From Lachnospiraceae bacterium (lineage in GTDB: Bacteria; Bacillota; Clostridia; Lachnospirales; Lachnospiraceae): a stretch of DNA of 64,000 nucleotides. Below the pieces are notes generated by a model. The model was given only the letters and a program-made list of their open reading frames with translations. It was not told the DNA's origin and ran no database searches. Position numbers and translations under genes: made by a program. The stretch is from assembly GCA_022790855.1 (NCBI GenBank), contig JAAVYA010000028.1, forward strand, positions 62,001 through 126,000. Direction: 5' to 3'. This document shows positions 1 to 64,000 of this stretch, one piece after another (position 1 is the first letter of the stretch; each line of letters starts with the position of its first letter).

Positions 1-3000
1 CATTGGATGAGGGTAGGACAAAATTAGTTTCCGGTACAGATTATAGGGTTACTTATGAAAATAATATAGGAGTAGGAACTGCGACTTTAACCATAACTGG
101 AATCAATAACTATACGGGTGAGATTAGCAGGACATTTGAGATTACCAAGAAGGTGTTTACGGACAATAATGCAAGTTATGTATTGGAATTTACCAGCGCT
201 CCGTATAATTTCAAAGCGATTGAACCGTCCGTAAAGGTATCACATCTTGTAGGTACTCAGACAGTTGTTTTGGAACAGGATACAGATTATACGCTAACAT
301 ATGATCAGCAACATACAGAGGTTGGGATTTACAATGTAACTGTTACAGGAATAGGAAACTTTGACGGCTCCATTACTAGACAGTATAGGATTACCCCTAT
401 GGAATTGGATAAGAATAAAGCTTATTTCACCTTTGAGAATATGCTTCCTTATTATCCCTACACAGGTTCTGAAGCTGGTAAAGAAGTGCAGCCTGCAGAC
501 TTCAGTATCAAATATCAGAGAGATGAGACTGAAGCAGCCTTGATTTTTGAACAGGATTATACACGGGAGTATGCAAATAATACGGCTCCTGGAACTGGTA
601 AAATTATTATCAAGGGAGTAGATGGAAGTAACTTTACCGGTACTTTGGAACAAACATTCCAGATCAAAGGTGATTTGTATTCTGGTGCGGCGGCAGTAGA
701 AGGCGCTATCACTGAAATTAAAGAGCAGGTGTATACTGGTTCGGAGATCTCCTTAGAAAATGATGATCTTACGATTGTATATAAGCCTACAGGTACGACG
801 TTGACATTGGGTACAGATTATACGTTGGATAATTACCAAAACAATGTTGAACCAGGGGAGGGCACTGCCAGTGTGAGAATTACCGGGACGGATACCGGCA
901 ACTATTACAGTAGCACGGATGGTTCAAACGATGAAATTGTAAAACATTTTACGATTCTGAAAAAGGATATCGGGAATGGCGACAATGAAACAGATGTAAA
1001 AGTTGAGTTAGAAAAAGTTCAGGAATATACGGGTTCCCCGATTGTTCCTAAATTAAAAGTGACCTATGGCAATCTGGAATTAACGCCCTGGGATGAGAAC
1101 AGCCAGTCTGGCGATTATATGGTAGTGCCTCAGCTTCCTCAGATGAACAACACGAATGCAGGAAAAGCTTCTATCGTAATTAGTGGAACGGGCGTTCATT
1201 ATCAGGGAACACAGACTGTAGAATTTGAGATTGTACCCAGAGATCTTGGTGTTGGTACAATCGAAGTAGCAGATATTGATGAGGAAAGAATCTATCATGG
1301 TACTCCTGTTAAAGTAAAAGATGACGAGAAAGAAGTTACTTTTACCTACACAGGAAAAGACACCGATGGAAATGATATTACGCTTAATAATACGGATATC
1401 ACCTATCAACTCACTTATAATGTAGATGAAAATAAAAATAATATTCCTGATAACGAAGAAGTCGGGATGGCGACTCTGCGGATAAAGGGAACCGGGCCTA
1501 ATTTTACAGGACAAATGGATATTCCTTTTAAAGTAAAAGGTGATTTGGCGACATATGCCTCATCAGTAGCGATTTCAGTAAATGCTGACAGGACTTATAC
1601 CGGAAATCCGCAAGAATTGACCGCAGATGAAATTACAGTAACCTACTATGGCCAGACGATGATTTTTGGCACAGATTATACTCTGGAATATCCGGAAGGG
1701 AATACGGATGCCACAGAGGCAGTTCCTTTTACCGTGAAATCAGTGACAGGAGACGACAGCTTTTACATGGGTGATAAAGCTGCAAACCTGGAAAATGCCA
1801 AAGAGAAATTCCAGATTAAGAAGAAGCCTATCGCAGATTTGGATATTGAAGTAGAAGGATTATTAGAAGAAGGTTATACCTACACAGGAGAAGAGATTCA
1901 TCCGGAAGAAGCTGCAAATTTTGCATTGAAATACGGTGAATTCACTTTGGAAAAAGGGGTATTGCCGGAACCAGGAGAAGGAGAAGAGGGTTCAGACGGT
2001 GAGACTGGAGGAGAAGAGACGCTTCCCACTGGTGATTATACCTTAAGTCTGGAGAATCCCATCGATGTGGTGGATTTGAATGATGAAACCATTCCGGATG
2101 AGGCAAAACCCTCCATTGTAGTTACGGCAACAGAAAAGAATTACACCGGAACAAGACGGATTATCTTTAAGATTAACCCCAGACCAGTTAATACGGATGA
2201 AACGGTAGTAACTTATGTGCAGCGTGATGAAAATGGAGAGAATCCGACTACCCAAACACTTACTCCAAATCGATTAACGATTCCTTTCGAAGGTATAGAC
2301 GTACGTTTGGAAGAACTTTTAGAAGAGTTGAAAGTTACCTGTAATAATATTTTATTGGAAGAAGGAAAAGATTACAGAATTTCTTATCTGACAAAGAAAG
2401 GGGAAGAGGATGTAGCGTCAAATCATAAGCCCGGAAATGCCGTCTTTAAGATTGAAGGTATTGGGAACTATGGTGAAACGAAGGAAATACCTTTCTTGAT
2501 CACCGGCGATCTGTCAAGTGACAATACAGCGGTAGAACCCATTGATCCCCAGCCATATACGGCGGGAGATGGTTGTAAGCCGAAGGTCAAGGTTACTTAT
2601 TACGGGGTGGATTTGATAGAAGATGAAGATTACAGACTGTCTTACCTGAACAATAAAAATGTGGCAAAGGATTATGATGATCCTCATCCCACAGTTGTAA
2701 TTACCGGTATCAATGGTTTTGCCGGGACCCAACGAGAAGAAGCCTTTGAAATCGTAGTGCGTAATCTTGAAACGAATCCAGAAGGAATGACCCTGGAAGG
2801 ATTGAATGCCAACGGCTATGCGTTTACCGGATTGCCGATCGAACCTACTGGTTTCCGGCTTAAGAATAACGGGGAAGTTGTGAATGCTTCAGAGTATGAG
2901 GTTTCTTATGAGAATAATATTCACGGCGGTGGCCCGGATAGCGAGAATCCTCCTTGCATTATCATTACCGGGAAGTATGATCCGGTAACTCAGACAGGCG

Positions 3001-5252
3001 GTAACTATACCGGCAGCATGAGATTCCCCTTTACAATCGTGGGAACACCTATAACCAACAGTGCAATAAAAATAGCGCCCATTGCGGCACAGCAATTTAC
3101 AGGCGGGCCCATAGAACCGGAAGTTGTCATTACCCAGGGCGACTATACACTGGTGAAAGAGACGGATTACCGGGTAGAATGGGATCCGGCAACCAATATA
3201 GCAGTAGGACGTGCAACTGGAACCATCTATGGCTTGGGAGATTATAGCGGAACCAGAAATATTTCCTTTAATATAACCCGGCGTGATATGGGAACAGCAG
3301 AAGAAGGAGAATTCAAGGCAATTATCCAGCCTCAGAATTATGACAATGGGAATGCGGTAGAGATTCCTCCAGAAGCCATCAAAGTAATTCGGACTGTAAA
3401 TGAGACGGAGATGGAGCTGGTATATGATACGGATTATCGGATATCCAGCTACCAGAACAATAAGGATGTGGGAGAGGCTCTTGTAACGATTACCGGACTT
3501 GGTAATTATACAGGAACATTCCAGGCCACATTTAATATCCAGCCAATGGAGATCAATATTGATGATGTGGCGGTCACAGGTGCAGAAGACAGGGTATTCA
3601 ACAATGCACCCCAGACACAGAATTTGGTTGTGACATGGAATGATCAGGTATTGCCGGAAACTACTTATGAGATAAGTTATGAGAACAATATTAACGTAGG
3701 AACTGCCACGGCGATTGTCACATTGACAGGTAACTACAGCGGTACGAAGTCAGTGAATTTTGCAATTACCCCTTTGGAGGTGACCAACAGTGCAATCACG
3801 GTGAAGGAGATCCCACGTCAGGTATATACTGGAAAAGCATTGACTCCTGAACCGGAGATTTATTATAATAATCCGGTGCAGCGCGAACAGGTTAAATTGG
3901 TGTCTGGCAAAGATTATCAGTTAAGCTACAGTTCCAATCAGGAAGTCGGGATTGACACCGCAAAAGTTACGATTACCGGTATAGGCAATTACAGCGGTTC
4001 CATGGAGAAATCATTTACCATTATAGGGACACTTGCATTGGCGGAGGTAAGTGCCGTTCCGGCGCAAGAATATACGGGAAAAGCAATCACCCCGTCAGTA
4101 ACGGTGAAACAGGGTGGAAGAACCCTTACTCTTGGAACGGACTATACCATATCTTATGCAAATAATGTAGAAGCCGGAAAAGCCAGCATAACAGTTACCG
4201 GAACAGGAACAGAATTTGGCGGCAGTAAGACGGTGAACTTCGATATTATCCGAGACGTAAGCGCAGGGCTGCAGGTTGTTGGGTTGGTAAAGACTTATTT
4301 GTATACCGGAAAGGCAGTAGTTCCTCCATTAGGAAAGGTTAGCGCATACGGCAAGACCTTGACACCAAATAAGGATTATAAGATTACGGTAAGCAATAAT
4401 GTGAAGGTTGGAACAGCATCTGTGAAAATAGAAGGAACTGGATATTATAAAGGTTCTAAGACCTTCCAGTTTGATATTGCCAAACGTAGTATAGCTCAAT
4501 GTACAGTTTCTAAGGTAACAGATAAGTCCTATAACGGAAAAGAACAAAAGCCAAAAGTAACTGTGAAATATAACGGGCAGACTTTAAAGGAAAACACAGA
4601 TTATTCCATGGTTTATATGAATAATACTCTTCCTGGAAAAGCGACAATTATTATAAGCGGGAAGGGAAATATGATTGGTACGAAGGTTGTGAACTTTAAT
4701 ATTAAAATGCCTGCTATCTCAGGGGTAAAGGCTTCGCCTGTAAGTACCACACAAGTTAAAATTTCATGGAAAAAGCAAAGTTTGGCTACCGGATATAAGA
4801 TTTACAATAATAAGAATAAGCTGGTAGCAACTGTAAAGGGCGGCAGCAAGACCAGTTATACGATTCCCAAGCTGAAAGCAGGAACTACTTATAACTACAA
4901 AGTAAGATTTTATGTAGTAAAGAATGGAAGGACTTGTTACAGCGGATTTTCCAAGACTATGAAGGTGAGCACCAAGCCGGCAGCTCCCAAGATAACTTTG
5001 AAGTCCAAGAAGGCAAAGCAGGCCACCATCAGTTGGAAAAAAGTAACTGGCGCTACAGGATATGAAATTTACCGCAGCACAAAGAAAAGCAGCGGCTATA
5101 AAAAAATAGCTACCACCAGTAAATTAACCTATACGAATACAAAGCTGACCAGCAAAAAGCGTTACTATTACAAGGTGCGCACGTACCGTACTGTAAATGG
5201 TGTAAAAATTTACAGTAGCTATTCCACCGTAAAGTATGTTACAATCAAATAG
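1..5252 (+). CDS. giant repeat surface protein, 3' part (Ig-like repeats plus two FN3 domains)
   Basis: Partial: the frame is open at the left edge, and the TTG at position 3 is only the first codon allowed by the ORF caller, so the true start lies upstream. At least 1,749 residues remain. I count 18 copies of a repeat of roughly 80 residues built around a 'YTG..P.V' strand, a 'DYxxxYxNN' strand and an 'ITGxGNYxGxxxxxFxI' strand, a bacterial Ig-like pattern found in clostridial surface proteins. Residues ~1560-1749 form two fibronectin type III-like domains ('SWKKQSLATGYKIY', 'SWKKVTGATGYEIY') rich in lysine. No LPXTG-like signal or transmembrane helix closes the protein, so it is probably secreted or held by an N-terminal domain outside the window. 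The sortase gene begins 10 bp downstream, suggesting one operon. Adhesion or matrix binding is inference. Confidence 0.85.
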   Translation, partial: LDEGRTKLVSGTDYRVTYENNIGVGTATLTITGINNYTGEISRTFEITKKVFTDNNASYVLEFTSAPYNFKAIEPSVKVSHLVGTQTVVLEQDTDYTLTYDQQHTEVGIYNVTVTGIGNFDGSITRQYRITPMELDKNKAYFTFENMLPYYPYTGSEAGKEVQPADFSIKYQRDETEAALIFEQDYTREYANNTAPGTGKIIIKGVDGSNFTGTLEQTFQIKGDLYSGAAAVEGAITEIKEQVYTGSEISLENDDLTIVYKPTGTTLTLGTDYTLDNYQNNVEPGEGTASVRITGTDTGNYYSSTDGSNDEIVKHFTILKKDIGNGDNETDVKVELEKVQEYTGSPIVPKLKVTYGNLELTPWDENSQSGDYMVVPQLPQMNNTNAGKASIVISGTGVHYQGTQTVEFEIVPRDLGVGTIEVADIDEERIYHGTPVKVKDDEKEVTFTYTGKDTDGNDITLNNTDITYQLTYNVDENKNNIPDNEEVGMATLRIKGTGPNFTGQMDIPFKVKGDLATYASSVAISVNADRTYTGNPQELTADEITVTYYGQTMIFGTDYTLEYPEGNTDATEAVPFTVKSVTGDDSFYMGDKAANLENAKEKFQIKKKPIADLDIEVEGLLEEGYTYTGEEIHPEEAANFALKYGEFTLEKGVLPEPGEGEEGSDGETGGEETLPTGDYTLSLENPIDVVDLNDETIPDEAKPSIVVTATEKNYTGTRRIIFKINPRPVNTDETVVTYVQRDENGENPTTQTLTPNRLTIPFEGIDVRLEELLEELKVTCNNILLEEGKDYRISYLTKKGEEDVASNHKPGNAVFKIEGIGNYGETKEIPFLITGDLSSDNTAVEPIDPQPYTAGDGCKPKVKVTYYGVDLIEDEDYRLSYLNNKNVAKDYDDPHPTVVITGINGFAGTQREEAFEIVVRNLETNPEGMTLEGLNANGYAFTGLPIEPTGFRLKNNGEVVNASEYEVSYENNIHGGGPDSENPPCIIITGKYDPVTQTGGNYTGSMRFPFTIVGTPITNSAIKIAPIAAQQFTGGPIEPEVVITQGDYTLVKETDYRVEWDPATNIAVGRATGTIYGLGDYSGTRNISFNITRRDMGTAEEGEFKAIIQPQNYDNGNAVEIPPEAIKVIRTVNETEMELVYDTDYRISSYQNNKDVGEALVTITGLGNYTGTFQATFNIQPMEINIDDVAVTGAEDRVFNNAPQTQNLVVTWNDQVLPETTYEISYENNINVGTATAIVTLTGNYSGTKSVNFAITPLEVTNSAITVKEIPRQVYTGKALTPEPEIYYNNPVQREQVKLVSGKDYQLSYSSNQEVGIDTAKVTITGIGNYSGSMEKSFTIIGTLALAEVSAVPAQEYTGKAITPSVTVKQGGRTLTLGTDYTISYANNVEAGKASITVTGTGTEFGGSKTVNFDIIRDVSAGLQVVGLVKTYLYTGKAVVPPLGKVSAYGKTLTPNKDYKITVSNNVKVGTASVKIEGTGYYKGSKTFQFDIAKRSIAQCTVSKVTDKSYNGKEQKPKVTVKYNGQTLKENTDYSMVYMNNTLPGKATIIISGKGNMIGTKVVNFNIKMPAISGVKASPVSTTQVKISWKKQSLATGYKIYNNKNKLVATVKGGSKTSYTIPKLKAGTTYNYKVRFYVVKNGRTCYSGFSKTMKVSTKPAAPKITLKSKKAKQATISWKKVTGATGYEIYRSTKKSSGYKKIATTSKLTYTNTKLTSKKRYYYKVRTYRTVNGVKIYSSYSTVKYVTIK

Positions 5253-5262
5253 TGATGAAACT

Positions 5263-6414
5263 ATGAAAAAAATATATCGTATCGGACGCTTTCAGTTTGA
5301 CTCCTACACGGAGTACAAAAAGGGTTTGGAAGATGTAAAAAAGATTAAGTACATATCGGACGAAGTGGACATTAATGAACAGGGCGTAGCGCTTCGGCTC
5401 TACACCCTGATCAGACAGAAGGATATTAAATTCCAGAGTGTAATAGGAGAGGATTATCTTCTGTATCTGTCTGATTTATTGGCAGATGACTACAAGGAAC
5501 TGGCAGATGAAGGCATGGAAAGCCTGGCAGTTGACCGGGGAGGAGGATTTCCCCGGAAGATTGCCGGGATTCTGTGCATTATTACGGCGATACTTTGTTT
5601 TGGCTATTTTTTTGGAAACGAATACTTGGATTATCGGAAAGCCAGGGAAGTAAAAGAGCTGCAGGAAAGCAGAGAGACGTCTAAGGCAGCCCAGTATATA
5701 GCAGATTATATTAACAAAAGCCTGCGGGGAGAGACGGAGGAAGAGGTGGCGGATGAGGAGTTTTTAGCACAGCCGGGTGTCTCTATGGAAGAACAGGAAG
5801 CCGAACCGCCGGTTGAAGAACCGCCTTCTATTTTGCCGGAGTATGCCGCACTTCATGCAGAAAATCCTGATTTGGCAGGATGGATAAAAATACCAGGGAC
5901 AGAGATTGATTATCCCATCATGCAGTCCTTAGATTCCAATGAATATTATCTGAAGCATAATTTTGAAAAGGAAGAAGATAAAAACGGCTCCATATTTATG
6001 GATATGCGGAATAACGTCATAGACCGGGATGACAATTTGATGATATATGGCCATAATATGAAAAGCGGCATGATGTTTGGCAGCCTTGGAGAGTATTTGG
6101 ATGAAACTTATTGGAAAAATCATAAAAGAATTCAATTTCATACATTGTATGATAGAGAAGAATATGATATTATAGCAGTATGTTTAGCAAAAGTAGAATA
6201 TCAGGATGAAGATGTGTTCCGATATTATGATTTTCTTAATGCAGAAGACGAAGCGGCCTTCGCAGAATATAAGAGAAATATTGAGGAACTGAAAGTATTT
6301 CAGGATGAATTGGATATGAATTACGGCGATAAGCTGATTACCCTTTCCACCTGTAATTATTATATTGAAGATGGCCGTCTTTTTCTGATTGCAAAGAAGG
6401 TAGACGGAGCGTAA
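5263..6414 (+). CDS. srtB: class B sortase
   Basis: Membrane-anchored cysteine transpeptidase that links sorting-signal proteins to peptidoglycan. I choose the ATG at 5263 (383 aa) over the tracked start at 5236, because the latter lies inside the upstream gene; neither has a strong ribosome site, so coupling to the upstream gene is possible. One transmembrane helix lies near residues 102-120 ('KIAGILCIITAILCFGYFFG'). An acidic linker follows, then the sortase barrel from about residue 195. Catalytic residues are visible: His264 in 'MIYGHNM', Cys364 in 'TLSTCNYY' and Arg372 in 'EDGRLFLI'. The 'TLSTC' box and the long barrel fit class B. The roughly 90-residue cytoplasmic N-terminus before the helix is longer than usual. 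Its likely substrate is the next gene, which ends in a PKTGD signal. Confidence 0.93.
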   Translation: MKKIYRIGRFQFDSYTEYKKGLEDVKKIKYISDEVDINEQGVALRLYTLIRQKDIKFQSVIGEDYLLYLSDLLADDYKELADEGMESLAVDRGGGFPRKIAGILCIITAILCFGYFFGNEYLDYRKAREVKELQESRETSKAAQYIADYINKSLRGETEEEVADEEFLAQPGVSMEEQEAEPPVEEPPSILPEYAALHAENPDLAGWIKIPGTEIDYPIMQSLDSNEYYLKHNFEKEEDKNGSIFMDMRNNVIDRDDNLMIYGHNMKSGMMFGSLGEYLDETYWKNHKRIQFHTLYDREEYDIIAVCLAKVEYQDEDVFRYYDFLNAEDEAAFAEYKRNIEELKVFQDELDMNYGDKLITLSTCNYYIEDGRLFLIAKKVDGA

Positions 6415-6436
6415 GAACCATAGGAGGGTTGACCTG

Positions 6437-8026
6437 ATGAAGAAGAGAGTGAAAAAATGTGTGCAGTTGCTGCTTGCTGCGGTGTTAGTTGGTGCATCGC
6501 TGGCACCGGGGATACAAGCAGAGGCTTCGGAAGCGGAGCCGGAACCAACGCCCCAGGAGTTTGTTATTACAGATGGAGTGCTGACCGGTTACGGCGGTGC
6601 AGGCGGTGATGTTGTGATTCCGGATACGGTAACCGCAATAGCGGACAATGCATTTTCCGGTAATACAAGCATTACGAATGTTACTATTCCGGCTTCTGTG
6701 CAAAGTATTGGGAGCAACGCTTTTGCAGGATGCAGCAGCCTTACCAGCGCTTCTATTGCTTCGGCAGGGAGTATTGGATCCGGCGCATTTTATGGCTGCA
6801 CCAGCCTAGTGTCTGTATCATTGCCGGAGAACCTGGGAGAGATTTCATCCCAGCTTTTTAGTGGTTGCTCCAGTTTGGTGGATGTAGCGATTCCTTCCGC
6901 AGTGTCTGCGATTGGAAATGAAGCTTTCAGTGGCTGTGTCAGTCTGGGAGGCGTTTCAATTCCTTCTAGCTGTGGAAGCATTGGGGCTAGCGCTTTTAAT
7001 GGATGCAGCAGCTTTGGCAGTATATCCATTCCTTCCAGTGTATCAAGTATAGGAGAAGGAGCTTTTGCAGACTGCAGCGGTCTTGGTTCTGTAGAATTAA
7101 ATGCGAGCATTTCCAGTTTACCGGATAATATATTTTATGGCTGTGCCAGTTTGGGAAGTATTGATTTGCCGTCTGGCATCGGCAGTATTGGAAGCAATGC
7201 CTTTGGCGGTTGTGCTTCATTAGGAAGTATTTCTATTCCGGCAAGCGTATCTTCTATTGATTTGGGAGCTTTTTCCGGATGTATTGGCCTATCCTCCATA
7301 TCTATAGCCAGCGGAGGCAGTACTTATGCGAGTTCAGACGGATGCATTTATGATGCGGCTTTGACGACATTAATTTATTGCCCGCCAGGAAAAGGGTCTA
7401 TTACCCTTGCCAGCACAACGACAAGCATAGGCGCGGGAGCATTTAGCAGCAATAGCATAATAGGAGATTTGACTATACCAAGTGGTGTTACTACAATTGA
7501 AGCAGGTGCTTTTTCTGGAAGTGGAATCGCTACAGTGACAATTCCGGAAAGCGTTACTTCTATTGGTTCTCAGTCTGGATGGACGCCGGATGCGATTTTT
7601 GGCCTTACAGGTTCTCAGGCTCAAGTATTTGCAGATGAGAATGGATATGTATTCGAGAGTACTGGAACAGCCCAGAATCCGGTTACACCTATTGATCCGA
7701 CAGATCCAACGGATCCAACGGATCCGGAGGACCCAACAGATCCGGAGAACCCAACAGATCCGAAGAACCCAACGGATCCGGAACAGCCAAATAACCCAGA
7801 GAATCCAACGAATCCGACAAATCCAACGGATTCCGGAAATAACAATAATGGTACAACGGCGACAAGAAGTACCAGTACCAGATCTACTACCGGAAGCACT
7901 GCGCGAGTAAAGGATTTAACACCAAAGACAGGAGATGGAATTGATGCAAAATATTTCTTATGTGGCGGTGTATTATTGGTAGGAGTATATCTGGTAATTT
8001 ATAAAAAGAAAGTAAAAGCAAAATAA
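6437..8026 (+). CDS. leucine-rich-repeat (BspA-type) cell wall-anchored protein
   Basis: 529 aa, start ATG with 'aggagg' upstream, 22 bp after the sortase. A signal peptide (about residues 1-32, ending 'GIQAEA') is followed by some 14 BspA/TpLRR-type repeats ('IGSNAFAGCSSLTS' pattern) to about residue 390. Next comes a spacer of 'DPTDPENPTDP' repeats and a Ser/Thr-rich stretch. The tail 'LTPKTGDG', hydrophobic helix and 'YKKKVKAK' form a complete sorting signal, with PKTG in place of LPXTG. Cell wall attachment by the adjacent class B sortase is the natural inference. Repeats of this type often mediate binding to host or other bacteria, but no ligand can be named. It is followed by a good terminator. 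Confidence 0.9.
   Translation: MKKRVKKCVQLLLAAVLVGASLAPGIQAEASEAEPEPTPQEFVITDGVLTGYGGAGGDVVIPDTVTAIADNAFSGNTSITNVTIPASVQSIGSNAFAGCSSLTSASIASAGSIGSGAFYGCTSLVSVSLPENLGEISSQLFSGCSSLVDVAIPSAVSAIGNEAFSGCVSLGGVSIPSSCGSIGASAFNGCSSFGSISIPSSVSSIGEGAFADCSGLGSVELNASISSLPDNIFYGCASLGSIDLPSGIGSIGSNAFGGCASLGSISIPASVSSIDLGAFSGCIGLSSISIASGGSTYASSDGCIYDAALTTLIYCPPGKGSITLASTTTSIGAGAFSSNSIIGDLTIPSGVTTIEAGAFSGSGIATVTIPESVTSIGSQSGWTPDAIFGLTGSQAQVFADENGYVFESTGTAQNPVTPIDPTDPTDPTDPEDPTDPENPTDPKNPTDPEQPNNPENPTNPTNPTDSGNNNNGTTATRSTSTRSTTGSTARVKDLTPKTGDGIDAKYFLCGGVLLVGVYLVIYKKKVKAK
7690..7832 (+). repeat. DPT/ENP tandem repeat within LRR protein
   Basis: Coding tandem repeat with a 9/18-bp period ('gatccaacg', 'gatccggag' variants) that encodes Asp/Asn-Pro-Thr units. 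It acts as the cell-wall-spanning spacer between the LRR domain and the sorting signal. Copy number may vary between strains by slippage. Confidence 0.7.
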
Positions 8027-8035
8027 AGCGAATAG

Positions 8036-8072
8036 ACACGCAGTTCCGGCTTATGGTTCTGCGTGTTTTTTT
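8036..8072 (+). terminator. intrinsic terminator after the LRR protein
   Basis: Inverted repeat 'acacgcag ... ctgcgtgt' with a 15-nt loop, followed directly by a run of T. It ends the surface-protein operon. Confidence 0.85.
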
Positions 8073-8133
8073 GAAGTAAGATAAAGTCGGCAGGATGAGA
8101 AAAAAGCTGTAGAAAGCATATAAGGAGAAATAG

Positions 8134-9948
8134 ATGAATTTACTGACCATAGAAAATTTTTCAAAAGCATACACAGATAAAATATTGTTCCATGAGGCTT
8201 CCTTTCATATACAAGAAGGAGAAAAAATTGGCGTCATTGGGACAAATGGGATGGGAAAAAGTACGCTTTTAAAAATCATCGCAGGAATAGAAGAGACGGA
8301 CAGTGGAACAGTTGTAATGGGAAATCATGTGAGAATTGGTTATCTAATGCAAACACCGATATTTGCCGATGGCGATACGGTTCTTACAGCAGCGTTGGCA
8401 GGGGTGGATATGGAAGATATGGTATTAGTCAGCCAAGCGAAATCTATGTTGAACCGTTTGGATTTAACAGACATAAATCAGCCCATAAGTCAACTGTCTG
8501 GAGGACAGCAGAAGCGGGTGGCATTGGTCAATGTTATCTTGCAGGAGGTTGAAATTTTAGTACTGGACGAGCCTACGAACCATTTGGATCATGAGATGGC
8601 CCGGTGGTTGGAGAATTACTTGATTTCCTATCGCGGGGCGGTTGTAATGGTTACCCATGATCGCTATTTCCTGGACTGTGTAGTGAAGCGGATTGTGGAA
8701 GTGGATCATGGAAAAATCTATAGCTATCCAGGAGATTATTCCCAGTATGTAGAACAAAAGATTCAGAGGCAGAATATGGAATTGGCCACAGAAAGGAAGC
8801 GAAAAAGTATACTAAAGAAAGAGCTGGCATGGTTGGCACGGGGAGCCAGGGCCAGAGCTACCAAGCAAAAAGCCCATATTCAACGGATTGAAGATCTGCT
8901 TAATCAGGAAGGGCCTTTGGAAGAACAAAAGGTGGAGTTATCCAGTGTGGCGTCCCGGATGGGCAAAAAGACGATTGAGCTGCAGAGCGTATCAAAATCT
9001 TATGGAGAGAAACGCTTAATTGGTGATTTCTCTTATATTTTTCTAAGACATGACCGTATTGGGATCGTCGGACCCAACGGAAGCGGAAAAAGTACATTGC
9101 TGAAGATGATCATAGGAGAGGCTCAGCCGGATACGGGCGTTGTGGAACTAGGTGAGACAATCCGCATCGGTTATTTTGCCCAGGATAACGTGCATATGGA
9201 CCCCGAAATGAAAGCAATCGAATATGTCCGTGAGGTAGCAGAATATATCAGGACGAATGACGGTAAAATGACAGCTTCCGCATTAATGGAGCGGTTTTTA
9301 TTTGACGGCACACTTCAATGGTCAAAAATAGGAAAGCTGTCCGGAGGAGAACGCCGAAGGCTGTATCTTATGCGGATTTTGATGCAGGCACCCAATGTAT
9401 TGATTTTTGATGAGCCTACCAACGATTTGGATATTCAAACCTTGAGAATTCTGGAAGATTATTTGGATGCTTTTGACGGAATTGTTATTACGGTATCCCA
9501 TGATCGGTATTTTCTTGACCGGGTTGTAACACGCATTTTCGCTTTAGAAGGGGAAGGACATATACAGCAATATGAAGGCGGATATGAAGATTATCTGAAA
9601 GCAAGAGCCCTTCGATATCCAGAAGAATCTATGGCAGGTGGAAAAGAAAAACTGTCTAGCCAAACATCGAAAGTAGTCCAGAATGAGAAGAGGGTGAGTG
9701 CCAAACCCCGGAAATTAAAGTTTTCCTATAAAGAGCAGAGAGAATATGAAACAATTGATGAGGAAATCGCGAAATTAGAGGAAAAATCCCGGTCGCTGGA
9801 ACAGGAAATAGAAGCGAATGCCACCAATAGCATGAAGCTGGGGGAACTGATGAAAGAGCAAGTCGAACTGCAACAGATGATGGAAGAAAAAATGGAGCGA
9901 TGGGTATATTTGAATGATTTGGCAGAACAGATAGAAGCTCAGAATTAA
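8134..9948 (+). CDS. ABC-F family ATPase (ribosome-associated type)
   Basis: 604 aa, start ATG with 'aaggag' upstream. Two ATP-binding cassettes occur in one chain and there are no membrane helices. The first has Walker A 'GTNGMGKST' (~36-44), signature 'LSGGQQKR' (~118) and Walker B 'LVLDEPTNHLD'. The basic interdomain linker (~225-255) includes 'ARGARARATKQ'. The second has Walker A 'GPNGSGKST' (~313), signature 'LSGGERRR' (~402) and 'LIFDEPTNDLD'. A coiled-coil C-terminal extension (~530-604) resembles the Uup type. ABC-F proteins act on the ribosome as translation factors or antibiotic protection proteins. Nothing here shows drug resistance, so a housekeeping Uup-like role is the default reading. 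Confidence 0.92.
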   Translation: MNLLTIENFSKAYTDKILFHEASFHIQEGEKIGVIGTNGMGKSTLLKIIAGIEETDSGTVVMGNHVRIGYLMQTPIFADGDTVLTAALAGVDMEDMVLVSQAKSMLNRLDLTDINQPISQLSGGQQKRVALVNVILQEVEILVLDEPTNHLDHEMARWLENYLISYRGAVVMVTHDRYFLDCVVKRIVEVDHGKIYSYPGDYSQYVEQKIQRQNMELATERKRKSILKKELAWLARGARARATKQKAHIQRIEDLLNQEGPLEEQKVELSSVASRMGKKTIELQSVSKSYGEKRLIGDFSYIFLRHDRIGIVGPNGSGKSTLLKMIIGEAQPDTGVVELGETIRIGYFAQDNVHMDPEMKAIEYVREVAEYIRTNDGKMTASALMERFLFDGTLQWSKIGKLSGGERRRLYLMRILMQAPNVLIFDEPTNDLDIQTLRILEDYLDAFDGIVITVSHDRYFLDRVVTRIFALEGEGHIQQYEGGYEDYLKARALRYPEESMAGGKEKLSSQTSKVVQNEKRVSAKPRKLKFSYKEQREYETIDEEIAKLEEKSRSLEQEIEANATNSMKLGELMKEQVELQQMMEEKMERWVYLNDLAEQIEAQN

Positions 9949-9954
9949 AAGGAT

Positions 9955-9992
9955 CCCGGAGACAGAAATATGCTTTCTGCCTCCGGGCTTTC
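9955..9992. terminator. terminator between convergent genes
   Basis: Stem 'cccggagacagaaa' / 'tttctgcctccggg' with a short loop, followed by 'ctttct'. It sits between the ABC-F gene and the convergent symporter gene and may serve both. Confidence 0.7.
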
Positions 9993-10014
9993 TATAGAAA
10001 TTCCAAATATTTGA

Positions 10015-11370
10015 TTATATTACAAAGATGCCCAAGGCGTTTAGGATAGAGGAAACCAGAATAATGATCAGGCAAACTGGCGCTATGTATTTTATCATTA
10101 CTACAAATAATTTTTCTCGTTTAAAAGGAGAATTCAGCTTAATTTCATCAGATATGGTTTTGGGTTTGATGACATAACCGATAAAAATACAAGTGAAAAA
10201 TGCAACAATCGGCATCAAGACACTATTGCTGATAAAATCAAAAAAGTCTAAAAAGCTCATTCCCATAGGCTGAATCCCGGACCATGCTCCAAAGCCCAGA
10301 GAAGAAGGAAGAGCTACTGCCAGAGCAAACAAGGATACAATGATCGTGGCGAGCCTGCGGTTCCAATGCAGTCTGTCGCAGGTGATAGATACGATGGTTT
10401 CCATCAAGGAGATGGAGGAGGTTAATGCGGCAAACAGCACCAATATAAAAAACAATATACCAATAATCGTTCCAAAGGGCATAGACATAAATACTTTGGG
10501 TAAGGTAACAAACATCAGTCCCGGTCCTGCATTGATGGCAGAAGCATCTCCGCCGCTAAATACAAACACGGCCGGTACAATCATCATTCCGGCAAAAAAT
10601 GCAATGCCTGTATCAAATATTTCGATTTGGGACACAGACTTCTCTAAATTCACATCTTTTTTCATATAGGATCCATAAGTGATCATAATTCCCATGGCCA
10701 GGGACATGGAATAAAAGAGCTGGCCCATGGCTCCTACTACCGTAGTAATAGAAAAATGTGTGAAATCTGGTTTGAGATAGTAAATAATCCCTGCGGACGC
10801 ACCGGGCAGAGTGACGGAATAGATGGCAATACCCACTGTCAAGATCACCAGAAGGGGCATCAGAACTTTACTGACCTTTTCCACACCTTTTTCCACACCC
10901 AGGAATACAACAATGGCGGTACCCAGTATAAAAACAGATTGCCACAGGATGGGTTGGCCGGTTTGGCTGATAAAGCCTTCAAAATAGCCGTCCTGGGCGG
11001 CAGATTGGGAATGTCCGGTGAGAAAAGCGGTAAAATATTTAAACACCCAGCCCCCAATTACACAATAATAAGGCATAATAATAATAGGAACCAGTGCGGC
11101 AAAATATCCTACAAATGTATATTTGCTGTTTAGTTTTTTAAATGCACCGATGGCGCTGAGCCCGGTTTTGCGTCCCAAAGCCACTTCGCCGATCATCAAT
11201 GTGAAACCAAAAGTTACGGCAAGAATCAGATAGACTAATAAAAAGATTCCGCCTCCATATTTTGCAGCTAAGTAAGGAAAACGCCAGAGATTTCCCAGGC
11301 CTACGGCAGAACCGGCCGCGGCGAGGACAAAACCTAGTTTTCCGGAAAAGCTACTTCGTTTTTTCTCCAT
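10015..11370 (-). CDS. sodium:neurotransmitter symporter (NSS/SNF) family transporter
   Basis: 451 aa, a hydrophobic protein with about 11-12 membrane segments. The first helix carries the family hallmark 'GSAVGLGNLWRFPYL', whose unwound region binds Na+ and substrate in LeuT-type transporters. Bacterial members move amino acids such as tryptophan, tyrosine or leucine with Na+; the substrate here cannot be read. Start ATG with 'gagagggg' upstream. A sigma-A promoter lies in the short gap behind degV, so it probably has its own transcript. The length and short C-terminal tail fit the bacterial branch. Confidence 0.93.
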   Translation of the reverse strand: MEKKRSSFSGKLGFVLAAAGSAVGLGNLWRFPYLAAKYGGGIFLLVYLILAVTFGFTLMIGEVALGRKTGLSAIGAFKKLNSKYTFVGYFAALVPIIIMPYYCVIGGWVFKYFTAFLTGHSQSAAQDGYFEGFISQTGQPILWQSVFILGTAIVVFLGVEKGVEKVSKVLMPLLVILTVGIAIYSVTLPGASAGIIYYLKPDFTHFSITTVVGAMGQLFYSMSLAMGIMITYGSYMKKDVNLEKSVSQIEIFDTGIAFFAGMMIVPAVFVFSGGDASAINAGPGLMFVTLPKVFMSMPFGTIIGILFFILVLFAALTSSISLMETIVSITCDRLHWNRRLATIIVSLFALAVALPSSLGFGAWSGIQPMGMSFLDFFDFISNSVLMPIVAFFTCIFIGYVIKPKTISDEIKLNSPFKREKLFVVMIKYIAPVCLIIILVSSILNALGIFVI

Positions 11371-11439
11371 GAAAAAGACCCCTCTCTTATGTTTGTTTTA
11401 TACAGCCGCAGAGGATTGATAGCAGGCTGCACATAGATT

Positions 11440-11467
11440 AGTATAGTATATTGAGAAGGGTTTGTAA
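11440..11467 (-). promoter_or_regulatory. sigma-A promoter of the symporter gene
   Basis: Read on the minus strand: TTACAA, 16 bp, TATACT, lying about 70 bp before the symporter ATG. Confidence 0.5.
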
Positions 11468-11497
11468 AATAGAAATATAATGGTATCTTACTTTTTT

Positions 11498-12364
11498 CTA
11501 TTGGGGAGTTTTGTATACGCCGATTCCAAGGGCTCCTATCCCAAGATGGCAGGCAATACTGCAGGAAAGAGGATAATATTCTATTGGGTGTTCCGGAAAG
11601 GCAGCCTGTACCAGGGCCATCCATTGTCTGGCGTCTTCTTCTTGCTCCAGCGTTCCGGCAGTTGCGATGGTAAGCAGGTGGGAAGGTATTTGGGAAAAAC
11701 GGTTCGTAATATCTTCTTGAATTGCTTCAATCATTTTCTTTTCGCATTGCTTGATACCTCGGACCTTTGCGTAAGCGTCCAATTTCCCGCCTTGAATGGT
11801 CAGTACAGGTTTTATATTCAGAACATTGGCTATGGCAGCGGCTGAGGGTGTAATCCGCCCGCTTTTTTTCAAGTACTTTAAAGAATTTACAGTCAGATAA
11901 ATGCTGGCCTCATAGGCGCTGCGTTCCAGGGATTCCTTAATTTCAAGAGCCGTATATCCCTGGTTAGCCATAATCTTCCCCTCTAAAACAGAAGCCATCA
12001 AAGTGACGGAAATCCGATGATTGTCTACTACTTGAATTTTAGAACCATATTCTTTGGCAAGCTGAACCGCATTGTGGCAGGAGCCGCTTAATTCACTGGA
12101 CATAGGAATATGTACAATTTCGTCATAACCATTTTGCAATATTTCGTCCCACATGTCGGTTACAGAGCCTGGTGACGGCTGAGAGGAAGAAATATCCCTG
12201 TCGCTGCGCATGGCTTCATAAAGCTGTTCGTGTGTGATATCCACTTCTTCCAGGTAACTATTCCCATCTACAATGACAGGCATGGGGAGGACAAAAATGC
12301 CTGCTTTTTTTCCTTCTTCTGTTGTGATGCCGCTGTTTGTATCTGTTGAAATCGCTGTTTTCAT
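11498..12364 (-). CDS. DegV family fatty-acid-binding protein
   Basis: 288 aa, ATG preceded by 'aaggag'. The N-terminus 'TAISTDTNSGITTEEGKK' and the block 'SSQPSPGSVTDMWDEIL' followed by 'HIPMSSELSGSCHNA' are DegV signatures, including the serine-rich loop that holds the fatty acid carboxylate. The later 'YLKKSGRITPSAAAIANVL' is also conserved. In Firmicutes these proteins (FakB type) present fatty acids to the FakA kinase for phospholipid synthesis. No FakA is in the window. Length is normal. Confidence 0.93.
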   Translation of the reverse strand: MKTAISTDTNSGITTEEGKKAGIFVLPMPVIVDGNSYLEEVDITHEQLYEAMRSDRDISSSQPSPGSVTDMWDEILQNGYDEIVHIPMSSELSGSCHNAVQLAKEYGSKIQVVDNHRISVTLMASVLEGKIMANQGYTALEIKESLERSAYEASIYLTVNSLKYLKKSGRITPSAAAIANVLNIKPVLTIQGGKLDAYAKVRGIKQCEKKMIEAIQEDITNRFSQIPSHLLTIATAGTLEQEEDARQWMALVQAAFPEHPIEYYPLSCSIACHLGIGALGIGVYKTPQ

Positions 12365-12418
12365 AATATTCTCCTTATTATGGGAATCAAGCTTATGTAC
12401 GGCAGAGTTGAAATTTTG

Positions 12419-12479
12419 TTGACAATCCCATTAGTTTTGCTAAAATAATGTGAAACAACTGTATCATATTGTATCATTT
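12419..12479 (+). promoter_or_regulatory. sigma-A promoter and tandem repeat upstream of tetR-type gene
   Basis: TTGACA at 12419, 16-bp spacer, TAAAAT at 12441. Just downstream, 12460-12479, two direct 10-bp repeats TGTATCATAT/TGTATCATTT occur in helical phase. This could be a binding site for the TetR-type protein itself. The region also carries the upstream side of degV on the other strand. Confidence 0.5.
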
Positions 12480-12566
12480 CCCACAAGGGAGCAATCTGGT
12501 ACAAAACAGGCGATATTGTGTCAGATAGTTAAATAATGTTAAGAATATAGAAGGAGCGGCAAATTT

Positions 12567-13103
12567 ATGGATAAAAGAAAGGAAGCAAACAGGCGGGTGA
12601 AAAGCAGTATTACGGAAGCGCTATTATCATTGATGTATCAAAAAAGTTTTTCTGACATATCTATCACGGAACTGATTCAGACTGCAAATGTCGCCAGGAC
12701 GTCTTTTTACCGAAATTATGAATCCAAGGAGGATGTGTTGATTACACTGATCGGGGATGTGCTGGATCAATTTAAAGAAGTGATTGAATTTGAAGAAGAT
12801 GATTATTATACATATCAAAATATTTTAAGGAGTTTTGAATTCTTTGAGCAATATAAAAGCTACGTATTGGATCTGTACCTATTTGGATATGGATCCATAT
12901 TATTAGAAAAACTGAACCAATTCCATGAGGAGGTAGCGGGATCCATGCCTTATAGTTCTATTGAACGCTACCAGATCTATATGTATATGGGGGCTTTGTT
13001 TAATACGGCGATCGTATGGCTCAGAGGCGGAACAAAAGAACGGGCGGGAGATATTGCAGGCATGTTCTGTGATGTATGGGGAATTCCGAGAAATAAAAAA
13101 TGA
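12567..13103 (+). CDS. TetR/AcrR family transcriptional regulator
   Basis: 178 aa, ATG after 'aaggagcgg'. The N-terminal 60 residues are a TetR helix-turn-helix: 'ITEALLSLMYQKSFSDISI' then 'TANVARTSFYRNYESKEDVL', the recognition helix and its typical 'FYRNYxSKEDL' ending. The C-terminal ligand domain is not recognisable, as expected. It is transcribed away from degV and ends at its own terminator, so it is monocistronic. The target may be its own promoter region or degV; this is inference from the divergent arrangement. Confidence 0.88.
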   Translation: MDKRKEANRRVKSSITEALLSLMYQKSFSDISITELIQTANVARTSFYRNYESKEDVLITLIGDVLDQFKEVIEFEEDDYYTYQNILRSFEFFEQYKSYVLDLYLFGYGSILLEKLNQFHEEVAGSMPYSSIERYQIYMYMGALFNTAIVWLRGGTKERAGDIAGMFCDVWGIPRNKK

Positions 13104-13153
13104 ATAGATATCCTCAGCGTACAAGGAGATATACGCCTTCTAATAAAGAAGGA

Positions 13154-13180
13154 AAGCGCTGCCAAAGGCAACGCTTTTTG
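13154..13180 (+). terminator. intrinsic terminator after the TetR gene
   Basis: Stem 'aagcgctgcc' / 'ggcaacgctt' with loop AAA and a following T-run. The remaining 13181-13400 holds no gene I can support, and is AT-rich. Confidence 0.75.
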
Positions 13181-13409
13181 GGGGGAGTAAATTTATGAAA
13201 TGCTCGTGTTCCCGAAAGAAGGAACACATCAAATAAAAGGAACTACTAATATCTGACAAAAACAGTATACGAAGAAAATGTGTGCAAAGTATGGATATTT
13301 TCTAAAAGAATCATGAAGAAGTTTAAAAAATTTCTAAAGAGTGTGTAAATCTTTTTTATGTATTTCGTGAATCAAACGATAGATTGTGCTTTTTTTCCGG
13401 GCTTGTTTT

Positions 13410-13418
13410 TGATATAAT
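13410..13418 (+). promoter_or_regulatory. extended -10 promoter for DUF362 gene
   Basis: TGATATAAT (TGn plus consensus TATAAT) lies 37 bp before the start; the -35 position is a run of T, so the extended -10 would carry recognition. Confidence 0.45.
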
Positions 13419-13454
13419 GGTATAACTTACTAAGGGAAAGGAGTATTTAAAATT

Positions 13455-14570
13455 ATGAGTAAATCGAAAGTTTATTTTACCAGCTTTAAAACCAGTTATA
13501 CGGAGAACATACCTCAGAAGCTGCAGCGTTTGATCACAACGGCTGGAATTGGGAATATTGATTTTACAGACAAGTATGCAGCCATTAAGATTCATTTTGG
13601 GGAATTGGGGAATCTGGCGTTTCTTCGCCCAAACTATGCCAAGGCTGTGGTAGATGTGGTAAAGAAGCAGGGGGGCAAAGCATTTTTAACAGATTGTAAT
13701 ACACTATATGTAGGCAGTCGTAAAAATGCCCTGGATCATTTGGATACTGCTTATGAAAACGGCTTTACACCTTTTTCCACCGGATGCCATGTGCTGATCG
13801 CCGATGGATTAAAGGGAACGGACGAGGTTTTAGTGCCGGTGGATGGAGAGTATGTGACAGAGGCCAAAATCGGCTGTGCGCTGATGGACGCAGATATCCT
13901 GATTTCCCTGACACATTTTAAAGGCCATGAAGCAACCGGATTTGGAGGGGCCTTGAAAAATATTGGTATGGGAGGCGGTTCTAGAGCCGGAAAAATGGAA
14001 ATGCACAGTGAGGGCAAACCCCAGGTAAATCAGGAAAATTGTATTGGCTGCGGCATGTGTACCAGGGTCTGCGCCCATGAAGGCGTAACTGTTACAGAAA
14101 AAAAAGCTTCCATTGACCATAACAAATGCGTTGGCTGCGGCCGTTGTATAGGCGTCTGCCCCAAGGATGCCGTACAGCCGGGATTTGATGCCAGCAATGA
14201 TGTCCTGAATTATAAAATTGCAGAATACACCAAAGCCATTTGCCAGGAGCGTCCCTGCTTTCATATTTCTATTATCTGCGATGTGTCGCCTAATTGCGAT
14301 TGCCATGCGGAAAATGATATTCCGATTATTCCTAATGTGGGTATGTTTGCATCCTTTGATCCGGTAGCGTTGGATGTGGCATGCGCAGATGCCTGCAATC
14401 AGCAGCCTGTTATTTCCGGCAGTATACTTGCAGATCACAAAGCCCATGACAAGGAAGAAGGCCATGACCACTTCCATGTAACCCATCCCGATACTAACTG
14501 GCGTTCTTGCGTAGAGCACGCCCAGAAAATCGGTCTTGGATCCATGGAATATGAATTGATAGAAATTTAA
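13455..14570 (+). CDS. DUF362 domain protein with two 4Fe-4S clusters
   Basis: 371 aa, ATG after 'gggaaaggag'. The DUF362 domain spans most of the chain ('FKGHEATGFGGALKNIGMG' is typical). It is interrupted at ~190-250 by a bacterial ferredoxin-type domain with two cysteine motifs, 'CIGCGMCTRVC' and 'CVGCGRCIGVCP', which would bind two [4Fe-4S] clusters. A further Cys/His-rich segment lies near 'CDVSPNCDCHAEND'. The family is taken to act in electron transfer in anaerobes, but its reaction is unknown. The 5'-nucleotidase gene follows after 15 bp, suggesting co-transcription. Confidence 0.9.
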   Translation: MSKSKVYFTSFKTSYTENIPQKLQRLITTAGIGNIDFTDKYAAIKIHFGELGNLAFLRPNYAKAVVDVVKKQGGKAFLTDCNTLYVGSRKNALDHLDTAYENGFTPFSTGCHVLIADGLKGTDEVLVPVDGEYVTEAKIGCALMDADILISLTHFKGHEATGFGGALKNIGMGGGSRAGKMEMHSEGKPQVNQENCIGCGMCTRVCAHEGVTVTEKKASIDHNKCVGCGRCIGVCPKDAVQPGFDASNDVLNYKIAEYTKAICQERPCFHISIICDVSPNCDCHAENDIPIIPNVGMFASFDPVALDVACADACNQQPVISGSILADHKAHDKEEGHDHFHVTHPDTNWRSCVEHAQKIGLGSMEYELIEI

Positions 14571-14585
14571 GGAGCGAAGGAGCGC

Positions 14586-16544
14586 ATGAAACAAAGATGG
14601 AAAAAAGGGCTGGGAGCTATGCTTGGCCTGTTGATTTGTCTGCTGCTGGCAGCAGGGCTTGGGAATGTGATCCAGGCAGAAGAACCGCCAAAGGAGATGA
14701 CGGTGGTGTTTACCCATGATCTTCACTCCCACCTGGATAGCTTTATGGCTGCCCTGGATGGGGAGGAACAGGAGGTGGGAGGCTTTGCCCGCATCAAGAC
14801 ATTTATTGATGAGGCAAGGGAAGAAGATGAGCACACCCTAGCGCTGGATGGCGGGGACTTTTCCATGGGAACCTTATATCAGGCAGTATATGAGACTCAG
14901 GCGGCCGAGCTTCGGATGCTGGGATACCTGGGGATGGATGTTACTACCATGGGAAACCATGAATTTGATTACCGGACCACAGGACTGAACCGTATGCTCC
15001 AGAGCGCCATGAAAAGTAATGATGAACTGCCGGCTTTCGTACTTTGTAATGTAGACTGGGAGGCAAGCTTGGCACAGGGAATCCCAGAAGTAGAAGAATT
15101 GAAGGAAACCTTTGATCAATATGGCATTGCGCCCTATGTCATGTTAGACAAAGGAGATATCAGGGTGGCAGTACTTGGTGTTTTTGGTAAAGATGCTTTG
15201 GAATGCGCTCCTACCTGCGAACTGATCTTTCAGGATCCGGTTCAGGCAGTAAAAGAGACGGTAACTCAAATACGTGAAAAAGAAGAAGCCGATCTGATTG
15301 TCTGCGTGTCTCACAGCGGTACTTGGCCAGAGGCGGATAAATCTGAAGATGAGATTCTGGCAAAAGAAGTACCGGAACTGGATCTGATCGTCAGCGGACA
15401 TACACATACGGCTTTAGATGCTCCTATTGTCCATGGAAACACTGCCATAGTCTCAACTGGAGAATATGGAATACGCGCCGGTAAGCTTCGGATGGAGCAG
15501 ACGGCAGAAGGGCGCTGGGAAGTCAAGGAATATCAGCTGGCAGCCATGACAAAAGATGTGGAGGAGGATTCGGGAGCCCGCACGAAGATGAAAGACCTTG
15601 GAGCCACAATAGACAAAGATTATTTGGAGCAGTTCGGGTATACCAAAGAGCAGGTATTGGCATATAATCCCTGGAAAAACCCGACGCTTCAGGAAATCTC
15701 CGATGTTTTTGGTGAGAACGGATATACTAACCTGTTGGCAGATGCTTATCGGGACACCCTGAATAAACTGCCGGAGATGGCTGAAGATCCCGTGGATGTG
15801 GCCGTAGTGCCATCCGGCGTCATACGGGATGTATTTGCAGAAAAAAGTGATGTTACGGTATCCGATGTGTTTAATGCATTTTCACTGGGGATTGGACCGG
15901 ATGGAGTGCCGGGATATCCTTTGATTAGTATTTACCTTACTGGTGCGGAATTAAAAACGGCGGCAGAGGTGGATGCTTCTATCTCCCCGATGATGCCCAC
16001 AGCACAGCTCTTTATGAGCGGGCTGAATTATACCTTGAACCCAAACCGCTTGATTTTAAACAAGGTTACAAAAGCCTCTCTTAGCGATATGGAGGGAAAT
16101 GAAATCCCGTTGGAGGACGATAAGCTGTACCGGGTAGTGGCGGATCTTTATAGCGGCCAGATGTTAGGCGCAGTAACGGACATGTCCTATGGGATTTTAT
16201 CCATCGTACCCAAGGATGCCCAAGGGAATCCTGTAGAAGACCTGGAGGATTATATAGTATATGACAATGGACAGGAGATGAAAGCCTGGGTTGCCATTGC
16301 CCGCTATGTGGAATCCATGGGAGATGATCAGGGGGAGATTTCAGAATATTACAGCCAGACCAGAGCACGTAAAGTGATTGATGATGATAAGAGCATAGGA
16401 GCATTTTTACGAAATCCCAATAAAATTGCCCTGATCATGGCAGGAATTCTTCTTGCAGTAATTGTCCTCTTGGTTCTTCTGATCATCGGGATTGTGAAAT
16501 TGGTGAAGTACATTCGGAGAAAACGAAGAGATTGTTTCCGTTAA
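14586..16544 (+). CDS. exported 5'-nucleotidase / metallophosphatase (UshA-like), membrane-anchored
   Basis: 652 aa, ATG after 'aaggagcg'. A signal peptide covers residues ~1-31. The metallophosphatase domain shows the di-metal motifs in order: 'FTHDLHSHLD', 'DGGDFSMG', 'MGNHEFDY', 'CVSHSG' and 'VSGHTHT'. The 5'-nucleotidase C-terminal substrate domain follows ('GENGYTNLLADAYRDTL', 'YPLISIYLTG'). A single C-terminal helix (~615-637) and basic tail anchor it to the outer face of the membrane. It should release nucleosides or phosphate from extracellular nucleotides. Homologues are often longer, with S-layer or LPXTG anchors; here a plain helix is used. Confidence 0.92.
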   Translation: MKQRWKKGLGAMLGLLICLLLAAGLGNVIQAEEPPKEMTVVFTHDLHSHLDSFMAALDGEEQEVGGFARIKTFIDEAREEDEHTLALDGGDFSMGTLYQAVYETQAAELRMLGYLGMDVTTMGNHEFDYRTTGLNRMLQSAMKSNDELPAFVLCNVDWEASLAQGIPEVEELKETFDQYGIAPYVMLDKGDIRVAVLGVFGKDALECAPTCELIFQDPVQAVKETVTQIREKEEADLIVCVSHSGTWPEADKSEDEILAKEVPELDLIVSGHTHTALDAPIVHGNTAIVSTGEYGIRAGKLRMEQTAEGRWEVKEYQLAAMTKDVEEDSGARTKMKDLGATIDKDYLEQFGYTKEQVLAYNPWKNPTLQEISDVFGENGYTNLLADAYRDTLNKLPEMAEDPVDVAVVPSGVIRDVFAEKSDVTVSDVFNAFSLGIGPDGVPGYPLISIYLTGAELKTAAEVDASISPMMPTAQLFMSGLNYTLNPNRLILNKVTKASLSDMEGNEIPLEDDKLYRVVADLYSGQMLGAVTDMSYGILSIVPKDAQGNPVEDLEDYIVYDNGQEMKAWVAIARYVESMGDDQGEISEYYSQTRARKVIDDDKSIGAFLRNPNKIALIMAGILLAVIVLLVLLIIGIVKLVKYIRRKRRDCFR

Positions 16545-16555
16545 AAATCTAACGC

Positions 16556-16584
16556 TTGCATTTTTTCAGATGGAATGCTACCAT
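16556..16584 (+). promoter_or_regulatory. sigma-A promoter of hydEG
   Basis: TTGCAT, 17 bp, TACCAT with an extended TGn motif (TGCTACCAT). It predicts a transcript start near 16590 and a leader of about 200 nt before hydE. Confidence 0.65.
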
Positions 16585-16589
16585 ATACA

Positions 16590-16725
16590 AAAGGTGCGCG
16601 GATAGGAACAGCCTTACCGCAAACCCTATACAATCGGCTAACCACAAGGGATACCTGAAGGGAAAGGCATAGCGTAGACAGGATCATTCTGCCTTCATAC
16701 CCTTTTGCGGTATGGAGGCATTTTT
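16590..16725 (+). ncRNA. candidate riboswitch or attenuator in the hydEG leader
   Basis: The leader can form two exclusive pairings. AAGGC at 16664-16668 can pair with GCCTT at 16611-16615 (aptamer-like form), or AAGGCA at 16664-16669 can pair with TGCCTT at 16690-16695, which is the 5' arm of a terminator stem. Local hairpins are also possible (GCGG 16598-16601 with CCGC 16617-16620; TGCGC 16595-16599 with GCGTA 16672-16676). I could not match it to a riboswitch class I know; a short likeness to the TPP 3' consensus was rejected. The ligand is unknown. Confidence 0.5.
16690..16725 (+). terminator. intrinsic terminator (attenuator) ahead of hydE
   Basis: 12-bp stem 'tgccttcatacc' / 'ggtatggaggca' (one G-U pair), 7-nt loop, then five T. 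It lies between the promoter and hydE, so it must be read through or disrupted for expression. Confidence 0.85.
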
Positions 16726-16792
16726 CATGGATTGAGAAAATGCTGCCCGACAGAAACTTGTGGATCGATGAAAGGAGTTGAAATAGGCATTC

Positions 16793-17845
16793 ATGAAGAA
16801 CGCCCTGTCTCTGATAGAAAAATTGAACCAGGAAAAAAAACTGGAAATGGAAGAATGGATATTTCTAATAGAAAATCGCAGGGAAAAGATTGCGGAAACA
16901 CTTTTTGCTTTGGCCAGAGATATCCAAAAGCAACACTTTGGAAACAAGATTTATACCAGAGGACTGATCGAGTATACAAATTATTGTAAAAATAACTGCT
17001 ATTACTGCGGGATTCGCAGAGATAACAAATCTGTGGAGCGATACCGGCTGACAGTCGAAGAAATATTGGATTGCTGCAGGAGGGGATATGCCCTGGGCTT
17101 TCGGACCTTTGTACTGCAGGGGGGAGAGGATGGGTATGATACAGATGAGAGGGTGGAAGAGATCATCCGTTCCGTGAAACAACGCTATCCGGACTGTGCC
17201 ATTACCCTGTCATTGGGAGAACGCTCCTATAAAAGTTATCTGCGGCTGTATCAAGCAGGGGCAGACCGTTATCTGCTGCGTCATGAAACAGCCCAGAAGG
17301 AGCACTATGAAATTTTGCATCCGCCAGAATTATCAGAGGCTAATCGAAAACAATGCTTGTACAATTTAAAGAAAATCGGGTATCAAACCGGTACAGGTTT
17401 TATGGTTGGCTCTCCCGGCCAGACCCCGCAAAGCTTGGCCGAAGATTTGATATTTATACAGGAACTGAATCCTCATATGGTGGGGATCGGCCCCTTTGTA
17501 CCCCACCATGAAACACCTTTTGCCAAGGAAAAAGGGGGAACCGTGGAACTGACGCTTTATATGCTGGGACTTTTACGGGTGATGCTGCCCAATGTGTTAT
17601 TGCCTGCCACTACGGCCTTAGGCACCATAGATCCCAGAGGGAGAGAAAAAGGAATTTTGGCAGGAGCCAATGTGGTGATGCCGAATCTTTCGCCCCTGGG
17701 CGTGAGAAAAAAATATGAACTGTATGACAATAAGATCTGCACCGGTGAGGAGGCGGCGGAGTGTCGCCAATGCCTGGCATCCAGAATGAAAGAAATAGGA
17801 TATGAACTGGTTGTGGATCGGGGAGATTATAAGGAGGAAAACTAA
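16793..17845 (+). CDS. hydE: [FeFe] hydrogenase H-cluster maturase HydE (radical SAM)
   Basis: 350 aa, normal length. The radical SAM cluster motif CX3CX2C is at Cys65, Cys69 and Cys72 ('YCKNNCYYCGIRR'). Other HydE traits: 'LQGGEDGYDTDERVEEIIR', 'TLSLGERS', 'RHETAQKEHYEILHP', 'GFMVGSPGQT' and 'GPFVPHHETPF'. HydE supplies intermediates for the dithiomethylamine-bridged [2Fe] subcluster. The ATG at 16793 has its purine-rich site ('aaaggag') about 16 nt upstream, a little far. hydG begins immediately after the stop. Neither HydF nor a hydrogenase subunit lies in the window. Confidence 0.95.
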   Translation: MKNALSLIEKLNQEKKLEMEEWIFLIENRREKIAETLFALARDIQKQHFGNKIYTRGLIEYTNYCKNNCYYCGIRRDNKSVERYRLTVEEILDCCRRGYALGFRTFVLQGGEDGYDTDERVEEIIRSVKQRYPDCAITLSLGERSYKSYLRLYQAGADRYLLRHETAQKEHYEILHPPELSEANRKQCLYNLKKIGYQTGTGFMVGSPGQTPQSLAEDLIFIQELNPHMVGIGPFVPHHETPFAKEKGGTVELTLYMLGLLRVMLPNVLLPATTALGTIDPRGREKGILAGANVVMPNLSPLGVRKKYELYDNKICTGEEAAECRQCLASRMKEIGYELVVDRGDYKEEN

Positions 17846-19264
17846 ATGTATAATGTAATGTCGCCAAAGGCAGAAGAATTTATCAGCCATGAGGAAATAA
17901 TGGACTGTCTGGAATACGGCCAGAAACACAAAGCAGACCGGGAATTGATTGACCGGATTTTGGAAAAAGCACGGCTGCGCAAGGGTCTTTCCCATCGGGA
18001 AGCCGTTGTGCTTTTGGACTGTGAACTGGAAGATAAGAATCAGGAGATTTATGAACTGGCGCAGCAGATTAAACAGGATTTCTATGGCAACCGTATCGTT
18101 ATGTTTGCGCCTTTATATCTTTCGAATTATTGCATCAATGGCTGTGAATATTGCCCTTATCATGCAAAAAATAAGCATATCCCAAGAAAAAAGCTGACCC
18201 AGGAAGAGATCGTAAAAGAGGTTATGGCGCTGCAGGATATGGGGCACAAGCGTCTGGCATTAGAAGCAGGAGAGGATCCGGTACATAATCCAATCGAATA
18301 TATTTTGGAATGTATTCAGACGATTTATGGTATTAAGCATAAAAACGGAGCGATCCGGCGGGTCAATGTGAACATTGCGGCTACTACGGTAGAAGAATAC
18401 CGGATGCTGAAGGAAGCGGGAATCGGCACCTATATTTTATTTCAGGAAACCTATCATAAAGAAAATTATGAGAGGCTGCATCCTACTGGGCCGAAACATG
18501 ACTATGCATATCACACGGAGGCGCATGACCGGGCTATGGACGGCGGGATTGATGATGTGGGGCTGGGCGTATTGTTTGGACTGAACAATTACCGCTATGA
18601 TTTTACCGGAATCCTAATGCATGCAGAACATTTGGAAGCCTATAAAGGAGTAGGGCCCCATACCATCAGCGTACCCAGAGTCCGGCGGGCGGATGATATT
18701 GACCCGGATGCTTTTGATGATGGTATTGATGATGATACGTTTGCCAAGCTTGTGGCTTGTATCCGGATAGCCGTCCCCTATACCGGAATGATCGTATCCA
18801 CCAGGGAAAGCCAGGCCTGCCGGGAACGGGTGCTGCATCTCGGCATTTCACAAATCAGCGGCGGATCACGCACCAGTGTGGGTGGATATGCCGATGAAGA
18901 GCCGGAAGAAGAAAGCTCCGCACAGTTTGACGTCAGTGATAACCGTACCTTAGACCAAGTAGTAAAATGGCTGATGGATATGGGATACGTTCCCTCCTTT
19001 TGTACGGCTTGCTACCGGGAGGGCCGAACCGGCGACCGGTTTATGACATTGTTGAAAAACGGACAAATTGTCAATTGCTGCCATCCCAATGCATTGATGA
19101 CCTTAAAAGAATATTTGGAGGATTATGCGTCACAAGAGACAAAAGAAGTGGGAGACGTTCTGATACGAAAGGAGTTGGACACGATTACGAATCCCGTAGT
19201 AAGGGAAAAGGTAGAAGATTATCTGGAGCATATTCAGGAAGGAAAGCGCGATTTCCGTTTTTAG
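17846..19264 (+). CDS. hydG: [FeFe] hydrogenase H-cluster maturase HydG (radical SAM tyrosine lyase)
   Basis: 472 aa, ATG directly after the hydE stop with 'aaggagg' inside the hydE 3' end, so translation is coupled. HydG cleaves tyrosine to give CO and cyanide ligands for the H-cluster. The N-terminal SAM cluster motif is Cys96-x3-Cys100-x2-Cys103 ('YCINGCEYC'). The C-terminal CX2CX22C motif, Cys386, Cys389 and Cys412 ('FCTACYREGRTGDRF' to 'NCCHPNA'), binds the second cluster where Fe(CO)2(CN) is built. This C-terminal motif separates HydG from ThiH. Confidence 0.96.
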   Translation: MYNVMSPKAEEFISHEEIMDCLEYGQKHKADRELIDRILEKARLRKGLSHREAVVLLDCELEDKNQEIYELAQQIKQDFYGNRIVMFAPLYLSNYCINGCEYCPYHAKNKHIPRKKLTQEEIVKEVMALQDMGHKRLALEAGEDPVHNPIEYILECIQTIYGIKHKNGAIRRVNVNIAATTVEEYRMLKEAGIGTYILFQETYHKENYERLHPTGPKHDYAYHTEAHDRAMDGGIDDVGLGVLFGLNNYRYDFTGILMHAEHLEAYKGVGPHTISVPRVRRADDIDPDAFDDGIDDDTFAKLVACIRIAVPYTGMIVSTRESQACRERVLHLGISQISGGSRTSVGGYADEEPEEESSAQFDVSDNRTLDQVVKWLMDMGYVPSFCTACYREGRTGDRFMTLLKNGQIVNCCHPNALMTLKEYLEDYASQETKEVGDVLIRKELDTITNPVVREKVEDYLEHIQEGKRDFRF

Positions 19265-19316
19265 ATCATAAAAAGGGCGCCTCGGAGAAAAAAATACAAT
19301 TCCTGTGAACTTTTCA

Positions 19317-19345
19317 TTGCAGGGAATAATGAATTTTGCTACACT
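19317..19345 (+). promoter_or_regulatory. sigma-A promoter of coiled-coil gene
   Basis: TTGCAG, 17 bp, TACACT with extended TGn (TGCTACACT), 42 bp before the start codon. Confidence 0.6.
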
Positions 19346-19386
19346 GTACATGATGATTGAGAGACGAGGGATAGAGGAGCGAAGAC

Positions 19387-20397
19387 ATGAGTGCACAGGA
19401 CAAGATCGAACGGACCTTGAAACAGATTCATGTACTATTTTCCGACGGGCCGATTATCGCAGGAAATCCGGATAAAGTTGTAGTAGATAAGAAGGAAGTA
19501 TTTGCTATTTTAGAACAGTTGAACCTGGCTGTATATGAACTGATGGACCAGTATGAGGCGACCCAGCAGGCCAGGGAACTGGCACAGCGCCGAAGCGAAA
19601 AAAAGGGAGAGGAGCTGCTTAAACGGATTTCACGGCAGGCGGATGATGTATATGCGGCATCGCTGATTTACACGGACAATGCCCTGGAACAGATGCAGAA
19701 GCTGATGGAAGAGGCAGTCAATTCCAGCAAAAATGCATGGAATCGTTTCAGTACAGAGCTGGAAAAAGAGAGAAACAGGATTAAAGGAGACCAAAAAGAA
19801 TTAAAGGATCAATTAAAGGACTTCCAGGATTCCAATAAATATTTGAATATTATTGAAGACTTCAATCGAAAGCAGGATAAGAAAGAAAAAGAAGGGACAG
19901 AACCTGGGAAAAAGATTCAGAACGAAGCAAAGCATTACGCACTGAATGAGATACCTGAGATTCGGGTGAATCCCGCATATTTTGAACGCCGCCGCAGGAA
20001 GTCAGGGATGCAAGAGACGGAGGAGAACTTATTGCCGGTTCCCGCCGGATCTGCAGAATCATTTTCTCTTTCAGAGGAAGAAGAACAGAGGTCAGATTCT
20101 GATCTGGTGATAGATGTGGAAGATTTGAATGATCTTCCTCCAAAGGCAGAAGAAACGTCGGTGGAAGAGGATGCCAGTCAGGAGATCTTAGACGATATTC
20201 CGCCTATGCCGGCTGTGCTGGAAGAAGAGCCTGAGCAGCTTTTTGTTATGCCCGAGATTAAAGTAGATCTGGATGCGGAATACTTTAAATGGCAGGCTCA
20301 GGAAAAAGGAGCCGTAAACGGTACGGATGGGGAGATAGAGGAAGAGACTCCTGCTGTGCGGAAGAAAGAACGGCGGTTTTTATTTGGTAAGAAATAA
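19387..20397 (+). CDS. coiled-coil protein of unknown function
   Basis: 336 aa, ATG after 'agaggagcg'. Not assigned with confidence. Residues ~1-60 hold a short conserved-looking segment ('NPDKVVVDKKEVFAILEQLN') resembling clostridial 'ATPase'-annotated small coiled-coil proteins. Residues ~55-155 are strongly helical and charged with coiled-coil character. Residues ~155-336 are acidic, low in complexity and probably disordered ('LEEEPEQLFVMPEIKV'), ending in basic 'KKERRFLFGKK'. There is no signal peptide or membrane helix, so it is cytoplasmic, perhaps an envelope or division scaffold. It stands alone with its own promoter and terminator. Confidence 0.75.
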   Translation: MSAQDKIERTLKQIHVLFSDGPIIAGNPDKVVVDKKEVFAILEQLNLAVYELMDQYEATQQARELAQRRSEKKGEELLKRISRQADDVYAASLIYTDNALEQMQKLMEEAVNSSKNAWNRFSTELEKERNRIKGDQKELKDQLKDFQDSNKYLNIIEDFNRKQDKKEKEGTEPGKKIQNEAKHYALNEIPEIRVNPAYFERRRRKSGMQETEENLLPVPAGSAESFSLSEEEEQRSDSDLVIDVEDLNDLPPKAEETSVEEDASQEILDDIPPMPAVLEEEPEQLFVMPEIKVDLDAEYFKWQAQEKGAVNGTDGEIEEETPAVRKKERRFLFGKK

Positions 20398-20408
20398 GAT
20401 GTTTGATC

Positions 20409-20445
20409 AAAACGAAGCAGACTCTTGTGGTGCGCTTCGTTTTTT
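20409..20445 (+). terminator. intrinsic terminator after coiled-coil gene
   Basis: 10-bp stem 'aaaacgaagc' / 'gcttcgtttt' followed by further T. Confidence 0.88.
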
Positions 20446-20586
20446 AATTCATCTTATTTTTGGAGGAAAGACAAATTTTTATATTGTTTCTCGCCTAAAA
20501 TTCAATAAATTTTAAGGAAATATTATTTGTGTATTTAAAATTATCCGCTATAATGGGAAGAAATAGAACGCAATTTAGATATAGTT

Positions 20587-20615
20587 TTGCAGGCGTATTA
20601 TTTTTCATGTATAAT
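20587..20615 (+). promoter_or_regulatory. sigma-A promoter of the two-component operon
   Basis: TTGCAG, 17 bp, TATAAT. It overlaps the ORF-track start at 20587 and so supports the downstream start at 20650. A second, weaker TATAAT is at 20549. Confidence 0.7.
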
Positions 20616-20649
20616 AGAGACATTAGAAAAAAAGAATGGAGTGTACGGC

Positions 20650-21342
20650 ATGAAAAATATTTTAGTATGTGATGATGATAAAGAGATTGTGGACGCTATT
20701 GAGATCTATCTTCAGCAGGAAGGTTATCATATTCTGAAAGCGTATGACGGAGAACAGGCGCTGGAAATCCTGCGGAATAACGAGGTACATCTGTTGATCA
20801 TTGATATCATGATGCCTCGTTTGGACGGGATCCGGGCAACTTTAAAGATTCGGGAAAACAGCAGTATTCCAATTATTATCCTTTCTGCAAAGTCGGAGGA
20901 TGCAGATAAGATCCTGGGGTTGAATGTGGGTGCAGACGATTATGTGACAAAGCCTTTCAATCCTTTGGAGCTGGTGGCCAGAGTGAAATCCCAGATCCGG
21001 CGTTATACCCAGCTGGGCAATGCGGCAGATGCCAATCAACGAGTATATCAGGTTGGCGGCCTTGTAATAAACGATGATTTAAAAGAGGTAACGGTGGATG
21101 ATGAGCCGGTAAAATTGACTCCTATTGAATATAATATTTTGCTGCTTTTAGTAAAAGATCAGGGAAAGGTGTTTTCCATTAATCAGATTTATGAGAATAT
21201 TTGGAATGAGGATGCCATAGGGGCAGATAACACAGTTGCTGTGCATATCCGCCATATCCGGGAAAAAATTGAGATCAATCCCAAGGAGCCCCGATATTTG
21301 AAAGTGGTTTGGGGCGTTGGATATAAAATAGAAAAAAGCTGA
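20650..21342 (+). CDS. OmpR/PhoB-family response regulator
   Basis: 230 aa. I use the ATG at 20650, which follows 'ggagtg' and sits just after the promoter; the tracked start at 20587 lies in the promoter. The receiver domain (~1-120) has the acidic pocket 'CDDD', phospho-acceptor Asp52 in 'LLIIDIMMPR', and the 'SAK' and 'TKPFNPLEL' switch residues. The winged-helix DNA-binding domain (~130-228) has 'LTPIEYNILLLL' and 'VHIRHIREKIE'. It is closest in pattern to VanR-type regulators. The partner kinase is the next gene. Confidence 0.93.
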   Translation: MKNILVCDDDKEIVDAIEIYLQQEGYHILKAYDGEQALEILRNNEVHLLIIDIMMPRLDGIRATLKIRENSSIPIIILSAKSEDADKILGLNVGADDYVTKPFNPLELVARVKSQIRRYTQLGNAADANQRVYQVGGLVINDDLKEVTVDDEPVKLTPIEYNILLLLVKDQGKVFSINQIYENIWNEDAIGADNTVAVHIRHIREKIEINPKEPRYLKVVWGVGYKIEKS

Positions 21343-21416
21343 TGATGTCCGGCCGGTGACGTAAGGTCACCGGCTAAAGTGAACGCGTCCAATTTCAGAC
21401 AATCTCCGGTCATCAG
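21339..21416 (+). promoter_or_regulatory. nested RNA hairpin between response regulator and kinase genes
   Basis: Perfect 9-bp stem 'gccggtgac' / 'gtcaccggc' (21352-21374) inside an outer pairing CTGATG (21339-21344) with CATCAG (21411-21416), plus CCGG with CCGG as an alternative. No T-run follows, so it is not a terminator. It could tune mRNA stability or kinase translation. Confidence 0.5.
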
Positions 21417-21434
21417 CGGAAAGGGGCGAATAGC

Positions 21435-24248
21435 ATGAAGAAAATAGGATATTCTGCCGGAATGAAAGCTGTTGCCATGCTGATGCAGGAGATTTTTGCC
21501 GTAGCGTTAGTGGTATGCATCATATTAGTCTCCACATTATTTGACCGCAGTATGTTGAATCCTGGGGATCTGAAAAATAGGCCGTTTACAGAATCCAGGT
21601 ACTATGAAGAGATTTTCCAGGGGGCTGTCCAGGAAGTCCTTTCCTTTATTTCATTCAAAAAGCAATTTGAAACAGAGGGCGTCTATAATCCGGAGAAAGC
21701 CGTAAATATTTTGGCCTATATGGACAGCAATATATCTGTCTCCAATGAACGGGATTCTTTAAAAGGAAATGAACGATTCCGGTATTATCTGATAGATTTG
21801 GAAAATTGGTCCAAAGACTATATCCATCTGCCGTTCCGTGTGGATAGCCGGCTGTATGTGAACGGAACGGAGATACACCAGGTTCAGGAAATATATATTG
21901 ATGAAGATATTGTACAGGAGGCAGATACCATTGTCCACAATTTGGGAGACATGGACGTATCCTTACAAAGACAGATTGCAGTTCAGGCCCAGTATTATTA
22001 TGGAGGTTATTATTCCATTGATGAGATACAAAATTCTGCGGCAGGTGAAGAAAGCGCTTCCGTGTTCACGGAAGTGGAGGTTCAAACCGGATCTATAAAT
22101 ACCTCGGAAAAAGAGACTGGCGGCTCTGCAGATATTGCACAGATAGCTTCTATGCCCAGGGAGGCGGAAGCAGAAGAGGGCGCCGGGGAATCGTCGGCGG
22201 TAGAGGATCAAAAAGACGGAGGGGTACAGGAAGATGCGTCTGTAGATCGTCAGCTTGAGGAGATAAAGCAGCAGGTGATTGATGGAAAGCTGTTTGAATT
22301 GGAAGAAAAAGACCTGGCGCTTATATTAGATGATCTGAACCTGGAGGATATCAGCGCCAGTACAAAGAGTACTGTTCTGGAGGAAAAATTTCTCACAGTG
22401 GAGGAAGGCACGATTCTGGGGGAATATTTAAGCAATTCTATTACTTTGGAAGAGATGATCCATGCGTATGAGAGCCTGGAATATACGTTAAATACCATAG
22501 GAAACGAAATTACTGCCTATAAGCGGCTGGTAAACAGATACGAGAAAAGTGATTCCAATCTTCGCTTCTGGATCTATGAAGAAGGAGGAAATCAGTATTT
22601 TACAAATATGGGAAAAGGAGTTTTTGAAGATTTTCAGGAACTAGGAAAGACACTGGGCAGTTATTTTTATTACAATAAAAATGATATTCGCCTTGATTCA
22701 AATGTAGATGGTATGGAAGAGCTGTACTATGAGAAGCTGGAATCCTTGAATAATGGCCATAACAGCGTCATATTTGTGGGAATGGACACTACGTTTCCAT
22801 ATGAAGATAATTTTAAAAAAGATATGGAAGAGTATCAGCGTCTACTGCCCTGGGCTTCCTTTGCTTTGGGAGCTGCGGTGGCAAGTGCGTTCGGCTGCCT
22901 GTTGTGCCTGTTATATTTGACGTTGGCGGCAGGCAGGAACAGAATAGATTCCCTGGTTCATTTGAACCGTTTGGATAAAATTAAAACAGAGATTTTACTG
23001 GCGGGCTTTGTTTTTGTCTGTGTCGGCGCAGTCCGTATTGTGGAACGGCTGGTATTTTTATTGAAGGACAGCGACTTGGTAGGCATGATGATCATGGCAG
23101 GAGGCATGACATTTTCCGTTGTAGCCTTGTTTATGATATTTTATATGAGCTTTGTCCGCCGTATCAAAGCGGGGGTGATGTGGAAGGAGAGCCTTATTTA
23201 TTGGATTGGGAAAGGAATCTGTAAGGTGGTGGGCAACTGGAATCCTTCTGTGAAGATTTTGCTGGCTTTTGCAGGTCATGTGATAGCTACATTGCTTTTG
23301 GCGGTGATTGCCCTTACATGGTCCAGGGAGAAGTCCGTAGTTGTCTGGATGCTGACGTTTTATCTGCTTTTATGCGCTGTGGAGGCGGTGACGTTTTTGC
23401 GGGGCGGCGTAGAGAAAAATGTATTGATCCGCGGGATTAAACGAATTGCAGGGGGAGATTTGGAATATGAAATTGATACCGAAGCCCTGAAAGGAGACAA
23501 TAAAATGCTGGGGGCTGCGATCAATACCATCAGTGAAGGCCTATACCGGGCAGTGGATGACAGTATGAAAAATGAGCGGCTGAAAGCGGATTTGATTACC
23601 AATGTGTCTCACGATATCAAGACGCCTCTTACATCAATTATTAATTATGTGGATTTGCTGAAACGGGAAAATCTGGACAACGAGCGGGCAAAAAATTATA
23701 TTTCTGTCCTGGATGTAAAGTCCCAGCGCTTGAAGCAGCTCACCGAAGACCTGGTGGAAGCATCAAAAGTGAGTTCCGGCAATATTACTCTGCAAATGGA
23801 CCGGTTGAACCTGGTGGAACTGGTATATCAAACCGCCGGGGAATTTAATGAGAAATTTGAAGCGAGAGGGCTTACGGCCGTGACAAAGCTTCCTAAGGAA
23901 CCGGTGGTGATCCTGGCTGACGGCAGGCGCATCTGGCGTGTTTTGGAGAATCTGTATAATAACGTTGCCAAATATGCTATGGAAAATACCAGAGTATATG
24001 TGGATATGGAGGCTGCGGCCCAAACGGTTTGTTTTTCCATTAAAAATATATCGGAGCAGGCATTGAATATTGATGCCAGCGAATTGACGGAGCGTTTTAT
24101 CCGGGGAGATGTTTCCAGAAGCACGGAGGGCAGCGGGCTTGGGCTGTCCATTGCAAAGAACCTGACAAATCTTATGGGAGGTGACTTTGAGATTTATCTG
24201 GACGGGGATTTATTTAAGGTGACGGTAACATTTCCTTTAGCGGAATAG
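21435..24248 (+). CDS. sensor histidine kinase with large extracytoplasmic sensor
   Basis: 937 aa. An N-terminal helix (~14-34) and a long extracellular region (~35-470) with a Glu/Ser-rich insert are followed by about five further membrane helices (~475-660). Then come a HAMP-like linker ('RGIKRIAGGDLEYEI'), the H-box 'SHDIKTPLTSIINYVDLL' with phospho-acceptor His726, and an HATPase_c domain with N-box 'LENLYNNVAKYAM' and 'GSGLGLSIAKNL'. It should phosphorylate the upstream response regulator. The multi-helix region between sensor and H-box is unusual for VanS-type kinases. The signal is unknown; a stable extracellular ligand or envelope stress is inference. Confidence 0.9.
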   Translation: MKKIGYSAGMKAVAMLMQEIFAVALVVCIILVSTLFDRSMLNPGDLKNRPFTESRYYEEIFQGAVQEVLSFISFKKQFETEGVYNPEKAVNILAYMDSNISVSNERDSLKGNERFRYYLIDLENWSKDYIHLPFRVDSRLYVNGTEIHQVQEIYIDEDIVQEADTIVHNLGDMDVSLQRQIAVQAQYYYGGYYSIDEIQNSAAGEESASVFTEVEVQTGSINTSEKETGGSADIAQIASMPREAEAEEGAGESSAVEDQKDGGVQEDASVDRQLEEIKQQVIDGKLFELEEKDLALILDDLNLEDISASTKSTVLEEKFLTVEEGTILGEYLSNSITLEEMIHAYESLEYTLNTIGNEITAYKRLVNRYEKSDSNLRFWIYEEGGNQYFTNMGKGVFEDFQELGKTLGSYFYYNKNDIRLDSNVDGMEELYYEKLESLNNGHNSVIFVGMDTTFPYEDNFKKDMEEYQRLLPWASFALGAAVASAFGCLLCLLYLTLAAGRNRIDSLVHLNRLDKIKTEILLAGFVFVCVGAVRIVERLVFLLKDSDLVGMMIMAGGMTFSVVALFMIFYMSFVRRIKAGVMWKESLIYWIGKGICKVVGNWNPSVKILLAFAGHVIATLLLAVIALTWSREKSVVVWMLTFYLLLCAVEAVTFLRGGVEKNVLIRGIKRIAGGDLEYEIDTEALKGDNKMLGAAINTISEGLYRAVDDSMKNERLKADLITNVSHDIKTPLTSIINYVDLLKRENLDNERAKNYISVLDVKSQRLKQLTEDLVEASKVSSGNITLQMDRLNLVELVYQTAGEFNEKFEARGLTAVTKLPKEPVVILADGRRIWRVLENLYNNVAKYAMENTRVYVDMEAAAQTVCFSIKNISEQALNIDASELTERFIRGDVSRSTEGSGLGLSIAKNLTNLMGGDFEIYLDGDLFKVTVTFPLAE

Positions 24249-24256
24249 GAATACCC

Positions 24257-24282
24257 AAAGCAAGCGAAACCGCTTGCTTTTT
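24257..24282 (+). terminator. intrinsic terminator after the kinase
   Basis: 10-bp perfect stem 'aaagcaagcg' / 'cgcttgcttt' with loop AAAC and trailing T. Confidence 0.9.
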
Positions 24283-24302
24283 CAAATTACGAATGATATA
24301 CT
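24274..24302 (+). promoter_or_regulatory. sigma-A promoter of the hydratase gene
   Basis: TTGCTT, 17 bp, TATACT with extended TGA. The -35 overlaps the 3' arm of the preceding terminator. Confidence 0.5.
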
Positions 24303-24333
24303 TTGAATGCATAACAACTATAAGGAGGAACGT

Positions 24334-26619
24334 ATGAAATTATATAAAAACGGCGTATATTTAATCAATGGGACGGAATTGCTGGAAGATACTGAGGACG
24401 CGAAAGCGGCGGTCCGGGCGAAGACGGGAAAAGAGATTTCCAAAGAAGAAGCAGCGCAGCATACCATTGCCTATGGCATACTGAAAGCCCATAATACCTC
24501 CGGTGATATGGAAAAGCTGAAAATAAAATTTGATAAATTAACTTCTCACGATATTACGTTCGTAGGGATTATACAGACAGCAAGGGCGTCAGGGCTGGAA
24601 AAGTTTCCGGTGCCCTATGTGCTTACCAACTGTCATAACAGCCTTTGCGCCGTAGGCGGCACCATCAATGAGGACGATCATATGTTTGGATTGTCCTGCG
24701 CCAAGAAATACGGCGGGGTGTATGTGCCGCCTCACCAGGCAGTCATCCATCAATTTGCCAGGGAGATGTTAGCGGCTGGGGGCGCTATGATTTTGGGATC
24801 GGATTCCCATACACGCTACGGAGCCCTCGGTACTATGGCAATGGGGGAAGGAGGCCCGGAGCTGGTAAAACAGTTATTAAATAAGACATATGATATTAAT
24901 ATGCCGGGTGTCGTAGGCGTGTATCTTACCGGGAAGCCCCAGGCGGGCGTAGGTCCCCAGGATGTGGCTCTGGCAATTATCGGCCAGGTATTCGCCAACG
25001 GTTATGTAAATAATAAAGTCATGGAGTTTGTGGGACCGGGAGTATCCAGCTTAAGCGCTGACTTCCGTATTGGCATTGACGTTATGACGACGGAAACCAC
25101 CTGCCTGTCTTCCATTTGGAAAACGGATGATACCATAAAAGAATTTTATGAGATTCATGGAAGGGCCGGAGATTATAAGGAATTGAATCCTGGCGAAGTG
25201 GCCTATTATGACGGTATGATCGAACTTGATTTAGACACCATTAAGCCGATGATTGCAATGCCCTTCCATCCCAGCAACACATATACAATAGAAGAGCTGA
25301 ACAGCAATCTGATGGATATTCTGGATGACTGTGAGAAAAAAGCCTTAGTAAGCTTGGATGGAGCGGTAGATTTTACTTTAAAGGATAAAGTAAGAAACGG
25401 CAGGCTGTATGTAGATCAGGGAATTATCGCAGGATGCGCAGGCGGCGGATTTGAAAATATCTGTGCGGCGGCTGATATATTAAAGGGGGCCAGTATCGGT
25501 CCGGATGAGTTTACATTAAGCGTATATCCTGCCAGCACACCCGTATACATGGAACTGGTAAAAAATGGTTCCGTTGCTGCGTTGATGGAAACCGGAGCTA
25601 TTGTAAAGACCGCATTCTGCGGACCTTGCTTTGGTGCGGGGGATACGCCGGGGAATAACGGCTTTAGTATCCGTCATTCCACCAGGAATTTCCCTAACCG
25701 GGAAGGCTCCAAGCTTCAAAGCGGCCAGATTGCATCGGTGGCTCTGATGGACGCCCGCTCCATTGCGGCAACGGCAGCGAATCAGGGTTATTTGACAGCA
25801 GCCACGGATATTGATGTGAATTACAGCAATCCGAAATACTTCTTTGATCAGAAAATTTATGAGAACCGGGTGTTTGACAGTAAGGGCCAGGCAGATCCAA
25901 ATCAGGAGATTAAATTCGGGCCTAATATTAAAGATTGGCCCAGCATGAGTCCTTTGCCGGAACATATGCTTCTGAAAGTGGTATCTGAGATACATGATCC
26001 GGTTACAACTACCGATGAGCTGATTCCCTCCGGCGAGACTTCTTCCTATCGCTCCAATCCTTTGGGACTTGCGGAGTTTACATTGTCACGGAAGGATCCG
26101 GCTTATGTAGGGAAGGCAAAGGAGATTCAAAAGGCGCAGAAAGCCATAGAGGCAGGAACCTGCCCTCTGGAAGTGGTTCCGGAATTAAAAGAGGTGATGG
26201 GAGCAGTCCATACCAAATTCCCTCAGGCCGGAGAAGGCAATCTGGGAATCGGAAGTACGATTTTTGCTGTGAAGCCGGGGGACGGTTCCGCCCGGGAACA
26301 GGCGGCTTCTTGCCAGAAGGTATTAGGTGGATGGGCCAATATTGCCAATGAATATGCGACGAAGCGTTATCGTTCCAATCTGATCAACTGGGGAATGCTG
26401 CCGCTGTTGATTGAGAAAGGGGAATTGCCTTTTGCCAACGGGGATTACCTGTTCCTTCCGGAAATTAAGAAAGCTATCGAAGAGAAGCAGTCTCAGATTA
26501 CGGCTTATGTTGTAAGGAACGAAGGACTGGAAGCGTTTACTCTGCAAATGGGAGAGCTGACAGAGGATGAGCGGACGATTATTTTAAAGGGCTGCCTAAT
26601 TAATTATTATCGCGATTAA
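24334..26619 (+). CDS. aconitase-family hydratase
   Basis: 761 aa. The ATG at 24334 follows 'aaggagg', so I prefer it to the tracked 24307. The aconitase catalytic fold is clear: '[20 protein letters not shown]' is the family block. Cysteines in '[15 protein letters not shown]' and '[10 protein letters not shown]' are the likely [4Fe-4S] ligands, and a C-terminal swivel domain follows. Domain order fits the YbhJ-like putative hydratases rather than classical aconitase or isopropylmalate isomerase, so the substrate is uncertain. No other TCA or leucine gene is nearby. The next gene starts 21 bp on and may be co-transcribed. Confidence 0.88.
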
Positions 26620-26640
26620 AAGCATAAAGAGGTGGGTTTC

Positions 26641-27912
26641 TTGGAAGAAAGGCGACAAAAAAAGAAAAATGCTGACTGGAATATCAGACCTTATCTGGCT
26701 ATGGGGCTGACGGCATTTATTGTCATTGTTTTAAGTATATCCGTATTTTTCCTGATTTATCGTTACCATGGCCTGGCTGCCTACTGGAACAGGCTGATGG
26801 GAATCCTACAGCCGGTGTTGATTGGGCTAGTGTTTGCTTATTTGGTGAATCCGATTGTTATGTTTGGAGAAAAGCATATTTTTTCTTTATTGAGTAAACG
26901 TACCAAGAAAGAGCGAAAAGCAAAAAAAGCAGCCAGAACTCTTTCCGTGATCGGAGCAGTTTTGTTTGTCCTGGTGATCGTGGCCGTATTATTGGGAATG
27001 GTGATTCCGGAATTGTATTCCAGTATTGAACGTATGGTAGTACAACTGCCCAAACAGGTGGAGAGCTTCACCGCATGGATTCAGGGATTTATAAGTGAAG
27101 AAAGTGAATTTGCCAATTACCTGGAGCAGGTGCTGAATAAGGGGCTGGATTACTTTGAAAACTGGGCAAAGACTGATTTTTTGCCCCAGACCAAAAATAT
27201 TATGACAGCAGTAACCGGCGGTGTAATTTCTGTGGTGCGGGTATTGTTTAACGTAGTGATCGGTATCATCATTTCCGTATATATTTTGATGAGCAAAGAG
27301 ACCTTCATCGGCCAGGCGAAGAAACTGGTATATGCGCTCCTTCCGGCATATAAGGGGAATGTTTTGATCGAGACGGTACGGAAAGGGAATGAGATATTCG
27401 GCGGCTTTATTTCCGGCAAAATATTGGATTCCGCTATTATCGGGGTTCTGTGTTTTGTTGGGTTGTATATCTTAAAGATGCCATATGCCCTTCTGGTAAG
27501 CGTCATTGTAGGCGTTACCAATGTGGTTCCTTTCTTCGGGCCTTATATTGGGGCGGTTCCAAGTACGATTTTGATCATGTTGGCGAATCCCATCCAGGGG
27601 TTGTATTTTGTGATTTTTATTTTAGTATTGCAGCAGCTTGACGGAAATATTATAGGGCCTCGTATTTTAGGGGAATCTACAGGTTTAAGTTCTTTTTGGG
27701 TCGTATTTGCAATCCTGGTAGGCGGCGGATTGTTCGGATTTTTGGGTATGGTAATGGGCGTACCGGTATTTGCTACGTTCTATTATATGGTAAAGAGACT
27801 GGTTTCCTTTATCTTGCGGAAGAGAGGTTTGCCCCAGGAGACGGGGCAGTATATTAAGGTTTCTTGTGTAGATCCTTCAACAAACCGTCTGGATTACAAG
27901 GAAAAGGAATAG
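26641..27912 (+). CDS. AI-2E family transporter (PerM/UPF0118)
   Basis: 423 aa from the TTG at 26641, which has 'aagaggtgg' at a good distance; the tracked GTG at 26632 lies in that site. About 7-8 membrane helices in the AI-2E transporter pattern: two near the N-terminus, a periplasmic-side helical loop, then 'GNEIFGGFISGKILDSAIIG' and 'VGVTNVVPFFGPYIGAVP', the family's conserved block. Members export small molecules or act as Na+(Li+)/H+ antiporters; the substrate here is not known. A terminator follows. Confidence 0.92.
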   Translation: MEERRQKKKNADWNIRPYLAMGLTAFIVIVLSISVFFLIYRYHGLAAYWNRLMGILQPVLIGLVFAYLVNPIVMFGEKHIFSLLSKRTKKERKAKKAARTLSVIGAVLFVLVIVAVLLGMVIPELYSSIERMVVQLPKQVESFTAWIQGFISEESEFANYLEQVLNKGLDYFENWAKTDFLPQTKNIMTAVTGGVISVVRVLFNVVIGIIISVYILMSKETFIGQAKKLVYALLPAYKGNVLIETVRKGNEIFGGFISGKILDSAIIGVLCFVGLYILKMPYALLVSVIVGVTNVVPFFGPYIGAVPSTILIMLANPIQGLYFVIFILVLQQLDGNIIGPRILGESTGLSSFWVVFAILVGGGLFGFLGMVMGVPVFATFYYMVKRLVSFILRKRGLPQETGQYIKVSCVDPSTNRLDYKEKE

Positions 27913-27916
27913 GATG

Positions 27917-27960
27917 GGTTGCTGTGAGCGCCATTGGCGCAAGCAGCAACCTTTAATTTT
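27917..27960 (+). terminator. intrinsic terminator after the AI-2E transporter
   Basis: Outer stem 'ggttgctg' / 'cagcaacc' and inner 'gcgcc' / 'ggcgc', then 'tttaatttt'. Confidence 0.8.
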
Positions 27961-27969
27961 CGAATATTT

Positions 27970-27999
27970 TTGACATAGGCGGTATTCATATGATACACT
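27970..27999 (+). promoter_or_regulatory. sigma-A promoter for the TPR-glgB operon
   Basis: TTGACA, 18 bp, TACACT, about 75 bp before the TTG start. Confidence 0.55.
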
Positions 28000-28074
28000 A
28001 AGGTACAAGTATAGGTACAGTTGATTTGTTTGGGGTGGCTGTGCTTTTTCGAAAAATGTTTGAGGTGAATTCGA

Positions 28075-30744
28075 TTGGATAAATATGAATATAAGCTGAA
28101 GCTGGAACAGATAAAGAATTTAATAGAATCCAAAGATTATGAGACGGCTGCCCAGATTGCTGACAGCATTAATTGGAAAAAGGTAAAAAGTGTTGCAACA
28201 CTTTGTATGATCGGGGAGCTGTTTGAGAGAACCAAACGATTGGAAGAGAGCAAAGAGATTTTGCTGATGGCGTATGACCGTTCCCCTGTGGGAAGGAATA
28301 TCATTTATCGGTTGGCCCACGTTGCCATTAAATTATCAAGTTTAGATGAAGCTCAGGAATATTATGAGGAATTTGTAGAAATAGCCCCTCATGATAATAT
28401 GAAATATGTGTTGAAATATGAGATTGCCAAGGCAAAAGGGGCAAGTCTGGATGAGCTGATATCAATTCTGGAAGAGTTTAAGGAACGGGAATATACAGAA
28501 GAATGGGCGTTTGAGCTTGCTTATCTTTACCATAGAAACGGCCAGGCAGAAAAATGTGTGGATGTTTGTGACGAGCTGATCTTGTGGTTTGGTGAAGGCA
28601 GATATGTGGAAAAAGCATTAGAGCTAAAGATGATGTACCAGCCCTTGAACAAGCTGCAGGAAGACAAATACCGAAGATATAAACAGAAGCGGGAAGGCGT
28701 TGTGGAGGTTTCGCCTTATGATGAGCTTTCATCCGGTGAAATTGTCCGGGAGACGGTAAAAATTCCCAGTATTTTGTCGGATACCGGAAGATTTAATACA
28801 CAGAATCTTCAGGAAGAGCTGGCGAAAAGTATGGAGCAGATTATGGCGGCTACCAAGCAGGAGACGGTCAGCGACGCCATGAGCAACATCAAGAAAATTG
28901 TGTGGGAGAGCCAGGATGCGGAATCGGGTTATGAAACCGGGCCGATGTTTTTGAATGATCAGACACCAGAGGAAATGATGTATGGAACGGGTCCCATCTC
29001 CATGGAGGATCAGGGGCCGGATCAAATCCAGGAGGCAGAACAAGTATATGCGCCGGACCAAGTTGTTTGGCCCCAGCGGGCTTCCGAAACCCGGAGGCAG
29101 GAGTGGATGCAGCAGTTGTCCCCGGGAGAGGCTATGGAGCCGGAAGATACAGGGCAGGAAGATTCCGGAGCGGAAGAGAATTTTTCTGAGGAACCAATAG
29201 ATGAATCTGTGTTTGAGCCTGCATTAGATATAGACTTTAAGGGGATTATGTCAGAGGAGCCGCAAGAGGAAGAACCGCAGGAGCCTGGAGATTCATCCAA
29301 ACCCAATGTTCATATTACTGGAAAAATGAGTCTGGAAGAAATTTTGGCAGAATGGGAAAAGACGAAAGAGGCGGCGAAAACAGCTCTTGAAAAAGCAGAG
29401 CAGCGGAAATTGAAGAATGCGAAAGTAAAAGCTCTACGGGAAGCAGAAATGCTGATGGAACGTCTGATGGCAGAGATAGACTTAGAGACGGAGGAAGAAT
29501 CAGCCTCAGAGCAGAGGGAACAGCCTGAATCAGATCCAGCACCGGAAATAAATGTACAGACGGAACCGGAGGAGGTGCCAGCCAGTGAGCCAGAGTCTGG
29601 AGAACAATTGGAATCGGACGATACGGCGGTAACAAAGGTGCAGCCGGAATACGAGGAACGTATACCAATGGAAGAGGAAGTCATACAGGATTTACCGAAT
29701 TATATGACAGAACCGATTCAGGAAGCGGAGCCGGAGCAGTCTGAGGAAGAGGTACAGGAGATGCAGCCGAATGTGGGGATTGCAGAACCAGAGATTGCTA
29801 TGGAGCCCGTATCTGATCCAAGTCCGGCGCCAGAGACACAGATTTTGGAAAAGCAGGAAGAGCTGGAGAAAAAAATTCTGAAACGTCAGCAAGTGATACA
29901 GCAGGTGTTGGAGCGGGAGGTTCGGGAAGAACAGCTTCTGCAAAGTGAAGTAACAATCGAGAGCGTTTCCCAGGATGATATGCCGATCATGGAACTGGAT
30001 GAAGAGCAGAAGAAGATTTTTACATATTTTACATTAATCAGCGGTATGGAACAGCAGATTTGTCAGGCATTGGAAGGTTCACGTCAACGGAAAAGAAATA
30101 TTTCTACATCCATTGCCGGCAATCTTGTGATAACTGGTGGGAAACGAAGCGGAAAAACAGTATTGGCCACAGATTTTGTGAAGGCTTATCAAAAGCTGGT
30201 TAGGCATACGGGAGGAAAAGTCGGAAAAATATCAGCGGAAGCCTTGAACCAGAAGAATATCAATACGCTGGTGAAAGCGGTAGAAGGCGGATATTTAATG
30301 ATAGAAAGAGCCGGAGGAATGTCCCGTGATTCCGTAGATAAGCTTTCTCATTTAATGGAGCAGGATACAAAGGGAATGATGGTAATTTTGGAGGATGAGA
30401 GGGCCGGTATAGAGAAAGTTCTGGCCAGGAATCCTGAGTTTACGAAGAAATTTACAGAACGAATCCACGTCCCAATATTTACCAGTGATGAATTAGTAGA
30501 ATTCGCAAAAGCTTATGCCATGGAGCATGACTGTGAAATTGAAGATATGGGAATCCTGGCATTGTATAACAGTATCAGTAATATTCAGAAACTGGATGAG
30601 GCCACTACATTGACGGAAGTGAAGGAAATTATGGACGATGCGATTTCCAGGGCCAGCCGGGGCGGATTAAAGAAGTTGTTTGGCGGGAAGCGGAATACGG
30701 AAAATGGGCTTGTATTAATTAAGGAAAAAGATTTTAGAGAATAA
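28075..30744 (+). CDS. TPR protein with C-terminal CbxX-like AAA domain
   Basis: 889 aa from a TTG start with 'gaggtg' upstream. Residues ~1-200 are tetratricopeptide-like helical repeats. Residues ~215-640 form a long acidic, Glu/Pro/Gln-rich linker with coiled-coil stretches. The C-terminal ~230 residues look like a CbxX/SpoVK-type AAA domain: Walker A 'GGKRSGKT', and 'MMVILEDERAGIEKVLARNP' matching the family's 'VVILAGYxxEMxxLxxxNP' block. The Walker B position reads 'YLMIERAG' instead of 'hhhDEA', so hydrolysis may be lost. It is followed after 21 bp by glgB, suggesting an operon. The function is unknown; a scaffold or regulatory role is inference. Confidence 0.78.
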   Translation: MDKYEYKLKLEQIKNLIESKDYETAAQIADSINWKKVKSVATLCMIGELFERTKRLEESKEILLMAYDRSPVGRNIIYRLAHVAIKLSSLDEAQEYYEEFVEIAPHDNMKYVLKYEIAKAKGASLDELISILEEFKEREYTEEWAFELAYLYHRNGQAEKCVDVCDELILWFGEGRYVEKALELKMMYQPLNKLQEDKYRRYKQKREGVVEVSPYDELSSGEIVRETVKIPSILSDTGRFNTQNLQEELAKSMEQIMAATKQETVSDAMSNIKKIVWESQDAESGYETGPMFLNDQTPEEMMYGTGPISMEDQGPDQIQEAEQVYAPDQVVWPQRASETRRQEWMQQLSPGEAMEPEDTGQEDSGAEENFSEEPIDESVFEPALDIDFKGIMSEEPQEEEPQEPGDSSKPNVHITGKMSLEEILAEWEKTKEAAKTALEKAEQRKLKNAKVKALREAEMLMERLMAEIDLETEEESASEQREQPESDPAPEINVQTEPEEVPASEPESGEQLESDDTAVTKVQPEYEERIPMEEEVIQDLPNYMTEPIQEAEPEQSEEEVQEMQPNVGIAEPEIAMEPVSDPSPAPETQILEKQEELEKKILKRQQVIQQVLEREVREEQLLQSEVTIESVSQDDMPIMELDEEQKKIFTYFTLISGMEQQICQALEGSRQRKRNISTSIAGNLVITGGKRSGKTVLATDFVKAYQKLVRHTGGKVGKISAEALNQKNINTLVKAVEGGYLMIERAGGMSRDSVDKLSHLMEQDTKGMMVILEDERAGIEKVLARNPEFTKKFTERIHVPIFTSDELVEFAKAYAMEHDCEIEDMGILALYNSISNIQKLDEATTLTEVKEIMDDAISRASRGGLKKLFGGKRNTENGLVLIKEKDFRE

Positions 30745-30765
30745 AGGAAAGCAGGTGGCGTTTTT

Positions 30766-32658
30766 ATGGGGAAATTTTCGGAACTTGATATGTATCTGTT
30801 CGGACAAGGGACGCATTATGACATCTATCATAAGCTGGGAGCCCACATTTCAGAAGATGAAGGAAAAAATGGCGTTTTCTTTTCCGTCTGGGCTCCTCAT
30901 GCAAAAAAGGTGTTTGTAATTGGAACCTTTAACGACTGGGATGAAACGGCAGATGAGATGGAGCGCTTAGAGCCCATGGGAATTTATGAGCTGTTTATTC
31001 CGGAGGTAAAGGAAGGAGATTTGTACAAATTCTACATTGAGACCCCAGATGGAAGAAAGCTGTATAAGTCTGATCCCTTTGCATTCAGCAGTGAGCTGCG
31101 GCCGGGAACCGCCTCCAGGGTGGCGGATATTGACAGCTTTAAGTGGACAGATACCCGTTGGATGAAAAAACGAAAAGGAATGAAAGATATCCAGGAGCAG
31201 CCTATGGCCATTTATGAGGTGCATCCAGGTTCCTGGAAACGTCATCCCGGAAGAGAAGACGAAGGGTTTTATACGTATCGGGAATTGGCACACAGTTTGA
31301 CGGAGTACGTTAAGATCATGGGATACACTCATGTGGAGTTAATGGGTATTGCAGAATATCCCTTTGACGGTTCCTGGGGATATCAGGTCACAGGCTACTA
31401 TGCGCCTACTTCCAGATACGGGACACCAGAGGATTTCATGTATTTTGTGAATTATCTCCATAAAAACAATATCGGTATCATATTGGATTGGGTTCCGGCC
31501 CATTTTCCCAGAGACGCCCATGGATTGGCAGAGTTTGACGGGGAGCCTTTGTATGAATATGCGGATACCAGAAAAGGCGAGCATCCCGATTGGGGAACGA
31601 AAATATTTGACTACGGAAAGACGGAAGTGAAAAATTTCCTTCTTGGGAGCGCTCTTATGTGGGTGGAGCAGTACCACATTGACGGATTGCGGGTAGATGC
31701 GGTAGCTTCTATGCTTTATTTGGATTATGGTAAGCAGGACGGGCAATGGGTGGCAAATAAATATGGTGAGAACAAGAACCTGGAAGCGATTGAACTGTTT
31801 AAGCATCTGAATACATTGGTGCGGGGCAGGAATCCGGGGGTTGCCATGATAGCGGAAGAGTCTACGGCATGGCCTATGGTGACAGGAGAGGCAGAGCATG
31901 GCGGACTGAACTTTAACTTTAAATGGAATATGGGCTGGATGCACGACTTTTTGGATTATATGAAGCTGGATCCCTATTTCCGGAAAGATAACCATAATAA
32001 AATGACGTTTGCCATGAGTTACAATGAAAGTGAGAATTATATCCTGGTATTGTCACATGATGAGGTCGTACATTTAAAATGCTCTATGTTGAACAAAATG
32101 CCTGGGCTGGGAAGAGACAAATACGATAATTTGAAGGTGGGATATGCCTTTATGATGGGGCATCCCGGAAAGAAGCTTCTGTTTATGGGGCAGGATTTTG
32201 CGCAGCTTCGGGAGTGGAGCGAAGAACGGGAGCTGGACTGGTTCTTGCTTTCCGAACAGCTTCATGAGCAGGTGCACAATACAGTGCGGGAGCTGCTTCA
32301 GATCTACCGTAAGTATCCGGCTTTATATCAGGATGATAACAGCTTCAAAGGGTTTGAATGGATCAATGCCAACGATGCGGAAAAGAGTATTTTCAGCTTT
32401 GTGCGTAAAAGTCGTACCGGACGGAAGAATCTTTTGTTTGTCTGCAATTTTACTCCCATGGAGCGGAAGGATTACCGGGTTGGCGTACCGCTGAAACGCC
32501 AGTACAGACTGATTTTCAACAGTGATGAGGAGCGTTTTGGAGGAAGCGGAGCAGAACGTCCGTTGATTTATAAAGCGGAGAAGAGAGAATGGGATGGCAG
32601 GGAGTATTCCATCGGGTACGAATTGCCGCCTTACGGAATCGCTATTTTTTCATATTAG
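30766..32658 (+). CDS. glgB: 1,4-alpha-glucan branching enzyme
   Basis: 630 aa, ATG after 'gcaggtggcg'. An N-terminal CBM48 domain ('FSVWAPHAKKVFVIGTFNDW') precedes the GH13 barrel. Catalytic residues: nucleophile Asp311 in 'DGLRVDAVASM', acid Glu364 in 'MIAEES', and the transition-state Asp432 in 'SHDEVVH'. A C-terminal beta domain follows. The enzyme makes alpha-1,6 branches in glycogen. No other glycogen gene is adjacent, and its partner upstream is the TPR/AAA-like protein, an odd pairing. Length is usual for the shorter Firmicutes GlgB. Confidence 0.96.
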   Translation: MGKFSELDMYLFGQGTHYDIYHKLGAHISEDEGKNGVFFSVWAPHAKKVFVIGTFNDWDETADEMERLEPMGIYELFIPEVKEGDLYKFYIETPDGRKLYKSDPFAFSSELRPGTASRVADIDSFKWTDTRWMKKRKGMKDIQEQPMAIYEVHPGSWKRHPGREDEGFYTYRELAHSLTEYVKIMGYTHVELMGIAEYPFDGSWGYQVTGYYAPTSRYGTPEDFMYFVNYLHKNNIGIILDWVPAHFPRDAHGLAEFDGEPLYEYADTRKGEHPDWGTKIFDYGKTEVKNFLLGSALMWVEQYHIDGLRVDAVASMLYLDYGKQDGQWVANKYGENKNLEAIELFKHLNTLVRGRNPGVAMIAEESTAWPMVTGEAEHGGLNFNFKWNMGWMHDFLDYMKLDPYFRKDNHNKMTFAMSYNESENYILVLSHDEVVHLKCSMLNKMPGLGRDKYDNLKVGYAFMMGHPGKKLLFMGQDFAQLREWSEERELDWFLLSEQLHEQVHNTVRELLQIYRKYPALYQDDNSFKGFEWINANDAEKSIFSFVRKSRTGRKNLLFVCNFTPMERKDYRVGVPLKRQYRLIFNSDEERFGGSGAERPLIYKAEKREWDGREYSIGYELPPYGIAIFSY

Positions 32659-32674
32659 AATCAAATTATAATTA

Positions 32675-32709
32675 AAAAACGCCGGGCAATTTCATGCCCG
32701 GCTGTTTTT
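32675..32709. terminator. bidirectional terminator between glgB and the DUF2284 gene
   Basis: Stem 'gccgggca' / 'tgcccggc' with a 6-nt loop, flanked by A-run on the left and T-run on the right, so it should stop transcription from both convergent genes. Confidence 0.9.
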
Positions 32710-32710
32710 C

Positions 32711-33247
32711 TTAGAATAAAATACATCCAAAATAGGTAACGGTATTCGCACCGTTGATATAATGAATCCCGGCAGTTGTGGCCAGGCGGTTTACTTCTAC
32801 ACAGTAGCTTTCAATCGAAGGGTATAAGGTCTCCGGAAAACGGCAGGGAGCATCCGGGTAAGTACAGGTTTTACAACGGTTGCATCCTTCGGCCGACAGT
32901 ACAAATAAATTCTCATATTCTTTGCGGAAAAGATCAACAATTCCGGGGCATAGGCTGCAATGACGTTCTTTTCCTTTTGTCATACCTTTAAAATCATACG
33001 AATCCTCCAATTCATGTAACGTGGTAAATACAAATAAATGCTCGTATTGAAGAATTCGATCTCTGCACTCTTCAAAGGTTCCGACACCAGGGGGGCATGC
33101 CCAGGTTTTCCCGTATTGGCCGCAGGAATTCATTTCACAAAGATTTCGGACTCCCTGGGAGAAAATTAGATCAGAGGTAGAAAGAAAAGCATATTCATGA
33201 ATACCCAGGGATTCTTTTTGATCGGCGATTTCAGCTTGAATGGACAT
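32711..33247 (-). CDS. DUF2284 cysteine-rich metal-binding protein
   Basis: 178 aa. The tracked GTG at 33256 overlaps the ribosome site 'aaaaggagtg', so I place the start at the ATG at 33247. Cysteines occur in DUF2284 spacing: 'CEMNSCGQYGKTWACPPG', 'CSLCPGI' and 'GCNRCKTCTYPDAPC', which probably bind an iron-sulfur cluster or other metal. 'YCVEVNRLATTAGI' is also conserved. The reaction is unknown. It lies 60 bp downstream of the ibrB-like gene and may share its transcript or use a weak promoter in the gap. Confidence 0.88.
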   Translation of the reverse strand: MSIQAEIADQKESLGIHEYAFLSTSDLIFSQGVRNLCEMNSCGQYGKTWACPPGVGTFEECRDRILQYEHLFVFTTLHELEDSYDFKGMTKGKERHCSLCPGIVDLFRKEYENLFVLSAEGCNRCKTCTYPDAPCRFPETLYPSIESYCVEVNRLATTAGIHYINGANTVTYFGCILF

Positions 33248-33306
33248 GGCAATCACTCCTTTTTTGATTTATCATACCATACTTTCCAACAGAGAAAAAG
33301 AAAATG

Positions 33307-33888
33307 TTATTCTTCCATTTCTTCAATATCTACGTCTTCTGCTGTTTCTTCAGAGGATGGGAATTGGGCTTCCTCTTCATCTTCCGGAAGCCATGCTTTC
33401 CCGAATTTTACATCCTTGAACAAGGCAGACAATCCGGTAATTTGTTTCAGACGCAGAATCTCGTCCCGGTCCATTCCAAGATGCTTAGAAATCCAGGCGT
33501 CAGAGCGGCCCATTTCGTGAAGCTCTTTTATAATATTACTCATCAGGTCTACATTATGGGAGCCTCTGGCGCGGTTATGCCGAATTGTACTGGCCATTCG
33601 GTGCTCCAGCGGACGGTCAATAATAGCCACCGGAAGCAAACCGCCTTCCCGCTCATAGATATCGGGGTATTCCAGCATAACACGGTAACGGTGGAACCCG
33701 TCCACTAAGACATAAGTATCGGTGGATTTTACATAGTAACAGACTACAGGCATGGTATATCCGTCTTCTTTTATACTGTCATACAGGAGCTTGAACTCCG
33801 GCGGGGCAACGGAGTTGGGATTGTATGTGTTTGGCTCTATTTTTTCAATGGGAACGGCAATTACATTGTATACGGGACTTTTGGACAT
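33307..33888 (-). CDS. IbrB-like ParB-fold protein
   Basis: 193 aa. Residues ~8-110 form a ParB/sulfiredoxin-type N-terminal domain: 'IEKIEPNTYNPN', 'DGYTMPVVCYYV' and the phosphate-binding-like 'LVDGFHRYRVM'. A helical segment with a possible helix-turn-helix follows ('HNVDLMSNIIKELHEMGRSDAWI'), then an acidic tail. It begins 2 bp after the stop of the IbrA-like gene. The order and pairing match the IbrA-IbrB pairs first described as regulators of immunoglobulin-binding genes in E. coli. Related folds include nucleotide-dependent kinases and CTPases as well as nucleases. The exact activity is not known. Confidence 0.85.
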   Translation of the reverse strand: MSKSPVYNVIAVPIEKIEPNTYNPNSVAPPEFKLLYDSIKEDGYTMPVVCYYVKSTDTYVLVDGFHRYRVMLEYPDIYEREGGLLPVAIIDRPLEHRMASTIRHNRARGSHNVDLMSNIIKELHEMGRSDAWISKHLGMDRDEILRLKQITGLSALFKDVKFGKAWLPEDEEEAQFPSSEETAEDVDIEEMEE

Positions 33889-33890
33889 TA

Positions 33891-35210
33891 TTATGCATCT
33901 CCTATGGCGCGGTATTTCTGTTTCAGGATATCAATATGGTATTGCTGTTGTCTGGTCAGGCCGAAGCCCAGGAACCGGCAGATATGATCGTTTTTTAGTA
34001 TGCAATAGCACATGCGTTTCCAGCTTGGGATGTCCTTGCTGCTTTTGATATCGTCGGTATGGTCCGGCAGCTTTCCGATAAAGACGACGCGGGAATTCTT
34101 CATAAGGGTGTAGTTGGAAATTCCGTTGCGCCGAATATTGTATCCATGTTCTAAAAGCTCTTCTATGGTTTTCTCTTCCAGCCCGCCTCCGGTTTTATGC
34201 CAGAATTCGATGGAAGTGTTAAATTTTTTGATATAGTTATTTCTTAACCTTGCCGGAAGCGTATCCAGTAAAAATTTTGTATAGGATTTCCAGGTATGCC
34301 CTTCGGGCAGCGTCAGGTTTCGGTAGCCCATAGCCTTTGTTTTTCCGTAAATACATGCAAAATTAGCGCCTCGGACACGTCCCACCAGTTTGGTCCATAT
34401 GGCTGGGTCAATGACACGGTATAGGTTTAGGCTGTCCTTGGCATAGTCGTTAAAAGGCGAAGCTACCCGCATCTGATCTGGTTTTAATCCCGCCATATAG
34501 TAAAGATCGTACAGACGGTTATAGTCGTAATTGAACATGTAATTGGCGTGCCATACGTCGTTTAAAGACCAGTCATACAAAGGAGAAGCACACCAGACAT
34601 CCTTAAATTGCTTGCTGATCCAGCAGGTTCCTTCATAACCGTATTTTCGGTTCATAATGCCGCTGTATCGTTGGAGAGATTCATCCGCCCGTATTCCCAG
34701 CAAACAAGCGGTTTTTCCGCGATGATGGGACATACGATACCAGCGGCCGAACTGCTTTGCCAGATCCTCCTGATGCATACGGTAGCGGTAGGTGGAGATG
34801 GGATTGTTTTTCAGATGAATCACGTAGGGGTGCTTGGGCATAGGACGAACCCAGGCGTCTTCCTTCCGGTCATCCCAGGGATACCAGAACATTTCATAGC
34901 TGCTTAAGGCGGTTCGGGTGGCCATAGGCAGACATACCCAGTAGGGTTCTACCTCATTGCAGATTCTCTGGAAGGTCCGTTCCACATACTCTGTAGTTAC
35001 GGTGTATTGTGCTTCAAAATCCTGGTGGAAAACACCGATTTTTTTATTGGGATAATATTTCTTCTGATAGTCAAGCGTAAGGTTTAGCAGCAGGCCGCTG
35101 TCTTTTCCGCCGGAAAAAGAGACATATATATTATCAAATTCTTCAAATAAAAAATGAAGCCGCTCCTGCAATGCATCATAAACATTCTGTTCCGTAAATT
35201 TTCGCTTCAT
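33891..35210 (-). CDS. IbrA-like phosphoadenosine phosphosulfate reductase family protein (DUF3440)
   Basis: 439 aa from the ATG at 35210, preceded by 'ggagagg'; the tracked start at 35252 lies upstream of this site. The N-terminal adenine nucleotide alpha-hydrolase (PAPS reductase-like ATP-pyrophosphatase) domain carries the PP-loop 'YVSFSGGKDSGLLLNL' at ~27-42. 'CLLGIRADES' and 'WCASPLYDWSLNDVW' follow in family order, then a DUF3440-type C-terminal half. The family is thought to adenylate or activate a substrate; a true PAPS reductase role is unlikely. It is paired with the ParB-fold gene downstream. Confidence 0.87.
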   Translation of the reverse strand: MKRKFTEQNVYDALQERLHFLFEEFDNIYVSFSGGKDSGLLLNLTLDYQKKYYPNKKIGVFHQDFEAQYTVTTEYVERTFQRICNEVEPYWVCLPMATRTALSSYEMFWYPWDDRKEDAWVRPMPKHPYVIHLKNNPISTYRYRMHQEDLAKQFGRWYRMSHHRGKTACLLGIRADESLQRYSGIMNRKYGYEGTCWISKQFKDVWCASPLYDWSLNDVWHANYMFNYDYNRLYDLYYMAGLKPDQMRVASPFNDYAKDSLNLYRVIDPAIWTKLVGRVRGANFACIYGKTKAMGYRNLTLPEGHTWKSYTKFLLDTLPARLRNNYIKKFNTSIEFWHKTGGGLEEKTIEELLEHGYNIRRNGISNYTLMKNSRVVFIGKLPDHTDDIKSSKDIPSWKRMCYCILKNDHICRFLGFGLTRQQQYHIDILKQKYRAIGDA

Positions 35211-35252
35211 TGCAATCACCTCTCCGTTCACACAATTGGAAAATATTTCCAT

Positions 35253-35281
35253 ATTTTACCACAAATATCGACAAAAAACAA
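35253..35281 (-). promoter_or_regulatory. sigma-A promoter of the ibrAB-like pair
   Basis: Minus strand: TTGTTT at 35281-35276, 17 bp, TAAAAT at 35258-35253, with extended TGG. It lies 43 bp before the ibrA-like ATG. Confidence 0.55.
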
Positions 35282-35307
35282 GAATGGCATTTTTACAGAG
35301 CACTGTC

Positions 35308-35335
35308 ACCGAGGAGGGAGGCGGGGCATATATTA
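35308..35335 (+). promoter_or_regulatory. candidate sigma-K promoter
   Basis: AC at 35308, 17 bp, CATATATTA at 35327, matching the mother-cell sigma-K pattern AC-N16/17-CATANNNTA. It lies about 30 bp before the start of the proline-rich gene. Confidence 0.4.
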
Positions 35336-35363
35336 TATTGATGTCAGAATTGGGAGAATATCA

Positions 35364-35906
35364 TTGAATCAAAAACAAGATGACTTTTACAGAATGGCCA
35401 ATGGCAGTTCACAGAAAATGCCTTTTTATATGACGTATCCCATGCAGAATATTTTTCTGGAAGAAGCAGAATACGAGCGCGATATGGATCGGCTGAAAAA
35501 TTTATATCCCAGGGAAGTACGTGGAATCCAGGAGCGTGTGGAAGAAGAATGTGACAAGATGGAATATGAGGGCAGCATGATGTTTGATGAATATCCGGAC
35601 AGATTGATGCTAAAGCAGATCGTTGACCGTATTTTGCAGTCAGTGTCCCAGCCTCAGGATTTTGAAGCTGAACAATATGAGGCCGTAGAAGCAGAAGAAT
35701 TGCGTCTGGTAGGCCCCGGACGTCCTCCTGGCGGTGGAAGGCCGCCCTTTGGACCGCCTCCCGGGCCGCCGCCTTTCGGACCGCCTCCCGGCCCCCCCAG
35801 GCCGCCAAGACCGAACCAGGGCCTGCAGAACCTGATTGAAGTTATGTTATATAATGAAATGTATAACCGCAGGTGCAGGCATAGACGGTGCAGACGCTGG
35901 TGGTAA
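35364..35906 (+). CDS. proline/glycine-rich protein with Arg/Cys tail, possible spore coat protein
   Basis: 180 aa from the TTG at 35364, which has 'gggaga' 9 nt upstream; the long tracked start at 35154 would overlap the divergent ibrA-like gene. The N-terminal ~110 residues are charged and helical ('LYPREVRGIQERVEEECDKM', 'YEGSMMFDEYPDRL'). A 'FGPPPGPPPFGPPPGPPRPP' stretch follows, and the tail is 'RRCRHRRCRRWW'. I recognise no enzyme domain. The composition, small size and candidate sigma-K promoter suggest an outer spore layer role, but this is inference. Confidence 0.7.
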   Translation: MNQKQDDFYRMANGSSQKMPFYMTYPMQNIFLEEAEYERDMDRLKNLYPREVRGIQERVEEECDKMEYEGSMMFDEYPDRLMLKQIVDRILQSVSQPQDFEAEQYEAVEAEELRLVGPGRPPGGGRPPFGPPPGPPPFGPPPGPPRPPRPNQGLQNLIEVMLYNEMYNRRCRHRRCRRWW

Positions 35907-35919
35907 TAAGTTCATATTA

Positions 35920-35954
35920 GAACAGGCGGCTGTTTCCGCAGCGCCTGTTCTTTT
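35920..35954 (+). terminator. intrinsic terminator after the proline-rich gene
   Basis: Stem 'gaacaggc' / 'gcctgttc' extended by 'gctg' / 'cagc', then TTTT. Confidence 0.85.
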
Positions 35955-36012
35955 AGATACATGTATCGTTGAAAACCAATATATTTTTGCCCTGTTCATT
36001 TTTTGGAACTCC

Positions 36013-36021
36013 TGCTATAAT
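36013..36021 (+). promoter_or_regulatory. extended -10 promoter before the methyltransferase
   Basis: TGCTATAAT. The predicted start is close to 36028, the first base of the 148-bp palindrome. The -10 lies in a 6-bp hairpin CTGCTA/TAGCAG. Confidence 0.45.
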
Positions 36022-36027
36022 GTAGCA

Positions 36028-36175
36028 GTAGTAACAGTTCATCCCAGGACTTTGCATTTACTGCAAAGTCCGTATGATAAAGCTGATATGATGGGAATCC
36101 GGCTCTTTGCCGCAGGCAAACTTCTAAATGAGCCGGATTCTGTAACAGGGAAGCCAAAGGCTGAACTGTTACTAC
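36028..36175. repeat. 148-bp nested palindromic element
   Basis: Outer perfect 14-bp inverted repeat GTAGTAACAGTTCA (36028-36041) with TGAACTGTTACTAC (36162-36175). Inside are two perfect hairpins: GGACTTTGCA/TGCAAAGTCC (36047-36071) and GAATCCGGCTC/GAGCCGGATTC (36095-36140), the latter with a further TTTGCC/GGCAAA. It fills the intergenic space before the methyltransferase. It could be a miniature inverted-repeat element or a structured 5' leader. No transposase is nearby. Confidence 0.8.
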
Positions 36176-36213
36176 CAGTAAGCAAAACAGGATTGGCAAG
36201 GAGTTTCTATTTT

Positions 36214-37368
36214 ATGACAGATTTAAAAGAACTATTGAATAGATATATGGACCAGGATTTTCAGTCCGCTGTTCTAAGCAGCCCCCGGAATGCCAGGAAC
36301 GGACATAAGATTCAGCTCCGTCCGGTAAAAATAAAGCAGGAAGTTGTATATCAGGCGACGGAGTACATTGGGACAAAGGTGTATCATCATAATTTACCCA
36401 AGCCGCTGGCTGTGGAAAGGACTGCGGAATGGATGGAGCAGTATCGTCAGCTCCAATTGTCCGCCGCATGGGGACAAGCACATGTGTGGGTCAGCAAAAA
36501 GGGAAAGATTTCTCTGAAGGAAAAAGCCGGATGTGGTTGTGTAAAACAGCAGGATTTATCCCATAATAGAAAGAAGCAGTATATTTTAGACCCGGAGCAA
36601 AGCGTGGGATTTTTGGAAGATTTGGGTGTCCAGACCAGGGAAGGAAAAATTGTAAAAGCGCGTTATGACAAGTTCCGGCAAATCAACCGGTTCCTGGAAT
36701 TTATAGAGGATATATTGCCTCAGCTTCCCAGGGACAGGGAGATTACGATCTTGGATTTTGGCTGCGGAAAATCTTATTTGACATTTGCGATGTATCATTA
36801 TATGAAAGAATTAAAAGGTCTTGATGTGAAGATCATCGGGCTGGATTTAAAGGAAGATGTGATTGAAAACTGCAATAAATTAGCGGAAAAATACGGATAT
36901 AAGGGATTACATTTTTATGTAGGAGACATTGCCCGCTATCATGGCGCCGATCAGGTGGATATGGTGGTTACGCTTCATGCCTGCGATACGGCTACGGATT
37001 ATGCCCTGGATAAAGCAATCCGCTGGGGTGCAAAAGTGATTTTATCCGTGCCGTGCTGCCAACATGAATTGAACGGGCAGATACAAAATGATATTCTGGA
37101 GCCGGTGCTGCGGTATGGACTATTGAAAGAACGGATGGCCGCCCTGTTTACGGATGGTTTGCGGGCCCAGATTTTGGAGAGCATGGGATATGACGTCCAG
37201 ATATTGGAGTTTATCGATATGGAGCATACACCGAAAAATATTTTGATCCGGGCCGTAAAGAGACAAGGGAAAGAAAGACGGGAAAATTATCGGCAGTTGA
37301 TGGACTTTCTGCAGGTGAATCCCACACTTGCCAGGCTGCAGGAGGAAAGGACGGGGCAAAATGGGTAA
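36214..37368 (+). CDS. class I SAM-dependent methyltransferase
   Basis: 384 aa from the ATG at 36214 with 'aaggag' 9 nt upstream; the tracked start at 35836 would run through a terminator and the palindrome. The Rossmann methyltransferase domain begins near residue 175: motif I 'ITILDFGCGKSYLTFAMYHY', then 'KIIGLDLKEDVI', 'YVGDIARY' and 'VDMVVTLHACDTATDYALDK', followed by 'SVPCCQHEL'. The 'HACDTATD' and 'PCCQHE' blocks are typical of the Methyltransf_32-type family that acts on nucleic acids or proteins. The substrate is unknown. Its stop overlaps the next start (ATGGGTAA). Confidence 0.9.
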   Translation: MTDLKELLNRYMDQDFQSAVLSSPRNARNGHKIQLRPVKIKQEVVYQATEYIGTKVYHHNLPKPLAVERTAEWMEQYRQLQLSAAWGQAHVWVSKKGKISLKEKAGCGCVKQQDLSHNRKKQYILDPEQSVGFLEDLGVQTREGKIVKARYDKFRQINRFLEFIEDILPQLPRDREITILDFGCGKSYLTFAMYHYMKELKGLDVKIIGLDLKEDVIENCNKLAEKYGYKGLHFYVGDIARYHGADQVDMVVTLHACDTATDYALDKAIRWGAKVILSVPCCQHELNGQIQNDILEPVLRYGLLKERMAALFTDGLRAQILESMGYDVQILEFIDMEHTPKNILIRAVKRQGKERRENYRQLMDFLQVNPTLARLQEERTGQNG

Positions 37369-39895
37369 AAAGATCTTAAAAGCCATGGTGCTGATGTTGG
37401 TGTTTCTGGCGTCATTGGTGGGCCTGAGCCTGCTGACGGACAGGGAAAACATAGATATGACCTCAGAAATGAAAGCGGCTTCCATGCCGGTAATTTATCT
37501 TCAAAAGGGAGATACTTACATCAATGAACTCTTTGGCTATAAAGGGGAAATGGATGTGATGAGCATCCGGGATGTAATCACGCCTCTGGCGGCTGATATG
37601 GTCCTGCCGATTACGATACAGACCTTTAAGGCAAGAGTAGAGGAAATCTCCTATGAAGTGCGTACCATGGATATGGAACGGCTTTTGGAAGATAAAAAAA
37701 TAGAACATTTTACCCAGGAAGACGGTGTAATTGAAACAAAGTTCCATCTTCAGAATCTGCTGGAGGAGGAACAGGAATATCGCCTTATCATTACTTTAAA
37801 ATGCCCGGGCGGGGAAATCAAATACCATACCAGGGTGGTACGGGCTTTGAACTGGCATGTGGACGATGCCATCCAGTTTGCACTGGATTTTCACAAGAAA
37901 ACCTTTGACCCGGTAGAAGCGGCCCAATTGGCGCTGTATCTGGAGCCGAATACGGAGGGGGATAATACGACTCTGCAAAAGGTGACGATTCATTCCAGCC
38001 TGAATCAGGTCGCCTGGGGTTCCTTTGAAGGAGAGGCATTGAAAGACCCGGTTCCTTCTGTGTGGGAGATCAGCAGCTCTTTTCACACGGTAAAATTAAA
38101 TTACGTAATGGCGGCGAAAGGGGACAATGGAGAAACAGAATTTTATAATGTGGAAGAATATTACCGCACTCGGTACAGCGAGGTAAATGACCGTTTATAT
38201 CTTCTGGATTATGAACGGACCATGAATGAAATTTTCAGGGGAAGCGGAGACCATGCTTCAAAGTCCGGCCTTTTGCTGGGAATCCGGGATACGAATGTAT
38301 CCTATATGGCAAATGAAAACGGGACGATTATCAGCTTTGTACAGGAAGGGGATTTGTGGAGCTATAACTGTGCATCCAATCAGTTATCCCTGGTGCATAG
38401 TTTTCGGGAGATTGAGGGAATGAACGACCGGGAGAACAATCCTAACCACAATATCCGCATTATGAAAGTCAGTGAAGAGGGTAATATTGATTTTGCAGTA
38501 TATGGCTATATGAATCGGGGTACCCATGAAGGATATACGGGGATTAGTATTTATCATTATGACAGTGTGGCAAATACAGTACAGGAAGAATTGTTTATCC
38601 AGTCCGGGGAGCCATATCAGCTTATGAAGGAAACCTGGGGAAAGCTATTTTATATAAGCGACGACGGGTATTTCTATATGCTGGCGGAAGACAAGCTCTA
38701 TAAAATCAGACTGGAGGACTGCAGCACCGAGGTTCTGCGTTCCGGCCTGGGAGAAGAGGAGTTTGCGGCTTCCGGAAATGGGCGGTATATTGCCTGGGTG
38801 GAAGATCAGGAGAAACCCATGATAACGGTCACAGATTTGGACACAGAAAACCAGTGGCAGATAGAGGGATCAGGTTCCGAGGTTTTAAGGATTATTGGAT
38901 TTGTGGAGAGCGACCTTGTATATGGCATAGCCGGACAGGGGAGTACCGTTACATCAGATCAGCTTCCCATGCATAAGCTGGTAATTGTGGATAAGGAACA
39001 GCAGGTGATCAAAGAGTATGAGAAGTCCGGGTATTTTATTACCGATGCTCATGTGGAATCCTCAACGGTATTTTTAGACAGGGCTGTGCAGAACGGTGAT
39101 ATTTTTACAGCAGTAGAAGGAGACGCCATCAAAAGCCATGAGATTGAAGCCTCCCGGAACATTCAGGTGGAAACGTATGTAACGGAACAAAAGCAGACTC
39201 AGGTCAGATTAGCCTTGGCCCAGGAGTTATCTGCAAAATCACCGCAAATATTGATGCCTCAGGAGGTGGTTCTGGAAAAAAAGAATACGGTAGAGCTATC
39301 TGGGAATCCCCAGGCAGGTCGCTATGTGGTATATGCAGCAGGAGATATTATTTTGCGCACTCAGGATGAAGGGGAAGCAATCCGCAAAGCAGATGGGGCG
39401 GCAGGTGTGGTAATCGGAGACCATTACCGGTACTTGTGGCGCAGAGGGCGCAGCAGCAGCAAATCTATGGCGGATAAAGTGATCCTAAGTCAGGAGGAAG
39501 CAGCAGCGACGCTGGATCATATGATGCTGCGGTGCCTGATGGCAGTATGGAAAGCCGAAAATGTCAGTTTTGATGCATCCGGTCTGGTTCAGGAGGGAAA
39601 AACCCCGGAGGATATTTTGCAGGAGGCGATGCCGGCGGCTCAGGTGATCAATTTAAGTGGATGTACGGTATCTCAGGTCTTATATTACGTGGATCAGGGC
39701 GGCGTTATTTTTGCAAGAGGAGAAAACCAGCAGCCTATGCTGATTGTGGGATATGATGAACACAATACTATTTTATATGATCCAATCACAAATACTGCAA
39801 TTAAAAAAGGTCTTCAGGACAGCGAGGAGTATTTTTCAGCATCGGGAAATGTGTTTATAGGATACCTGAAAGACGGAAATTCGAATAACCCTTAA
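37361..39895 (+). CDS. membrane-anchored extracytoplasmic protein of unknown function, C39-like C-terminus
   Basis: 844 aa from the ATG at 37361, which overlaps the methyltransferase stop by 8 bp and has 'aggaaagg' upstream. A single N-terminal helix (~6-24) would anchor or export it. The central ~250-560 region has repeated beta-type blocks ('YISDDGYFYMLAEDKLYKI', 'RYIAWVEDQEK') suggestive of a propeller. The last ~100 residues ('YVDQGGVIFARGENQQPMLI' to 'LYDPITN') resemble a C39-like papain fold, but I see no clear catalytic Cys and His. I do not recognise the family. The overlap suggests joint expression with the methyltransferase. Confidence 0.72.
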   Translation: MGKKILKAMVLMLVFLASLVGLSLLTDRENIDMTSEMKAASMPVIYLQKGDTYINELFGYKGEMDVMSIRDVITPLAADMVLPITIQTFKARVEEISYEVRTMDMERLLEDKKIEHFTQEDGVIETKFHLQNLLEEEQEYRLIITLKCPGGEIKYHTRVVRALNWHVDDAIQFALDFHKKTFDPVEAAQLALYLEPNTEGDNTTLQKVTIHSSLNQVAWGSFEGEALKDPVPSVWEISSSFHTVKLNYVMAAKGDNGETEFYNVEEYYRTRYSEVNDRLYLLDYERTMNEIFRGSGDHASKSGLLLGIRDTNVSYMANENGTIISFVQEGDLWSYNCASNQLSLVHSFREIEGMNDRENNPNHNIRIMKVSEEGNIDFAVYGYMNRGTHEGYTGISIYHYDSVANTVQEELFIQSGEPYQLMKETWGKLFYISDDGYFYMLAEDKLYKIRLEDCSTEVLRSGLGEEEFAASGNGRYIAWVEDQEKPMITVTDLDTENQWQIEGSGSEVLRIIGFVESDLVYGIAGQGSTVTSDQLPMHKLVIVDKEQQVIKEYEKSGYFITDAHVESSTVFLDRAVQNGDIFTAVEGDAIKSHEIEASRNIQVETYVTEQKQTQVRLALAQELSAKSPQILMPQEVVLEKKNTVELSGNPQAGRYVVYAAGDIILRTQDEGEAIRKADGAAGVVIGDHYRYLWRRGRSSSKSMADKVILSQEEAAATLDHMMLRCLMAVWKAENVSFDASGLVQEGKTPEDILQEAMPAAQVINLSGCTVSQVLYYVDQGGVIFARGENQQPMLIVGYDEHNTILYDPITNTAIKKGLQDSEEYFSASGNVFIGYLKDGNSNNP

Positions 39896-39919
39896 GTTTT
39901 TATCTCATTCTTCCGAAAT
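39893..39919 (+). promoter_or_regulatory. candidate sigma-28 (sigma-D) promoter of the flagellin operon
   Basis: TAAG, 15 bp, TCCGAAAT, compared with TAAA-N15-GCCGATAT. It lies 49 bp before the DUF6240 gene; no promoter fits between that gene and flagellin. Confidence 0.4.
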
Positions 39920-39952
39920 ATTACATGCAAACGTATTGTTTCGGAAGAATGA
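39905..39952. repeat. 14-bp perfect dyad upstream of the flagellin operon
   Basis: TCATTCTTCCGAAA (39905-39918) and TTTCGGAAGAATGA (39939-39952) separated by 20 nt. No T-run follows the right arm, so it is either an operator-like dyad over the promoter or a 5' mRNA hairpin. Confidence 0.7.
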
Positions 39953-39967
39953 AAACGGGGTATTAGC

Positions 39968-42900
39968 ATGCGGATTGATTACACCGGAAGAAATGAAATT
40001 ATAACATCAAATACAGGAATCAATGTAAAAGGGCCTGATCAGGCCAAGGCAGATTCTGTGGCCCGGACATCTAAGCAAGAGGAAGGGCAGGACAGGATAG
40101 ACGGCGCATCCAGAGGATACGGCGTCACGGCTGCTACGGTAGAAAAGGCTCTTTTTTCCTTGGAATCAGAACTGGAAAAGGTAAAACAGGATGCAGGTTC
40201 CATAGATCTTGATTTAATCAAGACACAGATGGCGGTATTGTCCAACACCCTTACCGGGGAGGACGCCAAGCATCTCCATGAGAAAGGGTATTCTCTGAAT
40301 GATGCTCAGGCAGAGACCATCGTGACAGTGATGGATAAGATTAAGATGGAGCTTGCAAAGAGCGGGATGGATATCAGCGTATTTGGGGACGATTTGTCCA
40401 TGGATCAGTTGGAAGATATGACCGGGAATGCGGCTTCTGCGGCTCAGATGGCGTCTGATTTAAGACAGTGTGGGGAAGGGGAAATTGCCTATTTGACAGA
40501 GCATGAGCTGGAACCCACCATAGAGAATCTGTATTGGGCGCAGCATTCTGGCAGCAGCCGCAAAAGCAGCGATACATCCATGCTGGAGGATGCAAATCTC
40601 AGAAAACAGGTAGAGCAGATCATACAACAGGCGGGACTTCCGGTAAATGAGACAACCTTAGGTTATGGAGAACTGTTATTGGGGAACCAGATTCCTCTGA
40701 CACCGGAGAATATAAGCTATGCGGACCGGCTGACACACTTGAACCTCCCATTGGAGGAGGCAGAAATAGAACGGGCAATTTCCCAAGCGGTCTCGGAAGG
40801 AAGAGCGCCGGAGGAAGCTTATATGATGGAGGGCTTTAGTCTGGGTGAACGGGCACAGGCGGCCTGTCAGGTTGTGGAACAGGCAGACGATGAGGTTCTT
40901 GAGGATGTGGTATCTTCGGGAGAACCCGTCACCATAGAGTCTTTGGGCAATGCTCAGAAGAGACGGGAGGCTCTCACCCATGAAGGGTTCAAGGAGCAGA
41001 AAGAGCCAATAACCTCCGGGAATGCAGCAGAAGATGGGGAAGGACGGCTTCTTGCAGCCAGGCGGCAATTGGAAGAGATTCGCTTGATGATGACGTCCCA
41101 GGCCAATTACCGTCTTCTGAAAAAAGGGATATCCATTGAGACCAGGGATCTGGAACAACTGGTAGAAGATTTGAAGGAACTGGAAAATGATTATTATAAG
41201 GCTTTAATGGAAGAACAGGGGATAGAACCTACTCCCGAGAATACGTCATTGTTCCGGGAAACTGCGGAGAAGACACAAGCTCTGAAATGGTTCCCATCGT
41301 ATCTCATCGGGAGATATCTTACGGATACGCCCACGGTTTCCCAGATGTATGAAAGCGGAGCCGCCTTAAAAGCTTCTCTGGATCAGGCAAATCAGGCGTA
41401 TGAGACCATGATGACTGCCCCAAGGGCAGATTTGGGAGATTCTATCCGGAAGGCATTTTCAAATGTGGACGATATTTTGCGGGATCTTTCTTTGGAGCCT
41501 ACGGAGGTGAATCAAAGAGCCGTACGGATTTTGGCCTATAATCAGATGGAGATTACGCCGGAGCATATCGTCCAGGTGAAGGCGGCAGATGAAAAGATGC
41601 AGAATCTTTTCCGGAATATGAAGCCTGCCGTGGTGATGGAGATGATACGGGAAGGCATTAACCCGCTGGAGACAGATCTCAATACTCTCAACCAGAAAGC
41701 GGAAGAGATTGGAGATAGATTAGATTCCGGACAGGAAGAAAAATACAGCAGATATTTGTGGAAGCTAGAACAGAATCAAGAGATCTCCCCGGAAGAGAAA
41801 GAAAGCTATATCGGAATCTACCGGCTTTTGCGTCAGATTGAAAAGACAGACGGCGCAGTGATTGGGGCTGTGGTGAATCAGGGGGGAGAGCTTTCCCTGA
41901 GAAATCTTCTGACAGCAGTCCGCAGTAAGAAAAGCAGAGGATTGAACATAACGGTCAATGATGAATTTGGCGTTGCAGAAGAAGTTCACAGGAAGGATTT
42001 GAGTATTAGCCAGCAGATTGAAGCTTCCTATCAGACAGATTGTGGGAAGGAAGCATATCAGATGCTGGAACCTGAATATTTGGAGCAAAGTGTGAATACC
42101 GGAGAGTGGCAGGATCTAACGCCGGAAGAGCTTTTGTGGATGATGAAAGGCCAGCAGCAGGCCAGGCCGGAGGAAGAAGCATATTCCTACAGCCGGGAAT
42201 TGGAATTATTTGAGGGAAATCAGAGGGCGGAAGAGGCAGTTTTACAGATACTGAAGGATTATAATCAACCAGTGGACACCTGGCATATCCTTGCAGCGGG
42301 CCAGCTGATCCATAACAGGAATTCCGTATTCCGTAAGCTTTTTGATCATGAGCAGATGGAACAAAGTCCGGACCTTCAAGCTGCCAAAGAGAAAATTTTA
42401 CAGGAATTTGCCGAGGCGGTCAAAACGCCGGAGGATATGGCGAAGGCGCAGATCACTCTGGCAGAGACAGCAGAGCGCGTAATGGAAGGGATGATCAATG
42501 AGACAGACCTTTCAAGCCTTACGGTAGAAGAGTTGAAAATTACAAGAACCCAGATACAATTAAGCAGTTCCATGAGCAAGGAAGAAAATTATGCCGTTCC
42601 CGTGTTGATCGCAGATGAGATGACCAATGTGCAGTTGAAGATAGTAAGAGGGAAAAAGACCAGAGGTATGGTAGACGTCCTTTTTGAAACAGCGCGAATG
42701 GGAAAGGTTGCCGCCCGGTTTACCGTGTCGGAGCAGAGAATAGAAGGATTTCTGGCGTCTGATCGGGAGGAAACGGTGGAACAGCTCCGACAGCAGGAGG
42801 AGTGGCTGAGGGAGCAAATGACCGGGGAAGAAGGAAAAGAACTGCAATTCCATTATGTAAAGCAAGAGAATTTGGATTTGGCAGAATTCACAAGAGGGCA

Positions 42901-43009
42901 GCAGAACAGAATAGACGGACAGCAGGATTCGGAAGAATACCAGGTTCAGACAAAAGAACTTTATAACATGGCGAAATTATTTATAGAAACTGTAAAACAG
43001 GCAGCATAG
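39968..43009 (+). CDS. DUF6240 protein, FliK-like C-terminus, flagellar operon
   Basis: 1,013 aa, mostly acidic and helical, no signal peptide or membrane segment. It matches the DUF6240 type seen in motile Lachnospiraceae. The segment at ~885-960 ('VRGKKTRGMVDVLFETARMG', then 'VAARFTVSEQRIEGFLA') follows the pattern of the FliK hook-length control C-terminus ('LG-V-V-l...g.v.v.f.......L...L..Lr..L'). Repeated blocks of about 50-100 residues ('TLGYGELLLGNQIPLTPENI', 'LAYNQMEITPEHI') suggest tandem helical units, perhaps the ruler part. It sits 13 bp before flagellin. The FliK likeness is my inference. Confidence 0.75.
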   Translation: MRIDYTGRNEIITSNTGINVKGPDQAKADSVARTSKQEEGQDRIDGASRGYGVTAATVEKALFSLESELEKVKQDAGSIDLDLIKTQMAVLSNTLTGEDAKHLHEKGYSLNDAQAETIVTVMDKIKMELAKSGMDISVFGDDLSMDQLEDMTGNAASAAQMASDLRQCGEGEIAYLTEHELEPTIENLYWAQHSGSSRKSSDTSMLEDANLRKQVEQIIQQAGLPVNETTLGYGELLLGNQIPLTPENISYADRLTHLNLPLEEAEIERAISQAVSEGRAPEEAYMMEGFSLGERAQAACQVVEQADDEVLEDVVSSGEPVTIESLGNAQKRREALTHEGFKEQKEPITSGNAAEDGEGRLLAARRQLEEIRLMMTSQANYRLLKKGISIETRDLEQLVEDLKELENDYYKALMEEQGIEPTPENTSLFRETAEKTQALKWFPSYLIGRYLTDTPTVSQMYESGAALKASLDQANQAYETMMTAPRADLGDSIRKAFSNVDDILRDLSLEPTEVNQRAVRILAYNQMEITPEHIVQVKAADEKMQNLFRNMKPAVVMEMIREGINPLETDLNTLNQKAEEIGDRLDSGQEEKYSRYLWKLEQNQEISPEEKESYIGIYRLLRQIEKTDGAVIGAVVNQGGELSLRNLLTAVRSKKSRGLNITVNDEFGVAEEVHRKDLSISQQIEASYQTDCGKEAYQMLEPEYLEQSVNTGEWQDLTPEELLWMMKGQQQARPEEEAYSYSRELELFEGNQRAEEAVLQILKDYNQPVDTWHILAAGQLIHNRNSVFRKLFDHEQMEQSPDLQAAKEKILQEFAEAVKTPEDMAKAQITLAETAERVMEGMINETDLSSLTVEELKITRTQIQLSSSMSKEENYAVPVLIADEMTNVQLKIVRGKKTRGMVDVLFETARMGKVAARFTVSEQRIEGFLASDREETVEQLRQQEEWLREQMTGEEGKELQFHYVKQENLDLAEFTRGQQNRIDGQQDSEEYQVQTKELYNMAKLFIETVKQAA

Positions 43010-43022
43010 AGGAGAAAAATAC

Positions 43023-44531
43023 ATGAAAGTAAATCATAATATGTCGGCAATGATTGCCAATAATCAGCTTTTGAGAAATGAGACAGGATTAAGCGATTCC
43101 ATTGAACGTCTGTCATCTGGATTGAAAATTAACCATGCATCGGACGATCCGGCAGGTATGGCAATTTCTACCAAAATGAAAGCGCAGGTCAAGGGGTTAG
43201 ACCAGGCGTCCAGAAATGCTTCTGATGGTATTTCGGTATTGGATGCGGCGGACGGAGCATTGGAAGAAGTAACCAGCATGCTTCAGAGAATGCGGGAATT
43301 AGCAGTTCAGGCAGCCAACGACGGCGTTTATTCGGAAGAAGATCAGGAGGCTATCCAGCTTGAAATAGAGTCTTTGACAGATGAGATTGGACGTATCTCC
43401 ACGGATACGGAATTTAATACGAAAAAACTTTTGGATGGAAGTCTGGATCAGAGGGTTTACGTAGACAGTCGGGAGATTCATAGAATCGATATTTCGGATT
43501 CCGTTTCTTCCGGAATGTATAAGGTGATGATGACTCAGGACGCCAGACAGGCCGTACTTACAGGAAATACCATTAATGCGACGGGCGATATACCCGCCGG
43601 GGTAATCAGCATCAACGGCGCGGATGTGGAAATTACAGAAGGCCAGGATTTGGACAGTGTATATGAAGCTCTGCGGGATGCAGCGGAACGCGGGGAAGTA
43701 AATGTGTTTGCAGCGGACGATCTGACCCATACGGACGGTAAGGCTGAAGATGCGGGCTATGTTCCGGGAGATTTTGCGGCAGGCAAATATTTGGTGTTTG
43801 TTTCCGATCGGTACGGAAGTTCTACGGAGATGAATATCACCTGTGATAATCAGTTTTTAGCAGATTATTTGGGAATCTCCACCAATGCAACGGTCAGAGG
43901 GCTGGATGCGGAATTGAGCCTGGATGAAGGATTTTCCAAACAGGCCAGCTATGTATGCGATGGAAATCAAGTGACCATTACCGACCGTAATGGGTTTAAG
44001 CTTTCCTTTGAAGCGGATCCGGGAGTGACGGGAACTACCTTTGTGGATAAGGGGGTAGATGATGTTGCGGCTGATGTAGAGGCCTCGGAGCCGGCGGATG
44101 CTCCGGTTCAGGAACTTAATTTTGATGTGACGGAAATCGGAACGATGACGCTGCAGATTGGGGCGAATGAGAACCAGGTGATGGAAGTCCGCATACCGGC
44201 AGTTTCCCCGGAATCCCTGTATATTGACGGAGTAAATGTCTGCACCGTTACAGGCGCCGACCGTGCGATCACTACCTATGACCGTGCGATCGCAAAAGTC
44301 GGCGAATCCAGATCACGTTTGGGCGCTTATACGAACCGATTGGAGCACGCCGTTGCCAGCCTGGATTCCACCGAAGAGAATATGACAGCCGCATTGTCCC
44401 GGGTGGAGGATGTGGATATGGCGGAAGAAATGTCAACGTATACGCAGTATACGGTGCTGTCCCAAGCCGCTACGGCAGTGCTGGCTCAGGCGAACGATAT
44501 TCCTCAGCAGGCTTTGCAGTTACTGCAGTAA
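43023..44531 (+). CDS. fliC: flagellin
   Basis: 502 aa, ATG after 'gaggag'. The N-terminal D0/D1 region ('INHASDDPAGMAISTKMKAQ', 'LQRMRELAVQAAND') and C-terminal D1/D0 region ('RSRLGAYTNRLEHA' to 'QANDIPQQALQLLQ') are conserved. The middle (~150-400) is a variable exposed domain with an acidic low-complexity patch. The residues that TLR5 contacts in D1, including the 'QRMRELAVQ' helix, are present. It polymerises into the filament after export by the flagellar secretion apparatus, with FliS encoded downstream as its chaperone. Confidence 0.97.
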   Translation: MKVNHNMSAMIANNQLLRNETGLSDSIERLSSGLKINHASDDPAGMAISTKMKAQVKGLDQASRNASDGISVLDAADGALEEVTSMLQRMRELAVQAANDGVYSEEDQEAIQLEIESLTDEIGRISTDTEFNTKKLLDGSLDQRVYVDSREIHRIDISDSVSSGMYKVMMTQDARQAVLTGNTINATGDIPAGVISINGADVEITEGQDLDSVYEALRDAAERGEVNVFAADDLTHTDGKAEDAGYVPGDFAAGKYLVFVSDRYGSSTEMNITCDNQFLADYLGISTNATVRGLDAELSLDEGFSKQASYVCDGNQVTITDRNGFKLSFEADPGVTGTTFVDKGVDDVAADVEASEPADAPVQELNFDVTEIGTMTLQIGANENQVMEVRIPAVSPESLYIDGVNVCTVTGADRAITTYDRAIAKVGESRSRLGAYTNRLEHAVASLDSTEENMTAALSRVEDVDMAEEMSTYTQYTVLSQAATAVLAQANDIPQQALQLLQ

Positions 44532-44546
44532 GGACAGGAGCAGAAG

Positions 44547-45023
44547 ATGGAAGCTACCCAGAAAAAAGAATTTACCAGGCGCATCAGCAACAGCAACCGC
44601 GGCGGACTGATCGTGGTGATATACGATATCTTTTTTGCCTATGCCTGGGAGGTCAGGGAGGCGTATGAGAAGCAAGATCATGACGCTTTCTTGGCTGGCC
44701 TCAGGAAGGCCCAGCAGGCCGTTACCCAGCTAAAAGACGGCTTGGATTTCCGCTATCCCATAGCAAAAGAGCTGTATCCTTTGTATCAGTTTGCGTTAAG
44801 GCAGTTGTCAACCTGCTTTTATCAGAGAGATACCAAAGGATTGGATGCAGCAGAAAAGGTTCTGAGGAACCTGTATGTGGGCTTTGTGGAAGCGGCAAAA
44901 CAAGATACGTCAGAACCTTTAATGAAACATACTCAGCAGGTTGTGGCTGGGATGACCTATCAGAGGGGGAGCTTAACGGAGACCCTTCAAGACCCAAGCA
45001 GTTCCAGAGGATTCTTTGCGTAA
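44547..45023 (+). CDS. fliS: flagellin export chaperone FliS
   Basis: 158 aa, ATG after 'aggacaggag', 15 bp behind flagellin. All-helical, with the N-terminal 'KEFTRRISNSNRGGLIVVIY' block and length expected for FliS, though the sequence is divergent ('LYD' becomes 'IYD'). FliS binds the flagellin C-terminal D0 helix to prevent premature polymerisation. Its 3' end overlaps the convergent yaaL-like gene by 37 bp, and both ends share a 10-bp hairpin. Confidence 0.85.
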   Translation: MEATQKKEFTRRISNSNRGGLIVVIYDIFFAYAWEVREAYEKQDHDAFLAGLRKAQQAVTQLKDGLDFRYPIAKELYPLYQFALRQLSTCFYQRDTKGLDAAEKVLRNLYVGFVEAAKQDTSEPLMKHTQQVVAGMTYQRGSLTETLQDPSSSRGFFA

Positions 45024-45247
45024 GAATCCTCGATCTGCTTTACCCTCCCCAATAAAAATTTATATCGAAGCTGTACGGCATTCACTTGATAAATACAGCT
45101 GTCGATTAAATCTGGGTCTACCACGTTTTCAAAATTAGCGTAAGCAAGATCCAGATCGCTTTTGGTCTTTTTCAGATCATCTAAAAGTAAGGCATAATTT
45201 TCTTCATTTTCGGTTGTTTGTTTAAAAATACGAATCAAAGTTTTCAC
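44987..45247 (-). CDS. YaaL-like protein (DUF2508)
   Basis: 86 aa, helical and charged ('DDLKKTKSDLDLAYANFENV', 'CIYQVNAVQLRYKFLL'), matching the small DUF2508/YaaL family. In Bacillus, yaaL lies directly before bofA on the same strand; here it is divergent from bofA, which supports the assignment and shows a local inversion. ATG with 'aaaggaag' upstream. The function is unknown. Confidence 0.85.
   Translation of the reverse strand: MKTLIRIFKQTTENEENYALLLDDLKKTKSDLDLAYANFENVVDPDLIDSCIYQVNAVQLRYKFLLGRVKQIEDSYAKNPLELLGS
45007..45031. terminator. hairpin at overlapping fliS/yaaL 3' ends
   Basis: Perfect 10-bp stem 'gaggattctt' / 'aagaatcctc' with a 5-nt loop, lying in the coding ends of both convergent genes. 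No T-run, so termination is only possible, not clear. Confidence 0.4.
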
Positions 45248-45375
45248 TTCCTTTACGGTAATGAATTACCTCTTTTTACTAAGTATAATCAGTAATTTCC
45301 AAACTATACAAAAAACGGAATAAAAAATAGAAAACAGTATATATTTTATTAAAGGATGTACAAGGAAAAAGATAT

Positions 45376-45642
45376 ATGGATTACGGAGTAATTGCAATTG
45401 TGGCGATTTGCGCTTTGGTGCTTATGATCGGAGCGTTAAAGCAAAAATCGAAAGTAGTATTTCAATTTGTAATGCGGGGGGCTGTCGGGCTGGTATGCAT
45501 TTATTTTTGTAATGAATTTTTGGAAACAAGGCAGTTGGCCTTTACCGTAGGCATAAATCCTGTGAGCTTTTTGACAGCCGGATGCCTTGGAATAGGCGGG
45601 GTTTTATTGCTTTATGGAATTATGTTTTACCAGACCTTGTGA
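45376..45642 (+). CDS. bofA: pro-sigma-K processing inhibitor BofA
   Basis: 88 aa with about three hydrophobic segments and the BofA-type tail 'FTVGINPVSFLTAGCLGIGG'. In Bacillus, BofA sits in the outer forespore membrane and holds the SpoIVFB protease inactive until the forespore signal arrives. Many Clostridia keep bofA though sigma-K control differs. It marks the organism as a spore former. ATG after 'aaggaaaaag'. Confidence 0.9.
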   Translation: MDYGVIAIVAICALVLMIGALKQKSKVVFQFVMRGAVGLVCIYFCNEFLETRQLAFTVGINPVSFLTAGCLGIGGVLLLYGIMFYQTL

Positions 45643-45678
45643 AAATATTACAAAATTTGGAAAAAAAGTATAAAATAG

Positions 45679-45707
45679 TAGACAAATCCAACACCATACT
45701 CTATAAT
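45679..45707 (+). promoter_or_regulatory. sigma-A promoter of the Tad pilus operon
   Basis: TAGACA, 17 bp, TATAAT. It lies 30 bp before the first tad gene, with no other strong promoter seen in the following 9 kb. Confidence 0.65.
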
Positions 45708-45736
45708 CAACCCAACAAATACAAGTGAGGTGATGA

Positions 45737-46252
45737 ATTGGGGCTTTAAAGATTTCGTGGACGCTGCTGTTGCTGCTGATAGCTGTTTTCACGGATATTC
45801 GTACCGGCAAGGTCAGGAACCGGCTGATTTGTCTTGGTATTGGCACAGGTTTTTTATTTCAAATATGGGAGTTTGGAATGATGGGCCTATTTTGGTCCGG
45901 AGTGCGGATCTTCTTTCCGGTTATCATATTATTTCTTTTATTTCTTATGCATGCGCTTGGCGCAGGCGACATCAAATTGTTTTCCATGATTGGGAGTATT
46001 TGGAACTTGAAAGTGTTATGTTATTGTATGATTTTTTCATTTCTAACCGGAGCAGTATTTTCATTGCTAAAACTGCTTAATCAAAAAAATCTAATTTCTC
46101 GTATTCTTTACTTTTGCCGTTATATCAAAACTTCTCTGGAAACCAGATGTATAGGTGTTTATGAACGGCAGTCTGATGGGAAGCAAAATACCATTTGTTT
46201 TACAATAGCAATCCTGGTAGGATTTTGTATCGCCATGGAGGTGGTGAATTGA
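45737..46252 (+). CDS. tadV: prepilin peptidase (TadV/CpaA type), 5' end in doubt
   Basis: About 171 aa. A24 aspartic peptidase: first catalytic Asp in 'IAVFTDIRTGKVRNRLI', second in 'LGAGDIKLFSMIGS', with about five helices. It would cut Flp prepilin and pseudopilins. The start is a problem. The tracked TTG at 45770 leaves only seven residues before the first active-site Asp. In frame upstream there is only ATT at 45737, after a TGA. The ribosome site 'gtgaggtg' points to the ATG at 45733, which is one base out of frame. Removing one G from GGGG at 45740-45743 gives a natural start 'MNWALKISWTLLLLLIAVF'. A frameshift, a sequence error, or an ATT start are all possible. The C-terminal ~40 residues beyond the last clear catalytic part are extra. 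Confidence 0.8.
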   Translation: MGALKISWTLLLLLIAVFTDIRTGKVRNRLICLGIGTGFLFQIWEFGMMGLFWSGVRIFFPVIILFLLFLMHALGAGDIKLFSMIGSIWNLKVLCYCMIFSFLTGAVFSLLKLLNQKNLISRILYFCRYIKTSLETRCIGVYERQSDGKQNTICFTIAILVGFCIAMEVVN

Positions 46253-47250
46253 AAAAAGTGACAATTGCGGTCTGTGATGGACAGGATGCATACAGAGAAC
46301 GGCTGGCAGAGTATTTTATGCGCAGAAAGGCTGATCAAGCGCGGATTGATTCCTATTCTGTCCGAAGGCAGTTTACAGATCGGCAGAAGGAAGCCCCCTT
46401 TGATATTGTACTTTGGAGTAAGGGCTTTGAAGGAATTGTTCCTAAAGAAGGGACAGGCAGTCTTTTTATTTTTCTAAGTGATTCTCCGGATGTGGAGGAG
46501 TCCGCTATTTTCAAGTATCAGCCCGCAGAAGAGATTTGGAGGGAAATGTTTGCGTTTTATATGGAATTGGGGAAAAAGAACGGATACAGATCCCGGAAGC
46601 AAACAGAGATGATTGGGATCTATTCTCCCACCCACAGCAGGCTTAGGACGCCTTTTGCATTGACCATGGCGCAGCTTATGGCTTCTGAGAAAAAGGCGCT
46701 TTATGTGAACCTGGGGGAATGGGCCGGGTTTGGGGGATGGATGGAAGAGAGTTATCACAGGGATCTGGCAGACTTACTGTATTTGATTTCCAATCATGGC
46801 GTACAGGTACGGGGGATTTTGGAAAGTGTGATTTATTCCGTAAACCATATGGATTATATTCCCCCTATGGCAGATGCGCAGCTTCTTTGTGAAACTCCGG
46901 CGGAGGATTATCTCAAATTGCTGTTTTTATTAGCAGAGAAAAGTGAATATGAGGGAATTATTTTGGACTTTGGGATCATGGTTCCGGGATTTTTCAATCT
47001 GCTGGAACATTGTACCAGCATTTACGGTGTAATTGACGCAGGGGCAATGGCCAGAGGCCAGTGCATACAGTTTGAAGAGAGCATGGCAAAGCGCGGTATG
47101 AACGAAATTTTGGATAAAATTATATCCGTGGCTTTTACAGCGGCAGATTCTCAGCTACTGGAGCAGGAGCCGGTGATGCAGCAATGGCTTTACGGCAGAT
47201 TGGGGGATCGGGTAAGAGCCGCCCGGTATGGACAGTATGGAGCAGATTAG
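46249..47250 (+). CDS. tadZ: TadZ/CpaE-like pilus assembly protein
   Basis: 333 aa from a TTG overlapping the previous stop (TTGA), with 'ggaggtgg' upstream. The N-terminal ~110 residues look like a degenerate receiver domain. The C-terminal MinD/ParA-like domain starts 'MIGIYSPTHSRLRTPFALTM', where 'KGGxGKT' would be expected. The Lys residues of the deviant Walker A are gone, so it is probably non-hydrolytic. Later ParA-type blocks remain ('DYLKLLFLLAE', 'GIILDFGIMVPGFFNLLE'). TadZ proteins place the pilus machine at the pole. Assignment rests on fold pattern plus its place before tadA. Confidence 0.8.
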   Translation: MKKVTIAVCDGQDAYRERLAEYFMRRKADQARIDSYSVRRQFTDRQKEAPFDIVLWSKGFEGIVPKEGTGSLFIFLSDSPDVEESAIFKYQPAEEIWREMFAFYMELGKKNGYRSRKQTEMIGIYSPTHSRLRTPFALTMAQLMASEKKALYVNLGEWAGFGGWMEESYHRDLADLLYLISNHGVQVRGILESVIYSVNHMDYIPPMADAQLLCETPAEDYLKLLFLLAEKSEYEGIILDFGIMVPGFFNLLEHCTSIYGVIDAGAMARGQCIQFEESMAKRGMNEILDKIISVAFTAADSQLLEQEPVMQQWLYGRLGDRVRAARYGQYGAD

Positions 47251-48448
47251 AAAAGAAGTAATGGGACAGCTTGACCTTACCAGAGAAGTGCCGGATGAGG
47301 AGGTTTTGTCCGTCATTGACGAAGCTGTCTGCAAACGGGCCAGGGAGGAGGTATTGTCATTACAGAGCCGCAGGGAACTACGGACGGAAGTATTCTATTC
47401 GCTGAGACGCCTGGATATGCTTCAGGAGCTTTTGGAAGATGAAGAGATCACGGAGATTATGGTAAATGGGGCGGACCATATTTTTTATGAAAAGAAAGGG
47501 CGCCTTCTGCGGTGGCAAAAAAAGTTTTCCTCACGGGAGAAGCTAGAAGATGTCATTCAGCAAATTGCGGCAGGCAATAACCGGGTAGTAAATGAATATA
47601 CGCCTATTGTAGATGCCAGACTGCGGGACGGCTCCCGGGTAAATATTGTTTTGGAGCCCATTGCGATTGATGGTTCCTGTATTTCCATACGAAAGTTTCC
47701 CAAACATCCCATTGGAATAGAAGATATGATTGCCTTTGGTTCTGTCAGCAAAGAGCTGGCGGAATATTTAGAGATCCTTGTGAAGGCAAAGTATAATATT
47801 TTTATCTCTGGAGGAACCGGGTCTGGGAAAACAACGCTTTTAAATGTATTGTCTGCGTTTATCCCGGAGGAGGAGCGGGTGATTACGATTGAAGATTCTG
47901 CAGAACTGCAGATTCAGAATATTCCCAATCTTGTTAGGCTGGAGACACGGAATGCTCCGATGGAGTCCGGGAATCAGATTACGATTCGGGATTTGATCAA
48001 AAGCGCCCTTCGGATGCGGCCGGACAGAATTGTAGTCGGGGAGATCCGGGGCGGGGAGGCTTTGGATATGCTGCAGGCAATGAATACGGGCCATGATGGT
48101 TCCTTAAGCACCGGCCATGCCAATGGATGTCGCGACATGTTAAGAAGAATTGAAACAATGGTGCTGATGGGAGTGGAATTGCCGTTGGATGCCGTCAGAG
48201 CCCAGATCGCTTCCGGCATTGACATACTGGTGCATTTGGGGAGGCTTAGGGACAGGAGCAGAAAAATATTAGATGTGATGGAGGTGATTGGATTTGAAGA
48301 TCATCAGATACGTGTGAATCCACTGTTTCAATTCCGGGAACTGGAAGAAGGGGGCGAGTACATTCGGGGATGCTGGGAAAAAGTAGGAAATTTGCAGCGC
48401 CGGGAGAAGCTGGAGGCGGCGGGCTTGACTATCGACGCTGCCAAATGA
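47237..48448 (+). CDS. tadA: TadA/CpaF secretion ATPase
   Basis: 403 aa from the ATG at 47237, overlapping tadZ. Typical CpaF: N-terminal helical region, 'EEITEIMVNGADHIFYEKKG', Walker A 'ISGGTGSGKTTLLN' (~190), Asp box 'ITIEDSAELQIQ', Walker B 'PDRIVVGEIRGGEALDM' and His box 'STGHANGC'. It powers assembly of the Flp pilus. Closest in length to the short Firmicutes form. Confidence 0.96.
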   Translation: MEQIRKEVMGQLDLTREVPDEEVLSVIDEAVCKRAREEVLSLQSRRELRTEVFYSLRRLDMLQELLEDEEITEIMVNGADHIFYEKKGRLLRWQKKFSSREKLEDVIQQIAAGNNRVVNEYTPIVDARLRDGSRVNIVLEPIAIDGSCISIRKFPKHPIGIEDMIAFGSVSKELAEYLEILVKAKYNIFISGGTGSGKTTLLNVLSAFIPEEERVITIEDSAELQIQNIPNLVRLETRNAPMESGNQITIRDLIKSALRMRPDRIVVGEIRGGEALDMLQAMNTGHDGSLSTGHANGCRDMLRRIETMVLMGVELPLDAVRAQIASGIDILVHLGRLRDRSRKILDVMEVIGFEDHQIRVNPLFQFRELEEGGEYIRGCWEKVGNLQRREKLEAAGLTIDAAK

Positions 48449-49161
48449 GCAAGGTATATGCAGTAAAAAGCATTGGAATGGCGCTGGTATTGTCTGCCGG
48501 GATTGCATGGCTCTTTTATCGAAATATAGCAGGAATGATAGTGGCGGCAATTCTTTGTCCGGTAATGTATCATTTACAAAAACAGGAGAATATTAGAAAA
48601 CGCCAGGAAACATTGAGAGGTCAGTTTAAGGAATGTATTCGGGTTGTGACAGCGTCTATGCAGGTGGGTTACTCTGTGGAAAATGCATTTTTGGAAGCCC
48701 AAAAAGAATTGGAACAGTTATTGGGGAGCCAGGCGGATATGTGCAGGGAATTAGTACAGATGAATCAGCAGATTCATTTAAATGTTCCAATCGAAGGGCT
48801 ATTGGAGAAGCTGGCATATCGAAGCGGGGTGGAGGAGATTTTCAGTTTTGGACAAGTATTTGGGTATGCCAAACGCAGCGGAGGGGACTTTCAGCGGATT
48901 CTCCGGGATACAGCCCAACGGATTACGGAGAAAACAGATTTGGAACAGGAAATAGGGACCATGATAGCCGGAAAGCGCATGGAGCAAAGAATTATGAACA
49001 TAATTCCCTTGGGAATTCTGTCTCTGATCAACTGGACTTCGCCGGAATTTTTGGAAATGATGTATGGAGGTATTTGGGGAAGAGTGTGCATGACAATTTG
49101 TTTGCTGGTATATGGAGGAGCGTATCTGCTGTCTCAAAAAATAGTAGATATCAGGATCTAG
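48445..49161 (+). CDS. tadB: TadB-like pilus inner-membrane protein (T2SS F family)
   Basis: 238 aa from the ATG at 48445, in an ATGA overlap with tadA; the tracked start at 48370 lies inside tadA. Two N-terminal helices (~8-44) surround a short loop. The cytoplasmic T2SSF domain (~60-190) includes 'ASMQVGYSVENAFLEAQKEL' and 'KRSGGDFQRILRDTAQRITE', and two C-terminal helices follow ('IMNIIPLGILSLINW'). It forms the membrane platform with TadC. Confidence 0.9.
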   Translation: MSKVYAVKSIGMALVLSAGIAWLFYRNIAGMIVAAILCPVMYHLQKQENIRKRQETLRGQFKECIRVVTASMQVGYSVENAFLEAQKELEQLLGSQADMCRELVQMNQQIHLNVPIEGLLEKLAYRSGVEEIFSFGQVFGYAKRSGGDFQRILRDTAQRITEKTDLEQEIGTMIAGKRMEQRIMNIIPLGILSLINWTSPEFLEMMYGGIWGRVCMTICLLVYGGAYLLSQKIVDIRI

Positions 49162-49162
49162 T

Positions 49163-49260
49163 ACAGCATTGTGTCATGCTGTATGGGCAAAGCAAGGGCA
49201 GCAAAGTACCATGCGTCGGCGGTCATGGCATTGTGTCATGCTGTATGGGCAAAGCAAGGG
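49163..49260. repeat. 33-bp direct repeat between tadB and tadC
   Basis: 'gcattgtgtcatgctgtatg...' occurs at 49166-49198 and again at 49228-49260, identical over 33 bp with a 62-bp period. The first copy is part of a 7-bp hairpin ACAGCAT/ATGCTGT. It separates two genes that would usually abut, and lies where the tracked ORF start (49169) is unconvincing. Confidence 0.85.
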
Positions 49261-49270
49261 GGGACAGGAG

Positions 49271-50581
49271 ATGGCAGGAGAAATTCTGGGATATGGGATT
49301 CTGGCGGCAGGGGGTCTGGGTGTGGGATTCTATGTAAGAAGAAAGGGCAGCAAGGGCAAGTACAAAAAATATGAAAAGTACGGTTGGGGAATCGCTTTGA
49401 TAGGAGTTCTGTGTTTTGCTGCGGCTATTTGGGAAACTGTTTCAGGGCAGTCTAAGGAGGTGTATAAGTTAGAACGAAATGGTGCGGGAGAAGGTGCAAA
49501 AGAGATTTGGCTGTCCTTAGAGGCAGGAGAATTGTTAGAGCAGCAGACGTTTCCGGTAATCGTGGAAGAGCAGCTTTTGACAAAGGAAGAAGCAGAACGG
49601 CTCTTAAATATGGCCGGCCGGGAAGCAGAGACAGCTATATTGGGAGCAAATTCTTCCGGGGAGCAAATTACATCTGATCTATATTTGCCTAAAATGCTGC
49701 AGAAGGGGACAGTAGAAGCTTCGTATTATTTCGAACCATTTGATTTGATAGAGCCGGACGGAACGATACTGTGGGATAGTATGGAAGAAGATGAGGCTTT
49801 GGTTAAGGTATCCGCAGAACTGCGGTGCCAGGAATATCAGGTTATGCATGAATTCTATATCCGTCTACTTCCCAAAATGATGGAAGAAAAAACAGCTCTT
49901 TTATTGGATATCCGCCGCAGAATTGCCAGAGAAAATCAAAAAACAGGGGAAAGCTATGTGCAGCTACCGGAAACATATCAAGATGTGGATTTGAACTGGA
50001 AGGAGGAGCCGGAAAACCTTTCTTTAAAACTATTGCTCTTGGGACTGGCCTGTATGGTTCTCTGGCATGTATCTGGAAAAGAAAAGCAAGAAAGATTAAA
50101 AAAAGCACTGGACCGACAAATGAAATTGGATTATCCGGATATTGTGATTCAGATTTCTTTGCTGACAGGGGCCGGCATGACAGTTTCTTCCGCTTGGGGC
50201 AGAATCGTATCGGAATATGGCAGGCAGCGGGAGTATGGGGTGTCTATATTGCGTCCGGGATTTGAAGAAATGAAGAAGACTTGGCGTGAGATACAAGATG
50301 GGGTAGGAGAGCAGCAGGCATATGGAAACTTTGGGGTCAGATGCGGACAGGCTCAGTATCGGAAATTTGCTTCGATTTTGATGCAGAATGTAAAGAAAGG
50401 CACAAAAGGAATGCAGCAGCTTTTAGATGCGGAGGCAAAGGAAGCGTTTGTAGAGAGAAAACGGTATGCAAAACAATTGGGAGAAGAGGCAAGTACAAAG
50501 CTGCTGATTCCTATGGGACTGATGCTGCTCTTGGTATTTGCAATACTGATGCTGCCGGCCATGATGAATCTTAGGTTATAG
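49271..50581 (+). CDS. tadC: TadC-like pilus protein with added N-terminal extracellular domain
   Basis: 436 aa from the ATG at 49271 ('ggacaggag' just upstream). One or two helices at ~1-55 are followed by ~175 residues with no counterpart in ordinary TadC ('VEEQLLTKEEAERLLNMAG' and 'SADELRCQE'-like beta segments), then a helix at ~258-276. The T2SSF domain is at ~285-405 ('DIVIQISLLTGAGMTVSSAW', 'FASILMQNVKKGTKGMQQLL') and a final helix at ~410-430. The extra region should lie outside the cell. Ordinary TadC is about 300 aa. Confidence 0.85.
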   Translation: MAGEILGYGILAAGGLGVGFYVRRKGSKGKYKKYEKYGWGIALIGVLCFAAAIWETVSGQSKEVYKLERNGAGEGAKEIWLSLEAGELLEQQTFPVIVEEQLLTKEEAERLLNMAGREAETAILGANSSGEQITSDLYLPKMLQKGTVEASYYFEPFDLIEPDGTILWDSMEEDEALVKVSAELRCQEYQVMHEFYIRLLPKMMEEKTALLLDIRRRIARENQKTGESYVQLPETYQDVDLNWKEEPENLSLKLLLLGLACMVLWHVSGKEKQERLKKALDRQMKLDYPDIVIQISLLTGAGMTVSSAWGRIVSEYGRQREYGVSILRPGFEEMKKTWREIQDGVGEQQAYGNFGVRCGQAQYRKFASILMQNVKKGTKGMQQLLDAEAKEAFVERKRYAKQLGEEASTKLLIPMGLMLLLVFAILMLPAMMNLRL

Positions 50582-50650
50582 ATCAAATACGGTATACCAT
50601 GGCAGCAGTATCTAATAGTCTGAAAAGTGTATGTAAGAAAGGAGAAGGAT

Positions 50651-50818
50651 ATGGAACAAATTCGATTATTTTTGAAAGAGGAAGACGGCGTAGGCGTAGT
50701 GGAAGTTATTTTGATCTTAGTGGTATTGATTGCACTGGTGGCAATTTTTAAGACAAAGATTACCGCCTTGGTAAATAAGATTTTCCAGACCATCAATACA
50801 AATGCGGGGAAGATATAG
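50651..50818 (+). CDS. flp: Flp-type major pilin
   Basis: 55 aa from the ATG at 50651 after 'aaaggagaagg'. Class IVb prepilin: short leader ending 'EEDG', then 'VGVVEVILILVVLIALVAIF' with Glu at mature position 5. The usual Glu-Tyr pair is Glu-Val here. Cleavage after Gly13 would give a 42-residue mature pilin. It is the likely substrate of the tadV and second A24 peptidases. Confidence 0.92.
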   Translation: MEQIRLFLKEEDGVGVVEVILILVVLIALVAIFKTKITALVNKIFQTINTNAGKI

Positions 50819-52357
50819 GTGGAGAAAGGAAGTATCACTGTTTTTTTGTCTCTGGTTCTGGTTTTGGTGTTGTCTTTCATTTTTGCTTTACTTGAGGGAG
50901 CCCGGGTTTTTTATCTGAAGGGGAAGGCTGAAATCGTGACGGATCTATGTCTTCAGTCCATGTTTGGAAACTATCACGAAGGGGTGTGGCAGGATTATCA
51001 TTTGCTGTTTATAGACGGAACTTGGGGAAGGGATGAATTTTCCAAGGAGGTGTTTGCTTTCAGGGCGATGGATGAGATAGAAGCAAACATGTCTCGTTCA
51101 AATGGGCAGGTTGGCAGCCCTTCTTGGGATTTAACGAAATTACAGGCGTCGGAGTTTGAAATGTCAGGATATGAGCTGGCAGCAGATGATGGGGGAGAGG
51201 TTTTTCAAAGTCAGGTGGCCCGGCAGATGAAAATGGAGGCGGCTGTGGATGCCTTGGATGAGATTCTTTCTTTGCAAGAACTGAAACAGGATACGGAGGA
51301 TAAAAAGCAGGATGCAGAAGAAAAATGGTCTAAGGCATGGAATGCCCTGGAACAGGCTCAGGAGGAACAGGAGCAGGAGACAGAGGGAAATAGCGTTGAT
51401 GACGAGAAGCAGGAGACAGAGGGAAATAACGTTGATGATAAGAAGCAGGAACAGTCCGGACACAAAGAAATAAGTGAAAGTTTAGAGAATCCCATGGAGT
51501 ATGTGAAACAGCTTCGAAGAAACGCGGTGTTGGGTCTGGTGGTAAAAGATGCAGCCGGATTATCCGAGAAAACGATCAAAAGTATGATACCGTTAAAGGA
51601 TAGGAAACTTTCTTCGGGGAGCTTAAAAACGGAGCGGGAAAATGCAGTTTCCGGAAGGCTATGGCTGCAATATTTTATTCAAAATTATTTTTCAAATTAT
51701 CTGGCAGAAAGTAAAAAGGGGCCTTCTGAAAAAATACTGAATTATGAAATGGAATATATGATTGGGGGAAAGCTCAGTGACAGAGAAAATTTGGAGATGG
51801 TTGTATATGAGTTACTGGGAATCCGGGAGGCATTAAATTTTACTACTATTATGGGGGATGCTGCAAAAAAGACATTGGCGTTAGAGATCGCAACGGCGGC
51901 TGTGGGATTTACCGGAATACTGCCCTTGATAAAGGCAGTTCAAATCGGGATTTTATTATCCTGGGCATTTGTGGAAAGTGTATTGGATATCCGAAGTCTG
52001 CTGGAAGGAAAAAAAGTTCCTTTTTTGAAGAGGACTGATCAATGGGCCAGTGATTTGTCGGACAGCAGGGGGACGATTGAGAGCGGTCAAATGTCAGACA
52101 ATGACGGAGAAGGGATGGATTATACACAATACCTTCAATTGATGCTTCTCTTACTTTCTTCGGAGACGATAAATTACCGCTGTATGGATTTAATCGGGCA
52201 AAATGAGCAGGTAGATATGGAACATATGATTTATGCTGCAGAAGGAACTGTTTACTATCAGGCTTCCCCGTTGTTTTGGAGCTTGATCATGGTAAAGCGG
52301 CAGGAGATAAAAGACTACTCATTTTCCGTCAGAAATATCATGGCATACGGGAAATAA
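50819..52357 (+). CDS. DUF5702 pseudopilin-like protein (TadG-like)
   Basis: 512 aa from a GTG directly after the flp stop. The N-terminus 'MEKGSITVFLSLVLVLVLSF' is pilin-like with a Gly-Ser cleavage site, but has no Glu5. The rest is a large extracellular region with a repeated 'QETEGNxVDDxK' segment (~184-208), coiled-coil parts and a second hydrophobic stretch (~360-385). The pattern fits the DUF5702 proteins of Clostridia Tad loci. It may form the pilus tip or base. Role by context only. Confidence 0.82.
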   Translation: MEKGSITVFLSLVLVLVLSFIFALLEGARVFYLKGKAEIVTDLCLQSMFGNYHEGVWQDYHLLFIDGTWGRDEFSKEVFAFRAMDEIEANMSRSNGQVGSPSWDLTKLQASEFEMSGYELAADDGGEVFQSQVARQMKMEAAVDALDEILSLQELKQDTEDKKQDAEEKWSKAWNALEQAQEEQEQETEGNSVDDEKQETEGNNVDDKKQEQSGHKEISESLENPMEYVKQLRRNAVLGLVVKDAAGLSEKTIKSMIPLKDRKLSSGSLKTERENAVSGRLWLQYFIQNYFSNYLAESKKGPSEKILNYEMEYMIGGKLSDRENLEMVVYELLGIREALNFTTIMGDAAKKTLALEIATAAVGFTGILPLIKAVQIGILLSWAFVESVLDIRSLLEGKKVPFLKRTDQWASDLSDSRGTIESGQMSDNDGEGMDYTQYLQLMLLLLSSETINYRCMDLIGQNEQVDMEHMIYAAEGTVYYQASPLFWSLIMVKRQEIKDYSFSVRNIMAYGK

Positions 52358-52419
52358 TGTAACCGTGAAGCCGAAGGATGAACCGTTATAAAATAATTGG
52401 GTAAAGGGGGTGTTGTACG

Positions 52420-53238
52420 GTGCCTCTTGCGGGAACAAGAAACTCACTCAGCCACAAGGAAAAAAATAAAAAGAAAGTCTCAAAGGATGCTACCAGGCAG
52501 GAGGTACTGCAGAGCACCTCCATACCGGCAAGCTTGACAGTAGAAGCAGCGCTGGTGTTTCCCATTGTCTTGTTTGTATTGTGCGGAATGCTGTTTTTCT
52601 TCCGCGTACTTCAGATCGGTCATATGACGTATGGAGCGTTAGCTGTATCGGGAAGCAGCCTGTCGTTGGAGCTGGAAACAGAGGATGAAGGTATTGGCAG
52701 GGCAATGGGATATTTTTTCCATGAATTGACGAAGGAGAACTTTCCGTTTCAACATATTGTGAATGGAAAGCTAGGATTTCGCTGGACGAAAACACAATTG
52801 TCCGGAGATTATGTGGATCTATGGATCCATTATGATTGTAAGATGCCTTTTCGTTTGCTGGGGCTGCGAAATATTTCCATTACACAACGCGTAAGAATGA
52901 AAAAGTGGACTGGATACCAGAGCGGGACTGGTGACGGCACCAGGGAACAGTGGGTCTATCTGGCAGAAAATGGGAGCGTGTACCATTTGACCAGAGAATG
53001 TACCCATTTACGCCTTTCCATCCACACTATGGGCAAGAATGCAGCCGTACACGCAGGGTATACTTCTTGTAATTTATGCGGTTCTAAAAATAGTGAAAAT
53101 GTATTTTACTATGTGACAGATGAAGGAGAACGATATCATACAAAGTTAGATTGCAGCGGGCTAAAGAGAACTGTTTATATGATACGGTTATCCCAGATAA
53201 ATGGAAGAGGAGCATGCAGTCGATGTGGAGGAGGATAA
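52420..53238 (+). CDS. TadE-like pseudopilin with two CxxC metal-site motifs
   Basis: 272 aa from a GTG after 'aaaggggg'. A basic N-terminus precedes 'ASLTVEAALVFPIVLFVLCG', a TadE-type signal with Glu at mature position 5. The C-terminal ~95 residues hold two copies of a 'YHxxxxCxxL...CxxC' motif ('VYHLTRECTHLRL' to 'CNLCG', and 'RYHTKLDCSGLKR' to 'CSRCG'), like the Ada-type metal-binding tails of some exported nucleases and other Firmicutes proteins. Likely a minor pilin with a zinc-structured head. The second prepilin peptidase overlaps its stop (TAATG). Confidence 0.85.
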   Translation: MPLAGTRNSLSHKEKNKKKVSKDATRQEVLQSTSIPASLTVEAALVFPIVLFVLCGMLFFFRVLQIGHMTYGALAVSGSSLSLELETEDEGIGRAMGYFFHELTKENFPFQHIVNGKLGFRWTKTQLSGDYVDLWIHYDCKMPFRLLGLRNISITQRVRMKKWTGYQSGTGDGTREQWVYLAENGSVYHLTRECTHLRLSIHTMGKNAAVHAGYTSCNLCGSKNSENVFYYVTDEGERYHTKLDCSGLKRTVYMIRLSQINGRGACSRCGGG

Positions 53239-53669
53239 TGGAGCAGGGGATTTTGTTGGGAATGCTGGGAGTATGTGCGGCAGAGGATATTAAGAAAAGA
53301 AGCATTCCTTTGCCGTATCTTGTAATCTTTGGACTTGTCGGCATAGGATTACATTGGTATGGGCATAAATTGTTTCTGTTTGATATGGGGACGGGGATCG
53401 CGGTGGGAGTTGGGCTATTGGGCCTAAGTGCTTTGACCAGAGGAAGTATTGGCATGGGAGACGGATTTATTTTTTGTGCGGCCGGTATTTTTTTAGGAGG
53501 TTCAGGGAATGTGGAGCTTTTGATGTTCAGCCTGATGTATGCCGGGATATGGTCTTTGGGAATGATCGTATTCAAAAAAAGAAAAAGTAAAGTCGGGAAA
53601 CAAAGGATTCCCTTTGCACCCTTTGTTTTCATAGGATATGTTACAATGTTAGTGGGGAAAGTGTTATGA
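53238..53669 (+). CDS. second prepilin peptidase (A24 family)
   Basis: 143 aa from the ATG at 53238 after 'gtggaggagg', overlapping the previous stop; the tracked start at 53151 lies inside that gene. Catalytic Asp residues are in 'CAAEDIKKRSIPLPYL' and 'IGMGDGFIFC', with about five helices. It shares the family with the first gene of the operon but little sequence. Two A24 peptidases in one Tad operon is unusual; the split may match two classes of substrate (Flp versus TadE-type). Confidence 0.9.
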   Translation: MEQGILLGMLGVCAAEDIKKRSIPLPYLVIFGLVGIGLHWYGHKLFLFDMGTGIAVGVGLLGLSALTRGSIGMGDGFIFCAAGIFLGGSGNVELLMFSLMYAGIWSLGMIVFKKRKSKVGKQRIPFAPFVFIGYVTMLVGKVL

Positions 53670-53869
53670 TCAGTCAGATGGAGGAGGGCAGTATGACCAT
53701 TGAGGCGGTGTTAGTCATGGCAATTATATTGTTGACTTTTATGTGGATTATGAGTGAAGCTATTACAATGTATCAGCAAGCGGCCGCTATAGAATCGGAA
53801 TGGTTAGATTTAACGGAGATAGCGGAACGGTTCCGCCTCATGGAAATGGGAAAGGAACTGCTGCCATAG
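53666..53869 (+). CDS. small pilin-like protein
   Basis: 67 aa, ATG overlapping the previous stop (ATGA). 'EEGSMTIEAVLVMAIILLTF' is a pilin-type signal with Gly at -1 and Glu at mature position 5, followed by a helix and a short charged tail. It would be processed by one of the two prepilin peptidases and act as a minor pilin. Easily missed because of its size. Confidence 0.85.
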   Translation: MISQMEEGSMTIEAVLVMAIILLTFMWIMSEAITMYQQAAAIESEWLDLTEIAERFRLMEMGKELLP

Positions 53870-53884
53870 AAGGGAGGAAATCTG

Positions 53885-55039
53885 GTGAAAGCTATATTTC
53901 AAAGGCGTTTGAGCCAAAGCTATATGATCATTGAAAGGGATTTGGATTCTGATCCTTCCTATGAATTGGAGATTTTCTCCTATAATAAGGTGCCGGGTCT
54001 GTTACCCATTCAAATGGAGACGACGGATGGGATGTTGCGGTTCTGGTATGAAATAACAGGCCGGCAAAGCTTGGCGGATTTTTTGAGACGGCGGAAGGTG
54101 GATATGGAACTGATTCACACGTTGTTTTTGGAACTGAAAAAAGTGTGTGGTGTCTTACAGGATTATTTATTGACAGAGGCCGGAGTTTTATTGGAAGCAG
54201 AATATATATATTTGGATTTTGAACAGCAACACGCAGAATTTGTCTATTTGCCTGGCTTAGATGGGGATATCCGCAGCTATTTTCGCAATTTGATGGAACA
54301 AATATTACAAAATTTAAATCATAACAATAAAAAGGCAGTGAACGTTGCATATGAAGTATATCAAAGAACACTTCAAGAGGGTTTTTCTTTGGAAGAGATG
54401 CTGGAGGAAGTTTACCAGACAGAGAGCAATAATCCTGTGATGGAGAATGTATGTGCCCAGGCAGAAGAGAAGATAAGAAAAGAGGTGGAGAGTAAGGATA
54501 AGGTGAAAGCAGATCATAGAGAGGAAGAACATTCAGGGCGATTGGGGGAAGAACAACGGCCGCCGAAAACAGGAGTCCTAAAAAATATGTTAAAGAATAT
54601 ATGGGAAGGCGCGTTTTGTCTTATAAACCGTAAGATTCAAAGAAAAAGCAAACAGGAAATATCTTATGCAGTGTATCCGGAAGATGTCATTCAGGTTTCA
54701 CAGGAAACGCTGCATCCAACAGAACTTCTGTACTCCATCAGCAAGGAAAAAGGGATTTTAATGTACCGGGGGATGGATGGGCTTTCAGATATAACAATTC
54801 AGAAAGAAAGTTTTTTCATTGGGAAAAAAGAATCTGAGGTAGATGGCGTTATAGATAGAAGCTGTATTAGCCGGGTGCATGCTAAGATTGAACTAGATGG
54901 AGAAGAATATTATATAGAGGATATGAATTCTACCAATGGAACATATCTAAATGGACAGCAGTTGGAATATCATCAGAGGGTACGGTTAAAGGAAGGAGAT
55001 AATATTACCTTTGGGACCGTAGAATATCGGTTTGTATAG
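53885..55039 (+). CDS. DUF6382 and FHA domain protein
   Basis: 384 aa from a GTG after 'gggagg'. The N-terminal ~180 residues match the DUF6382 type ('IERDLDSDPSYELEIFSYNK', 'YLDFEQQHAEFVYLPGL'). A basic, charged linker with a short hydrophobic part follows. The C-terminal ~90 residues form an FHA domain, with 'FFIGKK', 'CISRVHAKIE' and 'DMNSTNGTYLNGQ' in family order, which binds phosphothreonine. It ends the Tad operon and suggests Ser/Thr kinase control of the pilus. No kinase is in the window. Confidence 0.9.
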   Translation: MKAIFQRRLSQSYMIIERDLDSDPSYELEIFSYNKVPGLLPIQMETTDGMLRFWYEITGRQSLADFLRRRKVDMELIHTLFLELKKVCGVLQDYLLTEAGVLLEAEYIYLDFEQQHAEFVYLPGLDGDIRSYFRNLMEQILQNLNHNNKKAVNVAYEVYQRTLQEGFSLEEMLEEVYQTESNNPVMENVCAQAEEKIRKEVESKDKVKADHREEEHSGRLGEEQRPPKTGVLKNMLKNIWEGAFCLINRKIQRKSKQEISYAVYPEDVIQVSQETLHPTELLYSISKEKGILMYRGMDGLSDITIQKESFFIGKKESEVDGVIDRSCISRVHAKIELDGEEYYIEDMNSTNGTYLNGQQLEYHQRVRLKEGDNITFGTVEYRFV

Positions 55040-55072
55040 GTTTGTACTATCATGAAGAATATTTTTCCGGGA

Positions 55073-55100
55073 TGGACTTTTAGTCAGGATATGATATACT
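55073..55100 (+). promoter_or_regulatory. sigma-A promoter of the rhomboid gene
   Basis: TGGACT, 16 bp, TATACT with extended TGA, 23 bp before the start. Confidence 0.5.
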
Positions 55101-55122
55101 GAAATTCCGGAGGATATTTGTC

Positions 55123-55716
55123 ATGAAATCAAAACCCTATGATATTTGCAATAAAATAATTGTAGCGGCCAATATCCTGATTTTTCTAGTTCTGGATTTA
55201 ACAGGAGATACGGAGAGCATAGTGTTTATGTACGATCATGGAGCTATGCTTCCAGAGGCTGTATGGTACGGGGGAGAATGGTACCGTTTGATCAGCTGTA
55301 TGTTTTTACATTTTGGAATCCATCATCTGGCAAATAATATGCTGATTCTTTTCTTTTTGGGAGAATATTTAGAGCGGTCCTTGGGACATATAAAGTATGT
55401 ACTGCTTTATCTTTGCTCTGGTTTTGGAGGAAGCCTGCTCTCTCTGTTTTATATGATGAAAAATCAAGAGTCGGCTGTATCGGCAGGCGCTTCTGGAGCC
55501 GTCTTTGGAGTGATTGGCGCATTGATATTTATTGCGCTGCGCAATAAGGGAAAACTGGGAGATTTGACGTCAAAAAGACTGGCATTTATGGCAGCGTTAA
55601 GTCTATATCATGGATTTACGGCATCCGGCGTGGATAATATGGCTCACGTTGGAGGTATTGTCTGCGGATTTCTACTGTCCGGAATCTTGTACCGAAAGAA
55701 AAATGACAGTGATTGA
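55123..55716 (+). CDS. rhomboid family intramembrane serine protease
   Basis: 197 aa, ATG after 'ccggaggat'. Six helices. Active site Ser in 'SAGASGAVFGVIGAL' (GxSG) and His in 'NMAHVGGIVCGFLL', with 'HFGIHHLANNML' as the upstream family block. It cleaves membrane proteins within or near the bilayer. The target is unknown; proximity to the Tad operon is noted but not proof of a link. Confidence 0.95.
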   Translation: MKSKPYDICNKIIVAANILIFLVLDLTGDTESIVFMYDHGAMLPEAVWYGGEWYRLISCMFLHFGIHHLANNMLILFFLGEYLERSLGHIKYVLLYLCSGFGGSLLSLFYMMKNQESAVSAGASGAVFGVIGALIFIALRNKGKLGDLTSKRLAFMAALSLYHGFTASGVDNMAHVGGIVCGFLLSGILYRKKNDSD

Positions 55717-55741
55717 CTTTGTGGAAAAAAGTTTATATACT
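55713..55741 (+). promoter_or_regulatory. sigma-A promoter of the flavodoxin-SCP2 gene
   Basis: TTGACT, 17 bp, TATACT, overlapping the end of the rhomboid gene. Confidence 0.7.
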
Positions 55742-55780
55742 AATGATATGATTACAAGAGAATGAAGTTGGAGGTTGTGT

Positions 55781-56776
55781 ATGAAGATAAATATTTATTA
55801 TGGCGGCCGTGGTCTTTTGGATGATCCGACCCTTTATGTGGTGAACAAGATGCAGGAAGTTCTTACCGAACTGCGTGTTGAAGTAGAACGCTATAATATT
55901 TACGAGCATAAGAATAGTATCACTACGCTTCCTCAAACCATCAAAGATGCGGACGGCATTATTTTGGCGGCTACCGTAGAGTGGCTTGGTATCGGCGGGT
56001 ATATGCAGCAGTTTCTGGATGCATGTTGGCTGTATGGAGATAAAGAGAAAATAGCTCAGACTTATATGCAGCCCATAGTTATGTCAACAACATGCGGAGA
56101 GCGTGAAGGAGAACTGACCCTTTCCAACGCCTGGGAGATTTTGGGCGGGCTTCCCTGTTCCGGTCTTAGAGGCTATGTGGACGACTTGGCTGCCTTTGAG
56201 ATGAATCATGATTATACGTTAATTATTGAAAAAAAGGCTGAAAATCTGTATCGTACCATATCGAAGAAAACAAAGAGCCTGCCAAGCAGCAGCCAGGCTG
56301 TTACAAGGACAGTGCTTCGGACACAGCAGTTAGAATTGACGCCCCAGGAGAGTGAACAGCTATCCAAATATGTGGCGGATGACGTATATGTTAAAAAGCA
56401 AAAAGAAGATATTGAAGAACTTGCAAGCATGTTTAAGAACATGTTGGGACAAGCTAATGTGGATGATGAAGCGGCCTATATTGGTGAATTAGAAGCTCAT
56501 TTTGTGCCCCAGGAGGATTTCGCAGCGACTTACTTGTTTATGATAGACGGAAAGAAAAAACCATTGACTGTGCAGGTGAATGGGGAAGAGCTGAATTGTT
56601 TCTATGGGCAAAATGGGACGATTGATGTGTATACAAAGCTTACGATGGACGTAATGAACAGTATTGTAAAGGGGCGCATGACGTTTCAAAGGGCCTTTAT
56701 GACAGGTGAGATGACCGCGAAAGGAAATTTTAAAACGCTTCGTATGCTGGATCGCATATTTATATTTGAGTCCTGA
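55781..56776 (+). CDS. flavodoxin-like domain fused to SCP2 sterol-carrier domain
   Basis: 331 aa from the ATG at 55781 after 'ttggagg'. The N-terminal ~185 residues look like an NADPH-dependent FMN reductase/flavodoxin fold ('MKINIYYGGRG', 'DADGIILAATVEWLGIGGYM', 'VMSTTCGEREG'). The C-terminal ~100 residues match the SCP2 domain, ending 'MTFQRAFMTGEMTAKGNFKT', which holds a hydrophobic ligand. A flavin-linked step on a lipid-like molecule is inference. It ends at a hairpin before the convergent kinase gene. Confidence 0.82.
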   Translation: MKINIYYGGRGLLDDPTLYVVNKMQEVLTELRVEVERYNIYEHKNSITTLPQTIKDADGIILAATVEWLGIGGYMQQFLDACWLYGDKEKIAQTYMQPIVMSTTCGEREGELTLSNAWEILGGLPCSGLRGYVDDLAAFEMNHDYTLIIEKKAENLYRTISKKTKSLPSSSQAVTRTVLRTQQLELTPQESEQLSKYVADDVYVKKQKEDIEELASMFKNMLGQANVDDEAAYIGELEAHFVPQEDFAATYLFMIDGKKKPLTVQVNGEELNCFYGQNGTIDVYTKLTMDVMNSIVKGRMTFQRAFMTGEMTAKGNFKTLRMLDRIFIFES

Positions 56777-56783
56777 TCAAAGC

Positions 56784-56810
56784 GGCCTTATGTGTGTAAG
56801 ACATAAGGCC
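56784..56810. terminator. hairpin between convergent genes
   Basis: Perfect 10-bp stem 'ggccttatgt' / 'acataaggcc' with a 7-nt loop. T-runs are weak on both sides, so termination strength is uncertain. Confidence 0.5.
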
Positions 56811-56871
56811 AGGGATTTAAAAAGTATTGAAATAAAGTTGCCAGTTTTTCCGATTGCATATGGCTCTAATG

Positions 56872-57525
56872 TCAATCAGCTTGGGCCAGAGGAAGCATTA
56901 AGGTAAAGGTAGCACCTTCTCCTTGTTGTGATTCCACCGTAATAGTGCCGTGATGCGCGGTGATAATTTGTTTTGTAATGCTTAATCCAAGGCCGCTTCC
57001 TTCGGACTTGGTTGTGATAAAGGGATCAAAAATGTGATCCATGACATCTGGTGCAATGCCGCCTCCTGAGTCAGTAATGCGAATAGATGCTGCGCCATTG
57101 TTTTGAAACAGCGACAATTTTATAGTTCCATGATGTTCCATCGCTTCGCAGGAATTTTTTAAAAGGTTCAAAATAGCATGGCGAAGCTGTTTTGCGTCGA
57201 CGGCAGCTACGCAGGGAGTTTCCGGCAGGGATAACTTGCAGGAGATTTGTTCGGCTCCATCAAAGCAATGGAAATTATTACAGCATTCGGTCAAGAAAGA
57301 GTTCAGATCCGTGTATTCTAACTGAAGACTGTCGCCAAATTTTACTTGGGATAATTCTGTTACAACCGTACGAAGGCGAGCTACTTCACTTTTTGAAGAG
57401 TCCCAGTAGTCGAAACTGGAAATTTGAGGATTCTTTTTCTCAACTAACTGCAGATAGCTGTTAATTAATGTGACAGAATTTTTGATTTCATGAAATATTT
57501 TCATGTAATCTTCCGTATTTAACAT
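56872..57525 (-). CDS. sensorless histidine kinase
   Basis: 217 aa. The H-box 'IFHEIKNSVTLINSYLQL' has the HEIKN form of sporulation and NtrB-like kinases, and is followed by a complete HATPase_c domain: 'LNLLKNSCEAM', 'ITDSGGGIAPDV', 'FITTKSEGSGLGLSI'. There is no membrane segment, PAS or other sensor, and no partner regulator nearby. It may join a phosphorelay such as that feeding Spo0A, but this is inference. Divergent from the HIT gene. Confidence 0.88.
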   Translation of the reverse strand: MLNTEDYMKIFHEIKNSVTLINSYLQLVEKKNPQISSFDYWDSSKSEVARLRTVVTELSQVKFGDSLQLEYTDLNSFLTECCNNFHCFDGAEQISCKLSLPETPCVAAVDAKQLRHAILNLLKNSCEAMEHHGTIKLSLFQNNGAASIRITDSGGGIAPDVMDHIFDPFITTKSEGSGLGLSITKQIITAHHGTITVESQQGEGATFTLMLPLAQAD

Positions 57526-57647
57526 GATAAGACCCCCTAAATGTATAATGCTGTTGAAACTTGAATAAGTGTAACATTTTTGTTTTTAAAATTCAATCAA
57601 AAAGATGATACAAATATCGACAAGAACAGTAAAGGAGAAACAAAAAA

Positions 57648-58061
57648 ATGGCTGAAAATTGTATTTTTTGTAAAATTATTGGAGGAGAAATTCCTTCCAA
57701 CACGATTTATGAGGATGAAGAATTCAAAGTAATATTGGATATCAGTCCGGCCTCCAAAGGACATGCCCTGATTCTTCCCAAACAACATTATGCAAATATT
57801 TATGACTTGCCCGAAGATTTGGCCGCAAAAGCAATGATTTTGGCGAAAAAACTGGCGGGGCATATGACAGAAAAACTTCAGTGCGACGGATTTAATTTAG
57901 TTCAGAATAATGGGGAAGTGGCAGGTCAGACCGTATTTCATTTTCACTTGCATTTGATACCGAGATACAAAGAGGGCGATAACCGGGATTTGCTGATCTG
58001 GAATCAGTTACAGTATAAAGAGGGAGAGACAGAAGAACTTGTGAAGCTGTTGACCCTGTAA
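57648..58061 (+). CDS. HIT family nucleotide hydrolase
   Basis: 137 aa, ATG after 'aaaggag'. The N-terminal 'CIFCKIIGGEIPS' and the catalytic triad motif His98-x-His100-x-His102 ('FHFHLHLIPR') are typical of Hint-type HIT proteins, which hydrolyse phosphoramidate or AMP-linked substrates. Normal length. Divergent from the sensorless kinase. Confidence 0.96.
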   Translation: MAENCIFCKIIGGEIPSNTIYEDEEFKVILDISPASKGHALILPKQHYANIYDLPEDLAAKAMILAKKLAGHMTEKLQCDGFNLVQNNGEVAGQTVFHFHLHLIPRYKEGDNRDLLIWNQLQYKEGETEELVKLLTL

Positions 58062-58085
58062 GACAGCATATATTCTGGGGAATAT

Positions 58086-58132
58086 TACCCTGAGTGTATT
58101 AGAACACAGTGTTCTTTTGTGCACTCAGGGTA
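58086..58132. terminator. nested palindrome between HIT and murG
   Basis: Outer 11-bp stem 'taccctgagtg' / 'cactcagggta' enclosing 'agaacac' / 'gtgttct'. No strong T-run. It lies between convergent genes and may act as a two-way terminator. Confidence 0.5.
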
Positions 58133-58144
58133 TGAAAGATGGAT

Positions 58145-59212
58145 TTACTTTGCGGCAGCCTCTTCAATTAATTGAATGATCGTATCGATGGAATTCAGCT
58201 GCTGGCTGTTTTCCATGGCATGCATATAAGGGGTGGGATCATGGAACATGTGCTGAATGGCATTACTTAATGAATCCTTGGTAAGCTGTTCCTCTTCAAT
58301 AACGTAACTGAATCCTTGCTTTTCAAATGAGCGGGCATTTAAGATCTGATCTCCGCGGCTTGCGTTTGCAGACAGGGGAATCAGGATATTGGGAATATGC
58401 AGCGCCAGTATTTCACAGATGGCATTTGCGCCTGCTCTTGAAATGACCAGATCGGATATGGCAAAAAAGTCGCTGAGTTCTTTTTTGGCATATTCAAATT
58501 GAGCATACCCGTTATAATTATCCAATGAAGGGTCTAAATTTCCTTTCCCGCACAGGTGGATAATCTGATACGTTTGGCACAATTCCGGAAGAGATTCTCG
58601 GATTACCTTGTTGATAAACTGCGATCCGGTGCTTCCTCCCACAACGAGAATCACCTTCTTATTGGCAGTAAAATGACATAATTCCAGGGCTCGGACAGGA
58701 TTGCCGGACAGTAGTTCTTTTCGGATAGGAGAACCGCTCAGAACGGCCTTTTCCGGTGGAAGATATTTGACCGTTTCAGGAAAATTGCAGCATACCTTTT
58801 GCGCGGCAGGAATGGCAAGCTTATTTGCAAGGCCGGGGGTCAGGTCAGATTCGTGGATAATAGCCGGGATCTTGCAATGTTTTGCTGCAAGTATTACAGG
58901 TACGGATACAAAACCGCCCTTTGAAAAGATAACGTCGGGTTTTAGCTTTTTCATCCAGCGAATGGCTTGGGCATATCCTTTTAATACTTTAAAGGGATCT
59001 GTAAAATTTTTGATATCGAAATAGCGCCTAAATTTACCGGAAGAAATACTATGATAGGGGATATCGTATTCTTCGATCAGCTTTTTTTCGATTCCCTGGT
59101 AAGAGCCTATGTAGTGAATGTCATAGCCCAGGGATTTTAATTTTGGAAGTAGTGCAATGTTGGGAGTGACGTGGCCGGCGGTGCCGCCTCCGGTAAGAAT
59201 AATTCTTTTCAT
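58145..59212 (-). CDS. murG: UDP-N-acetylglucosamine transferase MurG
   Basis: 355 aa from the ATG at 59212, which follows 'ggaggaa'; the tracked start at 59254 is upstream of this site. MurG adds GlcNAc to lipid I to give lipid II. Signatures: 'LTGGGTAGHVTPN' (N-terminal glycine loop), 'DVIFSKGGFVSVPVILAAKH', 'IHESDLTPGLANK', 'VVGGSTGSQFIN' and 'ISRAGANAICEILAL'. It is outside any mur/dcw cluster here, so a second copy elsewhere is possible. Membrane-associated on the cytoplasmic side. Confidence 0.95.
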   Translation of the reverse strand: MKRIILTGGGTAGHVTPNIALLPKLKSLGYDIHYIGSYQGIEKKLIEEYDIPYHSISSGKFRRYFDIKNFTDPFKVLKGYAQAIRWMKKLKPDVIFSKGGFVSVPVILAAKHCKIPAIIHESDLTPGLANKLAIPAAQKVCCNFPETVKYLPPEKAVLSGSPIRKELLSGNPVRALELCHFTANKKVILVVGGSTGSQFINKVIRESLPELCQTYQIIHLCGKGNLDPSLDNYNGYAQFEYAKKELSDFFAISDLVISRAGANAICEILALHIPNILIPLSANASRGDQILNARSFEKQGFSYVIEEEQLTKDSLSNAIQHMFHDPTPYMHAMENSQQLNSIDTIIQLIEEAAAK

Positions 59213-59301
59213 TTTATATTCCTCCAATGAACGATTTAATATAGTCTTTACCATATACTATTCATATATTATACGCTGAGGAAAAAATGTCAAGAAAACA
59301 C

Positions 59302-59330
59302 TTGAAAAAATAGCTTTTTCTACCTAAAAT
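59302..59330 (+). promoter_or_regulatory. sigma-A promoter of the MBL-like gene
   Basis: TTGAAA, 17 bp, TAAAAT, 30 bp before the start. Confidence 0.6.
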
Positions 59331-59359
59331 GAGGCCTAATGATACATTAGGAGGAAGCT

Positions 59360-60538
59360 ATGGAAGCAAGGAATTTCCGCTATTTATTTGAGAATACAGA
59401 CGATGGTATCGTCCTATCCGGCGGTATCTGGGATATGAGAGATAATCAGTGTACGAATTTTGCTTATGTATGCGGAATGAGAAATAAAAAAGAGGTAGAC
59501 AACGAAGGGCATGGTGCCATGTTCCGCTTTGAAAGGAACAATGAGCCGTGTCATATTTTTATATTGGCCTCTTTTTCTATTTATTATATAAAGACCTTGC
59601 TGAGAATGCTGCATCGTCATCAATTAAGAACGGTTTTATTGCCATATGTCAGCTTGCAGCATCGTCTGGCGCTGCTTCAGTGGTATCAGGGAGAGCGAAA
59701 ATTGGAGCCAGGGCTTGCAGAATTTATGGAACATCCATATACGTATTTGAAGAATACCGGCGTTGAGAATGTATATCTTTTGCAAGGAAATGGTGAAGTG
59801 TGGAGAGGGGAGGAGCATCAGTTTGCCTCGGGACATCATTTTGAATTATTGGACAAGGGAAAGCTTCAAACAATAAACGAGATGGAGGGTCATTACGTCC
59901 CTGTAGTAAAAGCGGGTTATATCATAGAAAATGACTGGCTTTTTTATTTCGGACATTATGAACCGGATGTCAGTCTCTATGAGCAGCCGGGCAGTATTAT
60001 TAATTCCACGATTGTAATGTTTCAATGTCCTCTTCATACCGGCAGCGATGAGACGGACAGTGTAATGGCCGGAAAAGTGTTTTCCAGGCAAAAGAACTGT
60101 GTTCCATACTTTGATATAGAAGAGAAAAACTGTTTTTATAAGTGCATATATGAAGAAGATTACACAGTTTACCGAAAACATAAAAAACAATACCGAGAGG
60201 AAGGGTGCTTTGGTACATTGACTGTCGGTAATGTGAATATGGGTCGATATTTACAGGAAATATTCGGACGTTTTTATGGTGTTAGGAAGCAGATCAGAGC
60301 TATCACCATATCGAGCTGCGGAAATCGGGAGTATTGGAACCGCCAATGCCTTACGATGATGTTGGGAGAAGATCTCCAATATTGGGTATGCGGTCTGGAT
60401 CGTACCACATCTCCCTTTGTAATATCGGATGTAGCAGTGGCCAGCCCATTAAATAGAATCGTTACCATAAGTGAAGAATATGGGTACTGTTTTTCGGGAT
60501 ATTTGGTGCCTTTTGAAGAAGATAATGTAGTTCTGTAA
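59360..60538 (+). CDS. unknown protein, possible metallo-beta-lactamase fold without metal ligands
   Basis: 392 aa, ATG after 'ttaggaggaagct'. No signal peptide or membrane helix. I read a distant MBL-like order: 'HIFILASFSIYYIKTLLRML' where 'HxHxDH' would be, 'LRTVLLPYVSLQHRLALL' matching an 'LPYLxxxERL' block, 'GTLTVGNVNMG' where 'LLTGD' occurs, and 'RAITISSCGNREYWN' where 'VPHHGSxxNW' occurs. All metal ligands are absent, so it would be inactive as a hydrolase. The single gene has its own promoter. The fold claim is inference. Confidence 0.6.
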   Translation: MEARNFRYLFENTDDGIVLSGGIWDMRDNQCTNFAYVCGMRNKKEVDNEGHGAMFRFERNNEPCHIFILASFSIYYIKTLLRMLHRHQLRTVLLPYVSLQHRLALLQWYQGERKLEPGLAEFMEHPYTYLKNTGVENVYLLQGNGEVWRGEEHQFASGHHFELLDKGKLQTINEMEGHYVPVVKAGYIIENDWLFYFGHYEPDVSLYEQPGSIINSTIVMFQCPLHTGSDETDSVMAGKVFSRQKNCVPYFDIEEKNCFYKCIYEEDYTVYRKHKKQYREEGCFGTLTVGNVNMGRYLQEIFGRFYGVRKQIRAITISSCGNREYWNRQCLTMMLGEDLQYWVCGLDRTTSPFVISDVAVASPLNRIVTISEEYGYCFSGYLVPFEEDNVVL

Positions 60539-60654
60539 GATGTTGTCATAATATGGAAAAACATGCGATGAAAAAAGTGCATTCCCCCCTTTTCAAAAGG
60601 GTTGTCATTATTTTATAATGATATCCATAAAATAGAAAGGGGACAAGCGACGTG

Positions 60655-60999
60655 ATGAAAGACCTTATTTTTGAATTTGCAGACCAATATGCGGTATTGG
60701 GGATTCTGGCAGTTGTATTATTGGCAGTATTTCTTCTTTGGAGAATGCACCGTCAGGTAAAAAAGCTGAACCGGAATCTGGGCATGATCACAGGGAAGAT
60801 TCAAGAATATTTTAATGTGATCATGGAGGATGAAGAGCCGGAAGGCGTACAAGCCGCTCCGGCAAGGGATACACGTCGAAGTGATTGGGAAGTTACAAAA
60901 GAAGAACGGGATTTTTTGCTGTCGGGAAGAAAAGAGCAGCATCCGGATCCGGAGGATGAGGCAGTATTCAATGCGGTGATGCAAGAATATTTTTCATAA
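60655..60999 (+). CDS. small membrane-anchored protein of unknown function
   Basis: 114 aa from the ATG at 60655. One N-terminal helix (~10-30, 'AVLGILAVVLLAVFLLW'), then a short coiled-coil-like part and a charged, probably disordered tail ('DTRRSDWEVTKEERDFLL'). I do not recognise the family. It lies between the MBL-like gene and the SleB gene, each with its own promoter. The preceding 60587-60601 dyad CCCTTTT-C-AAAAGGG is of unknown meaning. Confidence 0.7.
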   Translation: MKDLIFEFADQYAVLGILAVVLLAVFLLWRMHRQVKKLNRNLGMITGKIQEYFNVIMEDEEPEGVQAAPARDTRRSDWEVTKEERDFLLSGRKEQHPDPEDEAVFNAVMQEYFS

Positions 61000-61121
61000 C
61001 AACGCAAGTACGCCTTTATACATACGAAATGAAGAAACAATGTCTGATGGCAATTTTAATAAACGAGGTTTGTAAGAAAAACATCAGTAAAATGTAAGAA
61101 ATAGAATAAAACCGTAAAATA

Positions 61122-61160
61122 AAAAAAGTCTGGAAAGTATTGATTTTCCAGGCTTTTTTG
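61122..61160. terminator. bidirectional-type terminator
   Basis: A-run, stem 'ctggaaa' / 'tttccag' with short loop, then T-run. It ends the small membrane-protein transcript. Confidence 0.85.
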
Positions 61161-61187
61161 CATCTTCAAAAAAATGGGTATGAAAAC

Positions 61188-61216
61188 TTGACAAGAATAC
61201 ATGTATTTGCTATAAT
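61188..61216 (+). promoter_or_regulatory. consensus sigma-A promoter of the SleB-type gene
   Basis: TTGACA, 17 bp, TATAAT with extended TGC, the best promoter in the window. Predicted start near 61223, leaving a 110-nt AT-rich leader. Confidence 0.8.
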
Positions 61217-61221
61217 GCGAA

Positions 61222-61247
61222 TGTAACAAGTTTGTAATATTTGTAAC
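61222..61247 (+). promoter_or_regulatory. candidate WalR binding boxes
   Basis: TGTAAC-N5-TGTAAT at 61222-61238 fits the WalR/YycF consensus (TGTWAH-N5-TGTWAH), and a third TGTAAC follows at 61242. The site overlaps the start of the strong promoter and lies upstream of a second possible promoter (TTGAAT 61252, 18 bp, TAATAC 61276). Confidence 0.5.
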
Positions 61248-61335
61248 AAATTTGAATAAAACAGCATAAAACATGTAATACTAAAATAATAATAGAAAGC
61301 TTGACAACATTCCTTTATGCTGATAGGAGGTCAAA

Positions 61336-63003
61336 ATGAATATTAACAAAAAGGTTGTAGAAGGCGCGGCGGTTGCAGTATTTGTAATGGCTATTACGGT
61401 GACATCAGTTGCAACAGACCATGTAGACACAAAAGCAAAATATATCCAGGAAGAGTCATATCAGGAAGAAGCGGCAATGGCGGCTGCTACGAAAGAGAAA
61501 GCAATCATTGATGTGGTTGCAGCAGCAGAAGGAACGGAAGTTGAGAAGGAAGATACTTCCCTTTCCGAAGTCGGTGAAGAGAAGAAAGACGTATCTCCTG
61601 AAACCGCAGAAAACGGACAGGAAGAGGAGGAGCAGCCGAAGCAGGATGAAAAAGCGGCTCAGGAACCGGAGCAGGCGGATCATAAGGAAGGCCAGTCGGA
61701 TCAGGATGTGAAAGAAGCTCAGGAACCGGAGCAGGCAGAAGAGGCAAAGGAAGCTTCTCCAGAGGAAGCCAAGGCAGATCAGTCCAAACCGGAAGAAGAA
61801 GCTAAGGAAGAACAGTCGGAAGAAAAGAAGGACGTAGAAGAAGAAAAGCCGGAAGAAAAGAAGGACGTAGAAGGAAAGCCGGAAGAAGAGAAGGACGTAG
61901 AAGGAAAGCCGGAAGAAAAGGAGACATCCAAGGAAGCGCAGCCAGAAGAAAAGAAAGATGTTCAGGAAGCACAGCCAAAGCAGGGCAGCGGATCTGAGGA
62001 AGGAAAAACGTCTGAAGAAGCGAAGACTCCTGGAGATACCGAGAAGCAGGAGGAAGAACAGCCCAAAGAAGAGCAGACTGCTTCAGAGTGGACAACAAAG
62101 CTCATGCCTAACGTTGAGGAGTATTTGAATATCCGCGGAGAAGCCAATGAGGAAGCAGAGGTGCTCGGCAAGCTTCGCAGAGGCGATGCCGCAGATATTA
62201 TAGAACGTGGAGAGGAATGGAGCAAAATCTCTTCCGGAAGCGTGGAAGGCTATGTAAAGAATGAATTCTGTGTTTTTGATGAAGCAGCAGAAACGATGGC
62301 TTATGAACTGGGAACCGTATATGCCACGGCATCTACCGGAGGATTGCGTGTACGGGCACAGGCAAATTCAGAAGAAGAGACTGAGATTGTCCATGTCCTG
62401 GAAGAAGGCGAAAAAATAAAAGTTGATACTGAAGCAGAAGCACCGGAAGGCTGGGTAGCTGTAAAAAATTCCGATACTACAGCTTATGTAAGTGCAGAGT
62501 TTGTAACGGTTGAGTTAAAGCTGGGAAAAGCTATTTCTATTGAAGAAGAGCGGGAAGCAATTCGCAGGGCAGAAGAAGAAGCTGCTGCAAAACAGAGAGA
62601 AGCCCAGAAGTCTTCCTCTTCCCAGACCTCCAGCAGCGGAACTCAGCAGAGAGGAGCAGTGGCGGCTTCTTATGATGACGTAACTCTTTTGGGAGCGTTG
62701 ATCCAATGCGAAGCAGGTGGAGAATGTTACGAAGGACAGGTGGCAGTAGGCGCTGTTGTAATGAATCGCTTGAGAAGAGGATATGCCGGAAGCATTTATG
62801 GCGTTATCTATCAGAGCGGCCAGTTTTCCCCGGCATCCAGCGGAGCCTTGGCAAATGTGTTGGCAAACGGTGTCAACGGAAGCTGCCTGTCTGCCGCACA
62901 GGAGGCGATTAACGGGGCCGATAACGTAGGCGGGGCAACCCAATTCCGCAGCGCAAGTTCCGGGCAAGCCGGAATTGTTATTGGCAACCATGTATTTTAT
63001 TAA
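61336..63003 (+). CDS. SleB-type cell wall hydrolase with SH3b domains
   Basis: 555 aa, ATG after 'taggagg'. The signal or anchor helix at ~8-28 is followed by a long Glu/Lys/Gln-rich region with repeats (~95-240), probably a wall spacer. Next come two SH3b domains ('LNIRGEANEEAEVLGKLRRG', 'GLRVRAQANSEEETEIVHVL'), then a Gln/Ser linker and the C-terminal hydrolase_2 (SleB) domain ('LIQCEAGGECYEGQVAVGAV', 'VNGSCLSAAQEAINGADN'). The catalytic Glu is probably that of 'QCEAGGE'. It degrades peptidoglycan, perhaps in growth or spore germination. The WalR-like boxes upstream fit a wall-turnover role. Confidence 0.92.
   Translation: MNINKKVVEGAAVAVFVMAITVTSVATDHVDTKAKYIQEESYQEEAAMAAATKEKAIIDVVAAAEGTEVEKEDTSLSEVGEEKKDVSPETAENGQEEEEQPKQDEKAAQEPEQADHKEGQSDQDVKEAQEPEQAEEAKEASPEEAKADQSKPEEEAKEEQSEEKKDVEEEKPEEKKDVEGKPEEEKDVEGKPEEKETSKEAQPEEKKDVQEAQPKQGSGSEEGKTSEEAKTPGDTEKQEEEQPKEEQTASEWTTKLMPNVEEYLNIRGEANEEAEVLGKLRRGDAADIIERGEEWSKISSGSVEGYVKNEFCVFDEAAETMAYELGTVYATASTGGLRVRAQANSEEETEIVHVLEEGEKIKVDTEAEAPEGWVAVKNSDTTAYVSAEFVTVELKLGKAISIEEEREAIRRAEEEAAAKQREAQKSSSSQTSSSGTQQRGAVAASYDDVTLLGALIQCEAGGECYEGQVAVGAVVMNRLRRGYAGSIYGVIYQSGQFSPASSGALANVLANGVNGSCLSAAQEAINGADNVGGATQFRSASSGQAGIVIGNHVFY
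61820..61925 (+). repeat. EKKDVEGKPEE-type coding repeat
   Basis: In-frame repeats of 'aagccggaagaaaagaaggacgtagaag' type (27-33 bp) inside the SleB-type gene, encoding 'KPEEKKDVEG'. They lengthen the spacer and may vary in number. Confidence 0.75.
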
Positions 63004-63023
63004 AAAAATGTATAAAAATAATC

Positions 63024-63070
63024 ATATGGTATTCCAAGAAGGAGTTTGCTTTTTGGAATACCATATTTTA
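63024..63070 (+). terminator. intrinsic terminator after the SleB-type gene
   Basis: 14-bp perfect stem 'atatggtattccaa' / 'ttggaataccatat' then TTTTATT. A second hairpin at 63078-63105 (CTATTTACGG/CCGTGAATAG, one G-U) follows and has no T-run. Confidence 0.85.
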
Positions 63071-63215
63071 TTCGTTACTATTTACGGTCCAGGAGCCGTG
63101 AATAGCAACTTTGATACCGGACGGCAATGAAGAAATTGGTATTGTTCTTGTAATCTTAGTAGAATTATAGTAATATGATAAAAAGAAGCCGGTCATCAGA
63201 AAAGGAGGCGGTCAA

Positions 63216-63650
63216 GTGGAAGGTATTTTTTGGTTGGCCATATTGATTTTAATGGTTGTGATTGAAATCATCACATTGGGTTTGACGACCATTTGGTTTG
63301 CCGGAGGAGCTCTTATAGCATTTTTGGCCAGTCTGGCGGGCGCAGGCTTGCCGGTGCAGGCGGTTTTGTTCTTTGTAGTATCCTTAGGCTTATTATTGGG
63401 AACGCGGCCTTTCGCTATGAAATATTTTAATAAGGACCGGACAAAGACGAATGCCGAGAGCTTGATCGGAGCGACGGCTGTAGTTATGGAGGATATTGAT
63501 AATCTACAGGCAGTAGGCCGGGTGCAGGTGAATGGTCAGGAATGGTCTGCCAGGTCCAGCAGCGGTTTTGGGATTCCGAAGGGAAAAACAGTTCTGGTTG
63601 AAGAGATCCGGGGCGTAAAATTAGTTGTAAAAGAAAAAATGGAGGAATAA
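63216..63650 (+). CDS. NfeD family membrane protein
   Basis: 144 aa from a GTG after 'aggaggcgg'. About three N-terminal helices ('IEIITLGLTTIWFAGGALIA' is the NfeD block) and a C-terminal OB-fold domain ('SLIGATAVVMEDI', 'VLVEEIRGVKLVVKEK'). NfeD proteins pair with SPFH-family proteins in membrane microdomains; the SPFH gene begins next, so the pair is complete. No protease domain, i.e. the short NfeD1b-like form. Confidence 0.93.
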   Translation: MEGIFWLAILILMVVIEIITLGLTTIWFAGGALIAFLASLAGAGLPVQAVLFFVVSLGLLLGTRPFAMKYFNKDRTKTNAESLIGATAVVMEDIDNLQAVGRVQVNGQEWSARSSSGFGIPKGKTVLVEEIRGVKLVVKEKMEE

Positions 63651-63652
63651 CG

Positions 63653-64000
63653 ATGGGACCAATTATTGGAGTAGTAATATTAATTGTTTTTATTTTACTT
63701 ATTCTGGCGTCTTGTATTAAGATCGTACCTCAGGCTCACGCCATGGTAATTGAGCGGCTGGGCGGCTATCAGGGTACTTGGGGCGTGGGAATACATTTTA
63801 AGATGCCGTTTATTGACCGGGTTGCCAGAAGAGTGCTTCTGAAAGAGCAGGTTGTGGATTTTGCACCCCAGCCGGTTATTACCAAAGATAACGTAACGAT
63901 GCGGATAGATACGGTAGTGTTTTTTCAGATTACAGATCCGAAGCTATTTGCCTATGGGGTGGAGAATCCTATCATGGCGATTGAGAACCTGACCGCCACC
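63653..64000 (+). CDS. SPFH/Band 7 membrane protein (QmcA-like), 5' part
   Basis: Partial: 116 codons to the window edge, from an ATG after 'ggaggaataacg', 3 bp behind nfeD. The N-terminal helix 'VILIVFILLILAS' is followed by the SPFH start 'KIVPQAHAMVIERLGGY', 'GIHFKMPFIDRVARRVLL' and 'DNVTMRIDTVVFFQITDPKL', all typical of stomatin/QmcA proteins. It would form oligomers in the membrane with NfeD. Confidence 0.93.
   Translation, partial: MGPIIGVVILIVFILLILASCIKIVPQAHAMVIERLGGYQGTWGVGIHFKMPFIDRVARRVLLKEQVVDFAPQPVITKDNVTMRIDTVVFFQITDPKLFAYGVENPIMAIENLTAT

Follow-up and report, generated by a model that had tools for sequence, protein, structure and literature searches.

A leader RNA family upstream of [FeFe]-hydrogenase maturation genes in Clostridia, probably acting by transcription attenuation

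In the window, the whole stretch of 64,000 nucleotides analysed here, hydE and hydG are preceded by a leader (positions 16585-16727) that contains, in order, a 5' hairpin, a core and a 12-bp terminator (Table 1), raising the question of what kind of RNA this leader is and to what signal it might respond. A preliminary description had presented it as a structured leader of no recognised class with the layout of a transcriptional switch, and had proposed comparison with Rfam and with related genomes as checks.

The leader of hydE and hydG

Transcription would start at about position 16590, and we infer that the promoter-like sequence lying between the upstream nucleotidase gene and the leader is the one used. 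The sigma-A promoter proposed earlier is kept at related loci, with the same 17-nt spacing and better hexamers in L041 (TTGCAT-17-TACTAT) and L058 (TTGCAC-17-TATAAT), but it is weak by comparison with the consensus and was absent from the output of a consensus promoter scan. The intrinsic terminator, with the 12-bp stem first described and a TTTTT tract, was recovered as the only terminator-like site of such size between 15.5 and 20.5 kb. Of 200 dinucleotide shuffles, 198 folded less well than the leader (z -2.5), largely because of the terminator stem; the leader without this stem gave a z of -1.45, unremarkable on energy alone. Energy by itself is therefore no proof of a structured RNA, and comparison with relatives was needed.

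Scans of the window and of 38 related loci with Rfam 15 at the gathering score assigned the element to no family and returned nothing but a tRNA, and at a relaxed threshold of E<=5 the window yielded chance matches only; the best weak matches over the window and the related loci had E-values of 0.04-5. Assignment to a known riboswitch by Rfam was rejected, as there was none at gathering or relaxed E-values. In the open-access papers searched, neither a description of this RNA nor a leader RNA for [FeFe]-hydrogenase maturation genes was found.

Table 1. Features of the hydE-hydG leader in window coordinates, and importer operon loci that carry the same RNA
Feature	Position	Strand	Details and evidence
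Promoter-like sequence	16556-16584	+	TTGCAT - 17 nt - TACCAT with extended -10 TGn; sequence, kept in relatives
Accessory 5' hairpin	16593-16625	+	GGUG-CGCGG..CCGCAAACC; conserved in 15 aligned leaders, covarying 4-bp helix
Conserved core	16629-16677	+	about 49 nt, CURA ... hairpin ... GAnnnnRAAGGC; model R3
P1	16633-16670	+	only A16633-U16670 and U16634-A16669 paired, next two pairs broken
P2	16642-16662	+	C16642-G16662 and C16643-G16661, 2/4 pairs kept
P3 hairpin	16647-16656	+	AGG-GAUA-CCU; folding, core comparison
Switching strand	16664-16669	+	AAGGCA, within core or antiterminator with 16690-16695; sequence and cognate-pairing test
Intrinsic terminator stem-loop	16690-16720	+	12 pairs; terminator scan, fold, pairing test
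Terminator U tract	16721-16725	+	TTTTT; sequence
hydE	16793-17845	+	TIGR03956, 590 bits
hydG	17846-19264	+	TIGR03955, 924 bits
Importer operons with the RNA	L291:8240-10862; L292:9090-11726; L293:9507-12214; L294:2338-5377; L295:8957-11825

Conserved core, helices and terminators

The comparison set comprised the sequences that precede hydE orthologs at 80 named loci. Many of these leaders share a motif consisting of GGUGMGYNG..CNGCAAACC, a linker of variable length and a block of the form ...ACCACAAGG..CCUGAAGGG..GG, followed by the terminator, and the motif is present in every one of the five genomes of the window's genus, counting its own, for which a hydE was recovered. Several lineages lack the 5' hairpin, and in some of them a promoter-like TATAAT immediately precedes the second block, which was therefore taken as the core. 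Its architecture is P1, an internal loop of n-CURA opposite RAAGG, P2, an AA/GA loop and P3, in which P1 is typically NYGU/GCRN, P3 is GGG/CCC or AGG/CCU, and P2 comprises some four pairs with no fixed sequence (UUAC/GUAA, CUGU/GCAG, CCG/CGG, GCC/GGC, CCGC/GCGG or CAUC/GAUG), while the unpaired CURA and RAAGG bases are conserved over very diverse genomes. Three covariance models were used: R1, the first, was built from hydE leaders, R2 was restricted to the core and served only for collecting members, and R3 carries the intended core structure. An ACC/GGU helix included in R1 was rejected, as diverse members vary the ACC and keep the GG.

Covariation was assessed on alignment A5, which was made with R2, a model that lacked P2 and had the brackets of P1 wrong; the alignment was thus not fitted to P2 or to most of P1, which made it useful for the test. 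With shuffle controls that, as in the other tests, take no account of relatedness among the sequences, the core helices scored 0.332 against 0.207+/-0.014 for shuffled alignments (0/500), slid partners reaching at most 0.140, and the cells changed on both sides of the helices numbered 60 against 27.5 in the control. At least three contiguous P2 pairs were formed with the member's own partner strand in 36 of 52 members, the maximum in 2000 shuffles being 34. The 4-bp helix of the 5' hairpin also covaries (GCGG/CCGC, GCAG/CUGC, GUGG/CCAC, CCGG/CCGG), with a score of 0.242 against 0.119+/-0.019 (0/500 shuffles) in a MAFFT alignment made without structure. The absence of an Rfam match together with this conserved, covarying structure agrees with the earlier view of an unclassified structured leader ahead of hydEG.

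The 2x2 internal loop of the 5' hairpin (columns 14-15/46-47 of alignment A1; window positions 16602-16603 and 16615-16616) is either GA/GA or AU/UA (or AC/UA), and this switch tracks the nucleotide that precedes the core's GG (C or U versus A). The co-change may stem from common descent or mark a tertiary contact.

In the window the copy is degenerate, with P1 and P2 each reduced to two of four pairs. It scores 32.5 bits with R3 (E 6e-7, the window being a training member of this model) and is the sole core match in its genome. A weak R3 match of 17 bits (E 0.02) at 11780-11812 on the minus strand of the window, inside the ORF at 11498-12364, is most likely due to chance.

A strong terminator lies downstream of 53 of 68 copies, compared to 12 of 340 shuffled segments (3.5%); about a fifth of the copies have no strong terminator. 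The 3' strand of the core (AAAGGC and the following bases) is complementary to the 5' arm of its own terminator, and over 60 loci the cognate pairing averaged -12.8 kcal/mol against -10.7 kcal/mol with the terminators of other members (0/20000 permutations), which supports the transcriptional switch layout initially proposed. Typical members have a long antiterminator in which AAGGCGAGAGAAUAG pairs with CUAUCCUUGUGCCUU at 13 of 15 positions; in the window, AAGGCA with UGCCUU gives -9.7 kcal/mol (z 0.28), no better than shuffled sequences. The preliminary description had placed AAGGC in mutually exclusive pairings with either GCCTT at 16611 or TGCCTT at 16690. An equivalent of the latter pairing recurs in relatives, whereas complementarity to the former is lost (for example CTTCTT in L042), the GCCTT strand instead forming part of the conserved 5' hairpin (AGG/CCT); only the downstream arm of that proposal was therefore kept.

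Because the core and the antiterminator draw on the same nucleotides, stabilisation of the core should favour termination. In the mechanism that we propose, AAAGGC of an unfolded core would pair with the 5' arm of the terminator as an antiterminator, allowing transcription of hydEG, while binding of a putative ligand would stabilise the core and retain AAAGGC within it, such that the terminator forms and transcription stops. We infer both the ligand binding and the OFF direction of this switch; the candidate ligand would most likely be a small molecule tied to H-cluster assembly or to the importer described below.

Distribution and gene partners

Matches to R1 were found upstream of hydE, TM1266-hydE, hydG and TM1266-hydG, with two copies in genome G026, one upstream of TM1266-hydE and the other upstream of hydG. 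One R1 match, in L158, lies within coding sequence and was rejected as a false positive. Whole-genome searches with R2, in which gene context was not used, were carried out on 391 genomes sampled evenly from the class and, excluding the window's genome, yielded 34 matches at E<=1e-3, of which 33 were outside the training set and one (L171) was identical to a training sequence. Just upstream of genes of the TM1266 family, hydE, hydG or hydF lay 33 of the 34, and the remaining match (L177) precedes an operon for an SsuBC-type ABC permease and ATPase. Weak R2 matches (E 0.01-0.1) are often away from hyd genes, as their E-values predict. In a phylum-wide search, R3 matched 18 of 398 genomes; strong matches again precede hyd genes or the importer, and several near the cut-off do not. 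Fuzzy regular-expression scans overlooked members of the family. Among 40 TM1266 loci missed by the strict scan R3 gave 16 matches at E<=1 (nine at E<0.05), all 16 in sense orientation; the strict counts therefore understate the extent of the family. It is conserved through Clostridia, almost only before genes for assembly of the [FeFe]-hydrogenase active site. In L176 and L184, an apparent second, degenerate core lies about 45 nt upstream of the motif in tandem (e.g. CCUUAAGAUGAGGAUCUGAGUGGAAAGGUU in L176).

The same RNA precedes ABC importer operons encoding an SsuA/NMT1-like binding protein, a permease and an ATPase in several families (Table 1). TM1266 is the first gene of the operon in L293, L294 and L295 and is not present in those of L291 and L292; L237 was likewise counted among the importer operons under the RNA. 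A weak motif match (L213:1501-1549, E 0.006) precedes TM1266 and an ECF-type S component, the latter matching PF12822 just below the cut-off. In the window's genome, TM1266 and hydF are located on a separate contig (L160, G000:C53:64677), and a search of this locus for the motif detected none. The SsuA/NMT1-like importer probably belongs to the hydrogenase regulon, a membership not recognised before. Known SsuA/NMT1-type relatives carry organic or small anionic solutes rather than iron. Sharing of the RNA between the importer and the H-cluster genes suggests a small molecule as the signal.

Candidate signals and significance

The leader is best described as belonging to a new clostridial family of attenuation RNAs that would act in cis on hydE, hydG, hydF and TM1266 and on an ABC importer associated with them, and we consider it probable that the family acts as a small-molecule OFF switch. 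Three features expected of a riboswitch are present, namely a structured, conserved core with covariation, an expression platform made up of the terminator and the alternative pairing of the core, and a consistent function of the downstream genes (33/34 maturation-gene contexts and one ABC operon). Transcription-terminating riboswitches of Firmicutes, such as the FMN and SAM-I leaders, are comparable in that an antiterminator and a terminator that exclude each other lie after a conserved core, and in preceding both the biosynthesis and the import genes of one cofactor or nutrient. However, the RNA has no sequence or structure match to any riboswitch in Rfam, its ligand is putative, and no known class was found with hydE, hydG, hydF or TM1266 as targets. 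T-box leaders are likewise terminator/antiterminator leaders in Firmicutes, but no T-box match was obtained for the hyd leader in the Rfam scans. A more specific proposal, that the RNA forms a new class of riboswitch and senses a metabolite of H-cluster assembly (a HydG or HydE product, or a compound taken in by the importer), can be advanced only tentatively.

In the main alternative, a protein would occupy the place of the ligand. TM1266, a small ACT-like protein annotated as a putative regulator of the hydrogenase system, might bind the RNA and attenuate its own, other hyd and importer operons in the manner of PyrR or L10; we regard this as possible but rather doubtful. TM1266 is the commonest first gene downstream of the RNA and was found in 35/35 motif-bearing genomes of the class against 235/391 overall (60%, uncorrected for relatedness), and a short hairpin with internal loops, such as the core, suits a protein-bound leader. 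The PyrR binding site (RF00515, 27.2 bits in L049 against a gathering score of 54) and the L10 leader (RF00557, 20.1 bits in L173 against 44), both protein-bound hairpins ahead of an attenuator, gave weak covariance scores, a similarity in the same direction; these are nevertheless far below threshold, the matched stretches include the terminator, and the targets of the hyd RNA are not pyr or ribosomal genes. Against a TM1266 site, some operons that carry the RNA lack the TM1266 gene, namely that of hydE in the window and the importer operons of L291 and L292, and most genomes with TM1266 have no detected motif, though motif detection is incomplete.

It is improbable that the attenuator is constitutive, responds to temperature or ions, or senses Fe2+ or redox state directly through the RNA, with no organic ligand involved. 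The iron-sulfur enzymes among the targets would fit such a signal, and the layout of the leader does not of itself specify one, but conservation of the CURA and RAAGG loop bases across very diverse genomes argues for specific recognition, and the co-regulated importer is of the SsuA/NMT1 type and not an iron importer. That the element is a mere terminator between the nucleotidase gene and hydE with pairings arising by chance is hardly credible, and although a terminator is present and the window's P1 and P2 are degenerate and its antiterminator weak, this reading is already contradicted by the conservation of sequence and structure in 5/5 hydE-bearing genomes of the genus and at the same position in distant families; the promoter-like sequence ahead of the leader also speaks against it.

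Maturation of [FeFe]-hydrogenase is biochemically well studied. The RNA, which is widespread, groups hydE, hydG, hydF and TM1266 into one regulon together with an orphan importer. If it is a riboswitch for an H-cluster metabolite, we know of no earlier RNA sensor devoted to [FeFe]-hydrogenase maturation, and the finding would direct attention to an imported nutrient of the H-cluster pathway that has gone unrecognised. The identity of the ligand would show both the signal that sets hydrogenase assembly and the cargo of the importer.
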